Source of the DNA: Mesotoga infera
GTDB lineage: Bacteria; Thermotogota; Thermotogae; Petrotogales; Kosmotogaceae
DNA: 64,000 bases
Direction: 5' to 3'
Assembly (NCBI RefSeq): GCF_900157305.1
Contig: NZ_LS974202.1
Coordinates: 62,001-126,000 of the forward strand
Translations under genes and position numbers: made by a program
The notes under the pieces: model-generated
Databases searched by the model: none
What the model was told of the DNA's origin: nothing
What the model saw: only the letters and a program-made list of their open reading frames with translations
In this document: one piece after another, positions 1-64,000 of the stretch
Position numbering within the stretch: the first letter of the stretch is position 1
Layout of the letters: every line of letters begins with the position of its first letter

Positions 1-654
1 CACCCTTTTTTCATCATCCATAGAAATCAGAAAGAGGGGAGCTTCTCGATCATAGGCTATCTCAGCGGCTACTTTATCCTCCCTCTCGCGTGCCTGCCCC
101 ATAAAATACAGCGTAGAGCCGTTGGGTATTATTGTCTCTGCGAAACACCTCCTGTAGTCGGAATTCGTTATTGAGCCGGCCGGACCCTTTCCGTAATACA
201 TAGGATCAAAAGGACCACAGTAGTGGTTTAGGATACACTCGCCATGCAGCACTTTTGCACCTTCCGGTCTCACCTGTATTTCACCACTCTCGTCTCTGAG
301 CATGAAGCAGGACATCTGCTCGTCGGAGGCGACTGTCTTCCAGCCACTCTCGGTTCTTGTTCTAGTCTTTGTCTTACCCTGTGAATCGGTGTAGGTTTCA
401 GTTACGGTTTTGCTCCAGTGCTCGGATATGTTCCATCTGTAATATACGCATTCGCTTTCGGTCAAATAACTGCGAAGAGGTGAGGAGCATTCGACTTTTC
501 CCGAAACTTCAACAAGTCCAATGAAAACTCCGTGGGTTTTCGAAGTGGGAGTGTCGTCCACCAGCCGCTTCTTTTTCAAAGCCTTTAAAGCGAAAAAAAG
601 CAGAATCAATGATATGGCGGTGCCGACCAAGAGAACCACTGTATTGAAGGCCAT
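1..654 (-). CDS. GIDE-domain membrane protein, 3' end cut by window
   Basis: The reading frame is open from an ATG at 654 to base 1 and continues outside the window, so at least 218 residues are present. A GGGAG site lies about 7 bases before the ATG. Residues 4-26 form one hydrophobic helix, followed by a Lys/Arg-rich stretch, so the rest probably faces the cytoplasm. The body matches the GIDE (MAPL/MUL1-like) domain as I know it: a G-x-V-x-G-x-V start, then SPL, the CVYYRW motif, FMLRDESG and a late YFMG strand. In eukaryotes this domain sits in a mitochondrial ubiquitin ligase. Prokaryotic copies have no ligase RING here and their role is unknown. It begins 15 bases after the S41 peptidase stop, so the two are likely co-transcribed. 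Family call is fairly firm; function is not. Confidence 0.75.
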   Translation of the reverse strand, partial: MAFNTVVLLVGTAISLILLFFALKALKKKRLVDDTPTSKTHGVFIGLVEVSGKVECSSPLRSYLTESECVYYRWNISEHWSKTVTETYTDSQGKTKTRTRTESGWKTVASDEQMSCFMLRDESGEIQVRPEGAKVLHGECILNHYCGPFDPMYYGKGPAGSITNSDYRRCFAETIIPNGSTLYFMGQAREREDKVAAEIAYDREAPLFLISMDDEKRV

Positions 655-668
655 GACACTACTCCCGA

Positions 669-1895
669 CTATTCCGGTATGGGAAGTGACTCTATATATT
701 CAACGACAGGGTCACGCATGTAATAATAATCTTCGAAACTCCTCTCTATAAGGATATCAGGCATCATCGCCTCGGAAGTATCGGAAGTAGTCCTCCAAAA
801 AGTCGTCGAACAGTGAACTGTGATTCCACTGTTTGGGAGAGTAAAACTTCTGGGAGCTCCATAGTGACGCGGACTGCCGCCCGTAGGTTCTCCCAGGAAA
901 ATCGCTCTGGTACGCTTTTTCATAGATATTGCATTCAGGATTGCCGAGGAAAACGTCTCCCTGCCGATCGCAACGAAGAGCCTGCCTTCTCTGTTGTATT
1001 TGCAATCTAGCATCATCCTTAATATGAAAAACTCCAGAATCAGCGAATTACCGCCCCCATTGTATCGGAGATCAAGTAAAAGCCTTTCGGCATCCTGTCT
1101 TCTCATATACGAAAACATTTCGCAGATGAAGAATATGAAAGGCTTTCCCTCCTGGCTTTTGCAGCTGTCGTAGTGAAAGTGGAGCAGTTTAGAATCGGGA
1201 TAGAGTTCGTACCAATAGTTGTCGTTTGTTTGGCCTATATATGTTTTCTGTGCGCGCTCCTGAACCCATTGAAAATCCCCTTCGGCTGGTAGGACGATTC
1301 TTTCGAAAATTTCTCCGTCCTTATCCAATTTCAACTTCAGGCCATCTCCCTCTCCCGTCAAGTTTAGAGCTTTCATTATCTCGACTCTGGTAAAGTAATT
1401 TGGTAATGCCGATATGAAACCCCATTCGTTATCGTGTGAAACAACAGGCCTGAGCACGTCTAGAAGCTCTTTCATATCTAGTCCATTTACACCAACGAGC
1501 CGTGTGTTCAATAATTCGCGGTTATTCTCGTCGGTAGCGATTATGTATATCCCGTCCTTGAAGGAATAGGGATATACTGGAAAGCCTCTCAGCACGGTGT
1601 ATGGATATATTACAGTATGACCGTCCCCAATCATAGCAACCAGTGCCGTAAGAGAAGTATATATCTCGTACCACTGTAGATTCTCAATGTCGGTCTGAAG
1701 TTTCTGAAAGGCCCGGGTAAATTCCTCCTGACTGACTTTGTTAAAAGCATCGGGATGTTGCTTGACCAAAGTTCTTTCTAGAAAAGCTATATCCTCTCTC
1801 CACTCATTCGCTGTTAGGTCTCTCAAATTAACATTCCCGGCGACGGTCAGCGAGATAATAAGCAACACAATAAAAAACAGAAATTTTCTGCGCAT
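669..1895 (-). CDS. Secreted S41-family serine peptidase
   Basis: A 408-residue protein with an N-terminal signal peptide (MRRKFLFFIVLLIISLTVAG). The C-terminal half carries S41 (tail-specific/tricorn-core) features: LLDLRYNGGG, the GRETFSSA segment with the likely nucleophilic serine, and LGEPTGG. An upstream MIGDGHT motif supplies a conserved histidine typical of tricorn/IRBP-like S41B members. No PDZ domain is obvious between them. It probably acts outside the cytoplasmic membrane on peptides or protein tails; the substrate is unknown. I place the start at the ATG at 1895, because GGAGGT lies 5 bases before it; a TTG two codons upstream would overlap that site. The GIDE-domain gene follows 15 bases downstream. 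Confidence 0.8.
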   Translation of the reverse strand: MRRKFLFFIVLLIISLTVAGNVNLRDLTANEWREDIAFLERTLVKQHPDAFNKVSQEEFTRAFQKLQTDIENLQWYEIYTSLTALVAMIGDGHTVIYPYTVLRGFPVYPYSFKDGIYIIATDENNRELLNTRLVGVNGLDMKELLDVLRPVVSHDNEWGFISALPNYFTRVEIMKALNLTGEGDGLKLKLDKDGEIFERIVLPAEGDFQWVQERAQKTYIGQTNDNYWYELYPDSKLLHFHYDSCKSQEGKPFIFFICEMFSYMRRQDAERLLLDLRYNGGGNSLILEFFILRMMLDCKYNREGRLFVAIGRETFSSAILNAISMKKRTRAIFLGEPTGGSPRHYGAPRSFTLPNSGITVHCSTTFWRTTSDTSEAMMPDILIERSFEDYYYMRDPVVEYIESLPIPE

Positions 1896-2084
1896 TTGCA
1901 ACCTCCTTTCATATCAATGGATATTTTAACACTATTGGTTTCTAAAACAACCCGGTTAGCTTTGAGAGCGACTTTTGGTTGTTTTGCCATACTGATTGAT
2001 TGCAAGACTCAATTATTTAGCATTAAGAGGTTTGTGTCTTCACGGAGGTTTTTGATATACAATTGAGTAGAATGTTTCTGTGAA

Positions 2085-2867
2085 ATGGGGATTGTTCATT
2101 TGAAGCACTGGAAGCTCTGTTTATTATTATTTGTGCTCTTGATTTATGCTTTTGTTCTGGAGCCAAATATTCTGATGGTCGAAAGGTTGAAACTCAGCGA
2201 TACGCCCTCGTTGAAAATAGCCTTCTTTGCCGATATTCATATTTGGATACAGAAGCCCCTCCACTCGCTTTTCCTTAACGAGCTCAGGCAGGAAAAGGTC
2301 GATCTCATACTCTTCGGGGGAGATGTGCTCTCGCCTTACACAGACATGAAATATTTCGCCGAGTTTTTTACGGAGCTTGCTTCTATCGCTCCCATCTACG
2401 CTGTCTATGGCAATTGGGAAGAATCAGAGACGGCAGTCGTTGACCGTATTTTCAAACAGGCCGGTGTGCAGGTTCTTCACACACGTTCGACCGTGGTCGA
2501 AATTCACGGCAAAAAGATAGGAATAACCGGTGCCCCATCTCACCATTATTTCTCGTGGACACGTTTTTTGCCTGAAGAGGAATTCGATCTCAAGATATTA
2601 ATGGTTCACGCACCCAACATGTTGGAAGGTTCGGCCGATATTCTAAAGAAGTACGACCTTGTCCTGGCAGGCCACACGCATGGAGGTCAGTTCTATTTTC
2701 CATGGATAACCGAATGGGTTTTGAAAAGCACCAGAGGTTTCAGCGGCAGGTATTTCAGGGGTATGTACAAACTGGACGAAACAAAAATATACGTAACCAG
2801 AGGACTTGGTGGCTGGTTCCCGGGAAGATTCGCCAGTCTTCCCGAATTGGTCATAATCGAGCTATGA
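2085..2867 (+). CDS. Membrane-anchored metallophosphoesterase (YaeI/YkuE type)
   Basis: 260 residues. One N-terminal hydrophobic segment (about 10-24) is followed by a calcineurin-like phosphoesterase core. Metal-binding motifs appear in order: FFADIHI (D-x-H), FGGDVL (GD), YGNWEE (GN, with the usual GNH histidine replaced by W), MVHAPN (H) and AGHTHGGQF (GHTH). YaeI/YkuE relatives cleave phosphodiesters such as UDP-2,3-diacylglucosamine or related lipids. Here the substrate is not known. The protein probably lies against the membrane. The start is uncertain: the ATG at 2085 has only a weak ribosome site, and a TTG at 2100 preceded by GGGGA is an alternative. The gene ends at the stop of the convergent pilin-like gene. 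Confidence 0.85.
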   Translation: MGIVHLKHWKLCLLLFVLLIYAFVLEPNILMVERLKLSDTPSLKIAFFADIHIWIQKPLHSLFLNELRQEKVDLILFGGDVLSPYTDMKYFAEFFTELASIAPIYAVYGNWEESETAVVDRIFKQAGVQVLHTRSTVVEIHGKKIGITGAPSHHYFSWTRFLPEEEFDLKILMVHAPNMLEGSADILKKYDLVLAGHTHGGQFYFPWITEWVLKSTRGFSGRYFRGMYKLDETKIYVTRGLGGWFPGRFASLPELVIIEL

Positions 2868-3377
2868 TTACTGGTAGATGTAGAAATTGATCTTGTAATA
2901 AATAATACTGTCGCTTTCCTCCAGAGAGCTATCTTCAAGATAGACGGGCGTGTAGGTGCTCCACCGACTTTTCAGATCGGACCATGTCGTAGATGAAGCA
3001 TCACTCAATACCTCTCTGACCTTATCAAAAAGATTATTACCCTTATGCACGATGTAGGCATCGAATGTTTTTACCTGGTCGGTTACGTAGTAGATTATGT
3101 GATAGGTAGATCCATTGACGTCTCTGGCAACATCGGAAAGAGAGTCGATGCCCTTTATCTTTTCGTTGTTGTCAACACCATCAGTCAGAGCGATCCTTTC
3201 GATAGAATCCGCCAGGGTTTTCATGTTTTTTGCGATCTCGGTTGCTCTTGCTTTCTGAGAGGCATTCATGGCTATCGGTACGATCAAGGCGATCAGTGCC
3301 GCAATTATAGATAGCACGATAAGTAGCTCAATCATCGAGAACCCTTTTTTCTTTGAATGAATCTGTACGCTTTTCAA
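2868..3377 (-). CDS. Type IV prepilin-like protein
   Basis: 169 residues. The N-terminus has a short basic leader ending KKKG, then FSMIELLIVLSIIAALIALI: a prepilin peptidase site (cleavage after G) with glutamate at mature position 5 and a hydrophobic helix. Such proteins form pili, pseudopili or type II secretion/competence fibres. The remainder is a small globular domain without cysteines. No other pilus gene is nearby, so it is an orphan locus that must use machinery encoded elsewhere. The start is a TTG with GGGAGGGG seven bases upstream. It converges on the metallophosphoesterase gene with no spacer. Confidence 0.85.
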   Translation of the reverse strand: MKSVQIHSKKKGFSMIELLIVLSIIAALIALIVPIAMNASQKARATEIAKNMKTLADSIERIALTDGVDNNEKIKGIDSLSDVARDVNGSTYHIIYYVTDQVKTFDAYIVHKGNNLFDKVREVLSDASSTTWSDLKSRWSTYTPVYLEDSSLEESDSIIYYKINFYIYQ

Positions 3378-3687
3378 AACAGGTCCCCTCCCGGCTTTTG
3401 TATAGTTTATGCAATTTCATGCCAGATATTTTCAAAGCGTAAATTCATTCAAACGATTTTGCATGCTCTATACATGAACTTTCCTGGAAAAAGACAGAAG
3501 TAGGTTTCCCGGTTTAGGCGATTTTCGTGAAATCAATTTCGTGAAAAAACGATGGAAAGTATAGTTTCATTTGATTGTTGCTTCAGATTCTCAAGAATAC
3601 AACTCTAGGCCTAATACAGGCAAAAAATTAGCGAAGTTGATATCCGTTACACATTACAGATCCTGAATGTTTTTAGAGGTTAAAAGG
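3378..3687. other. Intergenic region, 310 bp, no gene seen
   Basis: It lies between the start of the prepilin-like gene and the stop of the DUF47 gene, both on the minus strand. I see no convincing ORF, tRNA or strong terminator. The only structure noted is a tandem pair of TTTCGTGAAA (3523-3532 and 3537-3546), a 14-base period, discussed in the findings. Confidence 0.5.
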
Positions 3688-4329
3688 CTATACTCTTCGC
3701 TTCAGAACAATTATCTCCATCATGTCAGAACAGTCCTCGGAGAGGTTTGCGATGTTGCCTATAGAAATAACAAGTTCTCTGAGCTGTCGCTTTTCTGCCA
3801 GAGAGATGTCTTTTTCGAAGATCTTTTTCACGAGTGCTCTCTCATGACTGTCTTCGATGTTCTCAAGTTTTTCAGTTTCTTTAATTTTCTCCTCGGCGAC
3901 GTCCAATTCCTGGAAAAGGTTGACAGCGGCTTCGCGGCAGACTCTATAAGTTTCCACCGAAAGCTGTACCTGTTTCAACAGGTCTTCTTTGAGATCGTCA
4001 GAGATCACGAGATTCTGCAAAACGATCTGATCGACAACGTTCTCGGCTTCGTTGGCAACTTTGTCGAAAGCCTCCGCTAGCCCCAGAAAATCCCCTCTGA
4101 AGTTCGGTAGAAAAGCACCCTGGTACATCGCATTTTCCATTTCGCGCCTTTTACTGTCCGCAGCCGATTCCATCTTGTGAACTTCCTCGGCATAGATCTC
4201 TATCGATGTTTCGTCGTTGTGTAAGATAGCAAGAAAGACTTTTTCGAGGTTTTCGAGAGTTCTTCCTATGTATTCCAGATGCTCTTCGAACAGCTGTATT
4301 ATGGCCATTTCCTTCTTACCGAAAAACAT
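3688..4329 (-). CDS. DUF47 / PhoU-like protein (TIGR00153 family)
   Basis: 213 residues, almost entirely helical with charged heptads, and no signal peptide. The pattern (MFFGKKE start, LVGLAEAFDKVANEAENVVDQI-like central segment, and a C-terminal IGNIANLSEDCSDMMEIIVLKRR) matches the DUF47 family. These are PhoU-like helical bundles that often accompany PiT phosphate transporters and probably modulate them. No phosphate permease is adjacent here, which is less usual. I start at the ATG at 4329, seven bases after GGAGGTGG; a longer open frame reaching 4407 has no ribosome site and a glycine/proline-rich, unlikely N-terminus. The family is firm; the partner is unknown. Confidence 0.85.
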   Translation of the reverse strand: MFFGKKEMAIIQLFEEHLEYIGRTLENLEKVFLAILHNDETSIEIYAEEVHKMESAADSKRREMENAMYQGAFLPNFRGDFLGLAEAFDKVANEAENVVDQIVLQNLVISDDLKEDLLKQVQLSVETYRVCREAAVNLFQELDVAEEKIKETEKLENIEDSHERALVKKIFEKDISLAEKRQLRELVISIGNIANLSEDCSDMMEIIVLKRRV

Positions 4330-4497
4330 CAGAGGTCCACCTCCAGGCTTGAGAATACCTATGAATCCATTAGAGCCGTTTCCTCTCATACAAATCACGC
4401 CCATCACTGAGATTTCGGTTCCGGCAACAAGAATGGCTACTAATGAATTTTATTACTTATATATTATGACACTTTTATGTGATTGTGTTCCCAGTTA

Positions 4498-4529
4498 TAG
4501 AAAAAGCGGAGAGGGAAATCTCTCCGCTT
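4498..4529 (-). terminator. Rho-independent terminator of the 5'-nucleotidase-like gene
   Basis: A perfect 10-bp stem (AAGCGGAGAG at 4504-4513 with CTCTCCGCTT at 4520-4529) and a 6-base loop. Read on the minus strand it is followed by a T-rich run. It lies 21 bases past the stop at 4551. Confidence 0.9.
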
Positions 4530-4550
4530 ATTTGAAAAGCCCGCTACTCT

Positions 4551-6584
4551 TCAATTGGCGGGATTGAGTATGGTTATTCTACCTTCTACCTGTGGAGCAA
4601 TTGTTCCATGTCTCACTACATATTCGGCAAATGCATCTCTGAGGAAGGATTTCGTCACTATTATTTTCTTCGTTTCGAGGAACATAACGAACTTGTCTCC
4701 ACCTCCGGTGAGAAAGTCGTTAGCCGTTAACGTATAAGTCTTTTCCATATCAATGGGAGCTCCTTTCGAAGTTACGGAGACCAGTCTGCTGTAAGGGGGC
4801 TTAGATGCGTCGAAGGTATATTCGAGATTCGAGACCTGCAGGAACTGGCCTGCAGCAGCCGGGTAGGCAGAGATACCGTGTTCGAGAACGTCCCATATCT
4901 GTTTGCCGGTGATTTCTACTGCAACAACCAAATTATCGAATGGAAGTACAGTGTATACATCCTTGATTGTTATATCGCCTTTGGGTATACTTGCTCTTAC
5001 TCCGCCGCCGTTCTGTATAGCGAAGTCGGTGCCGGTCATCTCCCTCAAACTGTCGGCGATAGCATTGGCCAGGTTAGATTCCTTGAGCCTCACCGTACCC
5101 CTCTCTCCATCCAGGTCGACTTCCGTTCTACCAATAACGGTGTTCATTTTTTCATCTAGCTGTGCTACATAACCGTTCACGAGTTCAACGACTGCCTCGT
5201 CCTGTGGAAGGTTCTGACTCATGAAGATGTGTGCAAAGTTGATACCAATGACTTCATTGTTAAATATGTTCAGATTTGTCTTTGAAATTAGTTCTCCGTG
5301 TTTTCCGGATGAAATGACCCAGCTTCCGTTGATCTTTTCGGGGAAGGCAACGACGTCTCTGCCGCCTTCGAATATGAGATCATAACCCGGAACCTTTTCA
5401 GGAAGTATCCTGTTACCTGTATGCAGATGCGCCAGAGCGATCACCAGGTCTGCCTGCGGAGCTACTTCATCTAGCACTCTCTGGGCGGCCGAATACTGTT
5501 CCTCGAATGTTATTCCGGCGACGTTTCTCGGGTGGGTGTACCAAGCGCTGCTATCGTCTGTAAGCCCGACTATGGCGATTTTGAGACCTCCGATCTCCTT
5601 CATAACATACTCCTTAAGAAATTCCACAGGTTTCTCCATATAAAGAGTATTGGCACTCAAGAAAGGGAAGTTGGCGAGTTTACTATTTCTCTCCATAACG
5701 TTGAAAGGAAAGTCGAAGTCGTGGTTTCCGATCGCCATTGCGTCGTATCCCATCATGTTCATTATCTTAATTACGGGCTCGCCCTCGAAAAGGTTGGCAA
5801 CGTTGGTATTGTATGGCGCATCCCCTACATCCAGAAGCAGGAGGTCCGGTTGTATTGCGCGTTCGGTACTTACATAGTAAGCCATCTTCTCCATAGCACC
5901 GATGGGATATTTTGCACCGCTCGGTGTGTAAGGCTCTATATGGCCGTGAATGTCGGCAGTTGCTAATATTGTGATCACCTGAAAGTTGGGGTTATCCACG
6001 AAATTTGAGAGTATCTGTGCGGCCTCTTCTCTTCTCAAAGGTCTTTTCAGGGATAGTAATTCGGCGGGAGCATAAACCAGCTCAGCGAGCTTGGCGCCGT
6101 AGTCGATCTCTTCGTCAACTCCGAAGACTACTCTTGCTATCGCCTGACCGAATTCAACGCCGGTAATAGCCTCATAGGGGCGGTACATACCATCAACTAC
6201 TTCTATGGCTCGAACCTTTATCAACCCCTCGATGTACTCCTCTCCATCAATTCCCACCGTATCTTTGGCGGAGGGTACAACGAAGCCTTCATCGATTACA
6301 CCGAGCGGGTCGGTATAAACGAATTTCTTTTGTACCTCTTCTTCGGTGACCATTGGATAAATTGCTGAGAGTTTGAATGTCTTCACTATCCATTCGGCCG
6401 CCTCTGCTCTGGAAAGAGTGCCTGAAGGATTGAAGAGATTATCTTCGGCCTCTACGATCCCAAAAGCGTATAACTTCTCGATGGCGGTTGAAAATGGGCT
6501 GGTCGATACATCCTTCAGGTTTGCAAAAGATATTACACAGAACGCGACCAGAGTTAAGATTAGAACGAATTTGTTTTTCCGCAT
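4551..6584 (-). CDS. SLH-domain surface protein with 5'-nucleotidase / metallophosphoesterase domains
   Basis: 677 residues with a signal peptide (to about residue 22). S-layer-homology-like segments follow at about 30-75, 125-165 and 175-200 (for example LSRAEAAEWIVKTF and RREEAAQILSNF). A UshA-type metallophosphatase domain runs from about 205 (ATADIHGH, DVGDAP, GNHDFDF, LAHLHTGN), and a 5'-nucleotidase C-terminal domain (NGGGVRASIPKGDITIKDV) follows. Known relatives hydrolyse nucleotides or cyclic phosphodiesters outside the cell; SLH segments would hold it to the envelope. Oddity: the family's GHxH/GHxQ metal motif is replaced by GGRDV, so one metal site may be altered. ATG start with GGAGGTG eight bases upstream; monocistronic with its own terminator. 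Confidence 0.88.
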   Translation of the reverse strand: MRKNKFVLILTLVAFCVISFANLKDVSTSPFSTAIEKLYAFGIVEAEDNLFNPSGTLSRAEAAEWIVKTFKLSAIYPMVTEEEVQKKFVYTDPLGVIDEGFVVPSAKDTVGIDGEEYIEGLIKVRAIEVVDGMYRPYEAITGVEFGQAIARVVFGVDEEIDYGAKLAELVYAPAELLSLKRPLRREEAAQILSNFVDNPNFQVITILATADIHGHIEPYTPSGAKYPIGAMEKMAYYVSTERAIQPDLLLLDVGDAPYNTNVANLFEGEPVIKIMNMMGYDAMAIGNHDFDFPFNVMERNSKLANFPFLSANTLYMEKPVEFLKEYVMKEIGGLKIAIVGLTDDSSAWYTHPRNVAGITFEEQYSAAQRVLDEVAPQADLVIALAHLHTGNRILPEKVPGYDLIFEGGRDVVAFPEKINGSWVISSGKHGELISKTNLNIFNNEVIGINFAHIFMSQNLPQDEAVVELVNGYVAQLDEKMNTVIGRTEVDLDGERGTVRLKESNLANAIADSLREMTGTDFAIQNGGGVRASIPKGDITIKDVYTVLPFDNLVVAVEITGKQIWDVLEHGISAYPAAAGQFLQVSNLEYTFDASKPPYSRLVSVTSKGAPIDMEKTYTLTANDFLTGGGDKFVMFLETKKIIVTKSFLRDAFAEYVVRHGTIAPQVEGRITILNPAN

Positions 6585-6827
6585 GTTACACCTCCTCTTG
6601 ATGAAGTACCGAAATACTTATAGCCACCAAATAAACCTATCTGCCTAAGTCTTTTTCAAAGAATCTATCAGAAGGTCAGATTATATGATTGTCGGTTTAT
6701 CCGAACAGTACCTTCATAAGCATTATAAGCCCTTATGATGACAAGACAAAGCTGCCGCTTCAAGATTAACATGAATCGACAGTAATTCAGTGGATCTAGA
6801 AAAGCAATATCATCGGGAATGACTTTC

Positions 6828-6836
6828 TGATAGAAT
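6828..6836 (+). promoter_or_regulatory. Possible extended -10 promoter of the M24-like gene
   Basis: TGATAGAAT fits an extended -10 (TGn plus TAGAAT at 6831-6836). It lies about 20 bases before the ribosome site. No good -35 hexamer is seen, as expected for this class. Prediction only. Confidence 0.35.
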
Positions 6837-6868
6837 GGGGACGAGCTTTCAAATGGAGGGGTAGTGTG

Positions 6869-7957
6869 ATGCGCTTTGATATCGTCAGGAAATACATGAA
6901 TGAAAGATGTATTGACGCAGTTTTGCTCGACTCACCTGACAGTATCTACTGGTATTTCGAGGGGGAGGTCGATTCCAGGATCGATCATACACGCGAACAG
7001 GGATCTTTCTCACTCTTGATCGCAGGCAACAAAACTATTGCGATTTGTCCGGAATTCGATTACGATAGACTGAAAGACGAAGTCCTTCCACCTGAGGTAG
7101 AAGCGATTTCCTGTAGTGGATGCGAGAAATTCGACCACGTCGTAAGAAGATTCTGCAGATCATTCGAAAAAGTCTCAACCGATAACCGGAGAATATGTGA
7201 CGAAAAGTTTTCGCTTCTTGACGAAGAATTCTATCTAAATATGCAGGAATTGAACGATAGAGAGATAATGAGATTGCGTATTATGGGAAAGTTGAGCGAG
7301 AGTATTCTCTGTGAGTTCGCTCAAGAACTGCAACCTGGTATGACAGAGCTGGAAATAGAGAAGGTGTTGAGGGCGCTTCTCATAGAATCCGGTTTGGAGG
7401 TTCCAATTTTATGCGTTGGCTCCGACGAGAGGGTGACCAGGTATGTTTACCCGGTTTCGACCGGAAAGAAGATACAGAGATACATAGTTATGAGAGCAGT
7501 AGTGAGAAAGCAAGGTTTAAGAATAGCCTTCACACGGTACTTTCATTTTGGAAAGATCCCTCTGGAAATCGAACAGAACCATGAGCGCGTATCGGGTGTC
7601 TTTGCAAAAGCCGCAATAGCCATGATGAAGGCCAGGAATGCGGGGGAGATTTACGAGGAAATTCAGAAAGCATACTCAGAGTTAAAGATCACTCCGGATT
7701 TCAACGGTTATCCACTGGGAACCCTTATTGGATATTCGGGAGAGAAGTTTGAAGTATCCCAGAACTCTAATCTCCCGCTGAGAAGCCCGGCTGCATATGT
7801 GTTGAGCCCAAGGGTTGGCGGAATATTCAGTGAAGACACGATACTAATGTCCGATAGTGGAACGGCCGAATTCGTGACCCTCAGCGAAGACTTCCCAAAA
7901 ATCAAGGTGAAGCTTGAAAGTTTCAGGGTTCACAGGCCGTGGATAATGGTTTTGTAA
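6869..7957 (+). CDS. M24 (creatinase/aminopeptidase P-like) homologue with degenerate active site
   Basis: 362 residues. The N-terminal part resembles the creatinase N domain (MRFDIVRKYMNERCIDAVLLDSP). The C-terminal part has the pita-bread layout (LQPGMTELEIEKVLRALLIESGLE, later GIFSEDTILMSDSGTAEFVT). Of the five M24 metal ligands only the last glutamate (in SEDTILM) looks kept. The usual D...D pair is replaced in VMRAVVRKQGLRIAFTR, the histidine of GHGxG is missing in GYPLGTLIGYSG, and the EPG glutamate is missing in RVGGIFS. So it is probably not a metal-dependent peptidase; a binding role is possible. Start at the ATG at 6869, seven bases after GGAGGGG; a GTG one codon upstream is the alternative. 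Confidence 0.75.
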   Translation: MRFDIVRKYMNERCIDAVLLDSPDSIYWYFEGEVDSRIDHTREQGSFSLLIAGNKTIAICPEFDYDRLKDEVLPPEVEAISCSGCEKFDHVVRRFCRSFEKVSTDNRRICDEKFSLLDEEFYLNMQELNDREIMRLRIMGKLSESILCEFAQELQPGMTELEIEKVLRALLIESGLEVPILCVGSDERVTRYVYPVSTGKKIQRYIVMRAVVRKQGLRIAFTRYFHFGKIPLEIEQNHERVSGVFAKAAIAMMKARNAGEIYEEIQKAYSELKITPDFNGYPLGTLIGYSGEKFEVSQNSNLPLRSPAAYVLSPRVGGIFSEDTILMSDSGTAEFVTLSEDFPKIKVKLESFRVHRPWIMVL

Positions 7958-8104
7958 TTTTCTGCTCTCTTCAGTGCGGACTACAATACCATGGAAGTCC
8001 TTGGTTAAAGTAAAGCACCATTCAAAGTATCGTGACATTATACCGTTGAAGAATGATAAACTCTCAGTGAGAAATCCATTTATTATCCGCGGTTGGGAGT
8101 AAAG

Positions 8105-9583
8105 ATGCAGGAATACGTTGACTTCACAAGACCTGAATACAAAAAAACCAGAAAACTTGCTATCCTTGAAGGTTCTTTTTACAACATGGCCTTCCTGGTC
8201 ACACAGGGTTTCATTGTTACAGGTCTGGCGCTGGAGTATGGAGTATCGGAGTTCTTGATAGCCATAATCGGAGTATTGCCGACCCTGGCACAGTTGACCC
8301 AGCTGATCTCGCCGATCTTTTTGAGACTCTTCAAAAGCAGAAAAAAATCGATGGTTTTTGCAGCCATTATAGGCAGGGTTCCTCTGGCCTTTATACCGCT
8401 TACTCTGGCGATTGGCATAAAATTTCAATCATTGCTTCTCATAATACTTGCCATGATATCTTTGGGGAACTCGCTCGTTGGAACTTTCTGGGCATCAATA
8501 ATGAGAGATGTGATCGAGCCATCAAGCACGGGAAAATATTATGGTAGAAGGAATCTGATTCTCTCACTTTCTTCGATGCTGATCACCCCTCTCTATTCGC
8601 TCATACTGGACACTTTCGAGGGTGATACTGGATTTATAATAGTGACGGTTATTGCCACCTGTTTTGCCATGATAACCATCCTCCTGTTGATGAATCACTA
8701 TAACCCACCTGTGAGAACATACGGTAGCGGACGCATGTTCAAAGAGGTCTTCTCAAATCTAAAGTTCAGGCAGTATTTGAAGTTCTCTGTTCTTTGGAAC
8801 TTCGCCATAACTGTTTCAGGACCCTTCTATTCTTATCATCAACTGGTTAACCTCAAGGTGAGTTATTCATATCTCAGCGTGCTGAGCATTGTAGCTTCTC
8901 TTACATCGATGATCATGTACATCCTTTGGGGAAAGATCTCCGACCAGATAGGCCACCAGTCTGTAGCCGAATTTGGCATTCTGGGAGCCACTTGTCTTGC
9001 GTTGATGTGGACTTTCGTGACACCCCAATCATATCCTATTCTGCTGCCAGTTGACGCGATAGTTACCGGTGTTGTCTGGAGTGCCATAAACCTCTGCATA
9101 TTTACAATGATGATGGGAATGATGAAGGGATTGTCAGTCGAGCCGTATTTTGCAGTCCAGGCATTTCTCAACGGACTTGGGGCACTTGGAGGGTCGTTGC
9201 TAGGCGGCGTAATAGCCTCTTTCCTGAAGGGAAAGGTAATATATCTGCTGGGTATGGAGTTTCATGGGATTCAGGCTATCTTTCTGTTGGGAAGTATGTT
9301 GAGACTGAGCGCTTTCTTTATGCTGAAAAAGGTTCAGACTCCTAAAATTAAGAGTGTCTCGCAGCTGTTCTTCAACGTCATGTCAACCGTCGGTAGGAGA
9401 ATGGCCACAAGACCTTACGAATATCCTATGCTCTTTATGGGTGCAGGAAGGAAGAAAATCGAAAAAGAGCATCTCCCATTGGACCTTCCCGAGTCTCTTA
9501 AAGAACCGGGAGATGACATATTTATAGAATCTTCGACCGGAGACGATCCCGAGGACAGGAGCGGTCTGGAACCGCACGAGTGA
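8105..9583 (+). CDS. Major facilitator superfamily transporter
   Basis: 492 residues with about 12 hydrophobic segments in two halves. A long cytoplasmic linker lies near the middle, with MFS-like loops such as LFKSRKKSMVFAAIIGR after TM2 and WGKISDQIGHQSVAEFG between later helices. The hydrophilic acidic C-terminal tail (about 70 residues) lies past the last helix. The substrate cannot be read from sequence. The start is placed at the ATG at 8105 with GGGAG five bases before it; the TTG at 8093 would overlap this site. It ends directly against the convergent ABC exporter gene, with no intergenic base. Confidence 0.82.
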   Translation: MQEYVDFTRPEYKKTRKLAILEGSFYNMAFLVTQGFIVTGLALEYGVSEFLIAIIGVLPTLAQLTQLISPIFLRLFKSRKKSMVFAAIIGRVPLAFIPLTLAIGIKFQSLLLIILAMISLGNSLVGTFWASIMRDVIEPSSTGKYYGRRNLILSLSSMLITPLYSLILDTFEGDTGFIIVTVIATCFAMITILLLMNHYNPPVRTYGSGRMFKEVFSNLKFRQYLKFSVLWNFAITVSGPFYSYHQLVNLKVSYSYLSVLSIVASLTSMIMYILWGKISDQIGHQSVAEFGILGATCLALMWTFVTPQSYPILLPVDAIVTGVVWSAINLCIFTMMMGMMKGLSVEPYFAVQAFLNGLGALGGSLLGGVIASFLKGKVIYLLGMEFHGIQAIFLLGSMLRLSAFFMLKKVQTPKIKSVSQLFFNVMSTVGRRMATRPYEYPMLFMGAGRKKIEKEHLPLDLPESLKEPGDDIFIESSTGDDPEDRSGLEPHE

Positions 9584-11527
9584 TCAGGCAGTGTCACCGA
9601 GTTCGTACTGGAGCCTGTACAGGTCGGTGTAGATACCCCCCTTTGAAAGAAGCTCTTCATGGTTACCCGATTCCACGAGTGAGCCCCTATGAATGACCAT
9701 TATCCTGTCGGCGTTTCTGATCGTAGAAAGTCTGTGGGCGATTGTGATCATGGTCTTTTCTGATGATATCCTCTCCATCGCTTTCTGGATGAGCGCTTCG
9801 GTCTCGGTATCCACGTTGGCAGTGGCCTCATCTAGAACCAGTATGTCCGTATCGAAGACCACAGCCCTGGCAAGTGCTATGAGCTGTCTTTCACCAGCTG
9901 AAAGAGTTCCTCCCCTCTCGAGTATCATCGTGTCGTACCCGTCGGAGAGCTTTTCTATGAAGCTGTGAGCATAGACGTACTTGGCCGCTGAAATAACTTT
10001 CTCCCGGGATATAGAATTGTCGAAAAGTCTTATGTTATCTAAAATACTTCCTGAAAACAGAAAAACATCCTGTAACACCACGCCAACTTTTTTTCTCAGA
10101 CCTTGAAGGTTGTAGTCGTATATGTCTTTCCCATCGATTCGTATCACGCCCGATTGTATCCTGTATAACCCTGTCAATATGCTTATTATTGAAGTCTTTC
10201 CGGCTCCGGTCTCTCCGACGAAGGCGATCTTTTCTTTCGGCTTCACGGAGAACGAAATATCTTTCAAGACGTTGTGTTTACCATCATAGGCGAAAGTGAC
10301 TTTCTCGAATTCCACAGAACCTTTGAAACTAGAGGGGAGGGCTTTTTCATGGTGATAGATCTCTTCTTTTTCGTCCATCAATTTGAAGATCTTTTCGGCC
10401 GAGGCCAACGCGTTCTGAACGATATCGTATTTCTCTGCTATATCGTTCAGGGGTCTGAAGAACATATCTATATAAGAGACGAAGGCTACCAGTACACCAA
10501 ACTCGAGTACATTGCCAATTATTCCTTTCACGCCGAACCAAACAACTATGGCTATAGTGATATAGTAAAGCAGATCCAGCAAAGGTCTGAAAATAGCGAA
10601 TACCCAGAGCTGTTCCATTAGACTTTTGAAATAGTTTTTATTTACTCCGTCGAACTCTTCCCTCTTGCGCCTCTCCTGATTGAAGAGCTGAGTGATAGAC
10701 ATTCCGGAAATGTGCTCGGCTAGGAAGGCGTTTATTATGGCCAGCCTAGTTCTGACCTTTCTATATGCGAGCCTGTCGAAATATCTGAAAAGGAAGATGG
10801 CTGCTGCTATCACCGGCAATATTAGCAGTGTAATCAAACCCAGTCTGAAAGAGAGGTTTAGCATGATTATTATGATTCCACCCAAGAGTAGCACGTCCTT
10901 AACTATAGAAGTAATAACGCTAGTAAAGAACTCGGCCATGTTTTCGGTGTCGTTGGCTATTCTGGTGGCCAGCCTACCGCTTGGGTTGGTATCGAAGAAT
11001 CTCATCGGTACTCTGAGAATATGACTGAAGAGATCCACTCTTATGCCATGGGTGATCTTCTGTCCCATGTAAGATGTGGCGAAAACCTGTCCGTAGTTTA
11101 TGAAAAAGAGGGATATAAGTATCATCACCATATAAAGTGCCAGTCGCCCTATCCCGTTCAGATCTTCAACTCGCAGCTCTTGGAGTTGTTGCTGAGTGAT
11201 AGGATATTGCAAAACTCCATCAGTGACGACGTAATCACCACTTTCCGTCTGCTTCAGCGAGAAGGTTCCCTCTTCGGTATCGATGAAGCTAACCGAATCC
11301 CCCTCGTGAATCACAACGAGCGTGTATTCATTGTTCATGTAATCGTCTATCACCATCTTCGACAGAAGAGGTGGGAGAAGATCCAGTCCAGTGGAGGCGC
11401 CGATGAGAACGAGTGCTAGAATAAGTATCGGGAGATAAGGCTTGGTGTATTTCCAGAGCCTGAAGATTACCTTCCAATCTTCGACTTTCAGTTTTTCTTC
11501 CGCTTCGCTATATACATTTTGGGCCAT
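9584..11527 (-). CDS. ABC exporter half-transporter, consensus-site subunit (TM288-like)
   Basis: 647 residues: a six-helix exporter membrane domain fused to an ATPase domain. Walker A is GETGAGKTS, Walker B is ILVLDEATANVD with the catalytic glutamate, and the H-loop is IAHRLSTI. The signature is LSAGERQ rather than LSGGQ. Between TM1 and TM2 (about residues 66-122) there is an extra hydrophilic stretch that would lie outside the cell; relatives such as TM288 are shorter. Together with the upstream gene it should form a heterodimeric drug or lipid exporter. Its ATG follows the partner's stop by two bases, and the ribosome site GGAGG lies inside the partner's last codons, so translation is probably coupled. 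Confidence 0.9.
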   Translation of the reverse strand: MAQNVYSEAEEKLKVEDWKVIFRLWKYTKPYLPILILALVLIGASTGLDLLPPLLSKMVIDDYMNNEYTLVVIHEGDSVSFIDTEEGTFSLKQTESGDYVVTDGVLQYPITQQQLQELRVEDLNGIGRLALYMVMILISLFFINYGQVFATSYMGQKITHGIRVDLFSHILRVPMRFFDTNPSGRLATRIANDTENMAEFFTSVITSIVKDVLLLGGIIIIMLNLSFRLGLITLLILPVIAAAIFLFRYFDRLAYRKVRTRLAIINAFLAEHISGMSITQLFNQERRKREEFDGVNKNYFKSLMEQLWVFAIFRPLLDLLYYITIAIVVWFGVKGIIGNVLEFGVLVAFVSYIDMFFRPLNDIAEKYDIVQNALASAEKIFKLMDEKEEIYHHEKALPSSFKGSVEFEKVTFAYDGKHNVLKDISFSVKPKEKIAFVGETGAGKTSIISILTGLYRIQSGVIRIDGKDIYDYNLQGLRKKVGVVLQDVFLFSGSILDNIRLFDNSISREKVISAAKYVYAHSFIEKLSDGYDTMILERGGTLSAGERQLIALARAVVFDTDILVLDEATANVDTETEALIQKAMERISSEKTMITIAHRLSTIRNADRIMVIHRGSLVESGNHEELLSKGGIYTDLYRLQYELGDTA

Positions 11528-11529
11528 CG

Positions 11530-13260
11530 CTAATCCTCCTTGAGCTTTTCCTCTATCATCTGGCGCTCGTACATACGCTGATACAGGCCGCCGTTCCCGA
11601 TCAGATCGTGATGCTTACCTCGCTCCACGATCCTTCCTTCATGCATGACATAAATCATGTCGGCATCCACAACGGCCTTGAGCCTGTGAGAAACTACCAC
11701 TATCGAATGCTTTCCCTGTGAATCTTTAAGAGAGTCGAGTATCTTCTTCTCGGTCTCTGTATCGACGGCCGATAGACAATCATCCAGAACAATAATGGGC
11801 GTTTGTTTGATCAGAGCTCTAGCGATGGCCACTCTCTGCTTCTGGCCACCGGAAAGCGTTACTCCTCTTTCTCCGACAAGTGTGTCGTAACCTTCAGGAA
11901 AACTTATTATATCCTCATGAATCGAGGCTATGGAGGCGTACTTTTCCACCTCGCTATCGGTGAGTTCCATATTACCGAACCTTATGTTATTCCTTATCGT
12001 TTCCGAGAAGAGAAAAGTCTCCTGCGGAACGTAAGCTATTTTCTCTCTTATAACCTCAGGGGGAAGACGATTTATATCGTATCCATCGATAAAAAGCATT
12101 CCCTTTTCTATCGGGTAGAGACGAGCGATCAATTTTGCAAGTGTAGATTTGCCCGATCCGGTGGTTCCAACTATCGCAACCTTTGTACCGGGGTTCAATT
12201 CGAAATCTATATCACGGAGAACAGGACGATTTCCGGTAGGATATGTGAACGTGAGGTTTTTTAGCAAAATATGGCCATTGAAATCCTCTAGCGATACGGG
12301 ATCTTCAACAACGATGTTATTCTTTTCTTCGAGTACTTCCATCAACCTTTTATAAGAAGCCCGACCTCGCTGAACCATATTTATTACCCATCCAAAGGCC
12401 GTCATAGGCCAGATAAGCATTCCCAGGTATGATGTGAAAGTGACATATTCTCCAAGTGTGAGCTGGCCGAGAACTACCATCTGTCCTCCAAAGAACGTCG
12501 CCAGCACCGAGCCTAGCATTGACAGCATCTGTATAAGGGGAAAGAACATCCCCCATACTTTTATCAGTTTAATATTCTCCTGAACGTAGTTGTCGGACTT
12601 CTCGTTCAGAGTGTCGTTTCTCAATCCCTCTATACCATAGCTTTTTATCAACCTGGCACCAGAGATGGATTCTTCGACCGTGTCGGTCAGATTTGAAAAG
12701 GCAGCCTGGACTCTTTTGAACCTCTTGTGAATGATTCTGCCGAAAAAAGTCGATACTACCGCGAGAAGAGGCAGAGGAATGATAGCGATCCATGTGAGCT
12801 TCCAGCTGGTGAAGGAACCCATTGCTATTATCGTGACTGATATGAGGAAGATCGAATCTATGGTCATAACTATCGCCGGTCCCATAGCCATTCTCACAGC
12901 GTTGACATCGTTGGTGAACCTGGCCATCAGATCTCCTACTCTCGTCTTGTCGTAGAACGTTGGAGGCAAATCCAGCAGCTTTTGAAATAGCGTCTTCCTG
13001 GCGTAGTATTCGAACCTCCTGGCCGAACCCATTATGAATACACGCCAGAAGAGACGTGTTATGAACAGCCCCAAGGCTACACCTATAACTGCCAGAATCA
13101 GAAGTCCGATGTATTCAATATCCTGGACGCCGCTCCTGAGTTCGTCGACTATACTTCCCATGATTCTTGGTGTTATTAACATGAGTGCATCGACTGAAAT
13201 CAAAAAAAGGATACCGATGAGATATCTGTACCAGTTTTGCTTAATGAAATACCTTATCAA
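11530..13260 (-). CDS. ABC exporter half-transporter, degenerate-site subunit (TM287-like)
   Basis: 576 residues: a six-helix membrane domain followed by an ATPase domain with Walker A GTTGSGKST, signature LSGGQKQR and Walker B IIVLDDCLSAVD. The catalytic glutamate after Walker B is aspartate, the hallmark of the degenerate site in heterodimeric exporters such as Thermotoga TM287/288. The canonical LSGGQ here would complete the partner's active site. First gene of the two-gene operon. I place the start at the TTG at 13260, with GGAG about eight bases upstream; a TTG at 13299 is open but lacks a ribosome site. The substrate is unknown, likely hydrophobic. Confidence 0.9.
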   Translation of the reverse strand: MIRYFIKQNWYRYLIGILFLISVDALMLITPRIMGSIVDELRSGVQDIEYIGLLILAVIGVALGLFITRLFWRVFIMGSARRFEYYARKTLFQKLLDLPPTFYDKTRVGDLMARFTNDVNAVRMAMGPAIVMTIDSIFLISVTIIAMGSFTSWKLTWIAIIPLPLLAVVSTFFGRIIHKRFKRVQAAFSNLTDTVEESISGARLIKSYGIEGLRNDTLNEKSDNYVQENIKLIKVWGMFFPLIQMLSMLGSVLATFFGGQMVVLGQLTLGEYVTFTSYLGMLIWPMTAFGWVINMVQRGRASYKRLMEVLEEKNNIVVEDPVSLEDFNGHILLKNLTFTYPTGNRPVLRDIDFELNPGTKVAIVGTTGSGKSTLAKLIARLYPIEKGMLFIDGYDINRLPPEVIREKIAYVPQETFLFSETIRNNIRFGNMELTDSEVEKYASIASIHEDIISFPEGYDTLVGERGVTLSGGQKQRVAIARALIKQTPIIVLDDCLSAVDTETEKKILDSLKDSQGKHSIVVVSHRLKAVVDADMIYVMHEGRIVERGKHHDLIGNGGLYQRMYERQMIEEKLKED

Positions 13261-13432
13261 ATGCACCACTCCACAAGTTAGCTTAACTGACGTTATCAAT
13301 CATAAGAGATAAGCCTCTTCCACTGGTGATGGAAAGATTAACATTCTCTCGATCGAAGGTCGGCCATTTTCTTCAATGTATTATAATATCATTAACAGAT
13401 TCGATCAAACAGACATTGGTAGGTGTATCCAG

Positions 13433-14749
13433 ATGAAAAGGCATTCATTGCTCGCAGTATTCTGTACCCTTCTCTTTTCAAGCCTTTTGCCTGTGGCCGT
13501 TGTTTTCTCCGGAGGCGGCGGGCGAGGAGCCTATCAGGTTGGTGTTTACGGAGCTCTCCTGGATTTGGATATAGAGATCGAGGGGATCTTCGGCACATCA
13601 GTGGGAGCGATAAACGCCGCTGGTATAATCAGTGAGGGCTACGAAGCAACCAAGGATCTCTGGTATGACATGGAATACACGCAACTGATGGAAGCCTCTC
13701 CAGAGCTCTATAACCTTCTTCAGGGAAAGCTTTTTTCCCTTAATACTTTAGAATTGGCCTCGGCGCTGAGACTACTTACAACTGAGGGGGGCATAGACGT
13801 CTCGCTTTTAAAGGAAAAACTCCGTAAAATAATAAGCGAAGAGAAAATACGAAAGAGCCGTATGGATTTCGGTGTAGTCGCTTACTCGCTGAGTGATGTC
13901 CGGCCATTTGTAATCTACAAAGAAAACTGCCCCGAAGGTCTTCTTGTAGATTATGTTCTTGCCAGCGCCAACTTCCCAGCTTTCAAGAGAGAAGAGATTG
14001 GCAATGAGCTCTTCATAGATGGTGGCGTATATTCGAACATCCCGCTTTTCATGGCCAGAGAGAGGGGATTCAAAGAGGTTGTGGCTGTCGACGTGATGGG
14101 TCTGAGAATCGGGAATTCTCTCGCGTACGTAAATCTCTTCAACGAGGGAATGGAAGTGATTCTTTTGGAACCGTCGCAGCAATTTGGCACCGTTATGACT
14201 TTCGACGGCGAAATCTCTGTTAAGTACGTGATCTGTGGCTATCTTGACACTATGAAGGCCTTCGGAAAACTTGTCGGCGATAGATACTTCATCTTCGGAG
14301 ATAGCGATCCACTGGCCGATCGTTTTTTATGCCTCGATCTTGAATCGAGGTGTGAAGCGTTGGCGCTAGTTGGTCTTAAAGCGGTGGAAAATGCTCCGGC
14401 AGAGTACCATTATTACAGACAGTTGATTCCCTGGCTTGAGACGGTTATGGATTGCGAATTTACATCACCTGCGCTGACCGTTATGAAGGTACTTGAAGAG
14501 CTGGCTGAATTTCTCGAGATCGATAGATTGTGGCCATACACGCCAGGGTTGATCCTGGAGAAAGTGGAGAGTACCTGGGATCCCGCTCTTTACATACATG
14601 AACGATCTGTACAGTTTCTCACGAAATACAATAAACTGCTTCGTTTGGTTACTTATGTGTCGGAAAAGTCTCCATACAGCGGTGTCGAGTCAGCGGATTT
14701 CGCGGAGTTTGTAGAGAAGTTCAGACTAAGACTCTCTCTTTCGAACTGA
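13433..14749 (+). CDS. Secreted patatin-like phospholipase
   Basis: 438 residues with a hydrophobic signal-like N-terminus. Patatin motifs are intact: the glycine-rich oxyanion loop GGGGRGAYQVG right after the leader, the nucleophile elbow GTSVG (Ser56), and the catalytic dyad motif DGGVYSN. The domain ends near residue 240; the C-terminal 190 residues are not recognised. Family members are lipid acyl hydrolases. The leader suggests action in the periplasm or at the envelope, although patatin cores start unusually close to the cleavage site here. Start at the ATG with AGGTG seven bases before it; a longer frame from 13376 has no signal. It overlaps the convergent GNAT gene by 29 bases. Confidence 0.87.
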   Translation: MKRHSLLAVFCTLLFSSLLPVAVVFSGGGGRGAYQVGVYGALLDLDIEIEGIFGTSVGAINAAGIISEGYEATKDLWYDMEYTQLMEASPELYNLLQGKLFSLNTLELASALRLLTTEGGIDVSLLKEKLRKIISEEKIRKSRMDFGVVAYSLSDVRPFVIYKENCPEGLLVDYVLASANFPAFKREEIGNELFIDGGVYSNIPLFMARERGFKEVVAVDVMGLRIGNSLAYVNLFNEGMEVILLEPSQQFGTVMTFDGEISVKYVICGYLDTMKAFGKLVGDRYFIFGDSDPLADRFLCLDLESRCEALALVGLKAVENAPAEYHYYRQLIPWLETVMDCEFTSPALTVMKVLEELAEFLEIDRLWPYTPGLILEKVESTWDPALYIHERSVQFLTKYNKLLRLVTYVSEKSPYSGVESADFAEFVEKFRLRLSLSN

Positions 14750-15911
14750 AGCGATCCGCGGCGTAACCGTATATCTCTCTGAGACTCAACGGCCTTTTGA
14801 TCAGATTTTTACCGAAGACTATATAATGCTTATACTCTTCTCCACCGGCTCTGAGAGCGTTGGCGATCATCGTCGAGTTCATCCAGCTAACCGATGAACC
14901 TTCTATTATTTTGTAACCCATCTCTCTCACGTTTTTGTAAGCCTTCACGAACATGGCAGAAGGAACTCCCCTGTTCCTGAACTCGGGGACGACAAAGAGT
15001 ATGGCAGCACGCACCCGTTCTATCGTCTTTCTCTTTGTAAGAAATTTGTACCAGCCGAAGGGAAATAGTTTACCACCTATCTCTCTCACTATCGGACTGA
15101 AGTCCGGAAATGCTACGAAATAGCCGATCGGCCGTCCTTCGGATCTTGCGATGATTACCATTCTACTGTCGGCAACGAGTTTGAGCGTCCTAGCCGCCTG
15201 AAATATCTCATCGAAGGTAGGCTTGATTATGTCTTCTTCCCATTCAGGCATCGACTCCACAGTAATTTTGTGAATATCCCGCGCAAGATTCTTGATATGC
15301 TTGAAGTTGGCCTCTTCTACATAGAAATTGTAACGTCGCATAGCGATCTCAGTTCCCTTGATCTCTCTCTCGGAAATCACGTTTTCAAGATTGTATCTAA
15401 AAGCAAGGTATTTGAGATACACTTTGTACTCTTTGAAAATATCGATATAGTAGGGTGGGTTGTAAGGCATTAATATCGCCGGTGGATCTTCGAAGTTATC
15501 GACCAATAACCCTCTGAAATCGTCACCGTTGGTCGGCGATACCGGACCTTTTATGAATTTCATTCCCATATTTTTTGCCCAGCTTTCGGCTGTTTTCAAA
15601 AGAGCATCGGCTACAATTTTTGAGTCTATCGATTCGAAGAGCGTGAAATAAGCATGATCTACGCCCTTTTCTCTGTTCATCGCCTGTTCTATGCCAACGG
15701 CAATCCTACCTACGACACTCCCGTTTTCTCTGGCAAGGAAAAATTCGTGTGGGCCGTTCGAAAACAAGTTAGATCCCTTGCCCTTCATGATAGCTTTTAT
15801 CTCATGTCTGAACGGGGGAACCCACAGGGGATGATCTTTGTAGATCTTCGTGGGCAGAGAAATAAAGTCTTTAACATCTCTTGTGCTGGATAATCTGGAT
15901 ATCTTTAACAT
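14721..15911 (-). CDS. GNAT-fold N-acyltransferase-like protein
   Basis: 396 residues. The N-terminal segment (DHPLWVPPFRHEIKAI, then FFLARENGSVVGRIAVGIE) and the C-terminal segment (IIARSEGRPIGYFVAFPD, ILFVVPEFRNRGVPSAMFVKAY) fit GNAT-like acyl-CoA transferases. The latter contains the R/Q-x-x-G-x-P/A acyl-CoA loop pattern. This two-part family (YghO-like) occurs in many bacteria without a defined substrate. Soluble, no leader. Start at the ATG at 15911, with GGAGTG seven bases upstream. Its 3' end overlaps the patatin gene. Confidence 0.75.
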   Translation of the reverse strand: MLKISRLSSTRDVKDFISLPTKIYKDHPLWVPPFRHEIKAIMKGKGSNLFSNGPHEFFLARENGSVVGRIAVGIEQAMNREKGVDHAYFTLFESIDSKIVADALLKTAESWAKNMGMKFIKGPVSPTNGDDFRGLLVDNFEDPPAILMPYNPPYYIDIFKEYKVYLKYLAFRYNLENVISEREIKGTEIAMRRYNFYVEEANFKHIKNLARDIHKITVESMPEWEEDIIKPTFDEIFQAARTLKLVADSRMVIIARSEGRPIGYFVAFPDFSPIVREIGGKLFPFGWYKFLTKRKTIERVRAAILFVVPEFRNRGVPSAMFVKAYKNVREMGYKIIEGSSVSWMNSTMIANALRAGGEEYKHYIVFGKNLIKRPLSLREIYGYAADRFSSKERVLV

Positions 15912-15990
15912 CGATCTACACTCCAATATAAAGACTGACAACACTTTCAGATTCTAACACACCTGGTACTGGAGCGTTTTTTTGAAGAGA

Positions 15991-17100
15991 TCAACGGATA
16001 TCCAAATTTCTGGTATCGGAGATAAGCTCCGCGTATGGACCTTCCGAGATCAAACCGGTTGAACCATCAGACCTTATGAAAAAGTCGGGAGTGATGAGTA
16101 TGTTTTTACCTTTAAATCCCGCTTTTATCCTTGTGTAGTCTCCGACGAAGACGTTACTGAGATCGACTCCCTCGCAAAGTTCACAGTTGGAACCTACCAT
16201 AGTTGGCCCTTCAAGCCTTACGTTCCTTTCGATTTTGGTGTTGGCGCCTATGAAAACAGGCGTGATTATTTTGGCTGTCTTCTCGACGATCGTACCGATT
16301 CCCTTCCACAAACCTGAAGTGATCTCTTTACCCGATGGCTTGAAGCCCTTGATCTTTCCCTGAAGAGCCTGACCCAGTATCGATAAATAGTCGGAGTTTC
16401 TGCCGATGTCGAACCAGTCAATTTCAGTCGTGAAAGAATATACAGACTCCTTTCTCTTCACAAGATCGGGGAGAAGCTGGCTACCTATATCATAAAACGT
16501 TCCGGAAGGGATATATTTGAATACGGACGGTTCAAAGATGTAGATGCCTGTGTTGGCCATATTAGATCCGGCCTTTTCCAGGGAAGGTTTCTCCTGAAAG
16601 GAGCCTACACGGCCATATGAATCGCTTACCACTATTCCGTAATTGGAAACCTGCTCGTTAGGAACTTCTTTTGTCAGGATAGTTGCGATCGAACCTCTAG
16701 AGTTGTGAAAATCGAGAGCTGTTTTTAAGTCGAAATCTATGATCGCATCGCCACAGACCACAATAAAGGTTTCATCGAAAAAGGCAGAGCTGTCCTGGAT
16801 TCTTCGCATGCCTCCTGCCGATCCGACCGGTTCGGCTATGAGTTGACCCTTCTCGAAATGACCCTCGAAAGAGTATCCTATTCTCACTCCGTACCTGTAA
16901 CCACTTTTTAGGTAGTTTTGCATAACCCAGCCCAGGTGTGAAATGTTTATCATGATATCCCTGACTTCATGACGGGCGAGAAGCTCGATTATAAACTCGA
17001 TTACAGGTTTCTCGATTATCGGAAGCATTGGCTTTGGAATCTTGTTGGTGAGCGGTTTCAACCGTGTTCCGGCACCTGCGGCCAAAATCATGGCTTTCAT
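15991..17100 (-). CDS. NDP-sugar pyrophosphorylase (nucleotidyltransferase plus left-handed beta-helix)
   Basis: 369 residues. The N-terminus MKAMILAAGAGTRLKPLT is the nucleotide-binding signature, followed by IPKPMLPI. VCGDAIIDFD supplies the metal-binding aspartate region, and EIDWFDIGR is typical of the sugar-binding end. The C-terminal 110 residues are hexapeptide-like (IGANTKIERNVRLEGPTMVG), forming a beta-helix. It joins a sugar 1-phosphate (glucose or mannose type) to a nucleotide for polysaccharide or glycolipid synthesis; the sugar cannot be fixed from sequence. The upstream small membrane protein gene ends 10 bases before the start, so they are probably one unit. Confidence 0.85.
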   Translation of the reverse strand: MKAMILAAGAGTRLKPLTNKIPKPMLPIIEKPVIEFIIELLARHEVRDIMINISHLGWVMQNYLKSGYRYGVRIGYSFEGHFEKGQLIAEPVGSAGGMRRIQDSSAFFDETFIVVCGDAIIDFDLKTALDFHNSRGSIATILTKEVPNEQVSNYGIVVSDSYGRVGSFQEKPSLEKAGSNMANTGIYIFEPSVFKYIPSGTFYDIGSQLLPDLVKRKESVYSFTTEIDWFDIGRNSDYLSILGQALQGKIKGFKPSGKEITSGLWKGIGTIVEKTAKIITPVFIGANTKIERNVRLEGPTMVGSNCELCEGVDLSNVFVGDYTRIKAGFKGKNILITPDFFIRSDGSTGLISEGPYAELISDTRNLDIR

Positions 17101-17110
17101 CGATTACCTC

Positions 17111-17590
17111 CTATCTTTTGGTCAATCTGATATTCTTGAAAACAACTAGCACTCCAATTGCCAGAAGCACCAGGCCAACGAAGATTCCTAGAGCTTTTGG
17201 TGCTACATTCATTAACACGAAAAACACGGAAATGGCTGCGAGAAGGAAGGCGGCGAACAGCAGACCTGAATCCTTCTTCTCCTCTGCAATGAAAATCTGG
17301 AAGAGACCCACGGCAGGGGCCATTATGAACAGAGCCCAGCCTCCAGCGGCTATGAAACTCGGGAAAATTACGTTCAGAGTCAATATCAACGAGACAACAA
17401 GCAATATGCCTCCAGGCACGAACAGCCCTTTTTCACCTCCTGTAGCGGCCCTGTACTCCATGAAAATAGCCGGTACCCATACGAAGAGCAACCAGAGATT
17501 TACGGTGAAGGAAGGTAAGAGTATTATCAGCAGACCGAACAGCACCATGATTGAACCTATAGCTATTCTGAACAGCGTTTCCTTGTTCAC
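17111..17590 (-). CDS. Small polytopic membrane protein, unknown function
   Basis: 159 residues with about six hydrophobic segments in short hairpins and few charged loops (RAATGGEKG, AEEKKDSG). The layout recalls HdeD/DUF308-type membrane proteins, but I do not recognise a diagnostic motif. The likely start is the GTG at 17590, with GGAGG eight bases upstream; a TTG at 17605 overlaps that site. It lies 10 bases ahead of the nucleotidyltransferase gene, so it may serve envelope sugar metabolism, but this is only positional. Confidence 0.6.
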   Translation of the reverse strand: MNKETLFRIAIGSIMVLFGLLIILLPSFTVNLWLLFVWVPAIFMEYRAATGGEKGLFVPGGILLVVSLILTLNVIFPSFIAAGGWALFIMAPAVGLFQIFIAEEKKDSGLLFAAFLLAAISVFFVLMNVAPKALGIFVGLVLLAIGVLVVFKNIRLTKR

Positions 17591-17667
17591 TACAATCGCC
17601 TCCAATAGTTTCGATCATCGGAATTATATCAAGTCAGAAGCGGCACACAAAAGCGCAAAAACACTGC

Positions 17668-18141
17668 TTATACTTCAATATTTCCTTTGCAAGTAATATG
17701 TTGTACATCGATCCTGATTATACAGGTTGTATTCAAAGACCCTTTCAATACTTCTTCACTTTCTTTTTCGAAATCGGGTGAAAACTTTTCGACGATTTTT
17801 TTCAGAACGTACAGCTTCTCTGAAGCTTCGGCTACTAAAGAGGCTATTCCATAAGCCACAACACTTTTGTAGTTGGTTGAAAAACTGGATGGAAGTACTT
17901 CAACGGAATCCACAACGCAAAAAGAAACCTTGTTGCTGAATAGTATATTGCTTATCTTGTGGCCTTCGCAGGCGCTATGAAAGTATATGTGGCCGTCATC
18001 AAATACGTAGTTAAGTGGAGTGCCGTAGGGATAGCCATCTTCTCCTATGGTTGAAAGGACTCCAAAAACACCTCTTTCAAGTATATCTCTACCTTCCTCA
18101 AGTGAGAGCTTTTTATCGTGTCTCCTTAGTTTTTTGAACAA
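17668..18141 (-). CDS. Pyridoxamine 5'-phosphate oxidase-like flavoprotein
   Basis: 157 residues. The N-terminal pattern (LRRHDKKLSLEEGRDILERG, then GVLSTIGEDGYPYGTPLNYVFDDGHIYFHSACEGHK) is characteristic of the small PNPOx/NimA-like split-barrel family. These bind FMN or F420 and usually reduce small molecules, or act as nitroimidazole-resistance-like proteins. Start at the TTG at 18141 (GGAAGG site nearby), matching the usual family start; a longer frame to 18243 has an unlikely N-terminus. Divergent from the lipoprotein gene. Confidence 0.8.
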   Translation of the reverse strand: MFKKLRRHDKKLSLEEGRDILERGVFGVLSTIGEDGYPYGTPLNYVFDDGHIYFHSACEGHKISNILFSNKVSFCVVDSVEVLPSSFSTNYKSVVAYGIASLVAEASEKLYVLKKIVEKFSPDFEKESEEVLKGSLNTTCIIRIDVQHITCKGNIEV

Positions 18142-18315
18142 GTCACACCTTCCTATCGGCGCAAACCGGAAAATTTGATACGTGAGAGCCGTACCTTTTA
18201 TTACATTATAGACTGAAGTGGTATACTCGAGTTGAATCGGCAAAATCAGTCGTTTCGAATTCTTCTCGCGTTTGTGTCATCCTCGATCGCACTCAAAAGA
18301 AGGGGGTGCTTACGG

Positions 18316-20181
18316 ATGAGGAAAGCCCGTTTGTTGTTGTTTTCAATTTTCTTTTTGATCTTCTTTTTCACCAGCTGTCCATTGAAAAACACTTTCACGC
18401 TCACCATGCAGAAGGAAGGTAACGGAACCACCGATCCGACCATAGGGACTCATCAGTTCGGTAAAAACGTAAACGTAACTGTCAGGGCATACCCCGATTC
18501 CGGCTGGGAATTCGATAGCTGGGAGGGCGGGGTAGCCGCACCGGATGCGACGGAAACCACAATTTTCATGGATAGAGATAGAACTGTAAAAGCGAAATTC
18601 GTCGAAATAAACCAAATCGGGAAGGTTATTGAAAAGCTGGACCCCTCGGTACCACTCAGTTTTTACCATGCAGAAGAGCTTCTACCTCTATTGGAAGACA
18701 ACATCGATAAGTTCCTCCAACTACTCTCTCAAGGAAGCTATCTGGAAAGATGGGCGGCCGCATATGCTTTCCAGAGAAGCCTGCTGGACAACAGTACGCT
18801 CGAAGAGCTGGAGGATTATCTTTCCGATCCTGACCCCACGATAAAGGCTCTTATAGCCGTAGCTTTCTTGCTCAACGGAGATGAAAAGGGGAAAGCCGTG
18901 CTGGAGGGGATGCTTGCAGACGATAATCCTATGAACTTTTCGGTACCACCGCAGAGATTGTCGGATTTCTCTCTTGTTATCTTGAATAACTACTATCCGC
19001 TGGAGTATCCACTAGCTGGATACGAAGAGCAGACTACCAGTGTGACGGGAGGGCCATGCGACTATACAGTAACGGTCACGGCGGTCTTTCATGGCGCGGG
19101 CGCTACCGATACTCTCGTGGAGACCTGGGAGACTCAGGCCGAGGAGATCTGGAACGGCCCGACCGGTTCTAGGGAGTGGGGAAACGGTTGTTGCACGGTT
19201 ACCTTCGATTTCGATTTCGATGTACTCGAAGAAGGTGAAGACCCCCCCGAAGGAGTCCATGTTATCGAAGTTAAAGATGTCAGCAGTGCTCACACTTCGT
19301 GGGTTGCGACGCCCCTCCCGACACCCGGTTCAACCGAAACAACGACCGGAGAGTGGGACAACCTCGATAGCGGACCGGTAGTAGCCCACGAAATAGGACA
19401 CCTGATGGGACTCGACGACGAATATCATTACGACGAAGATGGAAATTACGTCAACGACAACCCCCAGCCGGAAGGAAGCCCTCCTAGCATCATGGCGCAG
19501 ACCTGGAATGGCGCTCAACCGCTAACGCAGCATATGGATGCGATTATGGCGGCCGCCGATATCCAGTGCGAATGCGATTACTCCATGACGATCACCCCTG
19601 AGTACGATATCAACATCTCACCGGGAGTTCATACCGTCGAGGTAACCGTTGTCAGGGCAGATGGGACTCCGGCCAAAGGAACCACGGTGACTTTCACCGT
19701 GATAGGCAATCCCAACATCGAAGACACGGAAGTAAAAACGGGCGAAGATGGAAAGGCTTCGTTCACTTATTTTCGTGAATTCTGCTATACCAACGAAGAT
19801 GAAGTAGAAGCCTGGGCAAAATGCAACGCACACGCAATGGCTCTAAAACAATGGATAAGTTTGAGCTGGATTTTACCGGGGTTTATCTCGCCGTACAACG
19901 GTCAGATGGATTTTCCCTATTCGACTCCTCTGATAATTCTCTTTGAAATAGAACCAAAAAGCGCCGAAGAGGCCGAAAACCTCGAATTTTTCGTCAAACT
20001 CTTTCGCGGTGAAATAGAACTATTCGCGTGGAAGGGTAAAGAAACTGCGGTGGAGACGGGCCTTTTGCTCGAACCGGGAACGGAATACAGAATAGAGATC
20101 ACACCTGTTTCGGGTCCTCCGGAGACTGAGGGCAACATGGTGATCTGTACTTTCACTACCGCTGATTTCACGACCGATTGA
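18316..20181 (+). CDS. Lipoprotein with InlB-type repeat, metzincin-like zinc site and Ig-like domain
   Basis: 621 residues. The signal ends FFFTSC, a lipobox-like site with Cys21. Residues about 27-97 fit a divergent InlB B-repeat (GNGTTDP, GWEFDSWEGG, DRTVKAKF). Residues about 100-205 are helical with a HEAT-like look. A domain with several cysteines then holds HEIGHLMGLDD (HExxHxxGxxD; His358, Glu359, His362, Asp368), and SIMAQ 25 residues later could be the Met-turn, as in snapalysin or M64-like metzincins. Residues about 412-480 resemble a Big_1 Ig-like domain (GTPAKGTTVTFTV, GEDGKASFTYF). It is probably a surface protease. Start at the ATG with AGGGGGTG seven bases before; a longer frame to 18232 is not supported. 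Confidence 0.75.
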   Translation: MRKARLLLFSIFFLIFFFTSCPLKNTFTLTMQKEGNGTTDPTIGTHQFGKNVNVTVRAYPDSGWEFDSWEGGVAAPDATETTIFMDRDRTVKAKFVEINQIGKVIEKLDPSVPLSFYHAEELLPLLEDNIDKFLQLLSQGSYLERWAAAYAFQRSLLDNSTLEELEDYLSDPDPTIKALIAVAFLLNGDEKGKAVLEGMLADDNPMNFSVPPQRLSDFSLVILNNYYPLEYPLAGYEEQTTSVTGGPCDYTVTVTAVFHGAGATDTLVETWETQAEEIWNGPTGSREWGNGCCTVTFDFDFDVLEEGEDPPEGVHVIEVKDVSSAHTSWVATPLPTPGSTETTTGEWDNLDSGPVVAHEIGHLMGLDDEYHYDEDGNYVNDNPQPEGSPPSIMAQTWNGAQPLTQHMDAIMAAADIQCECDYSMTITPEYDINISPGVHTVEVTVVRADGTPAKGTTVTFTVIGNPNIEDTEVKTGEDGKASFTYFREFCYTNEDEVEAWAKCNAHAMALKQWISLSWILPGFISPYNGQMDFPYSTPLIILFEIEPKSAEEAENLEFFVKLFRGEIELFAWKGKETAVETGLLLEPGTEYRIEITPVSGPPETEGNMVICTFTTADFTTD

Positions 20182-20322
20182 GTAAAGATATCTGATGAAG
20201 TCGAGTGAATGAGCAAAAATCAACGTCCATTTGAAACGGGGAAAGGAAATTTCAAGAGAAAATTATGAGAGAGTCCTGCAAGCCGCCAGGTGATGTAAAA
20301 TTCAACTGGAGGTGAGATTATT

Positions 20323-22128
20323 ATGAAGAAGATAGTCCTTCGTTTGATTATCGGTGTAATCATTGGGGTCATCTCGTGGGGAGTCGTTTCCTTGATTCTC
20401 AGTGAAGGCCTCGGCGAGAGTTTTTCCTCGATCACTGAAATCGAGAACGTGAAAGTACTTATGGAGATAGATAAGGACGGCCTGTTGACGGTAACCGAAA
20501 CGATCGACTACCGTTTCAAAAAACCTTACAGGGGAATATACAGAGAACTTCCGGCCGATCGGGCGGGAAGCCTTTACAGCGAGATCGAAGTTACCGCTAC
20601 CGGTAAAGAAATAAAATATATAGAACGCATGGGAGGCGCGAGTTCCAGGTCAATCAGATTGTGGTTCGTGCCTTACAACTCCTCCAGCGTAGAACCCTCC
20701 GTTGGTGAGGATCGTGTAACTGTCACTTACCGCTACACGGTCAGAAGGGCAGTAGAGATCGGTACAGATGTCGCACAGATTTTCAGAAAAATCTGGGGCG
20801 AGGATACGGCCAGCTGGGTGAAGAGTGTAAATGCTACGATCACTTTCCCAGAAGATATGCAAATCACGAATTTCTACACTCATCCGGCCGTCGTTGTGAC
20901 AAGATCGGGGAATGTATTCGAGCTGGAGATGAAAAATGTCCCTCCGAAATCTTACGTCGAATTCAGAGCCGTAGTACCGCTCCAGGCAACATCGACGATG
21001 AAGCAGGTGAATTTGGCCACGGGGGGAGCTTTCGACAGCAAATTCCTAGAAAGCGCCGAAAGAAAGGACTCTCTTCTCAGGATAGTCTCTCAATGGGTTG
21101 TACCGATTGCAGTAGTGCTGTTAACACCTTTTGTGTTGCTCATCGCGTTTCGAAAATATGGCAGGGAACACGAAGTGGGATACTTCGGAGAATACGAACG
21201 CGAATTACCGACCGACGACGCTGCCGATGTTGTGAACGCAGCGGTGAAGAATATGGCCGGAGTAGTAGATAACGACGGTATAGGTTCGGCGATGATGGAG
21301 CTGTACAGGAAGAACTACATAGACTTTGAAAGGGGAAAGGGTGACAAAGTCGATGGAATAATCATTAAAAGCAGAGATTCTTCAGCTCTGAGGCCAACGG
21401 AGGCTGCCTTTCTGAAGTTTCTCGACAAGTACGACGAAAATGATCTCTTCGATTTTTCAGATGTAAAGAAAAAAGCTACAAAAAGCCAGTCAAAAGCCAG
21501 AGCCTTCACTTCTGATCTAGGTGTTTACAAAGACAAGGTGAACAACACAGTAAAATCGAAAGGGCTCCTTGACACAAGGGGCAACTCTATAGCCAAAGGC
21601 TACTCTACACTGATGCTTCTACTTTCGATATTGATGCTTATAGTACATTCGAACCCGGCAATCTCTCATCTGCGTTTATTTTCACTTGTGTTCTACGGAG
21701 TTCTGTGGACTACAAGTTTCGTCGTTTTCATGATGCCCAGAGATGTTTTCGGTCGTTGGACGCCTGAGGGAAGAGTTTTCTACCTTAAATGGATGGGCTT
21801 TAAGAAATATCTAGAGGATTACTCGCTGCTCAATGAGAAACCACCCGAATCTATAATCCTCTGGGAAGAGTATCTGGTTTACGCGACGGCTTTGGGTATA
21901 GCCGATACTGTGAGAAAGAATCTAAACAGGATAGTTCCCGAAGATATCTGGCGCGATCAGAGTAGCCATCCCTTAATTTACTACCCGGTGACGGCTTACG
22001 CAATCAATTCTTTCAACACTCTCACTACATCGGTCAGGGCGGCTTCCTCGAGCGGTTCTGGCGGCGGAGGTTTCGGCGGAGGGGGCTCCGGTGGAGGCGG
22101 AGGTGGAGGCGGAACTGGTGGATTCTGA
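20323..22128 (+). CDS. DUF2207 membrane protein with glycine-rich tail
   Basis: 601 residues. TM1 is at 7-27. A large extracytoplasmic domain follows (VLMEIDKDGLLTVTETIDYRF, then KPYRGIYRELP), the recognisable DUF2207 start. TM2 is near 252-272, a cytoplasmic region spans about 275-420, and two more TM segments lie near 425-475. A tail of alternating Gly/Ser runs ends in GGF. Such tails are usual in this family; the function is not established. The GGAGG site is eight bases before the ATG. It is downstream of the lipoprotein gene by 141 bases and ends in a strong terminator. Confidence 0.85.
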   Translation: MKKIVLRLIIGVIIGVISWGVVSLILSEGLGESFSSITEIENVKVLMEIDKDGLLTVTETIDYRFKKPYRGIYRELPADRAGSLYSEIEVTATGKEIKYIERMGGASSRSIRLWFVPYNSSSVEPSVGEDRVTVTYRYTVRRAVEIGTDVAQIFRKIWGEDTASWVKSVNATITFPEDMQITNFYTHPAVVVTRSGNVFELEMKNVPPKSYVEFRAVVPLQATSTMKQVNLATGGAFDSKFLESAERKDSLLRIVSQWVVPIAVVLLTPFVLLIAFRKYGREHEVGYFGEYERELPTDDAADVVNAAVKNMAGVVDNDGIGSAMMELYRKNYIDFERGKGDKVDGIIIKSRDSSALRPTEAAFLKFLDKYDENDLFDFSDVKKKATKSQSKARAFTSDLGVYKDKVNNTVKSKGLLDTRGNSIAKGYSTLMLLLSILMLIVHSNPAISHLRLFSLVFYGVLWTTSFVVFMMPRDVFGRWTPEGRVFYLKWMGFKKYLEDYSLLNEKPPESIILWEEYLVYATALGIADTVRKNLNRIVPEDIWRDQSSHPLIYYPVTAYAINSFNTLTTSVRAASSSGSGGGGFGGGGSGGGGGGGGTGGF

Positions 22129-22151
22129 TTCATCGTCCAAATAAAGAATTT

Positions 22152-22180
22152 AGCGCGGCCAAAATCGGCCGCGCTTTTTT
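22152..22180 (+). terminator. Rho-independent terminator after the DUF2207 gene
   Basis: A nine-base GC-rich stem (AGCGCGGCC with GGCCGCGCT), a 6-base loop and six T. It sits between two convergent genes, 11 bases before the hppA stop. Confidence 0.9.
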
Positions 22181-22190
22181 CAAAGCCGTG

Positions 22191-24338
22191 TCACATGAAG
22201 AAAGGTCCGGCTGGGAAGATCGATCCAAAGACAAGGGATACGACCGACATCAATTTGATAAGTATATCCATGGAAGGGCCAACGGTATCCTTGAGAGGAT
22301 CGCCGACAGTATCTCCTACGACGGCTGCCTCGTGTGTGGGTGTACCCTTACCGCCAAACTCCCCGGTCTCAATGTATTTCTTTGCGTTATCCCAGGCTCC
22401 ACCGGAATTGGCGGTGAAGAGAGCTATCATTATTGCACTTGCCAGCCCGCCCATTAGAAGTCCGGCAACTGCAGACCTTCCGAACAAAAGACCGATTATG
22501 AAAGGTGAGGCGATGGCTACTACTCCGGGAGTAAGCATTCTACTCACTGCCCCCTTGGTAGTTATCTCGATACATCTCTTGTAATCGGGTACCGCATCTC
22601 CAGTCTTGATATTTGGGTTCTCCTTGAACTGTCTTCTGATTTCCACGATCATTAAATTGGCCGTGTCTGAGACACCTTTTATCAAAAGCGAGGTGAAGAA
22701 GAAGGGAAGCATAGAGCCTATCAATATTCCTATCAAAGTGTATGGTTCAACCAGGTTGATAATCGGGTTGTTCACAATTTCGTTGGCCGTATCGGCGGCC
22801 CCCCAGATGTATGAGACGATCAGCGCAAGGGCGGCGAAGGCTGCCGAGCCAATAGCGAACCCCTTGCCTATGGCTGCTGTGGTGTTTCCAACGGAGTCCA
22901 GTCTGTCGGTCAGTTTTCTGACCTTCGGGTCGAGGTTGGCCATCTGAGCTATACCACCTGCGTTATCTGCAACCGGTCCGTAGGAATCGACCGAAACTAT
23001 GTAACCTACAAACGACAACATTCCCAATGCGGCTATGGCGATTCCATAGACCCCAGCCGACCAGTAGGCCCCAAGTATGGCCAGGGCGAGCGTTATGACC
23101 GGCCAGATAGTACTTCCCATACCCAGCGCCAGACCGCCGGTGATGTTTATCGCGACACCGCTCTGGGTGTCTCTAGCAAGTTTCTTTGTAGGTTTGTATT
23201 GGTCAGAAGTGTAGTACTCGCTCAGCTTGGAAATTATAATACCGGCAACAAGGCCCGACGCAATGGCGAAGAATAACCTCCATTTTGAAACGAAGCCCGG
23301 ACCGATGATGAAGGAGTCTTTGAAGGGATAATCCGGTGCGGCTATACCTATGACGACTGCTACCGATACCAGAACTAGCCCGCCAGTGAAAAAATTCCCG
23401 AAGCTGAGACTTTTCTGTGCATCTTTGGTTTTCATGTTGGCTACAACTAGAACCCCTACGAGCGATGCTAGAACTCCGACGCCAGCTATTAGGACAGGAA
23501 GGAGTATTAGACCGTAATACTGAGTTTCGGTCATTGTGCCGTGATCGGCGAATTTCATGAAGATTGCCAGAACTATTGCCGAAACGACCGAGGCCACATA
23601 GGATTCAAGAATATCCGCTCCGAGTCCGGCGACGTCTCCCACGTTGTCTCCAACGTTATCGGCGATGGTTGCTGGGTTTCTTGGGTCATCCTCGTCTATA
23701 TGTTCCTCTATCTTACCGACTAGATCGGCGCTCATATCGGCGGCTTTGGTGTACATGCCACCACCAACTCTATCAAAGAGCGCGATCATACTGGCCCCGA
23801 GAGAATAGGAGCTGATGATCATGACCCCATCTATATAGGATATCGAACCGAAGGCTCTAGAAAGGTCGGTAATGTTCTCGAAAAGGAAAGAGTCCTTGAA
23901 AATCAACATGAGCAAAGCCAGACCAGTTAAAGAAAAACCAGCGACTGCCAAACCCATGACCGAGCCACTGGAAAAGGCCACTTTGAAAGCGCTAGAAAGT
24001 CCCTTTTCTGCCCCGGCAGCGACCCTAGTGTTGGCTCTCGTGGCGGCGTACATACCTATAACCCCCGCTAACTCCGAGACAAGAGCTCCAAAAAGCAATG
24101 CGATAGGATACTTGAAAGACTGGAATATTACTCCCAGAACGGCCGCTATAATAACGGCCACTAGAAAGATCTTTCTTGCTTCCTCTTCGAGAAAGGCAGA
24201 TGCTCCTTCCTGAATGTATCTTGAAAGCTGTTGCATCTTGTCGTTTCCAGGAGAGTAGCCGAGAGTTCTCTTCAACATAACAAATGCGAATAGCGTAGAG
24301 ATAATACCTGCTACAAGTGGTAAGTACAAAGCGTTCAT
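22191..24338 (-). CDS. hppA: Membrane-bound ion-pumping pyrophosphatase, K+-dependent type
   Basis: 715 residues with about 16 membrane segments. The pyrophosphate site is intact: GGGMYTKAADMSADLVGK, then DDPRNPATIADNVGDNVGDVAG, and a C-terminal DTVGDPLKDT. It hydrolyses PPi and pumps H+ or Na+ across the cytoplasmic membrane. The GNTTAAIGKG segment carries alanine where K+-independent enzymes have lysine, which places it in the K+-dependent class. Thermotoga maritima has a Na+-pumping member of this class, so Na+ transport is plausible but not proven. Start at the ATG at 24338, with GGGAGGG six bases upstream. Single gene. Confidence 0.95.
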   Translation of the reverse strand: MNALYLPLVAGIISTLFAFVMLKRTLGYSPGNDKMQQLSRYIQEGASAFLEEEARKIFLVAVIIAAVLGVIFQSFKYPIALLFGALVSELAGVIGMYAATRANTRVAAGAEKGLSSAFKVAFSSGSVMGLAVAGFSLTGLALLMLIFKDSFLFENITDLSRAFGSISYIDGVMIISSYSLGASMIALFDRVGGGMYTKAADMSADLVGKIEEHIDEDDPRNPATIADNVGDNVGDVAGLGADILESYVASVVSAIVLAIFMKFADHGTMTETQYYGLILLPVLIAGVGVLASLVGVLVVANMKTKDAQKSLSFGNFFTGGLVLVSVAVVIGIAAPDYPFKDSFIIGPGFVSKWRLFFAIASGLVAGIIISKLSEYYTSDQYKPTKKLARDTQSGVAINITGGLALGMGSTIWPVITLALAILGAYWSAGVYGIAIAALGMLSFVGYIVSVDSYGPVADNAGGIAQMANLDPKVRKLTDRLDSVGNTTAAIGKGFAIGSAAFAALALIVSYIWGAADTANEIVNNPIINLVEPYTLIGILIGSMLPFFFTSLLIKGVSDTANLMIVEIRRQFKENPNIKTGDAVPDYKRCIEITTKGAVSRMLTPGVVAIASPFIIGLLFGRSAVAGLLMGGLASAIMIALFTANSGGAWDNAKKYIETGEFGGKGTPTHEAAVVGDTVGDPLKDTVGPSMDILIKLMSVVSLVFGSIFPAGPFFM

Positions 24339-24390
24339 CTGTTTCCCTCCCATATTTCGACTATGTGAAGCTATTTATAATGATGAAAAA

Positions 24391-26349
24391 TCAAAAATCC
24401 CAGCCAATATCCCACCGTTCGACGGCATCGCTCGGAATCCTCTCTATGAAGTCGTGTCCACTCCTGAATACGTATCTATTACCAATCGTTGGACGTGATC
24501 TGCCACCCTTTTGCCTCATGATGTACAGATAGTCCTTTGCTCTGGTTGCTGCAACATAGAATATCCTTTGCTCTTCTTCAAGAGAACCTTCTATTATGGC
24601 CATAGAGTTGGGGAAATCACCGGGATTAACTGCCAAAATGAAAACGACATCCCATTCTAGTCCCTTCGCCTGATGAACGGTAGTAAGAACTATAGAAGGG
24701 TCACGCTGCCCGGACTCCTTCTCGATATCTATCTTCTCGCTAACCGCGAGGTCTTCAAGCATATCTGCGAGCGAACCGTACCTACCGGCTATTTCCATAA
24801 GCCTTTCTATATCTAAACGTCTCTCTCTCGCATCTGGATATTTTTCATCCAGATAATCCGCATAGAAGCTCTCGTAGAACCTCTTTATAACTTCCGCTGG
24901 AAGTGCATCCGGTTCGAGGCTCTCGAGAAGACTAATAAGATTTTCAAGTCTAGCCCTGTTGCTCGTATGAGACCTTATAACTTCAACCTGAAGATGGCCA
25001 TCGTTAACTGCTGCAGATATCTCCTGTATTATCCGGAAAGCTATAGTGTTTCCCACTCCGGGGTAGAGTCTGAGTACCCTTCCCCAGGAAATCTGGTCCA
25101 GAGGGTTCTGAATAACCTTCATAATCGCCAGTACATCCTTCACATGAGCCGTTTCGGTGAATCTGGGACCGGAGAAGAGAGTGTAGTTCATTTTTCTTTT
25201 ATCTAGTTCCATTTGGAGTTCAAGTGAATGAAAGTGAGATCTGTACAGAACGGCTATCCTATCCGGATCGATCCCGTCGTCTATATGTTCCTGAATACGC
25301 TGGGCTACGAAAGAGGCTTCCTCAAGGTTATCCCAGGTTTCTGCTATCACAGGAACCGGTCCATCAAGTCTCACTGCTCTCAGTTCCTTCTCTATAGAGT
25401 TTTCAGGGAAGATCCCATTAACCAATCTAACTATCTGTGGGGTGGAACGGTAGTTGGTCTGTATTTTGAAGATCTGAGAATCCTTCATGTTCAGGAAATC
25501 GTAAACGTTTTCGAATCTGGCTCCTCTGAATGAGTAGATAGACTGGGCATCGTCACCTACCACAATCAGATTCCCGTGGACAGAGGAAAGCATTTCAACC
25601 AGCCTGAATTGAAGTATATTGGTGTCCTGAAACTCATCGACCAGGATCCATTTGAACCTTTGTGATTCATGGGCAAGAATTGATGGATTCTCGTTGAAAA
25701 GCTTCAGGGCCATCAGTAGAAGATCGTCGTAATCGACGCAGTTCTGGGCCGCTTTTTCCTTGACATAACGCTTCCAGATCTCCTCGATCTCGTCGTAAGA
25801 ACCTAAAAATTTCCTGTTCTGTCTCACTATCGATTCTCTTAGAGAGGCTAGAACATTAACCGAGTAAGAATAAATGCTCTGCAAAACACCCGCAGATGGT
25901 AGCGTGGAAGTGTTAATTGCTTTGCGCTCTTCCAGAAGTTCTGTTCTGCAGTGCTTTATCAAATCTTTTGAGTCTTCTCTGTCGAGTATAGTGAAGTTCT
26001 CTTTCAGACCAGCTGCAGCCGAGTATTTTCTGAGGAAGTAATTGCAGATATGGTGGAAAGTACCGGCTAGCATTCCCTTCAAATCCGAGCCGCTGGTTCT
26101 TCTGGCTCTCTCGATCATCTCTCTAGAAGCGGCTCTTGTAAAGGTTACAAGCAGCATATTTTCGGGATTAATTCCTTTGCTGACCAGGTAGGCAATTTTG
26201 TAGGTAATTACCCTTGTCTTTCCCGAACCGGGGCCGGCAACTATCAAAGAACGCCCAGAGGATTCTGCAACGGCCTTCAGTTGTTCTTCATCGAGTCCTT
26301 CGCTCACAAAAGTTGGAATGTCCCCGCTTTTAAGTGTATACTTTTTCAT
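24391..26349 (-). CDS. UvrD/Rep-type superfamily 1 DNA helicase
   Basis: 652 residues, somewhat shorter than typical PcrA/UvrD. Helicase motifs in order: LDEEQLKAV (Q-motif), GPGSGKT (Walker A), FTRAAS (Ia), LVDEFQDTN (II), GDDAQSIYSFRGA (III), QTNYRST (IV), TTVHQAKGLEWDVVF (V) and FYVAATRAKDYLYI (VI). It should be a 3'-5' ATP-dependent helicase for repair or replication restart. The start is probably the ATG at 26349; its ribosome site is distant (GGGAG 13 bases before), and a TTG at 26376 is an alternative. Confidence 0.9.
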   Translation of the reverse strand: MKKYTLKSGDIPTFVSEGLDEEQLKAVAESSGRSLIVAGPGSGKTRVITYKIAYLVSKGINPENMLLVTFTRAASREMIERARRTSGSDLKGMLAGTFHHICNYFLRKYSAAAGLKENFTILDREDSKDLIKHCRTELLEERKAINTSTLPSAGVLQSIYSYSVNVLASLRESIVRQNRKFLGSYDEIEEIWKRYVKEKAAQNCVDYDDLLLMALKLFNENPSILAHESQRFKWILVDEFQDTNILQFRLVEMLSSVHGNLIVVGDDAQSIYSFRGARFENVYDFLNMKDSQIFKIQTNYRSTPQIVRLVNGIFPENSIEKELRAVRLDGPVPVIAETWDNLEEASFVAQRIQEHIDDGIDPDRIAVLYRSHFHSLELQMELDKRKMNYTLFSGPRFTETAHVKDVLAIMKVIQNPLDQISWGRVLRLYPGVGNTIAFRIIQEISAAVNDGHLQVEVIRSHTSNRARLENLISLLESLEPDALPAEVIKRFYESFYADYLDEKYPDARERRLDIERLMEIAGRYGSLADMLEDLAVSEKIDIEKESGQRDPSIVLTTVHQAKGLEWDVVFILAVNPGDFPNSMAIIEGSLEEEQRIFYVAATRAKDYLYIMRQKGGRSRPTIGNRYVFRSGHDFIERIPSDAVERWDIGWDF

Positions 26350-26489
26350 AACAAACCCGCAGCTCCCTTCTGCCAAATTTTACCATAATCAAGAATCACC
26401 TTCAGTGTCGAATAATGCGGTAAAAGTCATTCCTGACATTTGTCTTTTAGTGGCCGGCAGGTCCGTTAAAGATCGCGGAAAATTCTCTT

Positions 26490-27125
26490 TCACCCTAGAT
26501 GAGAAGAGTTTGCCCAATCCACCAGTTCGATTGATGGGAATTGCGCACCATTGTTGACCCTCACAGTAGTAATTGAGCAGTTTCCGATTCCATAGGAAGG
26601 TCTTGAGAAGAACTCCCTGATATCTATTCCACTGCACAAGAAAGGAAGAGTCATGGTCAGGAACCCTCCGTGACTCACCAGCAGAACCTCGCCAACATGG
26701 TTTTCACTCACAACAATATCGATGGCCTTCTTCATTCTGCCAATTATCTCCAGATGATTTTCTCCACCCGGAATTTTCTCGCTGGAATTTCCGGTGATCC
26801 ACTGAAGCATAAGCCTCATAAAAGTCGCTTCGGCTTCTCCAGAAATAGGTCGTCCTTCAAGCTCCCCGACACTGAATTCTCTTATCTCATCCAGCACCAC
26901 AGACTCTATACCCAGCTTTTTTTCAACTATCGCGGCACTTTGTCGTGCCCGCAGAATCGGTGAAGTGTATATTCTTTTTATATTTTTCAGAGCTAACAGT
27001 TCGGCTGTCAAAGAGACCTGTGCTCTGCCTTCCTCGGTCAAAGGATATCCATCGTCGCCGTTGGCAAAGATTCTCTCTAAATTAGCCTGGCTCTGACCAT
27101 GACGCATTAAATATACTGTCAGCAT
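26490..27125 (-). CDS. Histidine phosphatase family protein (phosphoglycerate mutase-like)
   Basis: 211 residues. The phosphoryl-accepting histidine is in LMRHGQSQAN. Further motifs are LTEEGRAQ, IYTSPILRARQSA, the general acid region FSVGELEGR and the second histidine in LLVSHGGFLTM. Members range from cofactor-dependent phosphoglycerate mutase to sugar- or nucleotide-phosphatases; a small size with no long insert favours a broad-specificity phosphatase. Start at the ATG at 27125, with TGGAGG six bases upstream. Confidence 0.88.
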   Translation of the reverse strand: MLTVYLMRHGQSQANLERIFANGDDGYPLTEEGRAQVSLTAELLALKNIKRIYTSPILRARQSAAIVEKKLGIESVVLDEIREFSVGELEGRPISGEAEATFMRLMLQWITGNSSEKIPGGENHLEIIGRMKKAIDIVVSENHVGEVLLVSHGGFLTMTLPFLCSGIDIREFFSRPSYGIGNCSITTVRVNNGAQFPSIELVDWANSSHLG

Positions 27126-27211
27126 AATTTCCTCCAGAGTTTTCTTCATTCACTAATAATGATAACAGCCTGAAAAACAATCTGCATATGGGGTGTTCCT
27201 GAATGAGTTTC

Positions 27212-27234
27212 AAAAAATTAGAAAGAAATTTTTT
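27212..27234. repeat. Inverted repeat upstream of the RpiR operon
   Basis: AAAAAATT, a 7-base spacer, then AATTTTTT: a perfect 8-bp inverted repeat in an A/T-rich leader, 123 bases before the promoter's -35. It could be an operator for the RpiR protein, but A/T richness makes chance likely. Confidence 0.3.
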
Positions 27235-27333
27235 CTATTTGGTTCGCTGGAATAGCAGATAAGCTTTTTTAGAATAAAAATCAATAAGTAAGTATAAATA
27301 GTCTTAACTGGCCAAAACGAGTGATAAATGGAT

Positions 27334-27362
27334 TTGTGTAGTTCTCATTTTAGTGGTATATT
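27334..27362 (+). promoter_or_regulatory. Sigma70-type promoter of the sugar-acid operon
   Basis: TTGTGT (27334-27339), a 17-base spacer and TATATT (27357-27362), with TGG directly before the -10 (extended -10). The predicted start lies just before GGAGG of the RpiR gene. Confidence 0.55.
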
Positions 27363-27391
27363 ATGGTAGAAATTTTTTTCGGAGGTGAGTC

Positions 27392-28249
27392 TTGACATTC
27401 AACAGCGACCTGCTGGGAAGAATACAGCGCGAAAGCGATGATTTCACTCCAACGATGAAAAGAATTGCTGATGCGATACTCGAAAATCCCTCAGAAGCGG
27501 TGAATCTTTCAATTACTCAACTTATGAACAAGTCACGTGTAGGTAGCGAATCTACGATCGTGAGATTTTACCGGCAGTTGGGTTTCGAAAGTTTTCATGA
27601 ATTCAAAGTGACTATGGCTGCCGAAATCGCAGGTTCCTCTTTTTATCATCCTTACGAAGATATAAGGATCGACGATACACCCGGAGCAGTAGTGAAGAAA
27701 ATCTTCAACGGGTGCATAATGGCGCTTAAAGAAAACATGGAGAAAATATCCAGTCAGGTGATAACCGAAGCCGTTGAACTGATTGAGAAAAGCAGAAGAA
27801 TAATATGCATTGGTTATGGAGTTTCCGGTTCGATAGCCAACAACCTCTCTTTCAAACTCAACCTTCTGGGCAAAGACGCTATTTATTGCCCGGACTCTCA
27901 TACGAACGCGATTACTCTATCAAAGCTCAAGAAAGACGACTGTGTCTTTGCCATCTCACATTCCGGGGAGAGCAAGGATGTAGTCCTTCCCCTTCAAAAG
28001 GTCAGGAACACGGTGCGCATAATTGCGTTGACAGGCTTCATCGATTCAACGCTTGCGAAAATAGCCGATCTCTGTATCGTCACTTCGGTGCCGGAGGAGA
28101 TGAATATAAGAACCGATGCCATAGTTTCTAGATGTTTACAGATGGTAGTTGTGGACTCCCTATTCGCTTGTTTGGCTGTCAGAGAAGGCGAAGAATCGCT
28201 CGATACATTATCTCTATCCAGGAAATCACTATCATACTTGAAATTTTAA
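27392..28249 (+). CDS. RpiR/MurR-family transcriptional regulator
   Basis: 285 residues. The N-terminal HTH_6 domain is about residues 5-80 (LTPTMKRIADAILENPSEAVNLSI-like start, then SEST-IVRFYRQLGF). A SIS sugar-phosphate-binding domain lies about 125-255 (IGYGVSGSIANNL, FAISHSGESKDVV). These regulators sense phosphosugars, often repressing or activating catabolic genes. It is the first gene of an operon with an aldolase, two kinases and a tripartite transporter, so its ligand is probably an intermediate such as a phosphorylated keto-deoxy acid. TTG start with GGAGGTG five bases upstream. Confidence 0.9.
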   Translation: MTFNSDLLGRIQRESDDFTPTMKRIADAILENPSEAVNLSITQLMNKSRVGSESTIVRFYRQLGFESFHEFKVTMAAEIAGSSFYHPYEDIRIDDTPGAVVKKIFNGCIMALKENMEKISSQVITEAVELIEKSRRIICIGYGVSGSIANNLSFKLNLLGKDAIYCPDSHTNAITLSKLKKDDCVFAISHSGESKDVVLPLQKVRNTVRIIALTGFIDSTLAKIADLCIVTSVPEEMNIRTDAIVSRCLQMVVVDSLFACLAVREGEESLDTLSLSRKSLSYLKF

Positions 28250-28268
28250 TTTAACCAGGAGGTGCAAC

Positions 28269-29147
28269 ATGGCTGTTTTCAAAGGAATAATCCCACCGGT
28301 GTTAACAACGTTCGATTCATCGGGAAAAGTTGATGACAAGTGCTATCTAAATCTGATAGATTTTCTCTCTCAGAAGGTACACGGTCTTTTCGTTTGTGGC
28401 ACTTACGGTTCAGGGCCACTCATGTCGGTCGAGGAAAGAAAACACGTGACCGAACTTGCTGTCGAAGGTGCAAAAGGCAGGGTACCTGTAATAGCACATA
28501 TCGGGGGAACCAACCCTGATGACATTTTCGAACTGGCAAAGCATGCAAAAGAAGCGGGAGCTGTGGCCGTGGCGACCGTTGTTCCATTTTACTTTTCCTA
28601 CTCGCAGGCCGATATTATAAGATTCTTCGCAAAGCTAGTAGAAATTTCGAGTCTACCTGTCTTCATCTATAACAATCCCAAAACTACAGGTGTATCAATC
28701 GATATTGACACCCTCAAGAAGCTTCAAGCTGTTGGATTATACGGTATCAAAGACTCATCTTTCGACCTGTTGTATTTCTACTCTGTAAAGCACAACATGG
28801 ATATTGACAAGTTCTGCTACATAACAGGAACAGAAGCATTCATAATGCCGGCTGTTCCGCTGGGAGCCAAAGCAGCTATCTGCGGTCTAGCGAACGCACT
28901 GCCCGAACCGGTAGTCGAACTTTACAACGAAACATCGGCAGGAAACTACGCCAGAGCGTTGGAACTTCAGGTGAAGGTAAACCAATTGAGAGACGTACAA
29001 CACTACGCTCAAAGTATCCCGGCGATTCATGCTATGCTCAAAATGAGAGGCATTAACTCCGGCTACCCGAGAATGCCGTACAGTTTGGTTGACGATTCGA
29101 TCTACACAAAGATGGAAAAGGCACTCATCGATAAAAAGGCGCTCTAG
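28269..29147 (+). CDS. DapA-superfamily aldolase (KDG/KDPG-aldolase-like)
   Basis: 292 residues in a TIM-barrel class I aldolase family. The Schiff-base lysine is Lys161 in YGIKDSS and the catalytic tyrosine is Tyr134 in FIYNNP. After YNNP the sequence is KTTG, so the arginine that lets dihydrodipicolinate synthase bind aspartate semialdehyde is absent. The usual GTTGE motif is GTYGSG. This argues for a pyruvate-releasing sugar-acid aldolase rather than lysine synthesis. Its position between an RpiR regulator and two PfkB kinases supports a 2-keto-3-deoxy acid substrate. The ribosome site AGGAGGTG precedes the ATG. Exact substrate unknown. Confidence 0.85.
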   Translation: MAVFKGIIPPVLTTFDSSGKVDDKCYLNLIDFLSQKVHGLFVCGTYGSGPLMSVEERKHVTELAVEGAKGRVPVIAHIGGTNPDDIFELAKHAKEAGAVAVATVVPFYFSYSQADIIRFFAKLVEISSLPVFIYNNPKTTGVSIDIDTLKKLQAVGLYGIKDSSFDLLYFYSVKHNMDIDKFCYITGTEAFIMPAVPLGAKAAICGLANALPEPVVELYNETSAGNYARALELQVKVNQLRDVQHYAQSIPAIHAMLKMRGINSGYPRMPYSLVDDSIYTKMEKALIDKKAL

Positions 29148-29158
29148 GGGGTGATGCT

Positions 29159-30130
29159 TTGAAAAGAGCTCTCGGCATGGGCGAAATAATGATTCAAATG
29201 AATCCTACGGAAAAGGGAGCTCTCAGATTCCAGACGCTTTTCGAGAGACACGTGGCCGGTTCTGAGGCGAACACAATCATCCAGATGCAGCGTCTGGGAA
29301 TAGAGTGTTCCTTCCTGACATCGGTTGGCAGCGATGAATTTGGTAAGGTGATCCTTTCGACACTGAGATCGGAGGGAGTCAACACCGAGGGTGTGATCGA
29401 AGACGAAAAGAACCCGACCGCCGTTTACTTCGTTCAGAGAAGCTACCCGGTTCCCGAAAAGACTATGGTCTTCTACTACCGAAAAGGCTCGGCCGCGAGT
29501 AACTATGGTCCGCAGTACCTTAAAGACAGCTATTTCGATGGAATAGACCTCTTTCTCGTGAGCGGTATTACACCGGCCTTGAGCGATAGTTGTCGCGATG
29601 CCGCAATAAAAGCGATTGATATGGCTAAAAAGCACGGGGCCCTGGTAGCCTTTGATACAAACATCAGGATAAACCTTCTCAAAACCAAAGAGAACGCTCT
29701 GAAGACTCTTGAACCGTTTATAAGGAAGGCTGATATACTTTTCACCGGAGCTGGCGATTTGAGCATGCTGTTCGACGGTGATCTGGAGAAATCGAAGGAA
29801 TCTATGAAAAAAATGGCCGACGTCGCTAAACTGATAGTATTCAAGAAAGGTTCGGGTGGGGTCGAAGCTTTCACCGGAGGAAAGAGGTATTCGATGCCCT
29901 CCTACAAAGTTCCTGTGATCGACGAACTCGGAGCCGGAGATGCCTGTGACGGAGCCTTCCTTGCGAGTTATCTATCGGGGAAATCAATTGAAGAATCATT
30001 GAAGTATGCCAATGTGGCTGGCGCCATAACAGTGAGTTTGAAAGGCGATATAGAGCCGCTTCCGGATTGGAAGGCTATCGAGACGTTCTTGAACGTCCAT
30101 GAAGCCGGTGAAAAGAAGTTGTTGAGGTGA
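29159..30130 (+). CDS. PfkB-family sugar kinase (2-keto-3-deoxygluconate kinase-like)
   Basis: 323 residues of ribokinase fold. The N-terminus ALGMGEIMIQMNP and HVAGSEANTIIQMQRLG are like KDG kinases. The active site ELGAGDACDGAF near residue 260 holds the catalytic base Asp and the anion hole. It would phosphorylate a keto-deoxy or aldonic sugar at the terminal hydroxyl using ATP. TTG start with GGGGGTG five bases before it. Twelve bases after the aldolase and four bases before a second PfkB kinase: an unusual adjacent kinase pair. Confidence 0.85.
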   Translation: MKRALGMGEIMIQMNPTEKGALRFQTLFERHVAGSEANTIIQMQRLGIECSFLTSVGSDEFGKVILSTLRSEGVNTEGVIEDEKNPTAVYFVQRSYPVPEKTMVFYYRKGSAASNYGPQYLKDSYFDGIDLFLVSGITPALSDSCRDAAIKAIDMAKKHGALVAFDTNIRINLLKTKENALKTLEPFIRKADILFTGAGDLSMLFDGDLEKSKESMKKMADVAKLIVFKKGSGGVEAFTGGKRYSMPSYKVPVIDELGAGDACDGAFLASYLSGKSIEESLKYANVAGAITVSLKGDIEPLPDWKAIETFLNVHEAGEKKLLR

Positions 30131-30134
30131 TTTT

Positions 30135-31082
30135 GTGAGTTGTGAGATTTATTCCTTCGGAGAACCGCTGGCCGGTTTCTATGCAAAGGACCAGCGTAGA
30201 CTTTCGCAGATCGGAGATTTCCACATGACCTGGGGTGGAGACACCTCAAATGTCGCTGTCGCCTCTGCCAGGCTAGGAAGAAGCTCGGGATACATAACGA
30301 GAATAGGAAACGATTCTTTCGGTCATGGATTGATGGAACTCTGGAAAAGCAACGGCGTCGATACGACAAACGTGATAATCGACCAGGAGTACCCGACCGG
30401 AATGTATTTTGTGAGCTTTAACGGTGAAAAGCATGAATTCGACTACCGTCGAAAAGACGCCGCAGCCAGAAAGTTCGGACCGGCCGACGCGGAAAAAATT
30501 TCATTTGAGGGCGTGAAAATCTTTCATCTGAGCGGTATTTCTCAGGCGATTAGTCGTGAATGCCTTGAAGCTAGCTTTGTGCTAATGAAACGCGCTAAAG
30601 CTCTCGGTGCGAAGATCTCTTACGACCTTAACTACCGGGGTAAGCTCTGGTCAACCGAGCTGGCAAAGGCGGTATATATCAAAACCATCACGGACTTTGC
30701 CGACATTGTCTCTTTTAACGAAGAAGAGATGGAAATTCTCTCTCTTCAAGGTTCTCCGGTCGAAGCCGTAATGGAGGTTATGAAAATGGGACCCACGACA
30801 GTGGCCCTTAGAAGAGGTTCTCAGGGAGCGATACTCGGTACGAACGAAGGAATCTTCGAGGGGGAGGCCAAAAAAGTTAGAGTTGCAGATACGGTAGGGG
30901 CCGGAGACGCCTTCACAGCATCACTCCTTTGCTGCAATCTCGAAAACCTGGGAACCCAAGAAGCACTTGAGTTTGCTTTGAGAGCCGCTGCCCTCACCTG
31001 TACTGCAACCGGCTCGACCGAGGGGCAGCCAACCAGGAAACAGATAATGGATTTTTCCGGGGGAAACCCTGTTATCCAATAG
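30135..31082 (+). CDS. Second PfkB-family sugar kinase (KDG kinase-like)
   Basis: 315 residues of ribokinase fold. Substrate-binding motif WGGDTSNVAVASARLG, conserved DLNYRGKLW (typical of KDG kinases), and the catalytic DTVGAGDAFTAS near residue 252. It is clearly different in sequence from the upstream kinase, not a recent tandem copy, so the two may act on different intermediates or epimers. GTG start with GAGGTG nearby, four bases after the preceding stop, indicating tight co-translation. The gene before the transporter. Confidence 0.85.
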   Translation: MSCEIYSFGEPLAGFYAKDQRRLSQIGDFHMTWGGDTSNVAVASARLGRSSGYITRIGNDSFGHGLMELWKSNGVDTTNVIIDQEYPTGMYFVSFNGEKHEFDYRRKDAAARKFGPADAEKISFEGVKIFHLSGISQAISRECLEASFVLMKRAKALGAKISYDLNYRGKLWSTELAKAVYIKTITDFADIVSFNEEEMEILSLQGSPVEAVMEVMKMGPTTVALRRGSQGAILGTNEGIFEGEAKKVRVADTVGAGDAFTASLLCCNLENLGTQEALEFALRAAALTCTATGSTEGQPTRKQIMDFSGGNPVIQ

Positions 31083-31094
31083 GAGGTGTTTTTG

Positions 31095-32051
31095 ATGAAG
31101 AAGATTTTAGTGTTCCTAGTAATTGCTTTGATTGCTTCGTCTCTTTTGTTTAGTGTCGATTATCCAAGAAAGGCCGTGTCGGTAATCTGTCCATGGGGCG
31201 CTGGCGGTGGAACCGACCGAGTTGCGAGATATATTGCAGACGAGTTGAGCAAGGCTCTCGGACAGCCTTTCACGGTTGTCAACAAAACAGGGGGCGGTGG
31301 AGCTGTAGGTCACAGCGCCGGCGTTTATGCAGCTCCTGACGGCTATACCATTACCCTTGTAACTCTGGAGATCGCCAACATGCACTGGCTCGGCCTTACG
31401 ACGATTACTTATGATGACTTCGATTACATTGCTCAGTTCAACGAAGATGCTGCAGGGGTCATAGTTAAGGCCGATGCACCATGGAACACTATCCATGAAC
31501 TTCTGGCAGATATCAAGGCAAATCCTAACAAGTTCTTCTTCTCGGGTTCGAGTGCGGCATCTATCTGGGATCTGGCGAGGATCGGAATGTTCAATGAAGC
31601 GGGAGTTCCTGTGGATTCAGTTACATGGATACCAACAACGGGAGCTGCTCCCTCAATAATAGAACTTCTTGGCGGTCACGTCGATGTTATAACCTGTTCA
31701 ATCGCCGAAGCCGCTTCCCAGCTTGACAGCGGCCAACTCAAAGCCCTGGCAGTTATGTCAGACGAAAGACTCCAGAGGTTCCCCAACGTTCCCACACTGA
31801 AGGAACAGGGAATCAACTGGTCGGCAGGTACATGGAGAGGTATCGCAGTGCCGAAAAATACTCCCGTCGAAGTAAAAGCGATCCTCGAAACAGAGGTACT
31901 TAAAATTGCCAATTCCGATGCTTTCAAAGAATTTATGGATATCAATGGCTTTGGCATCAAGATAAGAAATGGAGCGGAATTCTATGAATTTGCTAAGCAA
32001 CAAGACAGCGCCTGGAAATCCGTGCTCGAACTCGGAGGATTCATTCAGTAA
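31095..32051 (+). CDS. tctC: TctC-type periplasmic substrate-binding protein
   Basis: 318 residues with a signal peptide (MKKILVFLVIALIASSLLFS), then YPRKAVSVICPWGAGGGTDRVARYIA, the family signature. PNKTGGGGAVG-like and DGYTITLVT segments also fit. It captures a carboxylated solute for the tripartite tricarboxylate transporter encoded just downstream. Sugar-acid ligands are plausible from the linked kinases and aldolase. Start at the ATG at 31095, with GGAGGTG six bases before. A hairpin after the stop probably makes this protein more abundant than the membrane parts. Confidence 0.9.
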   Translation: MKKILVFLVIALIASSLLFSVDYPRKAVSVICPWGAGGGTDRVARYIADELSKALGQPFTVVNKTGGGGAVGHSAGVYAAPDGYTITLVTLEIANMHWLGLTTITYDDFDYIAQFNEDAAGVIVKADAPWNTIHELLADIKANPNKFFFSGSSAASIWDLARIGMFNEAGVPVDSVTWIPTTGAAPSIIELLGGHVDVITCSIAEAASQLDSGQLKALAVMSDERLQRFPNVPTLKEQGINWSAGTWRGIAVPKNTPVEVKAILETEVLKIANSDAFKEFMDINGFGIKIRNGAEFYEFAKQQDSAWKSVLELGGFIQ

Positions 32052-32061
32052 TCGTAATTAG

Positions 32062-32090
32062 CGGGTGGCCTAAGGGCTACCCGTTTCTTT
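32062..32090 (+). terminator. Intra-operon hairpin between tctC and tctB (partial terminator)
   Basis: A nine-base stem (CGGGTGGCC with GGCTACCCG, one G-T pair), a 4-base loop TAAG, then TTTCTTT. It sits ten bases after the tctC stop, within the operon. Partial termination or 3'-end protection of tctC mRNA is the likely role. Confidence 0.7.
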
Positions 32091-32109
32091 AATTAATCGG
32101 GGTGATCGG

Positions 32110-32607
32110 ATGAACATTAAAAATATTTTCTTTGGGATTTCGCTTTTAATACTGTCCGGCCTTATCTTTTTTTTCGGCTCGTCCTTCCCGAACTATGTGG
32201 TCCGGGGTAATAAGTTACCCGGACCTAAATTTTTTCCCTTCACGCTGGCTGTAATCATAATCATACTCGGTACATACTACATCATCAAGAGTTTGATTAT
32301 GATAAGGCTAAAAAGGATTCCTAAGGATGCCACTCTTGCCCCTTCTGACAAAATCACTTTAGACGGCACGAAAAATGTGATAGCGATCATCGTGGGAATA
32401 ATTTTCTTCGTACCTCTGATAAACTTGCTTGGCTTCATTCTTGGAGCCACGATCGTATCTGCAGCTTTGATGATAATTCTAAACGTCAAGATCTGGCGTT
32501 CTTTAGTATATTCGGTGATTCTGGTGGTCATTATTTTCTTGATATTCGGCATGGTTTTCAAGGTTCCGCTCCCGGAGGGAATCGTTATGGCCATGTTCCA
32601 GAGGTGA
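32110..32607 (+). CDS. tctB: TctB-family small membrane subunit
   Basis: 165 residues with four hydrophobic segments in the arrangement of TctB (FFGISLLILSGLIFFFG, then FPFTLAVIIIILGTYYI and two C-terminal helices ending PLPEGI). It pairs with TctA in the membrane as the small subunit. ATG with GGGGTGATCGG before it; tctA begins four bases after its stop. Confidence 0.85.
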   Translation: MNIKNIFFGISLLILSGLIFFFGSSFPNYVVRGNKLPGPKFFPFTLAVIIIILGTYYIIKSLIMIRLKRIPKDATLAPSDKITLDGTKNVIAIIVGIIFFVPLINLLGFILGATIVSAALMIILNVKIWRSLVYSVILVVIIFLIFGMVFKVPLPEGIVMAMFQR

Positions 32608-32611
32608 TCGT

Positions 32612-34102
32612 ATGGATACTATTCTCTCTATCTTAAGCCCGGATGTTATATTCCCCGTACTTTTCGCTATGACTTTTGGCATTTTCGTCGGCGGATTGCC
32701 AGGTCTTACAGCTACCATGGCGGTCGCTTTGATAATCCCCATCAGTTATTACATGAGTCCTATGGCTGGTCTGGGAATGGTACTGGGGGTTTCTTTCACA
32801 GCAATCTTCTCCGGCGATATCCCCGCGACTTTTCTCAGGATTCCGGGAACTCCAGCCTCTGGAGCGGCCACTTTAGATGGTTTCGAACTGGCGAAGAAGG
32901 GGAAAGGCTCGCTGGCGCTGACTCTGGATCTCTTCTGTTCGGCGATCGGTGGGTTGATCGGAATACTTTTACTCATATTAATCGCACCGCCTCTGGCCAA
33001 TTTCGCGCTTCAGTTCACCAATTTCGAATACTTCTGGCTCGGGCTTTTTGGATTGAGCATGAGTGCCGTTTTAAGCAAGGGAAACATGATAAAAGGACTC
33101 ACATCGGCCGTTCTGGGACTGGCAATATCTACAATCGGTATAGATATAACCACCGGATATCCGCGTTTCACTTTTGGAAATATAGAACTCATGGATGGCA
33201 TAGGTTTTATTCCTGCAATGATCGGACTCTTTGGAATCTCCGAAGTTCTAAAGAGAGTCCAGCAGGGAGCTACAAGACTGCAGCTTCCTCCCATAACAGA
33301 AAAAGTCAAGATCTCACCGTTAGAAGCGCTGAAGATAATATGGAAAGAAAAGATAACCCTCATAAAATCAGCCTTCGTGGGGACTTTCATAGGCGCACTT
33401 CCAGGCGCCGGTGCAGATATTGCAGCCTGGGTTGCTTATGGTGTGGAGAAGAAAACCTCAAAAAACAGCGAAGATTTCGGTACGGGTAACATAAAAGGGG
33501 TTATCGCTCCCACGAGCGCCAACAATGCCGCACTTGGTGGTACCTGGATTCCTGCACTGGTCTTCGGTGTTCCGGGCGATACCATAACCGCCATCGTACT
33601 CGGTGCCATGCTTATGTACGGATTGAAACCAGGACCGTTGATATTCAAGGAATCGAGAGAACTCGTGAATGGAGTCTTCGGAATCGCAGTTCTTGCAAAT
33701 ATACTCATGATACCTATAGGTTATCTAGGAATAAAGGCCTTCGCGCAAGTTTTAAAACTAAAAACCAGTGTAGTTCTCACGGGAGTAGTTCTCTTCTCGA
33801 TGATAGGGTCTTATGCTATCAGGAACAGCTATTTCGATATCTACGTGATGCTCGCTTTCGGATTCATCGGCTACATAATGGAAAGGCTTGCAGTGCCACT
33901 GGCTCCAATGATACTGGGGATCATACTGGGTCCTATGGTCGAAGATAATCTCAGGGTAGGGCTAATAAAGACCGGTGGAAGCATGAATCAGTTCTTCACC
34001 AGACCTATCTCCCTGGTGCTGTTCCTGTTGATCTTGCTGGTCTTCTTCGGTGGACCGACGGTCGGGTTACTCAAAAAAGTCTTCAAAAGTAAGAAGTCAT
34101 AA
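32612..34102 (+). CDS. tctA: TctA-family large permease subunit
   Basis: 496 residues with about 12 membrane segments. Family motifs: FVGGLPGLTATMAVALIIP, IPGTPASGAATLDGFELAKKGKG, and a repeated half IGALPGAGADIAAWVAYG ... PTSANNAALGGTWIPALVFGVPGDTITA. It is the ion-driven carrier of the tripartite tricarboxylate transporter. The gene ends the sugar-acid operon and is followed by a strong terminator. The substrate is not readable from sequence. Confidence 0.92.
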   Translation: MDTILSILSPDVIFPVLFAMTFGIFVGGLPGLTATMAVALIIPISYYMSPMAGLGMVLGVSFTAIFSGDIPATFLRIPGTPASGAATLDGFELAKKGKGSLALTLDLFCSAIGGLIGILLLILIAPPLANFALQFTNFEYFWLGLFGLSMSAVLSKGNMIKGLTSAVLGLAISTIGIDITTGYPRFTFGNIELMDGIGFIPAMIGLFGISEVLKRVQQGATRLQLPPITEKVKISPLEALKIIWKEKITLIKSAFVGTFIGALPGAGADIAAWVAYGVEKKTSKNSEDFGTGNIKGVIAPTSANNAALGGTWIPALVFGVPGDTITAIVLGAMLMYGLKPGPLIFKESRELVNGVFGIAVLANILMIPIGYLGIKAFAQVLKLKTSVVLTGVVLFSMIGSYAIRNSYFDIYVMLAFGFIGYIMERLAVPLAPMILGIILGPMVEDNLRVGLIKTGGSMNQFFTRPISLVLFLLILLVFFGGPTVGLLKKVFKSKKS

Positions 34103-34126
34103 TCTTTGGAACTTGCAAATAATCAC

Positions 34127-34163
34127 AAAAAGAACCGATTGCACTAAATCGGTTCTTTTTTTA
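34127..34163 (+). terminator. Rho-independent terminator of the sugar-acid operon
   Basis: A 14-base inverted repeat (AAAAAGAACCGATT with AATCGGTTCTTTTT) around a 6-base loop, ending in a T run. It is symmetric enough to act on both strands. Confidence 0.92.
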
Positions 34164-34261
34164 TATTTCAAGTTCCCTGGTAAAAATGGTATGTACCATC
34201 TGTGGAGATAATACAGAAAGATATCCTCAGATGAAAGCTCAGTATCTGAAGAGATCAGGGT

Positions 34262-34818
34262 GGTTCTTCTCCCGTCATCCAGTTCAGCCACAACTATCTT
34301 GAGAGGAACTCTAACAGACTTGAAGCGGACAACTCTCTGGTGGAATCTGATGGTTCTATTGTCAACATCAACAGTAAAATAAGAAAGACTTCTCCCGAAC
34401 CAACGCTTAGAAGAGGAATGTTGATCTCGCTTCTGAACAAAGACATCTCGAAATTCAAAGAGGCAGATCAGAAGAAGATGAAAGAGTATATAGAAGCCAA
34501 CGGTAACTTACAGAACCTGTACCCGGCTGTGAACAGGTTCAGAGAAATATTGAAGGGCAAAGATGAATCGAGACTTGAGGACTGGCTCTCAGAAGTAAAG
34601 AGATACAACATCCGCGAGCTGAACACTTTCATCATGTCGGTAGAGAGAGACATTGAAGCGGTGAAGAATGCGATAAGAACCGGGTTCAGCAACGGAATCA
34701 TAGAAGGCGTTATAAACAAGATAAAGGTGATCAAGCGGATAATGTACGGCAGATGTTCCTTTGAACTTCTGAGATTGAAGGCCATTATGAGCTAGTTCAT
34801 AGATTGTGAGGAAGAACC
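34262..34818 (+). mobile_element. Remnant of an ISL3-family insertion sequence
   Basis: About 557 bp bounded by inward-facing GGTTCTTC (34262-34269) and its complement GAAGAACC (34811-34818), a plausible pair of terminal repeats. It contains only the C-terminal end of a transposase. Complete ISL3 elements are roughly 1.2-1.6 kb, so most of the element is lost. No target duplication is visible in the flanks, so the exact ends are uncertain. Confidence 0.5.
34340..34795 (+). pseudogene. C-terminal fragment of an ISL3-family transposase
   Basis: 151 residues from a GTG. The segment RLEDWLSEVKRYNIREL, followed by SNGIIEGVINKIKVIKR and IMYGRCSFELLRL, matches the C-terminus of ISL3 DDE transposases, including the catalytic glutamate in IIEG. 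The N-terminal zinc finger, HTH and both aspartates are missing. The open frame extends back to about 34250 without recognisable transposase sequence. It is a decaying fragment, unlikely to be active. Confidence 0.75.
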
Positions 34819-34973
34819 AATTTCTATTTTGCTTTACACAGACGTTCTCCTTCTTCCCGTTCTTTCTTTCGTTAACTTTCTCTTTGTTAAAATGAGTCTG
34901 GGTCAGCTGCACAGTACTTTTCTTGAAGATAAAAGTATTTTTTCAGGAAAGAAAGCGTTTAAGATTGCCAAAG

Positions 34974-35444
34974 TTAGTGCTTTTTCTGTATTCTGAGTCT
35001 AACGAGGTCTATCTCATATATACGAAGTCTTCTGAAGAGTTTTTCGCTGTTTTTATTTTTCAAAAGTTGCAAGGCCACTTTTGCACCTATCGAGGCTAGA
35101 TTTCCCAGTGTCTTTCCAGTTGTATACCACTGTTTCAATGGGGTCTCTTTAATGATAATTTCAAGAGGAGTCACGGTCTCGCTTTTCATTACCATGCTGT
35201 GAGTTTGGAAGCGTTCCTTTCTTTGTTTTTCGAGTTTTTTTTCGAAATCGTCGGCGGTTCTCTCGATTTTCGAAATCGCGGCGATATCCCTCCCGCTCTT
35301 TCTGAAAAGATCTGACAAAAGACGAATATCGAACTTCTCCAGTGCCTTTTCAATCGACGAAACTCCCAGTTGAGTTTGTGAAGGTTCCGCTCGTCTGACT
35401 AGCGGAGTAGTAAATGGAACGATCCTGCTTTCCTTATCGCTCAT
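34974..35444 (-). CDS. Hypothetical basic helical protein, coupled to the upstream gene
   Basis: 156 residues, soluble, Lys/Arg-rich with a predicted coiled segment (IERTADDFEKKLEKQRKERF) and a short hydrophobic helix (TLGNLASIGAKVALQLL). I recognise no family. Its ATG overlaps the stop of the upstream membrane protein gene by four bases (ATGA), so the two proteins are probably made together and may interact. No known motif allows a functional call. Confidence 0.6.
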   Translation of the reverse strand: MSDKESRIVPFTTPLVRRAEPSQTQLGVSSIEKALEKFDIRLLSDLFRKSGRDIAAISKIERTADDFEKKLEKQRKERFQTHSMVMKSETVTPLEIIIKETPLKQWYTTGKTLGNLASIGAKVALQLLKNKNSEKLFRRLRIYEIDLVRLRIQKKH

Positions 35445-36400
35445 AGTTCAAGTGTATCCTTCGGTGTTTCTGTCATTATTCTCGTAACTTCGAATTTCAA
35501 ATCATCATCGATCAGCGAGAATATATAACCGTAAACGTAGTTGAAATACTGCATGGTCGGTCCATCGAAATAAGCGGTATTCAACGACGCGATGTGCTCT
35601 TTGATCAATATAGGCAGATTGCTGGAAGCCTTCGAATACTCTTTTTCGTTCTCGGAAAAGCGATCGAGCAGATTCTTCAATCTATCGATAGCCTTCCTGT
35701 TGTAGCGTCCGTACCTGGCACTTCTAAGTTCTTCCACCTTTTCTTCAGCGACTCTGTAGAAAGCAGTTTTAAGTTCCTGATAACGTTCTCCGAGAGTTTC
35801 TTCCAGTAGAGAGACATCGATCATTGATTCGATCGAAGCCGCATGGTTCATTGCTCTTCTTATGCCCATTTCGTCGTCAGAGACTTTGATACCTTCGAGA
35901 ATGCTCTCGAGTTCCAGCAGTACTTCTTTGTTTTTTTCAATCTGTCGTTGCTTTATTTCGTCTTCGCGTCGAGCTTTTAGCTGTTCGAATTCCTCCCTGA
36001 TTTCGAGTAGTTTTTTCGAATATTGTTCAACAAGAGCCATGGAATTGTTTCCAGCGTTTCTGCTGAGCTCTTCCAGAGCCCTTTCACCACGGGCCATGAT
36101 GTCTTCGATCTCTTTTTCGCTTTTTGCGACTTTCAGGTCCGCGAATATCTTTTCCATAAGAGTCTTGAAGATATCGGCATTCTGCGGAAAACGATTGGCA
36201 GCAGCGCTCAGCACCAGTCTACTCTCAAATTCCTGGTTCTTCTTTTGGAGTTCCTTGTAACGCTTTATATACTCTTCGGGGCCGGGTTCTCTGGTGAATT
36301 TGAATTCGTAGGGTCCCAAAAAGATACCACCCTCTCTTTTAACAAGCCTGTAGCAGAGATATCCCAGAATGATGAGAGCAATTATAGATATTACCAGCAT
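35441..36400 (-). CDS. Hypothetical membrane-anchored coiled-coil protein
   Basis: 319 residues. An N-terminal membrane helix (MLVISIIALIILGYLCYRLV) is followed by a long charged helical region (about 45-250), rich in Glu, Lys and Arg with coiled-coil spacing, and a less charged C-terminal 60 residues. The charged body is likely cytoplasmic, since basic KREGG follows the helix. I know no family for it. Start at the ATG at 36400, with GGAGGG six bases before; the open frame to 36445 lacks a site. Co-translated with the 156-residue protein through an ATGA overlap. Confidence 0.65.
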   Translation of the reverse strand: MLVISIIALIILGYLCYRLVKREGGIFLGPYEFKFTREPGPEEYIKRYKELQKKNQEFESRLVLSAAANRFPQNADIFKTLMEKIFADLKVAKSEKEIEDIMARGERALEELSRNAGNNSMALVEQYSKKLLEIREEFEQLKARREDEIKQRQIEKNKEVLLELESILEGIKVSDDEMGIRRAMNHAASIESMIDVSLLEETLGERYQELKTAFYRVAEEKVEELRSARYGRYNRKAIDRLKNLLDRFSENEKEYSKASSNLPILIKEHIASLNTAYFDGPTMQYFNYVYGYIFSLIDDDLKFEVTRIMTETPKDTLEL

Positions 36401-36614
36401 TACGGTCCCTCCTTGCGAGTATTCGAATGGAGCGTGTACTTGCAATATATGAAGTTCTAGTTTTCAAATAGTATAGAACTATGTTCACCTAAATCCCGTT
36501 CCAGAATGAAATTTATTGCGTGAAATACCGACTCTTTCAGAATCCTTACGAATAAAATGATAACACGGGTAGGCCCATTGTTGGAAAGCGCCATCACCGT
36601 TTATTGGGGCAGGT

Positions 36615-37649
36615 TTACCGGGTGTTGAGATCTCGTTTGATGTGGACAGGAAAAATTCCGGACAAGAATGAAACCACGCCGGTCGGTAAAAATCTTATGG
36701 CCAGATAAACCACTAATATATTGATAAACCAGTACAGAATCCAAAACTTTCTGAGAATCTCTATAGGATCTCCGAAAAGATCGAAAAGAGGATAGACGAG
36801 TACTCCTGCAGCGATATGATAGCCAAGCACGAAAAGTGTATTCCTTCCTATTCTAGAAAAGAAGTCCGCCATTTTACGAAATTTCTCGATTATTCTTGAA
36901 ACACCTATGATAGAGACGATACCGGAAAGTGCGGCGACTATGTATATCAAAGGTTGTGGACCGAAGTAGTCTTCCATCAGATAGACTTCGCCACAAAGGA
37001 AAGACGATGACGCGTAAATCGCGAACGCTACTAGCAAGACCGGCCAGCTGATTTTAGGGATCCTATCTTTCTTTTCTTGCATGGCCTTTCCAAGTGCGAA
37101 ATATGGTGTAACGGCAAGGGCTACGTCGATTTTGAAAGGCAAAGAACCTCTGAAAAAGAACATCGAAACGAACCCTACAAGAATACCTATCGTAAGTATC
37201 TTCAATCTCTTGAACAATATGTAATAGATCTCCATAACGAAGACAGCGGGCAAAAACCAGAGAGGTATGATATTGAAGGGCATTATGCCAAGCGCAGTCC
37301 TTACTAGTAAGATGTTCCATACGACGTCTATTACAGGCAAATCCAGCTCGGTCCGCTTAGAGATGACCCAGGCCAGTAACCAGATCCCAAGATTTATAAG
37401 AGACATGAAATAGTATGGAACCATCAGCTGCTTAAATCTCTTCTTGATACTGAAGATAATCGGTGCGTCTCTCGAGATCAACCCGGAAAGGAAAAAGAAA
37501 GTGCATGCTGCAGGGTTTATAAGATCGGCAACCAGCTGCGGGGGCAGTGTGTGAAAGAGAACCACCAGAGACATCAAAAAACCTCTGGAGATATCTATCC
37601 AGGCAATTCTGTCCATTTTGATTGAGGATGACGCGTCTGGAGCTTGCAT
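36615..37649 (-). CDS. Acyltransferase-3 family membrane protein
   Basis: 344 residues with about 10 membrane helices. The start pattern DRIAWIDISRGFLMSLVVLFHT carries the conserved D-x-x-R-G and the catalytic histidine near LFHT. TFFFLSGLISRD is also typical. Such proteins O-acylate (often acetylate) sugars of cell-surface polysaccharides or lipids. Start is probably the ATG at 37649, with a weak GTGG site; an ATG at 37613 is the alternative. No neighbouring glycan cluster, so the acceptor is unknown. Confidence 0.8.
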   Translation of the reverse strand: MQAPDASSSIKMDRIAWIDISRGFLMSLVVLFHTLPPQLVADLINPAACTFFFLSGLISRDAPIIFSIKKRFKQLMVPYYFMSLINLGIWLLAWVISKRTELDLPVIDVVWNILLVRTALGIMPFNIIPLWFLPAVFVMEIYYILFKRLKILTIGILVGFVSMFFFRGSLPFKIDVALAVTPYFALGKAMQEKKDRIPKISWPVLLVAFAIYASSSFLCGEVYLMEDYFGPQPLIYIVAALSGIVSIIGVSRIIEKFRKMADFFSRIGRNTLFVLGYHIAAGVLVYPLFDLFGDPIEILRKFWILYWFINILVVYLAIRFLPTGVVSFLSGIFPVHIKRDLNTR

Positions 37650-37783
37650 GCCGAACAACCACCCGTTATGATCATTGCCATCAGTATAGCATAGTGGTGC
37701 GACACGGTGGATAAATGTCATCGTAGGCCGTTGCCTGAAGAGTAGAACTTATAAATTGCATCTAGCTGAAACTATCCGATTTC

Positions 37784-38764
37784 TTACCTGTACGAAAATT
37801 CCTCAAGAAAGTCGTACAACACTCCGGCCGTTGTGAAAGCGAGGGCCGTTACCGTATCGGCCGCCCCGTAATATATCGCGATTCTACCGGTATCAGCATC
37901 TTGAATGCTGGCACACGGGAAGATTACATTAGGTACATCCCCGACGTTCTCGTAGAGCATACGCGGATTTAGAATGTAATGTTTGGACCTTTTTATAACC
38001 TTCCAGGGTTTCTCTAGATCGAGCAAGGCTACGCCGGCACTGTAAACAAAACCGTTGCAGGAAGTCCAGACACCATGATAAATCAGCAACCAACCTTCCG
38101 AGGTTTCTATTGGAACCGGCCCGGCTCCGACCTTCGTGGATTGCCAGCCTGTTGTGGGCGACATGACGTGCCTGTGACATCCCCAATGAATCATATCTGG
38201 ACTTTCGCTGTAAAAGATATCGCCGAAGGGAGTGTGGCCGTTGTCGCTGGGCCGGCTGAGCATGGCGAATTTACCATTTATCTTTCTTGGAAAGAGAACT
38301 CCGTTGCGGTTGAAGGGAAGGAAGGCGTTTTCGAGCTGATAGAAATTCTTAAAATCGTAAGTGTAGCCGACGCCGATCGTCGGTCCGTAATACCCGTTGC
38401 ACCAGGTAATGTAATACCGGTCTTCGATCCAGACTACTCTGGGGTCGTAACCGTAGATAAAATAGCTTATCTCAGGTTCTTCGGATTGAAACTCAATGCG
38501 TTTCTGATCTATTTTCCACGAAAGCCCATCCCGACTCCTACCGGCATGGAGCTGCATTATGAGTTCTTTTGTATCTGCACGAAAGACCCCGCTGTATCCG
38601 TTTTTGTCGGCTACCACTGCGCTGTTGAATATACTGTTGGCTCCTTTGATCGCTTCACGCGTGATAATTGGATTTTTCGTATATCTCCAGACCGGATCGT
38701 CGTTGCCAGGCCTCTCCTCCCAGGGCAAGTCCGGAAGCTTTTGGCCTATTATCCTGATGCCCAT
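37784..38764 (-). CDS. GH130-family glycoside phosphorylase
   Basis: 326 residues forming a five-bladed beta-propeller family member. Conserved features are NPIITRE, NSIFNSAVV, the catalytic aspartate in GYDPRVVW (Asp107), YYITWCNGYYGPT and LLIYHGV. GH130 enzymes phosphorolyse beta-1,4-mannosidic links in manno-oligosaccharides or mannosyl-glucose, giving mannose 1-phosphate. It is the last gene of an operon with an oligosaccharide-type importer, a GH1 enzyme and a LacI regulator. Thermotoga maritima has a comparable GH130 gene beside a peptide-family mannoside importer. ATG with GGGGGAG seven bases before. Confidence 0.88.
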   Translation of the reverse strand: MGIRIIGQKLPDLPWEERPGNDDPVWRYTKNPIITREAIKGANSIFNSAVVADKNGYSGVFRADTKELIMQLHAGRSRDGLSWKIDQKRIEFQSEEPEISYFIYGYDPRVVWIEDRYYITWCNGYYGPTIGVGYTYDFKNFYQLENAFLPFNRNGVLFPRKINGKFAMLSRPSDNGHTPFGDIFYSESPDMIHWGCHRHVMSPTTGWQSTKVGAGPVPIETSEGWLLIYHGVWTSCNGFVYSAGVALLDLEKPWKVIKRSKHYILNPRMLYENVGDVPNVIFPCASIQDADTGRIAIYYGAADTVTALAFTTAGVLYDFLEEFSYR

Positions 38765-38790
38765 GGAAACACTCCCCCTTTGACACTCTT

Positions 38791-39786
38791 CTATACGGCC
38801 TTAACGGATTCTCTTTCTATTATCGCTGTTGGTAACACGATGTTCCTGAAAACCCTCTTTTGTGTGGATTTCAATCTCTCTATCAGCAGCTGTGCGGCAG
38901 CGCTTCCCATCTCTATTCTAGGTTGTGAGACCGTGGTTAGCGAAGGGATGGTGTACGGCGCGTGTACGGCATCGTCGAAACCGATCACAGATACATCGTC
39001 AGGAACGTGAATGTGGTTTCTGTGTAGTTCCTGAATAGCCCCCATTGCCACGTGGTCGTTCACGGCGAAAATGGCGGTGAAGTCGATTCCCGAAAAATGT
39101 AGATAATCACGGATTGCCTCCTGTCCATGATGAGGTTCGAAACCACCTATTCTGGCTACTTTGAGATTGAAGTCTGGAGCTCTGGTGGCGAACTTCCTGA
39201 GTCCCCTAAGTCTGTCCCTGGAAGCGTGCACATCCTCCTGACCGGGGAGGAAGAGAACGTGTCTGTGTCCCCTGTCATAAAGGTATTTCGCCACGCAGTA
39301 TGCTGCCGATGCGTTGTCTATATTAACGGAATCGGCCCGGATTTCCCTAATGGGAGAATCGACGGCTACCACCGCGATACCGCTCTGAATGAACCTGTTC
39401 AACATGTGTTCGTCGCTGTGAAGCGTTGCGACTATCACCCCATCGACCTTTCTCTGGAAGTATTCATTAAGGATTTCCTGCTCGCGGCTCACCATTTCTC
39501 TTGCCATGGCTAACATTACGTTGAAACCGTTTCTGTGGGCGTACTCTTCAATACCCATGAAGATCTCTCCGTAGTGATTGCCCATGGTGTTGGGCAACAG
39601 CACTCCCAGAGTTCTGTATAGACTACGCTTGCGTATCGAGGGCATTGGGTGGTAGTTAAGCCTATTTATCACCCTCAATACGCGTATCTTGGTATCCTCG
39701 GAAACGTAGCCACTTCCATTCAGAACGCGTGAAACAGTTGCTATGGAAACTTCCGCCTCGGCAGCGACATCTTTGATCGTAACCAC
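38791..39786 (-). CDS. LacI-family transcriptional regulator
   Basis: 331 residues. HTH: VTIKDVAAEAEVSIATVSRVLNGSG, hinge near residue 50-60, then a periplasmic-binding-like sensor domain (LGVLLPNTMGNHYGEIFMGIEEYA ... VSVIGFDDAVHAPYTIPSLTTVSQP). It probably represses or derepresses the mannoside operon in which it lies, responding to an incoming oligosaccharide. Only 13 bases separate it from the GH1 gene, so its operator should be far upstream, ahead of the binding-protein gene, where a repeated heptamer is found. GTG start with GGGGGAAGG before it. Confidence 0.9.
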   Translation of the reverse strand: MVTIKDVAAEAEVSIATVSRVLNGSGYVSEDTKIRVLRVINRLNYHPMPSIRKRSLYRTLGVLLPNTMGNHYGEIFMGIEEYAHRNGFNVMLAMAREMVSREQEILNEYFQRKVDGVIVATLHSDEHMLNRFIQSGIAVVAVDSPIREIRADSVNIDNASAAYCVAKYLYDRGHRHVLFLPGQEDVHASRDRLRGLRKFATRAPDFNLKVARIGGFEPHHGQEAIRDYLHFSGIDFTAIFAVNDHVAMGAIQELHRNHIHVPDDVSVIGFDDAVHAPYTIPSLTTVSQPRIEMGSAAAQLLIERLKSTQKRVFRNIVLPTAIIERESVKAV

Positions 39787-39799
39787 TGAAACCTTCCCC

Positions 39800-41170
39800 C
39801 TATTCTATAAGTAGGTCCGTGTCGAAAATACTGTAAGGTGTTACAAGCATCTTTTCAAAGTTTTTCACTGTACCCTGCCCAATAATTTCCTTGAAAAGGT
39901 AGAACGAAGGTCTTGGTGTAAGTTTCCCGTCGGAAAAATCCACTCCGATCAACCCGAATCGCTTTCCCAGACCGGACGACCATTCGTAATTATCGGTGAG
40001 CGACCAATGGAGATATCCTTTTATGTTGTAACCTTCTTCCAGCAGTTTCTCCAGAGCTTTGAGATGGCTTATCAGGTAGTAAGGTCTGTAGCGATCGGCC
40101 ATATCTGCAATACCGTTTTCCATTACATACACAGGCACGTCGTACCTTCTACAAATCGTCTTCAGTATATTGTACAGCCCTTCGGGATAGATCTCCCAGC
40201 CGAAGTCTCCCGTCGGTCTTCCATATCCGGAAGGTGAATTGGGTTCACAACTCTGTCCATAGCCTCTGAGAGTTCTGTATCCATTATCGCTAGAGGGATC
40301 GCTCTCTACAACCATCCTTGAGTAATAGTTACAACCCAGAAAATCAAGTTTTTTTGAGATTCGATCAACAAATTCAAACTGAGTCTTTTTCATCGCCAAA
40401 TTTACGGCCGTTTCCTCCCCGTCGATCCAGCTAAATGCGTAGATGAGCCCTACCGGTAGATCGGATGTCTTCTTAAGTTCATCATATGCAGCAAGGTGAG
40501 CTTCGATCAGGTTATTTCGGGCAACTTCTACCAGTTCAGGCCTTATGATCGAGGGAGGAAAACCTGAAGCCCTGTTTCTATAGCCAAGCATGGCTACAAC
40601 ATTGGGTTCGTTTTGAGTTGACCACATATCCACTAGATCGCCAAGCTCCCTGCCACAAAGCGCAGCGAACTTTCTAAACTGCTCGACTGATCTGGGATCG
40701 ACCCAGCCTCCAGACGTGAAATCGAATGATCTGTTTACCTTAATTGGATCGTGAAGCCAGACGGGCAGTGTGAAGTGGTTAAGATTGACCACCACTTTCA
40801 TCCCCCGTTCCTTGATATCTTCGATGACTTTTCGGTAATGCATTAGAGCACTACGGTCACAGATCTCTCCAATCTCAACATCGTTTATATCAAAAGTGGG
40901 GGATGGCAAAATCCTCGACCATTCCAGACCTATTCTCACTATTTTCATTCCCGAGAAAGCGGCTAGCCTGTGATACTCTCCGTAATTTTCCCAGTAATTC
41001 GGGCCATCTTCGGGATAATCGCCGCTCACGATACCGTTTTCGATGTTCAACTTGTCGTGAGTCCACAGATACCAATCCGAACCGCGGTCAACACTTTCTG
41101 GACAGGCTCTACCCATCTCGAATTGAAATCCTGACAGAGAAACACCGAATTCAAAATCTTTGCCAAACAT
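39800..41170 (-). CDS. GH1-family beta-glycosidase
   Basis: 456 residues, no leader, so cytoplasmic. The acid/base glutamate is Glu188 in STQNEPN and the nucleophile is Glu351 in YVMENGI; LHWSLTDNYEWSSG is the conserved aglycone-site loop. The sequence starts FEFGVSLSGFQFEMG and looks closer to the archaeal LacS/beta-mannosidase branch than to the usual bacterial beta-glucosidases. It probably hydrolyses imported beta-mannosides or beta-glucosides next to the GH130 phosphorylase. The ATG follows GGAGATG; it lies four bases after the ATPase gene. Confidence 0.9.
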   Translation of the reverse strand: MFGKDFEFGVSLSGFQFEMGRACPESVDRGSDWYLWTHDKLNIENGIVSGDYPEDGPNYWENYGEYHRLAAFSGMKIVRIGLEWSRILPSPTFDINDVEIGEICDRSALMHYRKVIEDIKERGMKVVVNLNHFTLPVWLHDPIKVNRSFDFTSGGWVDPRSVEQFRKFAALCGRELGDLVDMWSTQNEPNVVAMLGYRNRASGFPPSIIRPELVEVARNNLIEAHLAAYDELKKTSDLPVGLIYAFSWIDGEETAVNLAMKKTQFEFVDRISKKLDFLGCNYYSRMVVESDPSSDNGYRTLRGYGQSCEPNSPSGYGRPTGDFGWEIYPEGLYNILKTICRRYDVPVYVMENGIADMADRYRPYYLISHLKALEKLLEEGYNIKGYLHWSLTDNYEWSSGLGKRFGLIGVDFSDGKLTPRPSFYLFKEIIGQGTVKNFEKMLVTPYSIFDTDLLIE

Positions 41171-41174
41171 ATGT

Positions 41175-42077
41175 TCATCTCCTTTTTACGGCTACATAGT
41201 GATCTTTTTCAACTTCCACCATTTCGAGTTCTCCGTCTTCAGCGGGATCGAAACACTTCAAACTATGTTTCTCGTTTTTCTGAAGACTGTCGATGTCCTT
41301 CCATTTTCTATCCAACCTCGGTACTGAGGAGATGAGTCTACGAGTGTAATGGTGAATGGGATTAAGAAAGACCCGGTTGGTACTTCCCATTTCAACAACA
41401 TGACCTCTGTACAATATGACCGCCTTTTCGCTAAGATAGTATCCAAGAGACAGATCGTGAGTTATGAAGAGTATCGAAAGCCCACCTTTCTTCAGATCGG
41501 CGAGGAGATTAAGGATGTCGATCCTTGTCGAGGCGTCCAGCATACTGATAAGTTCGTCGGCCACAAGGAAACTAACATCCAGCAACAGAGCCCTGGATAT
41601 GAGGATTCTCTGTAACTGCCCTCCACTGAGCTGGTGGGGATACTTTCCAAGAACCTGTTCAGAGTCCAGTCCAACTTTCTTGAGGGCCGAATCCACTTTG
41701 TCAATCCACTCGCTTTGGCGCAATTCTTTGAAAAAGACGTCGTGCAAGTTCTCAAAGACTCTATCAACCTTGAAAATGGGGTTGTATGAACTGAAAGGAT
41801 CTTGAAAGACGCCCTGGACTTTTTTGTAGTACTGTCTCAATTCCGCTCCTTTTATTGTGCTTATGTTCCGTTCGTCAAGCTTTATCTCACCTGAAGTTAT
41901 GGTTAGAAGCCTCAATATCATCTTTCCTATGGTGCTCTTGCCGCTCCCGCTCTCTCCTATTAGAGAAGTCACTTCGCCTCTTTCAATTTTGAACGAAACG
42001 TTGTTTACAGCCTTGAACCGCCCAGAAGAAAACGCGCCCGTCTTGAAAACTTTGGTGAGGTTTATTAGCTCAAGCAT
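41175..42077 (-). CDS. Peptide/oligosaccharide ABC importer ATPase (OppF-like)
   Basis: 300 residues. Walker A is GESGSGKST, the Q-loop region GVFQDPFSSYNP, the signature LSGGQLQR, Walker B FLVADE and the switch histidine FITHD. The D-loop region reads ELISMLDAS where EPTSALDVS is usual, an unusual but probably tolerated change. The C-terminal region (HHYTRRLISSVP) is the OppD/F extension. It powers the importer with the gene upstream. It begins on the base after the upstream stop. Substrate likely an oligosaccharide given the operon. Confidence 0.9.
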   Translation of the reverse strand: MLELINLTKVFKTGAFSSGRFKAVNNVSFKIERGEVTSLIGESGSGKSTIGKMILRLLTITSGEIKLDERNISTIKGAELRQYYKKVQGVFQDPFSSYNPIFKVDRVFENLHDVFFKELRQSEWIDKVDSALKKVGLDSEQVLGKYPHQLSGGQLQRILISRALLLDVSFLVADELISMLDASTRIDILNLLADLKKGGLSILFITHDLSLGYYLSEKAVILYRGHVVEMGSTNRVFLNPIHHYTRRLISSVPRLDRKWKDIDSLQKNEKHSLKCFDPAEDGELEMVEVEKDHYVAVKRR

Positions 42078-43028
42078 TTATTTCACTCTCCAGCATGCCA
42101 CCCAATGGTTCGGTTCGATTTCGATCATGGGAGGCTCTTCTTTACATTTCTCGAAAGCTTGCGGGCAGCGTTCTTTGAATCTGCAACCCGGCGGGGGGGA
42201 GAGGAGTTGAGGTGGTTTTCCCGGTATTCCTTTCAGCCTTTTATCGTTGTGGTATACACCGACCTCGGGTAGAGAAGAGATCAGCATTTCCGTGTATGGA
42301 TGGATGGGCTTATTAATTATGATTTCTGTTCCGGCACGCTCGACCAGCTTTCCGGCATACATTATTATTATCGAATCGGCTATCTGGTAGAGAATCGAGA
42401 TATCGTGGGTGACGAAGATCACGCTTTTTACAAGTATTTTGTCTCTGAATTCGACGATCATCTCCGCAACGGCCCGCTGGGTCGAAACATCGAGGGCCGA
42501 AGTGATCTCATCGGCGATCAGAAGCGACGGGTTCAACAGTGTGGAGATAACCATCACCGCTCTTTGTTTCATACCTCCGGAAAGTTCCACAGGGTACATA
42601 TCGAGTACTGCCCTGTCGAGATTGACTACATCCAGCCTCCTGTTAAGTTCAGGAAGAATTTCATCGTACCCCACTCCATGGCAGTTCAGGAGATCCGAGA
42701 TAAGTCTACGCAATTTCACGGTGGGATTGAGAGCGTTCATGGCATACTGAGGTATTATCGAAATCTTTTTATATCTGAAGCCACCCATTTTCTTATGATC
42801 CTGTAAGGGGAGCTCGTTCCCATCCAGCGAGACATACCCTCCGACGAATTTCATGGGAAGACGCAATGTTATCAACGAATTGCTGAGTGTTGATTTTCCG
42901 CACCCCGACTCTCCCACAATTCCGGCTATCTCTCCGTCGCGAATATCGAAAGTGACCCCGTCGAGAGCCTTCACATCTCCTTTTAGCGTCTGGTAATACA
43001 CCCTCAGATTGGAGACATTAAGAGACAT
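42078..43028 (-). CDS. Peptide/oligosaccharide ABC importer ATPase (OppD-like)
   Basis: 316 residues. Walker A is GESGCGKST, the Q-loop region IIPQYAMNALNPT, signature LSGGMKQR, Walker B LLIADE followed by ITSALDVST, and FVTHD. The C-terminal extension has cysteines in CRFKERCPQAFEKC and a late VAC, the four-cysteine pattern seen in Opp/Dpp ATPases that may hold an iron-sulfur cluster. I prefer the ATG at 43028, eight bases after GGGAG; a GTG two codons upstream (43034) overlaps the previous stop. Confidence 0.9.
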   Translation of the reverse strand: MSLNVSNLRVYYQTLKGDVKALDGVTFDIRDGEIAGIVGESGCGKSTLSNSLITLRLPMKFVGGYVSLDGNELPLQDHKKMGGFRYKKISIIPQYAMNALNPTVKLRRLISDLLNCHGVGYDEILPELNRRLDVVNLDRAVLDMYPVELSGGMKQRAVMVISTLLNPSLLIADEITSALDVSTQRAVAEMIVEFRDKILVKSVIFVTHDISILYQIADSIIIMYAGKLVERAGTEIIINKPIHPYTEMLISSLPEVGVYHNDKRLKGIPGKPPQLLSPPPGCRFKERCPQAFEKCKEEPPMIEIEPNHWVACWRVK

Positions 43029-43030
43029 GA

Positions 43031-43879
43031 TCACATCTCCCTCAACTTCGGATTGAAAACTTCATCGAGACCTGTGTTCATGAAATACAACGCTCCAACT
43101 ATGGCCGTTATGGCAACTCCCGGCGGTATCAACCACCACCACATCCCGAGTTGAATCGCGCTCCAGAGAACAGCGTTCTGCATCATAAGCCCCAGTGAAA
43201 TTCCCTGAGTGGGACCCAACCCGATAAAATCCAGGGTAACGGCTGCGAGTATCGCCCCTCCGAACTGGAGTATAAAGGTCATGAACAGGTACGACATCAT
43301 GTTAGGCGCTATCTCTTTAAAAATTATCTTCGAAGGTTTCATACCTGTAATCCTTGCAAGATCTACGAAATCTCTAGTTCTCAAGGTGAAAGTCTGTGCC
43401 CTTATCGCCCTCGCCGCCCATGGCCAGGCGGTAAGACCTATAAAAACACTCTCTACAAGTATCCCCCTGTAGGGTAAGTATGCCGCGACTATCAACAAAA
43501 GTGCCAGTGTAGGTATCACGGTGACTATGTTGGTCAACATGTTAAGCAGTTCGTCAACCATACCTCCTCGATAACCAGCGAAGAAGCCAACGAGGATTCC
43601 TAGCAAGGTCGAGAGACCACCGGCGACCAGCCCGACTATGAAAGTGGCCCTGAGACCGTGAACCGTCTGGGAAAAAACATCCTGACCAAAGGTCGTGGTC
43701 CCCAGCCAGAACTCGTTCGATGGTGGGCGGTAACCCGGTCCGGCGTAATCGAGGGGTCCATACCTGGCAAAGAAGGGGCCAAAGACAGCCAACAACACGA
43801 AGAATAAGAGTATGAAAAGGCCGACTTTCAAGCGCCCGTTTTTCAGTGCGAAATATAAAAACTCGTTCTTTATCTTCAT
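43031..43879 (-). CDS. ABC importer permease (DppC/OppC-like)
   Basis: 282 residues with about six membrane helices. An N-terminal OppC-type segment precedes YAGPGYRPPSNEFWLGTTTFGQDVFSQTVHGLRATFIVGLVAG. The EAA-like loop (DFVDLARITGMKPSKIIFKEIAPN) contacts the ATPase. It pairs with the upstream permease. The ATG at 43879 overlaps the previous stop (ATGA), with GGGAG seven bases before; the longer open frame to 43987 lies inside the neighbouring gene and is not used. Confidence 0.9.
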   Translation of the reverse strand: MKIKNEFLYFALKNGRLKVGLFILLFFVLLAVFGPFFARYGPLDYAGPGYRPPSNEFWLGTTTFGQDVFSQTVHGLRATFIVGLVAGGLSTLLGILVGFFAGYRGGMVDELLNMLTNIVTVIPTLALLLIVAAYLPYRGILVESVFIGLTAWPWAARAIRAQTFTLRTRDFVDLARITGMKPSKIIFKEIAPNMMSYLFMTFILQFGGAILAAVTLDFIGLGPTQGISLGLMMQNAVLWSAIQLGMWWWLIPPGVAITAIVGALYFMNTGLDEVFNPKLREM

Positions 43880-44868
43880 ACTGTCTCTCCCACCGAGGAA
43901 TGTCGGATCCTCGGATCGATAAGAATGTATGCAAAATCCAGTATTATGTTGGCCAGCAAGACTCCAATTATTATGAAGAGAAAACACCCTTGAATTAGAA
44001 AGTAATCCTGATTCAGTATCGCTTCTTTGAGCAAATGTCCTATACCTGGATAAGAGAAAACCACCTCCGTGGCGAGTGCGCCGGCAACTATGACACCCAA
44101 TTGAAGGGCCAGCCCTGTTATTTGAGGGAGCACTGCGTTTTTATAAGCGTAACGCCTTATCAGTTTTCGCGAGGCTCCAAGTGATTCGAGGTATCTGCAA
44201 TATTCGGCTTCCAGTTCGTAAATAATCATGTTGCGCATCCCAATAGCCCAACCTCCGAACTGTACAATAAAGAGAGAGCTGAAGGGGAGGATCCAGTGCT
44301 TGAAAAAATCCCAGATGAAGCCCCAACTCAAGTTTGGAACCATCGAGAAACTGTAAGCTCCCGCTATCGGAAGTATGTTCAGCGCAACCCCGAAAAACCA
44401 AGCGAGGAGTATACCCAGCCACATATAGGGTGTTGCAGTCAGCACGTACCATAGAGGCAAGACTATGCCGTCGAGCCTCTTTTTTCTGGCAGCGAAGGCA
44501 CCGAATTTATTGCCTGCTATGTAACTCAGCATGATTGCCGGGATCAGTAAAGCCAGATCAAAGGGCAGCGCCCTCGCTATTACCCGGGCAACCGGGGCCC
44601 CAGTAACATATATACTCACTCCCAGATCACCCCTGAATAGTCCTGCCCAGAATGCAAAATACTGTTGTAACGGAGGTCTGTCGAGTCCGTAGATCTCGTT
44701 TAGATACCTGGCGATCACCTCGGTGGTGTCCGAGCGGGTCGAAAACCTGGAGAGAAGGTTTTGGATGGGGTTGCCGGGCATGAATCTTGGTATCATCCAA
44801 TCTATTGTCACCGCAAAGATGAACGTGAGAAGGTAGATGACTATTTTTCTTCTGAAATAGGCTCCCAC
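43876..44868 (-). CDS. ABC importer permease (DppB/OppB-like)
   Basis: 330 residues with six helices. The N-terminus (YLLTFIFAVTIDWMIPRFMPGNPIQNLLSRF) is the typical DppB start. The coupling loop EYCRYLESLGASRKLIRRYAYKNAVLPQ and the following helix (IVAGALATEVVFSYPGIGHLL) are family-typical. Start is probably the GTG at 44868, with GGAG about nine bases before; the frame is open to 44925 but lacks a site. A hairpin separates it from the binding-protein gene. Confidence 0.88.
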   Translation of the reverse strand: MGAYFRRKIVIYLLTFIFAVTIDWMIPRFMPGNPIQNLLSRFSTRSDTTEVIARYLNEIYGLDRPPLQQYFAFWAGLFRGDLGVSIYVTGAPVARVIARALPFDLALLIPAIMLSYIAGNKFGAFAARKKRLDGIVLPLWYVLTATPYMWLGILLAWFFGVALNILPIAGAYSFSMVPNLSWGFIWDFFKHWILPFSSLFIVQFGGWAIGMRNMIIYELEAEYCRYLESLGASRKLIRRYAYKNAVLPQITGLALQLGVIVAGALATEVVFSYPGIGHLLKEAILNQDYFLIQGCFLFIIIGVLLANIILDFAYILIDPRIRHSSVGETV

Positions 44869-44912
44869 AGTCTGAGTCTCCTTCCAATAGCTTAAGAGAA
44901 CTACAGAATAGC

Positions 44913-44938
44913 CCCCGCAGAGCAAGAAATCTGCGGGG
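44913..44938 (-). terminator. Intra-operon hairpin between binding-protein and permease genes
   Basis: CCCCGCAGA (44913-44921) and TCTGCGGGG (44930-44938) form a nine-base, GC-rich stem with an 8-base loop, 15 bases after the binding-protein stop. No T run follows on the minus strand. It is more likely an mRNA-stabilising or processing element than a full terminator. Confidence 0.55.
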
Positions 44939-44952
44939 ACCGGATTGATGTA

Positions 44953-46629
44953 TTATTTGGCCTTCAGAGCCGTCAACATGAAGATACCACCAAGCTGCCA
45001 CTTTCCGTTCCAGGTACATGGGTAATAGTGTGGACCGTCTTCACTAGGCCAGTTACTCCATACACTGGTGCTAGCCTGGAACCACATGCCGTTGAACCAA
45101 AGAGGAACGTAAGGAATTTCTTTAAGGAAAAGCTCTTCGAGTTCCGACATAATCTTCTGCCCGGTTTCATAGTCGTCTACCGGTGTTCGATCGAAAGCAC
45201 CCATCAATTCAAAAACCTTCGGATTGTTGTATTTTCCGTAATTTCCCTGAGTTTGCTGTTCTCTGATATCCCAGAAGAGCCAGTAGTAGTAGCTCCACAC
45301 CGTATTGGACAGGTTGCTATTGAAATTGTTGATCGCCATGTCGAATCTACCGCTGTAGAGCTCGTCCTGGTACCTCGAGTAGTCGGGGAACTCTGCCTTG
45401 GCGTTGATTCCTACGGCTTTGAGATTGTTGGCTATTATCTTTATAGACTCCATCCAGTCTGTCCAGCCGAAAGGCACTATTATTGAGAGCTCAACCTTAG
45501 AACCATCTGGAGCCTCGACGAAACCATCTCCGTTGATATCTTTGTAACCGGCGTCGGCCAGCGTTTTCTTCGAGACAGCCGGGTCGTACTTGAAGCCATA
45601 CTTCTCAACGACCTTTTCATCGTAATACTTCATCCAGGCATCGATAGGAAGAAAACCCAGTGGATTGGACCTGATTACCTGGTTTTCGAAAACCCTGGTC
45701 ACGATGTCATCCGAGTTTATAGCCCACGCAACGGCCTTCCTGAAGTTAACGTCGTCCATAGGTTTTCTACTATTATTCAGGAATAGGACAGCCGTATTAT
45801 CTGAAAGCATGTAAGGTGCTTCGTCGAAGTATGTGTGGATTCCGTAAGCGGCTTTCACTGCGGGAACTCCCGGCAGGAAGAAGTTGCTTATATCGAGCTC
45901 TCCCTTGAATATCATACCCAGAGCCACGTTATTTCCAGAAACTGTAAGATAAACGATTCTCTTGGGAGTAGGTTTGATTCCCAATTGCTCGATCGCCCAC
46001 CAGTTATCGTTTCTGATGTAGATCATCCTGTCCTGACCGTAACCTTCGGCCAGATAACAACCGGTGCCTATGGGCCCCTCATTGGCACCTGTCAAAATTT
46101 CGGCTTCTGTCTTGTTCTTCCAGATGTGTTCCGGCACCATCGGTAATTGATAAAGCTGGAAGGACCACTGCTGATAGAGTGGTTCGGTGAAGTGAACGCG
46201 CACAGTTAGCGGATCGATTATTTCTACTTCTTTCATCCAGTTCCACATAGAGCTATAATGCACACCCGGGTACTTTTTGGCGATGTCGAAGGTAAATTTG
46301 ACGTCTTCGGCATCGAATTTCTCTCCGTCTGTCCAGAAAACGTTGTCTCTAAGTTTCAACTCGTAGGTCTTCCCGTCGATCCACCCTCCACCAACAGCGA
46401 GCCAGGGAATCATTTCGTTGCTGAGAGGATCGAACATGAATAGATATTCATAGATCAGACCGTTGGTACCTGTCATTATAGCCCAGGGAGTGAATGGATT
46501 CCAATTGTTTGGTGGACTCCACAGTCCTCCACCGGCGTACAGCGTTTCCTTTCGATCGTAAACTTGACCAATGGCGAGACTACTAACGAGTATCATGGCC
46601 AGAAGTAATAGAAGAAAGCCTTTTTTCAT
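44953..46629 (-). CDS. Family-5 extracellular solute-binding protein
   Basis: 558 residues with a signal peptide (MKKGFLLLLLAMILVSSLAIG). Family-5 features include DGKTYELKLRDNVFWTDGEKFDAEDVKFTFD, the segment after it, and DFRKAVAWAINSDDI-like and ADAGYKDINGDGFVEAPDG stretches. In Thermotogota, such peptide-type binding proteins often bind oligosaccharides. The linked GH1, GH130 and LacI genes support that, with a beta-mannoside or mixed beta-glycan as the likely ligand. Start at the ATG at 46629, eight bases after GGAGG. First gene of the operon. Confidence 0.9.
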   Translation of the reverse strand: MKKGFLLLLLAMILVSSLAIGQVYDRKETLYAGGGLWSPPNNWNPFTPWAIMTGTNGLIYEYLFMFDPLSNEMIPWLAVGGGWIDGKTYELKLRDNVFWTDGEKFDAEDVKFTFDIAKKYPGVHYSSMWNWMKEVEIIDPLTVRVHFTEPLYQQWSFQLYQLPMVPEHIWKNKTEAEILTGANEGPIGTGCYLAEGYGQDRMIYIRNDNWWAIEQLGIKPTPKRIVYLTVSGNNVALGMIFKGELDISNFFLPGVPAVKAAYGIHTYFDEAPYMLSDNTAVLFLNNSRKPMDDVNFRKAVAWAINSDDIVTRVFENQVIRSNPLGFLPIDAWMKYYDEKVVEKYGFKYDPAVSKKTLADAGYKDINGDGFVEAPDGSKVELSIIVPFGWTDWMESIKIIANNLKAVGINAKAEFPDYSRYQDELYSGRFDMAINNFNSNLSNTVWSYYYWLFWDIREQQTQGNYGKYNNPKVFELMGAFDRTPVDDYETGQKIMSELEELFLKEIPYVPLWFNGMWFQASTSVWSNWPSEDGPHYYPCTWNGKWQLGGIFMLTALKAK

Positions 46630-46680
46630 ACACCCAACCTCCTTTTCTCGCCCTTTCGGGTCCCGACACGATGGTAATAC

Positions 46681-46722
46681 TGAAAACATTTACACATAAA
46701 ACAGTTAAAGGGGCGGTTTTCA
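46681..46722 (-). promoter_or_regulatory. Inverted pair of TGAAAAC half-sites ahead of the binding-protein gene
   Basis: TGAAAAC at 46681-46687 and its complement GTTTTCA at 46716-46722. They lie 52 and 87 bases upstream of the binding-protein start, just downstream of the candidate -10. This position suits repression by the operon's LacI protein; binding is an inference. Confidence 0.4.
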
Positions 46723-46735
46723 CTGGAATTTTCCG

Positions 46736-46741
46736 ATTATA
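46736..46741 (-). promoter_or_regulatory. Candidate -10 element of the mannoside operon
   Basis: A perfect TATAAT on the minus strand about 107 bases before the binding-protein ATG. The -35 region is weak (TAAAGC at 17 bases), so this is tentative. Confidence 0.3.
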
Positions 46742-46783
46742 ACTTAGCAAAGTCTCATGCTTTATTTATTCAAATAAAATTAA

Positions 46784-46812
46784 TTGACAATCAAGCTATA
46801 AGACACTTTATA
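46784..46812 (+). promoter_or_regulatory. Sigma70-type promoter facing the coiled-coil gene
   Basis: TTGACA (46784-46789), a 17-base spacer and TTTATA (46807-46812). A TGAAAAC copy follows immediately (46813-46819). The start would give a 5' leader of about 330 bases for the coiled-coil gene, which is long, so a second promoter may exist closer. Confidence 0.4.
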
Positions 46813-46952
46813 TGAAAACGCAGGTTAATTTACGGGTTATATGGATCTTTTATTAGTCCAAAAAAATAATTTATAGCGGACTATTCAATAATTAACCGTG
46901 ATTTTGAGATTACGCTTATCATAAACTTAGAGTCGTAATTGACCGAAAAATG

Positions 46953-46967
46953 TGAAAACTGTTTTCA
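46953..46967. promoter_or_regulatory. Perfect 15-base palindrome TGAAAACTGTTTTCA
   Basis: Two TGAAAAC arms around a single central base, of LacI-operator style and size. It lies 324 bases from the binding-protein start and 181 bases from the coiled-coil gene start, so it could serve either. Candidate operator for the LacI protein at 38.8-39.8 kb. Confidence 0.5.
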
Positions 46968-47147
46968 TGGCTTCTCTAGAACAGACTTTGTAGTTGAACG
47001 AAAACAAGTTTCGAAGAACAGAAAATCCCAGAAAGCGGTCTTACTTACAACTGCGGGCAGGGATATGATAGTCTATTAATATCACCACAGGGTATCAAGA
47101 ATTACTGATATACAATAACGGCCTTTTGGCTTATCGGAGGTATAGAT

Positions 47148-49334
47148 ATGAAAAGGATACTCTTTATCGTCTTTCTCTTTGTTTCAATGATAGCTTTTGC
47201 CGTAGATACCGATACACTCTTCAACAGCATGCTTTCCAGAAGCCAGGACTTTGTAGCTTTCACCGGTGCAGGTTTCGAGGCCAGGTTCATTCCAGCCTAT
47301 GCCGTAGCTGACAGGCAGGACGGACAGATAGAGATCGAGAAAGATCTTTATTTGCTAGGGTTATTTGTTTTTAGATCAGAAAGGTCGATGAATATACAAC
47401 TGGATTCGATCCAAATAATGAACGCCACCTCCGATGAGCGAGTTGAGGGTCAGATTTTTAGAGTCGAGGAGCTCTTCGTACCAGTGCAGCTTCCAATTGT
47501 TTTGCCTTCCGGTGGGATTATAGTTCTTGCCAGCCAGGTTGCGCTCCAGGATTATTTTATGGATGTCAGGGTTCAGAATATATTGCTACCCTGGAGAATT
47601 AGGACAGCTATACCCGGCAGAACAGTCGAAATGGCTCCGGTGAGTATAGAAGTGCAACCTCCATCGACCGACACTGCAAATCTTGAAGGCTACGAGTCTA
47701 TCAACGAAAGTATCGCCGATCTAAATGAAAGACTTAACTTCCTCCAGGACAATGTCGAAGGTCTCAATCTTCAGTTCAGAAGGTTGAACACTCTCTTTCT
47801 CGATACACAGATAGCCTTGGCCGAATACAAAGCTTCTGTGGACAACAGCATGATCGACCTTCAGGAGCATAGATTAATCTTCGAGCAAAGAGTGGAAGCT
47901 CTCGAGTCAGCTCTCTCTACAACTACCTTCGATTCGGACGCGCTCGATTCACTGAGGACTTCGATCGAAGACTTAAACACCGAGATGCAGGGAATTGAAC
48001 TTGAGCTTCAGCTCATAGATGAGATGAAATCGTCACATGAAGAACTCAAAACTTTGCTGGGCAAGCATGAAAAAACGATCGAAGAACTGAGAGACGCCAT
48101 AGGAAGTATTTCCTCATCGATATCTGATCCGGAGAGGTTTTCGAGTATAGAAAAGGCTATCGAGGAAAATCGTGCCGCTCTGGAAGCTCTGGGTGGTGAT
48201 CTTCAAAATACAAGAACCTTCCTTGCCGACGATCTAGTAACTATAAAGAATTCTTCGCAGGAACTGATCGAAGCTCGCAGAAGAATTGATGAGAGAATCA
48301 TTGAACTGGAGCAGGAGATCGCAAGAGTGGGTAGCGTTAGTGAAGATACGGCAGTCTCACTTTCAGAAGCGCTTTCTTTCCTGAACGGTGCACTCGAGCA
48401 GTTTGAGAGTTTTAAAAACATCGTGATGAATGAACTGAGTAGATCTTACGAAGAATCGATCGCGAGTTTGGGCGACATGGAATCGAGAGTATCCTTGATT
48501 GAAGCTTCGCTAACCAATCTTGAGAATCTAGAGGCGGAGTTGAACAATCAGCGGGAAGAACTGAGAGCTTACGGGGATATTTTGAACAGATCTATAACCC
48601 GTATCGATAGCATCGACAAAAGTGTTGAAGAACTTGAGGCACTTGTCCAAAGTCTGGAAAGCGTTTTTGAGAATCTAACGCCTTCTTCCCAAGACTCTCT
48701 TGGAAGTTTTTTGAGCAATCTTGAGGAACAGATCGGAATTCTAAGAGAGTCCATTGGAAGTTTATCGATCGGCTTCGTGAGGATGAATTCGGAACTTATA
48801 CAGATCAAGGAGTCGATCCCTCCCGAAGGGGTTTCTCCCGAGGCTTTCTCACAGACAGTTTTCGAGTTCAACAGCAAGATATCGGATATAGAAAAGCTTT
48901 TCACAACACTGGAAGCGAAGATAGGTGGTCTGAACGTCTCACTTGCCAATATCGACAAACGCCTCCAGGCAACCGCCGTCGAAATCGATAGCCTGAAGGG
49001 TAACTTCGATGGATCGGTCACGGCTATCGATAACAATCTTAAATCCATTCAAAAGCTCCAGACCGAGTCAGCACAGCTAAGAATGCTAATCGAAGAAAAC
49101 TCCAGAAATCTGGCGACATATCGCGGGGAAATCGAGAGCAGGCTCGATGCCACTCTGGTAAGCAGAGAGGAGATTCAGATGATCGTCGATGAAGCCGTTA
49201 GTGCCGCTAAAGAAGAGACGAAAAAAGAGATATCGTCTTTGAAAAGGGCGAACAATATCTGGCTGACTATCGCGGTACTCTCTTCGGTTGCGGCCATAGT
49301 CCTGGGTGTGCTGAACATGATGGAGATACCTTGA
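47148..49334 (+). CDS. Secreted long coiled-coil protein with C-terminal membrane helix (toga-associated type)
   Basis: 728 residues. A signal peptide (to about residue 19), then an unrecognised, probably beta-rich domain of about 140 residues. A very long Glu/Ser/Leu-rich helical coiled coil spans roughly 180-695 with repeated heptads (for example SINESIADLNERLNFLQDNVEGL). A C-terminal membrane helix (IWLTIAVLSSVAAIVLGVL) and a five-residue tail complete it. This order resembles the rod-like Omp-alpha of Thermotoga, which spans the space between cell body and toga, but here no SLH domain is seen at the N-terminus. GGAGG is eight bases before the ATG. Confidence 0.75.
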   Translation: MKRILFIVFLFVSMIAFAVDTDTLFNSMLSRSQDFVAFTGAGFEARFIPAYAVADRQDGQIEIEKDLYLLGLFVFRSERSMNIQLDSIQIMNATSDERVEGQIFRVEELFVPVQLPIVLPSGGIIVLASQVALQDYFMDVRVQNILLPWRIRTAIPGRTVEMAPVSIEVQPPSTDTANLEGYESINESIADLNERLNFLQDNVEGLNLQFRRLNTLFLDTQIALAEYKASVDNSMIDLQEHRLIFEQRVEALESALSTTTFDSDALDSLRTSIEDLNTEMQGIELELQLIDEMKSSHEELKTLLGKHEKTIEELRDAIGSISSSISDPERFSSIEKAIEENRAALEALGGDLQNTRTFLADDLVTIKNSSQELIEARRRIDERIIELEQEIARVGSVSEDTAVSLSEALSFLNGALEQFESFKNIVMNELSRSYEESIASLGDMESRVSLIEASLTNLENLEAELNNQREELRAYGDILNRSITRIDSIDKSVEELEALVQSLESVFENLTPSSQDSLGSFLSNLEEQIGILRESIGSLSIGFVRMNSELIQIKESIPPEGVSPEAFSQTVFEFNSKISDIEKLFTTLEAKIGGLNVSLANIDKRLQATAVEIDSLKGNFDGSVTAIDNNLKSIQKLQTESAQLRMLIEENSRNLATYRGEIESRLDATLVSREEIQMIVDEAVSAAKEETKKEISSLKRANNIWLTIAVLSSVAAIVLGVLNMMEIP

Positions 49335-49375
49335 ATTTTCCCGGCAGAGTTCGATGACGAGTCAGGATAAGTTTA

Positions 49376-50374
49376 ATGAAAAGACTATTCTCGCTACTCA
49401 TATTCGTTGGGTTCCTTAATACATATACGACTGCCGGTTCCTTTTTTTCGAATGTAAGATCGGCTTTCGAGACGATCGAACAGCTATTCATATCTTCGCG
49501 TCAGTCTAAGGATTACAGAGTGAGGGAGGACGGGATTTATTTCCCCGGTGGAATGGTGGAAGGGTATCTAATCATCGACTACGATGTCGAGTATTCGAGA
49601 ACAGGCAGAGAGACTCTAACCATGGATATCTACTTTCCTCTGAATCTGAAACAGAAAGAAAAGTCCCCTGCGGTGATTTACGTTCACGGCGGGGCGTGGG
49701 CCAGCGGTAATAAAGAGTCCGGACCGGGCTTATTGATAATTGCAGAGCTCGTCAAGAACGGCTATTTGGTTGCCGCCGTCGATTACAGGCTGGCCCCCGC
49801 CCATATATTTCCGGCTCAAATTGTGGATGTGAAAACAGCTGTGAGATTTCTCAGACAAAATGCGGCTGTTTACGGGATTGATGCTTCTAGAATCGGTGCC
49901 TTCGGAACGAGCGCGGGTGGGCACCTGGTCTCTCTTGCTGGATTGACTCCCAACTACGATCTTTTCAGGGGTGATCAATACAAAGAAGTATCTGATGACC
50001 TGATGGCTGTTGCCGACCTCTTTGGTCCTACCGATCTGGAAAGTCTCTTCATAGGCCTGGAAAAAGTGCTCGCCGAGAAGATTTTTGGAAAAGGGGAAGA
50101 TGCATTGAAGGTTGCGAGTCCCAAAGAATATGTGAGAGGTGATGGTCCGCCTTTTTTGATAATACAGGGCGATAAAGATGTAGTTGTCCCCCCGTACCAG
50201 TCAGAGGAGTTTTATCGGTCGCTTGTGGAAAGCGGTAATTATGCTGAACTACTCATAGTAAGAAACGCCGGGCACGGTTTTGTACCCAGCGGTGGAAAAA
50301 TCAGCCCTTCATTACTCGAGATAGCCGGTACCGTGGTGGAGTTCTTCGATCGATTTTTATCGGCCGACTATTGA
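49376..50374 (+). CDS. Secreted alpha/beta-hydrolase (HSL/BD-FAE-like esterase)
   Basis: 332 residues with a hydrophobic leader. Catalytic motifs: oxyanion loop YVHGGAWASGN, nucleophile elbow FGTSAGGH, acid Asp in QGDKDVVVP and histidine in NAGHGF. LTMDIYFPLN and VDYRLAPAHIFPAQ are typical of the hormone-sensitive-lipase/carboxylesterase group. It likely cleaves acyl or feruloyl/acetyl esters outside the cytoplasm; substrate unknown. It lies 41 bases after the coiled-coil gene and overlaps the convergent hcp gene by 18 bases. Confidence 0.87.
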   Translation: MKRLFSLLIFVGFLNTYTTAGSFFSNVRSAFETIEQLFISSRQSKDYRVREDGIYFPGGMVEGYLIIDYDVEYSRTGRETLTMDIYFPLNLKQKEKSPAVIYVHGGAWASGNKESGPGLLIIAELVKNGYLVAAVDYRLAPAHIFPAQIVDVKTAVRFLRQNAAVYGIDASRIGAFGTSAGGHLVSLAGLTPNYDLFRGDQYKEVSDDLMAVADLFGPTDLESLFIGLEKVLAEKIFGKGEDALKVASPKEYVRGDGPPFLIIQGDKDVVVPPYQSEEFYRSLVESGNYAELLIVRNAGHGFVPSGGKISPSLLEIAGTVVEFFDRFLSADY

Positions 50375-52018
50375 AGCAAGATCCTCTTTTACGTTGGTAA
50401 TAGGTCTTATGTTGAAGTTATCTACCAGCACCTTCAATACGTTTTGCGATAAGAAGGCCGGGAGAACCGGTCCTAGTCTGATTCCCTTAACGCCCAAGTA
50501 AAGCAAAGCCAGAAGAACGGCTACGGCTTTCTGCTCGTACCACGCTATGTCATATTCTATCGGTAGATCGTTTATATCCTTTAGTCCGAAGGCTTCCTTG
50601 AGTTTCAGGGCGGTGACTGCCAGTGAATAGCTATCGTTACACTGACCGGCATCCACTATCCTTGGAATGCCCCCGATATCTCCAAGTTCAAGCATATTGT
50701 AGCGATACTTTGCGCAGCCGGCAGTGAGTATAACGGTATTTCCCGGCAATGCGCTTGCAAGGTCCGTGTAGTACTGCCTCTCTTTAGCGTGACCATCGCA
50801 GCCTGCCATGACAACGAACTTCTTGATCTTTCCAGTTTTAACGGCGTCGATTATCTTGTCCGATACTTTTGAGAGCTGATTGTGAGCCAGACCTACCACT
50901 ATGTTTTTTCCAGATTTGGCGCCTATGTTACCTATTTCCAGAGCTTTTTCGATCACCGGCGTGAAGTCTTTTGGCTGTTTGCCGGTTCTGTTGGGTATGT
51001 GAAAGACGTTTGGCCATCCTACAAGACCCGTCGTGAAGATCCTGTCTTTATAAGTATCTAATGGTTTCTGAATGCAGTTGGTGGTCATAACAATCGGACC
51101 CTTGAACTCTTCGAATTCCTTTTGTTGGTTGTACCAGGAAGTGCCATAGTTACCCACAAGATGTCTATATTTCTTCAGGCCCGGATAAGCATTGGCCGGG
51201 AGCATCTCACCGTGAGTATAGATATTAATCCCCTTTCCTTCGGTCTGCTTCAAAATTTCTTCAAGATCAAGCAAATCGTGACCGCTAACAAGTATTCCGG
51301 GACCTTCGATCCTACCGGTGAAGACGGAGGTGACTTCGGGGTTACCATAAGTGGAAGTGTTCGCCCCATCCAGCAGGGCCATGGCCTTTACGGCATGTTC
51401 TCCGGCTTTCATGACGAGATTGACATAATCGTTTACGGAAAGAGAATCATCAAGAGTTGCGGCAAGAGCCTCCTGTAGAAAAGCGAGTACGGAGTCGTCG
51501 GCATGCTTCAAAATGTATGCGTGATCTGTGTAAGCGGCTATGCCCTTTAGACCATAGATCAACAGTTCTCTCAAAGATCTTATGTCGGGATCCTTGGTTT
51601 CCATTACGCCGACTTCGGCCCCTTTCATTTCGTAAACATCGATTCCTCCGATCAATTTCCAGCTGGCAGCTTCTGGGACGGTACCATTGTAATCCCTTCC
51701 ATTCTTATCAATGAAGGCCTTTCTGAACATGGCTTCGGCCTTGTCCCTGATCTTCAGTGTATGTTCAATCTTTTTTCCAAGACTCAAAGGATCGAAGTTG
51801 ACGTTGGTTATGGTTGTGAAAAGTCCTTCGGCCACAAAGAGATCCACTTCTTCATTCCGGGCACCGAATTTTCTGGCACCGTTTCCCCAGAAAGAGACTC
51901 CCTTGAGCAACCAGATGAGCAAATCTTGGAGGTTTGCTACTTCCGGTTCCTTTCCGCATACCCCTCTGACGGTACAACCTGTTCCCTTCATGGTTTCTGA
52001 ACATTGATAACAAAACAC
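50357..52018 (-). CDS. hcp: Hybrid cluster protein (hydroxylamine / NO reductase)
   Basis: 553 residues. The N-terminal cysteines 3, 6, 15 and 21 (FCYQCSETMKGTGC and VRGVC) match class I Hcp of strict anaerobes, which carry a [4Fe-4S] cluster. Hybrid-cluster ligands appear in VSGHDLLDLEE, TNCIQKP, VMAGCDGHAKERQYY and TAGCAKYRYN. It reduces NO or hydroxylamine and takes part in nitrosative-stress defence. GTG start with GGAGGG six bases before. The upstream palindrome suggests control by a CRP/FNR-family regulator. No hcr partner is adjacent, usual for class I. Confidence 0.95.
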   Translation of the reverse strand: MFCYQCSETMKGTGCTVRGVCGKEPEVANLQDLLIWLLKGVSFWGNGARKFGARNEEVDLFVAEGLFTTITNVNFDPLSLGKKIEHTLKIRDKAEAMFRKAFIDKNGRDYNGTVPEAASWKLIGGIDVYEMKGAEVGVMETKDPDIRSLRELLIYGLKGIAAYTDHAYILKHADDSVLAFLQEALAATLDDSLSVNDYVNLVMKAGEHAVKAMALLDGANTSTYGNPEVTSVFTGRIEGPGILVSGHDLLDLEEILKQTEGKGINIYTHGEMLPANAYPGLKKYRHLVGNYGTSWYNQQKEFEEFKGPIVMTTNCIQKPLDTYKDRIFTTGLVGWPNVFHIPNRTGKQPKDFTPVIEKALEIGNIGAKSGKNIVVGLAHNQLSKVSDKIIDAVKTGKIKKFVVMAGCDGHAKERQYYTDLASALPGNTVILTAGCAKYRYNMLELGDIGGIPRIVDAGQCNDSYSLAVTALKLKEAFGLKDINDLPIEYDIAWYEQKAVAVLLALLYLGVKGIRLGPVLPAFLSQNVLKVLVDNFNIRPITNVKEDLASIVGR

Positions 52019-52044
52019 CTTGCATCCCTCCTTTTACTTGTACA

Positions 52045-52053
52045 AATATAGTA
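52045..52053 (-). promoter_or_regulatory. Candidate -10 of hcp
   Basis: TACTAT or TATATT on the minus strand in the overlapping hexamers at 52045-52053. The -35 region is poor, as expected for an activator-dependent promoter. Confidence 0.4.
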
Positions 52054-52075
52054 AACGGTTGGTGCATTTTAGGTC

Positions 52076-52091
52076 TGTAACATATGTTACA
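52076..52091 (-). promoter_or_regulatory. CRP/FNR-type operator upstream of hcp (HcpR-like site)
   Basis: TGTAACATATGTTACA is a perfect 16-base palindrome centred at 52083.5. With a start near 52038-52041 the centre is about 42-45 bases upstream, the class II activator distance. HcpR, an FNR/CRP-family regulator of hcp in anaerobes, recognises GTAAC-like palindromes, so it is the prime candidate. The regulator gene is not in this window. Confidence 0.65.
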
Positions 52092-52123
52092 TAGCCGGAT
52101 CTACCACTTGAAGCGGATCGTCA

Positions 52124-52900
52124 TCAATAGTAAGTGAACTCTCTGGAATAGATAAATTCCTCGGGCGGGTTGCTACCGTCGGAATACTCTGTTCGCTGAA
52201 TCTCGCTGGTGATATTTCCCCTTTCGTCAGTCAGTAACCAGTCGGACCTGGTAGTGATTTCCATGGATCTTTCCTGGCCTTTGTTCCTAACCCTTACAAT
52301 CATTTTTTGACCTTTGAACTGCCCCAAGTCGTTGTAGTCGATCTCGATCTCCACAACCATGTTGATGTAAAGATCGCTCTCCTCGACTCTTTCGGTTATG
52401 TATGAAACTAGGCGGTAGTTCATATAATTCGAATCGAAATAAAGAGTATTTCTTGAAGAACTTTTCTCGGATGTGTTGGAAAAGGTGAGTGTATTGTTCA
52501 GAACATCGAACGTGTATTGTGTTCTGCCTACTTCAAGGTTAGAACCGTCATATGCGATAGCGGTATAACTGTCTTCGGCGTATTCTATGGATATCCTCTG
52601 GAGCAGTAGGCCTGAGGAATCTACAAAGAGCTTTGTCACAAGTCTTTTCTGATCATCGTACCTGTACTCAACGATTATCTCTCCCATATTCTGGGAGGTG
52701 ATGAAACCGCTCTCGTCAAATGTCAACTCGTAGGATTGGGATTCCGGTGTTTGTGCCCCGATCGGGGTAATTTTCACTTTAACGGATTTCACTTTGTCCA
52801 CAAAACCGAGCTGCCCACGTGTTACAGGTTCCTCCAGCGGAACGAAAGAAAAGGCAAGACAGACTGATAATAACGAAAGAAACAGAAAGACTCTTCTCAA
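52124..52900 (-). CDS. Secreted hypothetical beta-rich protein
   Basis: 258 residues with a signal peptide (MRRVFLFLSLLSVCLAFSF). The rest alternates short charged strands (YELTFDESGFITSQN, VEYRYDDQKRLVTKLF, DVLNNTLTFSN). The pattern loosely recalls YD/RHS-type secreted strands, but no domain is clear. It ends with FIYSREFTYY. TTG start with GAGGTGG six bases before it. It may form an operon with the Eis-like gene upstream (21 bases). Confidence 0.65.
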   Translation of the reverse strand: MRRVFLFLSLLSVCLAFSFVPLEEPVTRGQLGFVDKVKSVKVKITPIGAQTPESQSYELTFDESGFITSQNMGEIIVEYRYDDQKRLVTKLFVDSSGLLLQRISIEYAEDSYTAIAYDGSNLEVGRTQYTFDVLNNTLTFSNTSEKSSSRNTLYFDSNYMNYRLVSYITERVEESDLYINMVVEIEIDYNDLGQFKGQKMIVRVRNKGQERSMEITTRSDWLLTDERGNITSEIQRTEYSDGSNPPEEFIYSREFTYY

Positions 52901-52921
52901 AGTAAACCACCTCTATAATTC

Positions 52922-54130
52922 TCAATGTGCGTTATGGGTTGTTATACGGGGAAAGAGAGAATCCAGAATCTGGACATCCGATGGAACTTCGGCAATGCCC
53001 CATGGGAGTTTTCCATATTCCCCTTTGCCAAGCTTCCCCATTCTCCATAATCTCGATGCCGAAGTTCTACCGGTCACGAGTGGAACAAGATCAGCAATCG
53101 ATATCGAAAGACCCTTTCGATCGGTATATACTACTTCACCGTTCCCGATGGACAACGATAAGTCGTTCTGTGGCAGATTTCTATCTTCTATTTCGATTAT
53201 GACACGAGCGGAAATTTCCTTGTCCATCAGTTCCGAAATAACTGGAATCGGTGATAGAATTCTCATCATTCTCGAGGAAAAATCCTTCAACTCTGCAAAC
53301 CTTCCAGCCTGCCAGCCCGAGTGAAGAAGGAGCTCGATCGGAAAGTCGGGAGGTACCCTTCTGATTTCAAAAGATGATAGTTGATCCCTGTGGTTCAGTA
53401 AAAACCTCTTCAAAGCATAAAAACCCTGGAGATCTGTAAAACTAAAACGTCTTATATTCATTTTTCGGCCTTTCTTGGAATACAGTATCAAACCGTGCGG
53501 TATATTGTTTTCATCGATTACCACAGCGCACAAAAGATCCTTTTCGCGATAGATGCCCTGACTGTAGGCGCTTATCTCTTTGACTTCTGCGTACCTTGAC
53601 TCTTCCCATAGCTTTTCGAGAGCAGCTTCCACCAACGGCTTCATAGAATCTTTTTGATATAGCATGCCCGAAACGATTCTCAAATCGTTTTCAACCATCT
53701 CGCTTGAGAGAAGAGAGTAATCGAAACTCAGGTTCAGATTCTCAAATGCTGTTTCAAAGCCGAGTTTACGATAGTAATCATGTTTGAAAGGGTCCAGCAT
53801 CATAATGTTAATTCCACTATCGAGGGCATCTGCGCAATCTCTCATGAAGATATCTTTGATTATACCCATGTTCCTGTATTCGGGAAGAGTTGCGACACCA
53901 TCCAGATAACGGCATTCGATTGCTCTGTTCCTTATCTTCACTCGCTGTTTGTAGCTTATATAACTCGCGATAAGCTTCTGGCCATCGAAGGCGCCCCATA
54001 CATATTCCCAGAGTGAAGGATCGTCGAAGAACGGCCCATCTTCGTCAATATCAAAATTGTAGTCGAAGCAAATTGTGAATATTTCTATGATCCTTTCCCT
54101 GTAGGTGTCGTCGAGTTTCCTGATTTCCAT
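52922..54130 (-). CDS. Eis-like GNAT acetyltransferase with SCP2-type C-terminal domain
   Basis: 402 residues. The first GNAT domain has VATLPEYRNMGIIKDIF (acetyl-CoA loop) and MLDPFKHDYYRKLGFE, as in Eis-family proteins. A second GNAT-like region follows. The last 100 residues (SARVIIEIEDRNLPQNDLSLSIGNGE, SISIADLVPLVTGRTSASRLWRMGK) fit the SCP2-like end domain. Eis proteins acetylate amines such as aminoglycosides; a housekeeping role is as likely here. ATG with GGAGGTG 11 bases before it. Confidence 0.85.
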   Translation of the reverse strand: MEIRKLDDTYRERIIEIFTICFDYNFDIDEDGPFFDDPSLWEYVWGAFDGQKLIASYISYKQRVKIRNRAIECRYLDGVATLPEYRNMGIIKDIFMRDCADALDSGINIMMLDPFKHDYYRKLGFETAFENLNLSFDYSLLSSEMVENDLRIVSGMLYQKDSMKPLVEAALEKLWEESRYAEVKEISAYSQGIYREKDLLCAVVIDENNIPHGLILYSKKGRKMNIRRFSFTDLQGFYALKRFLLNHRDQLSSFEIRRVPPDFPIELLLHSGWQAGRFAELKDFSSRMMRILSPIPVISELMDKEISARVIIEIEDRNLPQNDLSLSIGNGEVVYTDRKGLSISIADLVPLVTGRTSASRLWRMGKLGKGEYGKLPWGIAEVPSDVQILDSLFPRITTHNAH

Positions 54131-54274
54131 ATTTGCAGTTACACCTCCACCCGTCTGTTGACAGCTTCGCGGGTTACCGATCCGGTTTTCATATCAACAA
54201 TGATACCAGATGGTCTCTTCGAAAATCGCTTCAAAGGTTAGAAATTGATGTTGAGAAGTAAATGGAGTACACTC

Positions 54275-54283
54275 TGCTATACT
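54275..54283 (+). promoter_or_regulatory. Extended -10 promoter of the HTH/coiled-coil gene
   Basis: TGCTATACT (TGn plus TATACT at 54278-54283). The predicted start leaves a leader of about 30 bases to the ATG at 54320. No -35 at normal spacing. Confidence 0.45.
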
Positions 54284-54319
54284 TTATATGGCGAAAAATC
54301 GAAGTATGGAGGGGTAACC

Positions 54320-54817
54320 ATGAACTACAGGGAGCTTTCTCAGGCGAGTGGCCTTAAATATGATACCGTCAGGAACTACGCGAAGGTCCTTCTTGATGAG
54401 GGATTGGTTGAGAAGATCGACGAAAGCACGATTCCAGTCGTCAAAAAGATTCCCGAATACACGGCCAGTGGTTTTACAGTTAAAGAAGCAGCCTATAAAG
54501 CCTTCGAATATGTACATCAAAGCTCTGGCACGGGAGAGATAAATGCGCTTCAGAAAAAGCTTTCCGATCTCGAGCTGGAAAATGAATCTCTGAGAAATGA
54601 ACTTCAAAAAAGCAAAGAAATGATAGAAAATCTGAAAAGAAAGCTAGAGTCGTTGTCGGAGGAGGAAACGCCTGCAACTTCAGAGATCGTAGTGTACAGA
54701 CAGGATGTAAGAACGGCAGCAGATGTCTTAAAAAAAGCATTGAAATCTGCCGGACAGGGTTTTGCTCAGTTCATTCACTGGCTTTTCGATACCGAGCCGG
54801 AGAAACCGGTTGAATAA
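54320..54817 (+). CDS. Small HTH-plus-coiled-coil protein
   Basis: 165 residues. The N-terminal 45 residues (MNYRELSQASGLKYDTVRNYAKVLLDEGLVEK) form a winged-helix-like HTH. A long leucine-heptad coiled coil follows (LQKKLSDLELENESLRNELQ), then a C-terminal segment with a hydrophobic patch (GQGFAQFIHWLF). It is probably a dimeric DNA-binding regulator; target unknown. ATG with GGAGGGG five bases before; a longer frame to 54245 is not supported. Monocistronic. Confidence 0.65.
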   Translation: MNYRELSQASGLKYDTVRNYAKVLLDEGLVEKIDESTIPVVKKIPEYTASGFTVKEAAYKAFEYVHQSSGTGEINALQKKLSDLELENESLRNELQKSKEMIENLKRKLESLSEEETPATSEIVVYRQDVRTAADVLKKALKSAGQGFAQFIHWLFDTEPEKPVE

Positions 54818-55138
54818 ATAGGAGAAATCGGGAAGATCGAGGTAAAAGTACATCGACCTTCTCCCGTTTAATGACAAACAACAACTCCTCAAAGCAAAGA
54901 GTAACTCTCTTTACTGCTACATGGCGTGTCCTTTTATATGCCTGTTGTGAGATTCTTTAAGATTAAGAGCTACGGGAATTAATCTGCGAAGATTAGTATT
55001 TGAAGATGATACATAACGGAGATTTACGCCTGTGCTCTGTTTTGATGCCACCGAATTTATCCAAGCGGCTTTCTTGGATAATCGTTCTTGCTTCGAAACC
55101 TAGGCACGGTGATCTTCGTATCCCCAGAGGTGTGATCT
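54818..55138 (+). other. Intergenic region, 321 bp, no gene seen
   Basis: Past the weak terminator near 54829-54867 I see no convincing ORF or RNA gene. The stretch is the long leader of the cysteine-cluster gene. No clear -35/-10 pair was found. Confidence 0.45.
54829..54867 (+). terminator. Possible terminator after the HTH/coiled-coil gene
   Basis: CGGGAAGATCGA pairs imperfectly (two bulges) with TCGACCTTCTCCCG around a 12-base loop, followed by TTTAA. Weak T run, so confidence is low. Confidence 0.4.
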
Positions 55139-55768
55139 ATGAACTGTGAACTGGACTTCGCAGACATATTTGCACGAATCACTCAGCTCGAAGAGGTCTA
55201 TGACGAGCTGAACGATAGTATAAACAGAACAATTCTTCAAACCGGCCTCAGGTGTCTTCCGGGTTGCAGAAGTTGTTGCGAGACGCCTTCTTCGAACATC
55301 GAGGTTTCTATTCTTGAGTTTCTTCCGCTCTCTATGAACTTGTGGCAGAATAATAAAGCCATACAATTACTAGAGATTCTGGAATTAAAGGCCGAAGATG
55401 ATCCCTGCATTTTGCTACAAAATGATATCGCACTGCTTCCTGAAGGAGGTTGTAGCTATTATGGATTTCGACCGCTGATGTGCCGGCTTTTTGGATTTTC
55501 CGCAATAATTGGAAGAGAGGGATTTCCATCACCCGTGATCTGCAAACTAGTGAAAGTCAACTATCCAGATATTTCGCGGAAGATTGCTGACAGTATCAAA
55601 GATGGCCTTGATATACCTGTGTTTTCCAACTTTGCGAGGCGGGTAAGGGGTATTGATCCGTATCTGGCTGAAAGAGTGTATCCCATCAATCAGGCATTAA
55701 AAAAGGCTATTGAATTCATAGGACTAAGATGGTATTTTGGTTCACTAGGGTACGACAAACCTGCCTGA
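55139..55768 (+). CDS. YkgJ-type cysteine-cluster protein
   Basis: 209 residues. Cysteines are arranged as CLPGCRSCC near residue 38-47, a later C in DDPC, then GGCSYYGFRPLMCRLFG near 100-120, and ICKL. This matches the YkgJ/UPF0153 family, thought to bind zinc or an iron-sulfur cluster; function is unknown. ATG with GAGGTG six bases before. No linked genes to suggest a role. Confidence 0.75.
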   Translation: MNCELDFADIFARITQLEEVYDELNDSINRTILQTGLRCLPGCRSCCETPSSNIEVSILEFLPLSMNLWQNNKAIQLLEILELKAEDDPCILLQNDIALLPEGGCSYYGFRPLMCRLFGFSAIIGREGFPSPVICKLVKVNYPDISRKIADSIKDGLDIPVFSNFARRVRGIDPYLAERVYPINQALKKAIEFIGLRWYFGSLGYDKPA

Positions 55769-55872
55769 TCCGTAGATGAGTCACTTTCCACTGTGTATGT
55801 ATCTACCAGTCGTGGTAGTACAATTTTCTTTAGACCAGAGTAATACCTGGAATCTCATTTGGAGGTATTTAT

Positions 55873-57114
55873 ATGAGGAAATTCATTTTATCTCTTCTCT
55901 TTATGACTCTTTCGATCGCGCTTTTTGGCCAGTTGGGTCTAAGAACCATAACTCCGGAGGCAACGCAGACTACACCTGCAGTTTCTCCACTGGAAACGCT
56001 CACTCTGAAAACGGTAGATCCTCTATTGCAATCCTTCAGAGATGGCTGGAAGGAGCCGGAAGACCCTACATGGACCTCTTTTCTAATCGGTGATCGAGAG
56101 CTGAAACTACCCCAGCATTTTTCGATATCGACTCAAAAGTACGGTGTGAATTACGATGTGAGAATCTTTGATTCAGAAGGACGACTTTTCGGGTGGCTTT
56201 TCTACTATCAGCTCGAAAGTTACGATCTTCAGGAATTGTTGAACACTGTTGTTTCTTCAGTGTATGGAGATAAAGCTACCGGAGAGAAGTCTTACGAAGA
56301 GAAGAAGTCTTTCGACAACGGACTGGCAGCTTATCTTGCTTCTTTAAAAATAACGGGACAACCTGTTGATTTTCCCTCGGTGATCGTTTACTCTCCGAAA
56401 GAGAGCCTCGACGTTACAAGCGCCGGCCCCGTAGCTATTTTCTTCTTCGAACCATCGAATTTCGCCGGGCCGGCTCTGGACATGGCCAAATCCTGGATTG
56501 CCGGTGCCGTGGGAAGCTTCGTTTACCAGACTGAGACGATAGTCGAGCCGGTAATTACACCCGAGATAATCGAACCCCCTGTCGTGGAAGTTACCGTACC
56601 TGACGACCCGTTCATAAGAATTATCGCCAGCCTGCTCGCCGGCGAAGACGTTGAAATTGAGAACATAGACTCCTGGAAAGACGTTGAGGGTGAGTATTTT
56701 GGCTTTGCGATGCCCCCGGAGTTTTCCGTTGAATTCTTGATGGGCGACGGGTTCGAGGTCGCAGATCTGGGTATTGGTGGAATGATCCTGGCGAAATTCA
56801 TGGTGGGAGAATTCTATGAGTCTACCGCGACGGCAGAAATCCTCGGCGAAATAGTCGACGCCTATCTAGGCGCCTTCGGAAGATACAATATCGCTGCCAA
56901 TCATGCAATAAAGATAGAAGGCGAATCATCGATCAATCTTTACACACTCGATTTCTCCGGTCAGCTCTGCTGGGTAGCGCTGTTCTCGGAATCGCCCAAT
57001 CCAGAAACATTTGGCCCGGGAGAGTTTTTCGTCTTCTTAGGTCTTGTAGATCCGACCATGAAGAACCAGCTTGCCGAGTATTATGCAGGTATGCTTGCCA
57101 CACTCAACTTCTGA
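55873..57114 (+). CDS. Secreted hypothetical protein with two similar halves
   Basis: 413 residues with a signal peptide (MRKFILSLLFMTLSIALFG). A first module runs about 55-215 and a second about 250-413, joined by a Pro/Val/Ile/Glu-rich linker (VEPVITPEIIEPPVVEV). Both modules start with a P-x-x-FS motif (LPQHFSIS and MPPEFSVE) and end in hydrophobic strands before an alpha segment, so they may be an internal duplication. No known domain. Located outside the cytoplasmic membrane. ATG with GGAGG nine bases before; followed by a strong bidirectional terminator. Confidence 0.65.
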   Translation: MRKFILSLLFMTLSIALFGQLGLRTITPEATQTTPAVSPLETLTLKTVDPLLQSFRDGWKEPEDPTWTSFLIGDRELKLPQHFSISTQKYGVNYDVRIFDSEGRLFGWLFYYQLESYDLQELLNTVVSSVYGDKATGEKSYEEKKSFDNGLAAYLASLKITGQPVDFPSVIVYSPKESLDVTSAGPVAIFFFEPSNFAGPALDMAKSWIAGAVGSFVYQTETIVEPVITPEIIEPPVVEVTVPDDPFIRIIASLLAGEDVEIENIDSWKDVEGEYFGFAMPPEFSVEFLMGDGFEVADLGIGGMILAKFMVGEFYESTATAEILGEIVDAYLGAFGRYNIAANHAIKIEGESSINLYTLDFSGQLCWVALFSESPNPETFGPGEFFVFLGLVDPTMKNQLAEYYAGMLATLNF

Positions 57115-57133
57115 TATAGGTAAGAGTTGTTTA

Positions 57134-57163
57134 AAAAGACCATGCCAAAAGGCATGGTCTTTT
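57134..57163. terminator. Bidirectional terminator between the secreted protein and xylA
   Basis: AAAAGACCATGCC and GGCATGGTCTTTT form a perfect 13-base stem around AAAA. T runs lie at the end on both strands, serving two convergent genes. Confidence 0.93.
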
Positions 57164-57176
57164 CTTGATTTAGATT

Positions 57177-58496
57177 TTATCTGGCAGCGTTTGCTATTGC
57201 CCAGTTTACAAGTCTTTCAAGGTATTCCTGATTCGAAGGTTCTGGAAATATGTTTTTCCTGTCTATTATATAACTCTCAAGACTTTTGAAGGATACCGTT
57301 CCATCTACAATCTCTTTTCCGATTCCGCTAGAAAAGCTCGAATATCTCTCTTGTAGTAATTTTTCGATAGAGCCTTCTTCAAGGAGCAGAATGGCCGCCT
57401 TCAGGCCAAGAGCAAAGGTGTCCATTCCTGCAATATGGCCGGCGAATAGGTTTTTCTCTTCCATCGAACCTCTCCGAACCTTAGCATCGAAATTCAATCC
57501 CCCGGGTTTTAACCCACCGTTCAGGGCTATTTCGTACATGGCAAGTGTTGTAGTGTACAAATCGGTCGGGAACTGGTCGGTATCCCATCCAAGAAGAGTG
57601 TCACCCTGGTTGGCATCAACACTACCAAGCATACCGTTGATCCTTGCATACCTCAGTTCGTGCTGAAAGGTATGACCGGCTAGAGTGGCATGATTGGCCT
57701 CTATGTTGAATTTGAAGTTGTTTTCCAATCCGTATTTTCTGAGAAAAGCCAGCGAATTGGCCACGTCGAAGTCATATTGATGCTTCGTAGGCTCCATAGG
57801 CTTCGGTTCGATGAGGAATTGGCCAGTGAAACCGATCTCTTTTGCGTAATCGACGGCCATTTTCATGAATCTGCCCAGGTTGTCTATCTCTAGTGACATA
57901 TCTGTGTTTAGAAGGGTTTCATACCCCTCTCTACCACCCCAAAAAACGTAGTTTTCCCCACCCAGTTCTTTGGTAATTTCGATAGCCTTTTTGACCTGAG
58001 CGGCTGCGTAAGCGAAAACTTCTGCACTGCACGAAGTGGCAGCTCCGTGGACGAATCGAGGATTTGAAAAAAGATTAGCTGTCCCCCAAAGGACGCGAAC
58101 CTTTCCATCCTTCAGGTGATCCTTTATATGTCCGACTACCTCATCAAGTTTCCTGTTGGTCTCTCGCAGAGTTTCACCCTCCGGGGCTATGTCTCTATCG
58201 TGGAAACAGAAGTACTTTATATCCAGCTTTTCGCAGAGTTCGAAGAGTCCATCGATTTTGATCTTTGCAAGAGTCATTTCATCTTTTATCGAACTCCATC
58301 CCCGTCTGACGTTCGGTTCTCCGAACATATCCTTTCCATCGCCTTTGAAAGTATGCCAGAAGGCTATCGAAAAACGGAGATAGTCGCTCATTTTTACCCC
58401 GAAGACCTCTTCTTCTGGATCGTAAAAGCTAAAAGCCAGAGGATCTCTGTTGTCCGGCCCCATATACCTTATTTTGTCGATGTCCTTGAAAATCAT
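57177..58496 (-). CDS. xylA: Xylose isomerase
   Basis: 439 residues, class II length. Catalytic and metal motifs: [13 protein letters not shown] (His and Asp of ring opening), [32 protein letters not shown] (metal Glu and catalytic Lys), [32 protein letters not shown] and [11 protein letters not shown]. It converts xylose to xylulose in the cytoplasm. Last gene of the xylose operon, 13 bases after xylB. ATG with GGGGGTT before it. Confidence 0.97.
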
Positions 58497-58509
58497 ATTG
58501 AACCCCCTT

Positions 58510-59982
58510 TTATTTCACTAATCTATTTTGTAGCTCGCCCAGGACCATAAAATTCTCTTTTAAGCTGCTATATAATTTCCTGTATATATCAAATATCGCA
58601 TCGTAAACTTCTTTTCTTTCGTTGTCGGGCATAAAATACCTGTCGAGCTTTATCCATGAATCCGATTCAACTCCCATGGCCATGGCAGCTAGCCGGGCCG
58701 AACCATAAGCGGCGCCTTCGTCGACCCGAGGAGACCAAACATCTCTCCCCAGATTGTCGGCAACTATCTGGCACCAAGTATCGCTTCTCGAACCACCGCC
58801 TACTATCCTGACTCTTTCTATAGATGTTCCCAGTCTCTGTATGAGATCAGCTCCCTCCCTAAGCGCGAAGGCAACTCCTTCATAAATGCTCCTGAATACA
58901 TCTCCTCTGCTGTGAAAGGAAGAAAAACCAAACAGTGTGCCTCTGGCATTCGGATCACGGTGTGGAGTCCTCTCACCGTTGAGGTAAGGCAGGAAGACAA
59001 TCCCATTCGAACCGGCGGGTGAACTGGAAACGATAGTTTCGATCTCACCGAGACTTGTTTCACTGGCAAACCTCTCTCTGAACCAGTTTAGCGAGTTGGT
59101 TGCCGAAAGTATGACGGCCATATGATAGAAAGATTCACCGGAAACATGTCTGAAGAGGTGAATGCCTCCTGTAGTATCGGGCACCGCATTTTTCGTAACT
59201 GCCACTACCGTACCCGAAGTCCCGAGGCTTACCATGGTATCGCCCGGCCGTTCCACTCCACAACCAAAGGCTGCGGAGGCGTTGTCGGCTCCTCCAGCCA
59301 CCACAGGTACTCCCTTCAGTCCAGAGATCGTTCCTTCGAGTACAGGTCCAATAATTTCGCCTGAATTGACGAGTTCTGGATTTGATGATTGATCGACATT
59401 ACATAATTCAAGCGCACGTGTCGAAAACTCTCCTTCCAGAGTCAGGGCCGAGGTTCCGGAAGCATCCGAATAATCGATCGTAGATCTTCCCGTGAGGCGG
59501 TAGGTTATGTAATCTTTAGGAAGCATCCATCTGACGATCGTTGAAAAACGTTCGGGTTCGTTTTCTTCGAGCCACAAAAGTTTTGGAAGAGTAAATCCTG
59601 TAAGGATCGGGTTCCCGAAGGATTCAATGACTGCCTTCTCGCCCCCGAGCTTATCGGTAAGTTCCCTACACTGTTTCTCCGTTCTCTGATCGCACCAAAG
59701 GATGGACGGATACACCGGTTCGTCTCTATCGTTGAGTGCGACCAGGCTATGCATTTGACCGCTCACGGAGATTGCCGCGATCCTGTGGCCACTTTTCAAA
59801 AACTCCGAGAGAATATCAACTACAGCTTCCCACCAATCTTGCGGATTTTGCTGGGCCCATCCCGGTTTTGGCGTATGCAAAGGTAGGCTTCTAGAAAGGG
59901 ATTTTTCTATCTTGCCCTTTCCGTCAACAGCTATCGCCTTCACCGAAGTTGTACCGATGTCGATTCCAATAAAGATCTCCAT
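58510..59982 (-). CDS. xylB: Xylulokinase
   Basis: 490 residues of the FGGY kinase family. N-terminal phosphate loop [15 protein letters not shown], then [22 protein letters not shown] (substrate-proximal), [25 protein letters not shown] and the ATP motif [18 protein letters not shown]. It phosphorylates xylulose for the pentose phosphate pathway. Lies between the ROK regulator and xylA with 11- and 13-base gaps. Confidence 0.95.
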
Positions 59983-59993
59983 AAACTTCCCCT

Positions 59994-61172
59994 TCAGATG
60001 AAATCATCTACTCTACGTTCTATGATATGTAGAGCAGCGCCTATCATATTCGAACTGGTTTTGCCGTGGGTATCGAGAATGCTTCTCCTCACTTCTATGT
60101 TCTGTCCGGTTGCATATAGGACTTTGGAGTTGACGATTCCTGTGAGACGTTTGAGCGCTTCTTCTGGAATCATCGAAGCTACTCCTCCAAGGACGATAAC
60201 CTCCGGGTCTAACGAATTCACTATGTTTACTATTCCAACGGCCAGACTCTTTTCTATTTCTTCAATCAAAAAAGAATATTCGCTCTTTTCATGATTCTTC
60301 AGGATATCTAGATATCTTTCGTTGTTGTTTGAGCCCTTCAACTCAAGTCCGCTGGATTGTGCCTTTCTCACTATCGCCTCGCTGGAAGCGAAGGTCTCCC
60401 AGCAACCGCTATTGCCGCAGTAGCATTTGGGTCCATCGAGCTGCACTGTCATATGGCCGATTTCTCCAGCCGAGTAGTCACGGCCACGGTGGATCTGTCC
60501 GCCCAGCATGATCCCACAACCGATACCTTCCGAAACATAGACGAACACTATATCTCCGAGGCCGGCAAGATCGGGATTGTTCCATTTTTCAGCTATCAGC
60601 GAGAGATTAGCCTCGTTATCCAGTACGACGGGATATCTTTTCGAGAGAGAATCTTTCAAGAAGACGTCTTTCCACCCGAGGTGGGGCACATAAACTATCT
60701 TGGATTGTTCAACGTCTACCATACCAGGGACGGATATGGAATACCCGAGAAATTTGTATTTGGGTATTTTCTTCATTATTTCTCCTGTATTCTCAACAAG
60801 AACCTTTGTGAATTCTTCGAATGTTGAAGGAGTTTTGAAACTGCTTATTATCGAGGTCGTACCATCGAAGTACCCTTTACCTATACTGGTTTCTTCAACC
60901 CCAATATCCACGACTATCGATAAATAGGCCTTTCGATTCAGACGAAGCTCTATGGCTTTTCTACCGATCCTGTCGGTCACTTCCGTACTAACTTCATTGC
61001 ATAAACCAGCCACCAGGAACTCACGAATTATCTTTGTCACAGTACTGGGATTGAGTCCCGAAGCAGCTGCAAGATCTCTCCTCGTCGTAATAAGGTTTTT
61101 TCTCAGCAGTTGAAGAACGAGCCTGCGATTGGACTTTCCAATATTTTCAGAGTCGAGTTTTCTATTTATCAC
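59994..61172 (-). CDS. ROK-family repressor (XylR-like)
   Basis: 392 residues. Winged HTH at about 14-70 (TRRDLAAASGLNPSTVTKIIREFL), then a ROK domain with GRKAIELRLN, the EIGHMTVQLDGPKCYCGNSGCWETFAS zinc motif and VLGGVASMIPEEAL. ROK regulators of this build control xylose and other sugar genes. Being first in the xylose operon it is presumably its local repressor. GTG start with GGAGGAG seven bases before. An ATTCATTAATGAAT palindrome lies 38 bases upstream of the start. Confidence 0.88.
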   Translation of the reverse strand: MINRKLDSENIGKSNRRLVLQLLRKNLITTRRDLAAASGLNPSTVTKIIREFLVAGLCNEVSTEVTDRIGRKAIELRLNRKAYLSIVVDIGVEETSIGKGYFDGTTSIISSFKTPSTFEEFTKVLVENTGEIMKKIPKYKFLGYSISVPGMVDVEQSKIVYVPHLGWKDVFLKDSLSKRYPVVLDNEANLSLIAEKWNNPDLAGLGDIVFVYVSEGIGCGIMLGGQIHRGRDYSAGEIGHMTVQLDGPKCYCGNSGCWETFASSEAIVRKAQSSGLELKGSNNNERYLDILKNHEKSEYSFLIEEIEKSLAVGIVNIVNSLDPEVIVLGGVASMIPEEALKRLTGIVNSKVLYATGQNIEVRRSILDTHGKTSSNMIGAALHIIERRVDDFI

Positions 61173-61209
61173 AAAGATACTCCTCCTTCAGTAATAGCTT
61201 ACTACTTAA

Positions 61210-61223
61210 TTCATTAATGAATA
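61210..61223 (-). promoter_or_regulatory. Palindrome upstream of the xylose operon
   Basis: ATTCATTAATGAAT, a perfect 14-base palindrome, 38 bases before the ROK gene start. Likely operator for that regulator, but A/T-rich and unproven. Confidence 0.45.
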
Positions 61224-61330
61224 AACCTAGAATAGGCCGTTTACAGCCGTTTTTGAATGAATATCGACGTTGAGTGCTTTTTTTCTATTTTATTTATTGC
61301 TGCAAAAAATGAAGAAACCCTTTCCGATGC

Positions 61331-63442
61331 TCAAGATTTCTCTCGCGATCTCAACACCGGATTACTGGCCAGTCCAGAGATTCTTTCTTTTTCGAACTTT
61401 CTGAGTCTGGAGATAGCTGCTTTATGAAGTACCTCTTGAGAATTCACCAGCGGTTTACCCCTTCTGTCAACTTTCTTGTATTTCCCGTCAGGAAACTGGA
61501 GTCTGGCCTTTACCGTATCTTTCAATACAATCTCGAGTATGGATTTCAGCCTCTTCTTTAGTCTCTCGTCTTCCACGGGAAACATCACTTCAATTCTCCT
61601 GTCGAGATTTCTGGGCATGAGGTCGGCACTAGAAAGAAAGAACTTGGGATTGTCTCTGTTCTGAAAATAAAAGATCCTGCTGTGCTCAAGGTACCTGCCG
61701 ACAATACTTATCACCCTTATATTGTCACTGACTCCCTCGATCCCGGATTTGAGGCAACAAATGCCCCGAACTATTAGGTCGATCCTAACACCGGCTATCG
61801 AAGCTTCGTAGAGTTTTTTTATGCATTCTTTATCGAGTAGAGAGTTGATCTTGATAATTATTCGGGCTTCATAACCCCTTGCGGCATTGTCTATCTCGGA
61901 TTGAACGAGTCTCAAGAAAGTTTCGCGTAAATTGTAAGGCGCCACGGCGAAGGTTTTCCATCTCGGAGGTAATGAGTAACCCGTTAGTACGTTGAAAAGT
62001 GCCGAGGCATCGGTTGTTAATTGGTCTCTTACCGTCAGCAGTCCGATGTCAGTGTACAACTTTGCCGTAGTATCGTTATAATTTCCCGTGCTCAAATGAA
62101 GGTAACGTTTTATACCGTCGTCTTCTTCTCTTACTATAAGTAGCATTTTCGCATGTGTCTTCAAACCCACCAGTCCATACACTACGTGGCAGCCTGCTCT
62201 CTCCAGCATTTTTGCCCACTGTATGTTGCTCTCTTCGTCAAACCTGGCCTTGATCTCTACAAGCACCGTAACCTGTTTTCCGCTATTGGCCGCATGGACT
62301 AGCGCATCGATGATCGAAGAATTCCCGCTGACCCTGTAGAGCGTCTGCTTTATGGCCAGTACACGGGGGTCTTCGGCCGCTTTATAGACCAGATCGGATA
62401 TGTGCTTAAATGATTCGAAAGGGTGATGAAGCATTATATCTTCATCCCTTACGATCTTGAAGAGATCGTTCTGCCCGTAAAGATCGGGCGAAGCCTGCGG
62501 AAGGGCCTTTGGGTATCTGAGGTTATCGAATCCTTTCAGCTGAACGAATTTCATCCATAACGTAAGATCCAGGGGAGTTCCCGAAATGTATATATCCTCG
62601 TCTGTCAACTCGAGCATCTCTTTCAAATATTCTCTCAATTCAACATTCATACCTTTTTCGATTTCCAACCTCACCGGAAAGCCCCACCTACGTCTTTGAA
62701 GGGATTTCTCTATCTCGATCAACAAATCATGTTCATCTTCTTCTTCGATGCTCAAGTCGGCGTTTCGCGTGATCCTGAATGCATGAATATCTTTGATGGG
62801 GTATCCCGAGAAGAGCCTGTTCATGTGGGATTTCAATATGTCTCCCATGAAAGTGAAACACTGCCCTTTCTTCGAGGGCAGTTTGATCAATCTTGGAAGA
62901 ACGGGAGGTATCTGAACCACAGCAAAAAGCGATTGATCCTTCTGATCAAACACCACTCCAAGATTGATGCTCTTGTTCTGGAGAAAGGGAAAGGGTCTAG
63001 ACTGATCGATCGCCATCGGTGTGACGACGGGATATACGGTGTCAGTGAAGTACCTCTCGATGTATTCTTTCTGTTCATTATCGAACTCTTCGGGCTTGAG
63101 AAAGAAGATATTTTCTTTTTTCAAAGCCGGCAGCAGCGATCTGTGAAGGCAATTGTTCTGACGCTCAACCATTTCGTGAACCTTGATCGAAATTGCCTTT
63201 AGTTGTTCTGTCGCGGTCATTCCGGATGGATCTATACCTGTGTATCCGGCCTCTTGCTGTTCTTTGAGACCGGCTACTCTAATCATAAAAAACTCGTCTA
63301 GATTAGAAGATGTGATCGAAAGAAATTTTAACCTTTCAAAAACCGGATTTTCCTTGTCGAAAGCCTCCTCAAGAACTCTTTCGTTGAAATCAAGCCAGCT
63401 AAGTTCCCTGTTCAGGTACAGATTGGGATCGTCAAGATTCAA
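61331..63442 (-). CDS. ppk: Polyphosphate kinase 1
   Basis: 703 residues. The N domain starts YLNRELSWLDFNERVLEEA. The phosphorylated histidine is in HLSTGNYND, a second catalytic histidine in LEHSRIFYFQN, and IDLIVRGICCLKSG and DLMPRNLDRRIE are conserved. It makes polyphosphate from ATP reversibly. TTG start with AAGGTG seven bases before; it overlaps the end of the exopolyphosphatase gene by 11 bases, so translation is coupled. Confidence 0.96.
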   Translation of the reverse strand: MNLDDPNLYLNRELSWLDFNERVLEEAFDKENPVFERLKFLSITSSNLDEFFMIRVAGLKEQQEAGYTGIDPSGMTATEQLKAISIKVHEMVERQNNCLHRSLLPALKKENIFFLKPEEFDNEQKEYIERYFTDTVYPVVTPMAIDQSRPFPFLQNKSINLGVVFDQKDQSLFAVVQIPPVLPRLIKLPSKKGQCFTFMGDILKSHMNRLFSGYPIKDIHAFRITRNADLSIEEEDEHDLLIEIEKSLQRRRWGFPVRLEIEKGMNVELREYLKEMLELTDEDIYISGTPLDLTLWMKFVQLKGFDNLRYPKALPQASPDLYGQNDLFKIVRDEDIMLHHPFESFKHISDLVYKAAEDPRVLAIKQTLYRVSGNSSIIDALVHAANSGKQVTVLVEIKARFDEESNIQWAKMLERAGCHVVYGLVGLKTHAKMLLIVREEDDGIKRYLHLSTGNYNDTTAKLYTDIGLLTVRDQLTTDASALFNVLTGYSLPPRWKTFAVAPYNLRETFLRLVQSEIDNAARGYEARIIIKINSLLDKECIKKLYEASIAGVRIDLIVRGICCLKSGIEGVSDNIRVISIVGRYLEHSRIFYFQNRDNPKFFLSSADLMPRNLDRRIEVMFPVEDERLKKRLKSILEIVLKDTVKARLQFPDGKYKKVDRRGKPLVNSQEVLHKAAISRLRKFEKERISGLASNPVLRSREKS

Positions 63443-64000
63443 CGGGATTCACCTTCTTCTTAAGGCTGGCTTTCAAGCCAAAAGCCTCTTCGAAAAGTCT
63501 AGCTTTACTGTTGAAAGCCCACTCCTCTAGCAGTATGTCTTCTCTCGAGTGAATGGTTAAGGAAATCTCGTTATCCTTCAGCCTTACTTTTATAACGTCA
63601 ATTTTTTCCGAATGGGATCTGTCGAGCGCATCGGCAAGCCTTAATATACCTGCCAGTTTGGAAACTTTAACTCTCTGCTCCATTGAGAGAGTTCCGAAAG
63701 CGGGATCCGATTCCGAGGGAATGATATTGCTGTGAAAAAGAGAGATCAGGGCTATTATTTCCAGATCCGCCTGACTAATACCCGGCAGATTCGACCCCCT
63801 TATGAGTTCGTAAGACCTTCTGTAATGTTCTGTGAAGTTAACGTATTTACCTATATCGTGAACTAGAGAAGCTACTTTAAGCATCAGCGCATCGTTTTCA
63901 TCCAGTCCGTAGGGTGTCTTCAATTTCTGGAAAATCGCCATAGCGTTTTTGACCACTCTGTTTCCATGTTCTTCGTCGAAGAAAAAACGTTTTCCGAGGG
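63432..64000 (-). CDS. ppx: Exopolyphosphatase-type HD-domain protein, 5' end cut by window
   Basis: The frame is open to the window end and its start lies outside. The visible 190 residues hold the C-terminal HD-like domain of Ppx/GppA (KVASLVHDIGKYVNFTEHYRRSYELI, IIALISLFHSN, LAGILRLADALDRSH). The last match is a signature of the long Ppx form. It would hydrolyse polyphosphate chains, opposing the overlapping ppk. The GTG at 63956 is not the real start because the frame continues upstream (FFFDEEHGNR before it). Confidence 0.85.
   Translation of the reverse strand, partial: LGKRFFFDEEHGNRVVKNAMAIFQKLKTPYGLDENDALMLKVASLVHDIGKYVNFTEHYRRSYELIRGSNLPGISQADLEIIALISLFHSNIIPSESDPAFGTLSMEQRVKVSKLAGILRLADALDRSHSEKIDVIKVRLKDNEISLTIHSREDILLEEWAFNSKARLFEEAFGLKASLKKKVNPVES

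Follow-up and report, generated by a model that had tools for sequence, protein, structure and literature searches.

A seven-gene operon under the control of a putative RpiR-type regulator is proposed to scavenge external 2-keto-3-deoxygluconate (KDG), possibly together with its C4 epimer KDGal. A probability of about one half is given to this reading. More tentatively, the tripartite tricarboxylate transporter (TTT) of the operon would be dedicated to KDG, in bacteria which are unable to make KDG and scavenge it from degraders of pectin or alginate. KDG, a product of plant or algal uronic acid breakdown, is most likely imported ready-made and split to pyruvate and a triose phosphate. TctC would capture KDG outside the membrane and TctAB would carry it in. 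Kinase A is predicted to convert KDG to KDPG, a step well supported by homology and context, and the DHDPS-fold aldolase, also with support, would convert KDPG or KDG to pyruvate and glyceraldehyde 3-phosphate or glyceraldehyde. Kinase B may be a dispensable second sugar-acid kinase. An extracellular source of KDG in the habitat is an assumption of the scavenging view.

An earlier sequence-only reading had proposed that the solute is imported, phosphorylated and then split by the aldolase into pyruvate and an aldehyde or aldehyde phosphate. This scheme, with the aldehyde phosphate as product, is backed by the family assignments and by gene displacement in relatives. Comparative evidence restricts the "aldonic or uronic-type acid" suggested there to a 2-keto-3-deoxy acid, which is probably KDG: the grouping of kinase A, its KduD neighbour, the slot occupied in family f2, the operons of family f3 and the relation of TctC to 25HK. 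Further support for KDG comes from the lack of most KDG-forming enzymes in two operon-bearing genomes, G000 (the complete genome to which the window belongs) and G011, and from the regulators HexR and RccR, which sense KDPG (PMC5489143). Counted against it are the scores of the aldolase and kinase A below the curated equivalog cut-offs, the unexplained kinase B, a galactarate/altronate-dehydratase-like gene at 1.61 Mb and the presence of KduI in G011.

Operon structure and regulation

The following features were assigned in the window, which is the whole 64-kb stretch of DNA analyzed.

27223-27237, + strand: O1, upstream operator-like palindrome AAGAAATTTTTTCTA, 14/15 to TAGAAATTTTTTCTA
27334-27362, + strand: candidate promoter TTGTGT-N17-TATATT, read from the sequence
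27367-27381, + strand: O2, operator-like palindrome TAGAAATTTTTTTCG, overlapping the predicted transcription start
27392-28249, + strand: rpiR, MurR/RpiR-family regulator (HTH_6 and SIS; Pfam PF01418, PF01380)
28269-29147, + strand: DHDPS-family aldolase, predicted KDG/KDPG aldolase (PF00701)
29159-30130, + strand: kinase A, PfkB, predicted KDG kinase of Sulfolobus type (218 bits to 1WYE/2DCN)
30135-31082, + strand: kinase B, second PfkB kinase with KDG-kinase fold, substrate uncertain (PF00294)
31095-32051, + strand: tctC, TTT solute-binding protein with signal peptide (PF03401)
32060-32085, + strand: intercistronic RNA stem-loop between tctC and tctB, 11-bp stem
32110-32607, + strand: tctB, TTT small membrane subunit (PF07331)
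32612-34102, + strand: tctA, TTT large membrane subunit (PF01970)
34127-34160, + strand: intrinsic terminator, 14-bp stem followed by a T-rich tract

All seven genes (27392-34102) were confirmed as intact open reading frames on the plus strand, with intergenic gaps of 19, 11, 4, 12, 58 and 4 bases, in agreement with the single strand and short gaps described earlier. The Pfam families of all operon proteins were matched far above cut-off. The start of tctC is most likely ATG at 31095 and not GTG at 31086. A search for the same gene order, which had been suggested as a check, found it in the genus, in other genera and in other Thermotogota families, and the order is therefore not due to chance. 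No Rfam family was found in the 64-kb window.

One promoter and one terminator had been claimed for the operon. A strict consensus promoter scan gave no match upstream of rpiR, but the candidate TTGTGT-N17-TATATT fits, and relatives can be aligned with it at the TTG and at the T-rich -10 columns. The terminator at 34127-34160 agrees with the claim, but a single terminator is not quite right, because a second strong stem-loop lies between tctC and tctB. A strong stem of unrelated sequence was present at this position in every family examined, with the exception of G018, and probably raises the amount of binding protein relative to the membrane subunits.

O1 was kept in all eight copies examined from the genus, and likewise in G011 and G013, despite a diverged spacer. 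The O2 match was 12/15 in the window and 15/15 in G002, G004, G005, G006 and G009. The distance between O1 and O2 was 144 bp in the window and 142-144 bp in seven of the eight same-genus copies (152 bp in G004). The HexR model was among the best NCBIfam matches of RpiR, at 133 bits and below the cut-off of 296, so that RpiR may be called a relative of HexR within MurR/RpiR and no more. As a relative of HexR and RccR it would repress through the two palindromes 144 bp apart and be released by KDPG, the effector being taken from PMC5489143.

Kinases and aldolase

Kinase A was convincingly of KDG-kinase type. It scored 218 bits to the KDG kinases 1WYE/2DCN and 214 bits to 2V78/2VAR, and in a tree it formed the sister clade of the Sulfolobus enzymes 1WYE/2V78 (support 97/82). 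KDG_KDGal_kin was by far its best NCBIfam model, with 298 bits against a curated cut-off of 400, which was missed. An orthologue of kinase A adjoins KduD, whose product is KDG, in G042. Kinase B belongs to the KDG-kinase type more loosely. It formed a clade of its own apart from kinase A, scored 174 bits to the same model and was missing from G081 and G084. Its AF model (pLDDT 91) was nearest in fold to the KDG kinases 2DCN and 1V19, and most KDG-kinase contact residues were kept. The earlier view that both kinases look like KDG kinases thus stands for kinase A, but not with confidence for kinase B.

The aldolase was correctly described as keeping Lys161 and Tyr134 and lacking the arginine of dihydrodipicolinate synthase: the Schiff-base lysine and the catalytic tyrosine were invariant across 13 relatives, and Thr139 occupies the position of the arginine (E. 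coli 138). TIGR00674 was matched with 154 of 206 bits. A DapA (lysine) function was rejected on the basis of the missing arginine and a separate DapA-like gene elsewhere in the genome. The latter gene (L055) lies among genes that appear to form a lysine cluster. The best NCBIfam model for the aldolase was Arch_KDGaldase, with 162.5 bits and below the 390-bit cut-off, and the AF model (pLDDT 94) was nearest in fold to YagE. By alignment, Arg106 and Tyr132 of the archaeal aldolase have no counterpart, Arg237 is replaced by His or Lys, and Ser241 is kept; these four we take to be the phosphate-binding residues of the archaeal enzyme. Phosphate binding by the aldolase is uncertain because the counterparts of Arg106 and Tyr132 are missing. 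A scan of the genome contigs with the aldolase as query returned only four loci.

The TctCBA importer and related loci

Adjacent tctC, tctB and tctA matched PF03401 (171.6 bits), PF07331 (66.6 bits) and PF01970 (472 bits), all above cut-off, as expected for a TTT. The closest solved relative of TctC was 25HK (43% identity), the TTT-C of Vibrio sp. C42, which binds unsaturated alginate oligosaccharides and in which mutation showed that eleven residues matter for this binding (PMC13390454). Six of the eleven are identical in TctC, Phe19 is replaced by Trp, and four are changed. Those kept include Gly24, Thr25, Asp26, Thr225 and Arg227; those changed are Ser164, Glu165, Gly183 and, in this genus, Pro104.

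The company of the transporter and enzymes was informative in other families. One f2 locus, following uxaC-ROK-uxaE, contains kdgA-kdgK in G019, an aldolase'-kdgK pair in G029 and the aldolase with kinases A and B in G027. The aldolase and kinase(s) thus fill the slot after the tagaturonate epimerase which kdgA-kdgK hold in a relative. The same transporter is located in uxaC-uxaE loci of f2 genomes. A GH4 gene of f2 was tried as a galacturonidase, but it was not used as evidence because NCBIfam names it an AglA alpha-glucosidase. In all six f3 genomes read, TctCBA orthologues (TctC 69-71%) follow a KDPG/KHG-aldolase-like gene, whose family was tested for one copy, and these operons contain no other pathway gene. 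Five family-level groups combine the transporter with a KDG/KDPG aldolase.

KDG-forming enzymes

UxaC, UxuA, IlvD/Edd, KduI and GH88/105 were absent from the complete genome, as was any KduD above cut-off. With neither UxaC nor UxuA, an isomerase-type hexuronate pathway was not found there. The MR_MLE matches were one Ala-Glu epimerase and one enolase-like protein; the mandelate-racemase-type gene at 420951 was rejected as a dehydratase, being an L-Ala-D/L-Glu (dipeptide) epimerase above cut-off. The UxaA-type gene at 1.61 Mb was rejected as the missing dehydratase, since its occurrence is not tied to the operon (absent from the operon-bearing G011, G014 and G016, present in G001 without the operon) and no sugar-acid genes were recognizable next to it. 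In G011 no UxaC, UxuA, UxaA-type gene, IlvD or KduD above cut-off was found. UxaC, UxuA and IlvD/Edd were absent from the same-family operon-bearing genomes, except for IlvD in G002 and G007, where it lies with another aldolase. An incoming solute that is already a keto-deoxy acid had been offered as one alternative and a dehydratase elsewhere as the other; the first is favoured and the second less so, because the complete genome lacks almost all of the known KDG-forming enzymes looked for and G011 also lacks the UxaA-type gene.

Alternative explanations

It is unlikely that TctCBA imports unsaturated uronate oligosaccharides or DEH as in Vibrio sp. C42, with enzymes elsewhere supplying KDG to the operon kinase and aldolase. 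The 43% identity to 25HK, the five conserved pocket residues named above, the aromatic residue at Phe19 and the kdgK and eda genes of the Vibrio locus (PMC13390454) favour it, but the changes at Ser164, Glu165, Gly183 and Pro104 do not, and neither does the absence of KduI, GH88/105 and KduD above cut-off from the complete genome. Moreover, neither the window nor the surroundings of the operon read in relatives contained a recognizable lyase, KdgF or DehR gene. Import of a hexuronate or aldonate, converted to KDG by an isomerase or dehydratase encoded elsewhere, is rather unlikely. The lack of UxaC, UxuA and IlvD/Edd in the family and the scattered occurrence of the UxaA-type gene argue against it, even though the f2 transporter is located in uxaC-uxaE loci and a galactarate/altronate-dehydratase-like gene is present in the complete genome.

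It is improbable that the substrate is a different 3-deoxy-2-ketoacid (Kdo, some other ulosonic acid, or KDGal derived from galactonate or from the sugars of agar), with the two kinases serving two epimers. Sulfolobus-type kinases are modelled as bifunctional towards KDG and KDGal, YagE is a probable KDGal aldolase, and a kinase A relative is found near a galactonate dehydratase in G099; the KDG series is nevertheless indicated by the KduD neighbour and by the uxaE locus, where kdgA-kdgK are displaced, and kinase B is dispensed with in G081 and G084. Cleavage of unphosphorylated KDG, with kinase B acting on glyceraldehyde or glycerate in a non-phosphorylative branch, would leave kinase A without a point and is very improbable. 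It would suit the loss of the Arg106 and Tyr132 counterparts and a Bipolaricaulota contig in which an aldolase relative (49%) adjoins aldehyde-ferredoxin-oxidoreductase-like and hydroxyacid-dehydrogenase-like genes, but the other half of the phosphate site has the Ser kept and His/Lys for Arg237, and kinase B keeps the fold and most contact residues of KDG kinases. A conventional tricarboxylate (citrate) importer beside unrelated sugar genes is suggested by the family name only and is scarcely credible given the aldolase partners in five family-level groups.

Comparison with known systems

TTT importers are common, but to our knowledge substrates have been established for only a few, and these are for the most part small carboxylates. 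In several Thermotogota families this transporter keeps sufficiently constant company for a single testable ligand to be named. If the KDG reading is true, TTT gains a sugar-acid branch and would carry a compound new for this importer type by experiment, KDG has two kinds of importer, KdgT and TTT, and would appear to be a traded nutrient in anaerobic communities. The operon had been called undescribed, and the literature searched yielded no account of a homologous operon; however, TTT uptake in the area of uronate pathways is no longer wholly undescribed since June 2026, when a TTT that imports uronate oligosaccharides was reported (PMC13390454).

The Sulfolobus KDG kinases (2V78/2VAR, 1WYE/2DCN), sister group of kinase A, belong to the archaeal branched Entner-Doudoroff pathway. 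The Sulfolobus KDG aldolase (1W37) has the fold, Lys and Tyr in common with the operon aldolase, which lacks two archaeal phosphate/hydroxyl contacts. E. coli YagE, nearest in structure to the model of the aldolase, shares 29% identity and belongs to another operon. Enterobacteria take up KDG as such through kdgT-kdgK-kdgA/eda under KdgR, and importer, KDG kinase, KDPG aldolase and one local regulator are found in both systems. The types differ, as KdgT is a single-protein permease, the enterobacterial aldolase is of Eda type and the regulator of IclR type. Within Thermotogota, the Thermotoga UxaR regulon kdgA-kdgK-uxuB-uxuA shares with the operon the steps of a KDG kinase and a KDPG aldolase, but includes fructuronate reductase, mannonate dehydratase (UxuA, absent from the complete genome here) and a GntR regulator, and the portion of the text searched mentions no TTT (PMC3750489). 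The alginate locus of Vibrio sp. C42 encodes alginate lyases, a porin, KdgF, DehR, an Eda-type aldolase and GntR regulators, and its TTT-C binds oligosaccharides (PMC13390454), whereas the operon consists only of kinases, DHDPS-fold aldolase, TTT and RpiR, and its TctC differs outright at 4/11 pocket residues. Both combine a TTT with KDG kinase and KDPG aldolase, and the pocket of the 43% identical TctC is partly common to the two.

Operon architecture

The operon consists of seven intact, closely packed genes on one strand, as the sequence-only reading had described, and their Pfam matches, all far over the cut-off, agree with the families named there. The features of the locus are as follows:

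27223..27237, operator-like palindrome O1
27334-27362, reasonable candidate promoter (TTGTGT-N17-TATATT)
27367..27381, operator-like palindrome O2
27392-28249 (+), rpiR (HTH_6+SIS)
28269-29147 (+), aldolase (DHDPS)
29159-30130 (+), kinase A (PfkB)
30135-31082 (+), kinase B (PfkB)
31095-32051 (+), tctC (TctC)
32110-32607 (+), tctB (TctB)
32612-34102 (+), tctA (TctA)
34127-34160, terminator downstream of the operon
34340-34795 (+), ISL3-family transposase remnant (PF01610, 66.9 bits), immediately 3' of the terminator

Of the single promoter and terminator proposed earlier, the terminator stood, but a scan for consensus promoters found none for the operon and an extra stem-loop lies between tctC and tctB.

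Distribution among genomes

The seven-gene order, complete or cut by contig ends, recurs in the same genus (G000, the genome of the window, G002, G003, G005, G006, G007 and G009), in the same family (G011, G013, G014 and G016) and in family-level group f8 (G043/G044). G081 and G084 (group f9) carry rpiR-aldolase-kinase A-tctCBA-cupin, and kinase B is thus dispensable. In G004 only rpiR is retained intact (locus L042, G004:C5:102000-121900, about 8461-10963); tctA is truncated, the aldolase gene has internal stops, and the kinases, tctC and tctB were not recognized there. Because of this broken copy, and because G001, G010, G012 and G015 have none, the operon is accessory.

Gene displacement and the KDG pathway

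In group f2 genomes, uxaC (glucuronate isomerase) opens one locus and is followed by a ROK regulator gene and by uxaE (tagaturonate epimerase, PF16257, 436 bits); an IclR regulator gene closes it. Between uxaE and the IclR gene were found:

G019: Eda-type KDPG aldolase, kdgK
G029: DHDPS-type aldolase (38% identity to that of the window), kdgK, tctCBA, cupin
G018: DHDPS-type aldolase, tctCBA, kdgK
G027: window-type aldolase, kinase A, kinase B, tctCBA, cupin

From these gene contents, the aldolase and kinase A, with or without kinase B, occupy the kdgA + kdgK slot. This displacement is the strongest evidence supporting their conversion of 2-keto-3-deoxygluconate (KDG) to pyruvate and triose phosphate. 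In the uxaC-uxaE loci of G029 and G027 (L043 and L038), the step from fructuronate or tagaturonate to KDG is not obvious, since UxuA was not found in either genome.

A cupin of about 120 aa lies 3' of tctA in G011, G013, G027, G029, G081 and G084; homologues in G014 and G016 are on other contigs. Two of three copies tested had weak, below-cut-off similarity to DUF386/YhcH. YhcH, a sialic-acid anomerase, provides the open-chain form used by NanA, which is an aldolase with the DHDPS fold (PMC8141875), and by analogy it is a natural guess that the cupin opens the KDG ring.

Kinases and aldolase

Both kinases had been described as KDG-kinase-like, which held best for kinase A. Among solved proteins it comes closest to the KDG kinases of Sulfolobus tokodaii (218 bits) and S. 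solfataricus (214 bits), its clade is sister to these in a maximum-likelihood tree (support 97/82), and it shares the motif YPVPxKxxxxYYRKGSA with 1WYE. The clade includes the copy of G042, which adjoins a gene for KduD, a KDG-making enzyme (388.7 bits, curated cut-off 338.85). Kinase B retains the GAGD catalytic motif and its AlphaFold model has the KDG-kinase fold (closest 2DCN and 1V19), but it forms a separate clade and has Ser in place of the KDG-kinase Asp near the C terminus. It diverges faster (62% identity between G000 and G009, 80% for kinase A), and may serve a second epimer or a C3 acceptor, or act as a partner subunit.

Lys161 and Tyr134 of the aldolase, noted earlier as kept, are invariant across 13 relatives, and YagE has the fold nearest to the AlphaFold model (pLDDT 94.2). 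In an alignment with the Sulfolobus enzyme (reference residues 101-293 checked against 1W3I), Arg106 and Tyr132 are not matched; Ser or Thr stands at the Thr157 position, His at Arg237 (Lys for the f2 variants) and Ser at Ser241. The KDG hydroxyls are contacted by Tyr130, Tyr132, Thr157 and Thr44 (PMC9486944). The substrate may be KDG or its 6-phosphate, KDPG.

Related aldolases also occur in other settings. On Bipolaricaulota contig JAHITR010000012.1 (L053), a 49%-identical aldolase lies between aldehyde-ferredoxin-oxidoreductase-like and D-hydroxyacid-dehydrogenase-like genes, near a glycyl-radical enzyme gene; this is a different pathway with the same aldolase clade. Two same-genus loci (L045 and L046; G002:C137 and G007:C386) combine a dehydratase of the IlvD/Edd type with a DHDPS-type aldolase (about 40% to the window's), an SDR and a sugar ABC transporter, probably a non-phosphorylative aldonate pathway.

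Regulation

O1 and O2, near TAGAAATTTTTTCTA, are 144 bp apart, and O2 covers the predicted transcription start. In all eight same-genus copies both sites match at least 12/15, spaced 142-144 bp in seven and 152 in G004, with 0.03-0.09 matches expected by chance per shuffled region. The DNA between them has diverged among relatives. Similar pairs are present in G013 and G011 (second site 11/15 in G011); none was found in G084. Across the whole window at two mismatches O1 alone was found, with 0.4 expected by chance, so single palindromes weigh little; the weight of the operator evidence lies in the pair and its conservation. The arrangement suggests that RpiR may repress with DNA looping. HexR and RccR belong to the family of RpiR and are KDPG-responsive (PMC5489143).

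A strong hairpin right after the tctC stop was present in every family examined, except in G018, with unrelated sequences. Conservation of structure while sequence changes argues that it is functional, and it probably gives more TctC than TctAB.

Source of KDG

A search of G000, a single contig of 2.97 Mb with the window at 62001-126000, found no UxaC, UxuA, IlvD/Edd, KduI or GH88/105, and no KduD over cut-off. The sole dehydratase candidate, at 1611093, resembles galactarate/altronate dehydratase (204 bits, cut-off 731); we read its neighbors as homocitrate-synthase-like, butyrate-kinase-like and malate-dehydrogenase-like. This family is absent from the operon carriers G011, G014 and G016 and present in operon-less G001. 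The single-contig, operon-carrying G011 has KduI, and no UxaC, UxuA, UxaA-type, IlvD or KduD over cut-off was found in it. Given these searches, the simplest explanation is that KDG itself is taken up.

The dehydratase-like gene (L054, G000:C1:1601500-1621400, 9576-10754) adjoins malate/lactate-dehydrogenase-like and GntR-like genes, and no sugar-acid context was recognized. The stronger MR_MLE match of G000 was ruled out as a sugar-acid dehydratase, being an L-Ala-D/L-Glu epimerase (531.8 bits, cut-off 500); the weaker, a 435-codon frame recurring in nearly all relatives, is presumably enolase. Between genes for GH38 and GH42 glycosidases, another G000 locus (L137, G000:C1:2601000-2611000) encodes a KDPG/KHG aldolase of the Eda type, a ROK protein and a cupin; the cupin is related to the one found last in the operon of other genera. 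This locus is a further entry point to the same chemistry.

The transporter and its ligand

TctC orthologues of about 70% identity were found in six genomes of group f3 (G038, G058, G059, G060, G063 and G064). In all six, the gene immediately 5' of tctC encodes an Eda-like KDPG/KHG aldolase and in most cases abuts or overlaps it; the family assignment was checked on the G038 copy (254.8 bits, cut-off 238). These tctCBA operons contain no further pathway gene. The constant partner of this tripartite tricarboxylate transporter (TTT) over five family-level groups is an aldolase of the last KDG-pathway step.

The seven genes form a coherent KDG-catabolic operon that is accessory and has an unusual importer. 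For phosphorylation and cleavage there is support from homology and context, and we infer that the imported molecule is KDG. What is new is the ligand predicted for a TTT, together with a gene set that is reduced and resembles a scavenger's.

The best solved match of TctC is 25HK (219 bits), the TTT-C of Vibrio sp. C42. That protein binds unsaturated oligosaccharides of alginate and did not bind citrate, glucuronate or malate (PMC13390454). Six of the 11 ligand residues of 25HK are identical in TctC of the window; Trp replaces Phe19, and Pro104, Ser164, Glu165 and Gly183 are changed to Ala, Ala, Pro and Ala. Given this match and the partly kept residues, the ligand class is plausibly uronate-derived, although the pocket differs from that of 25HK.
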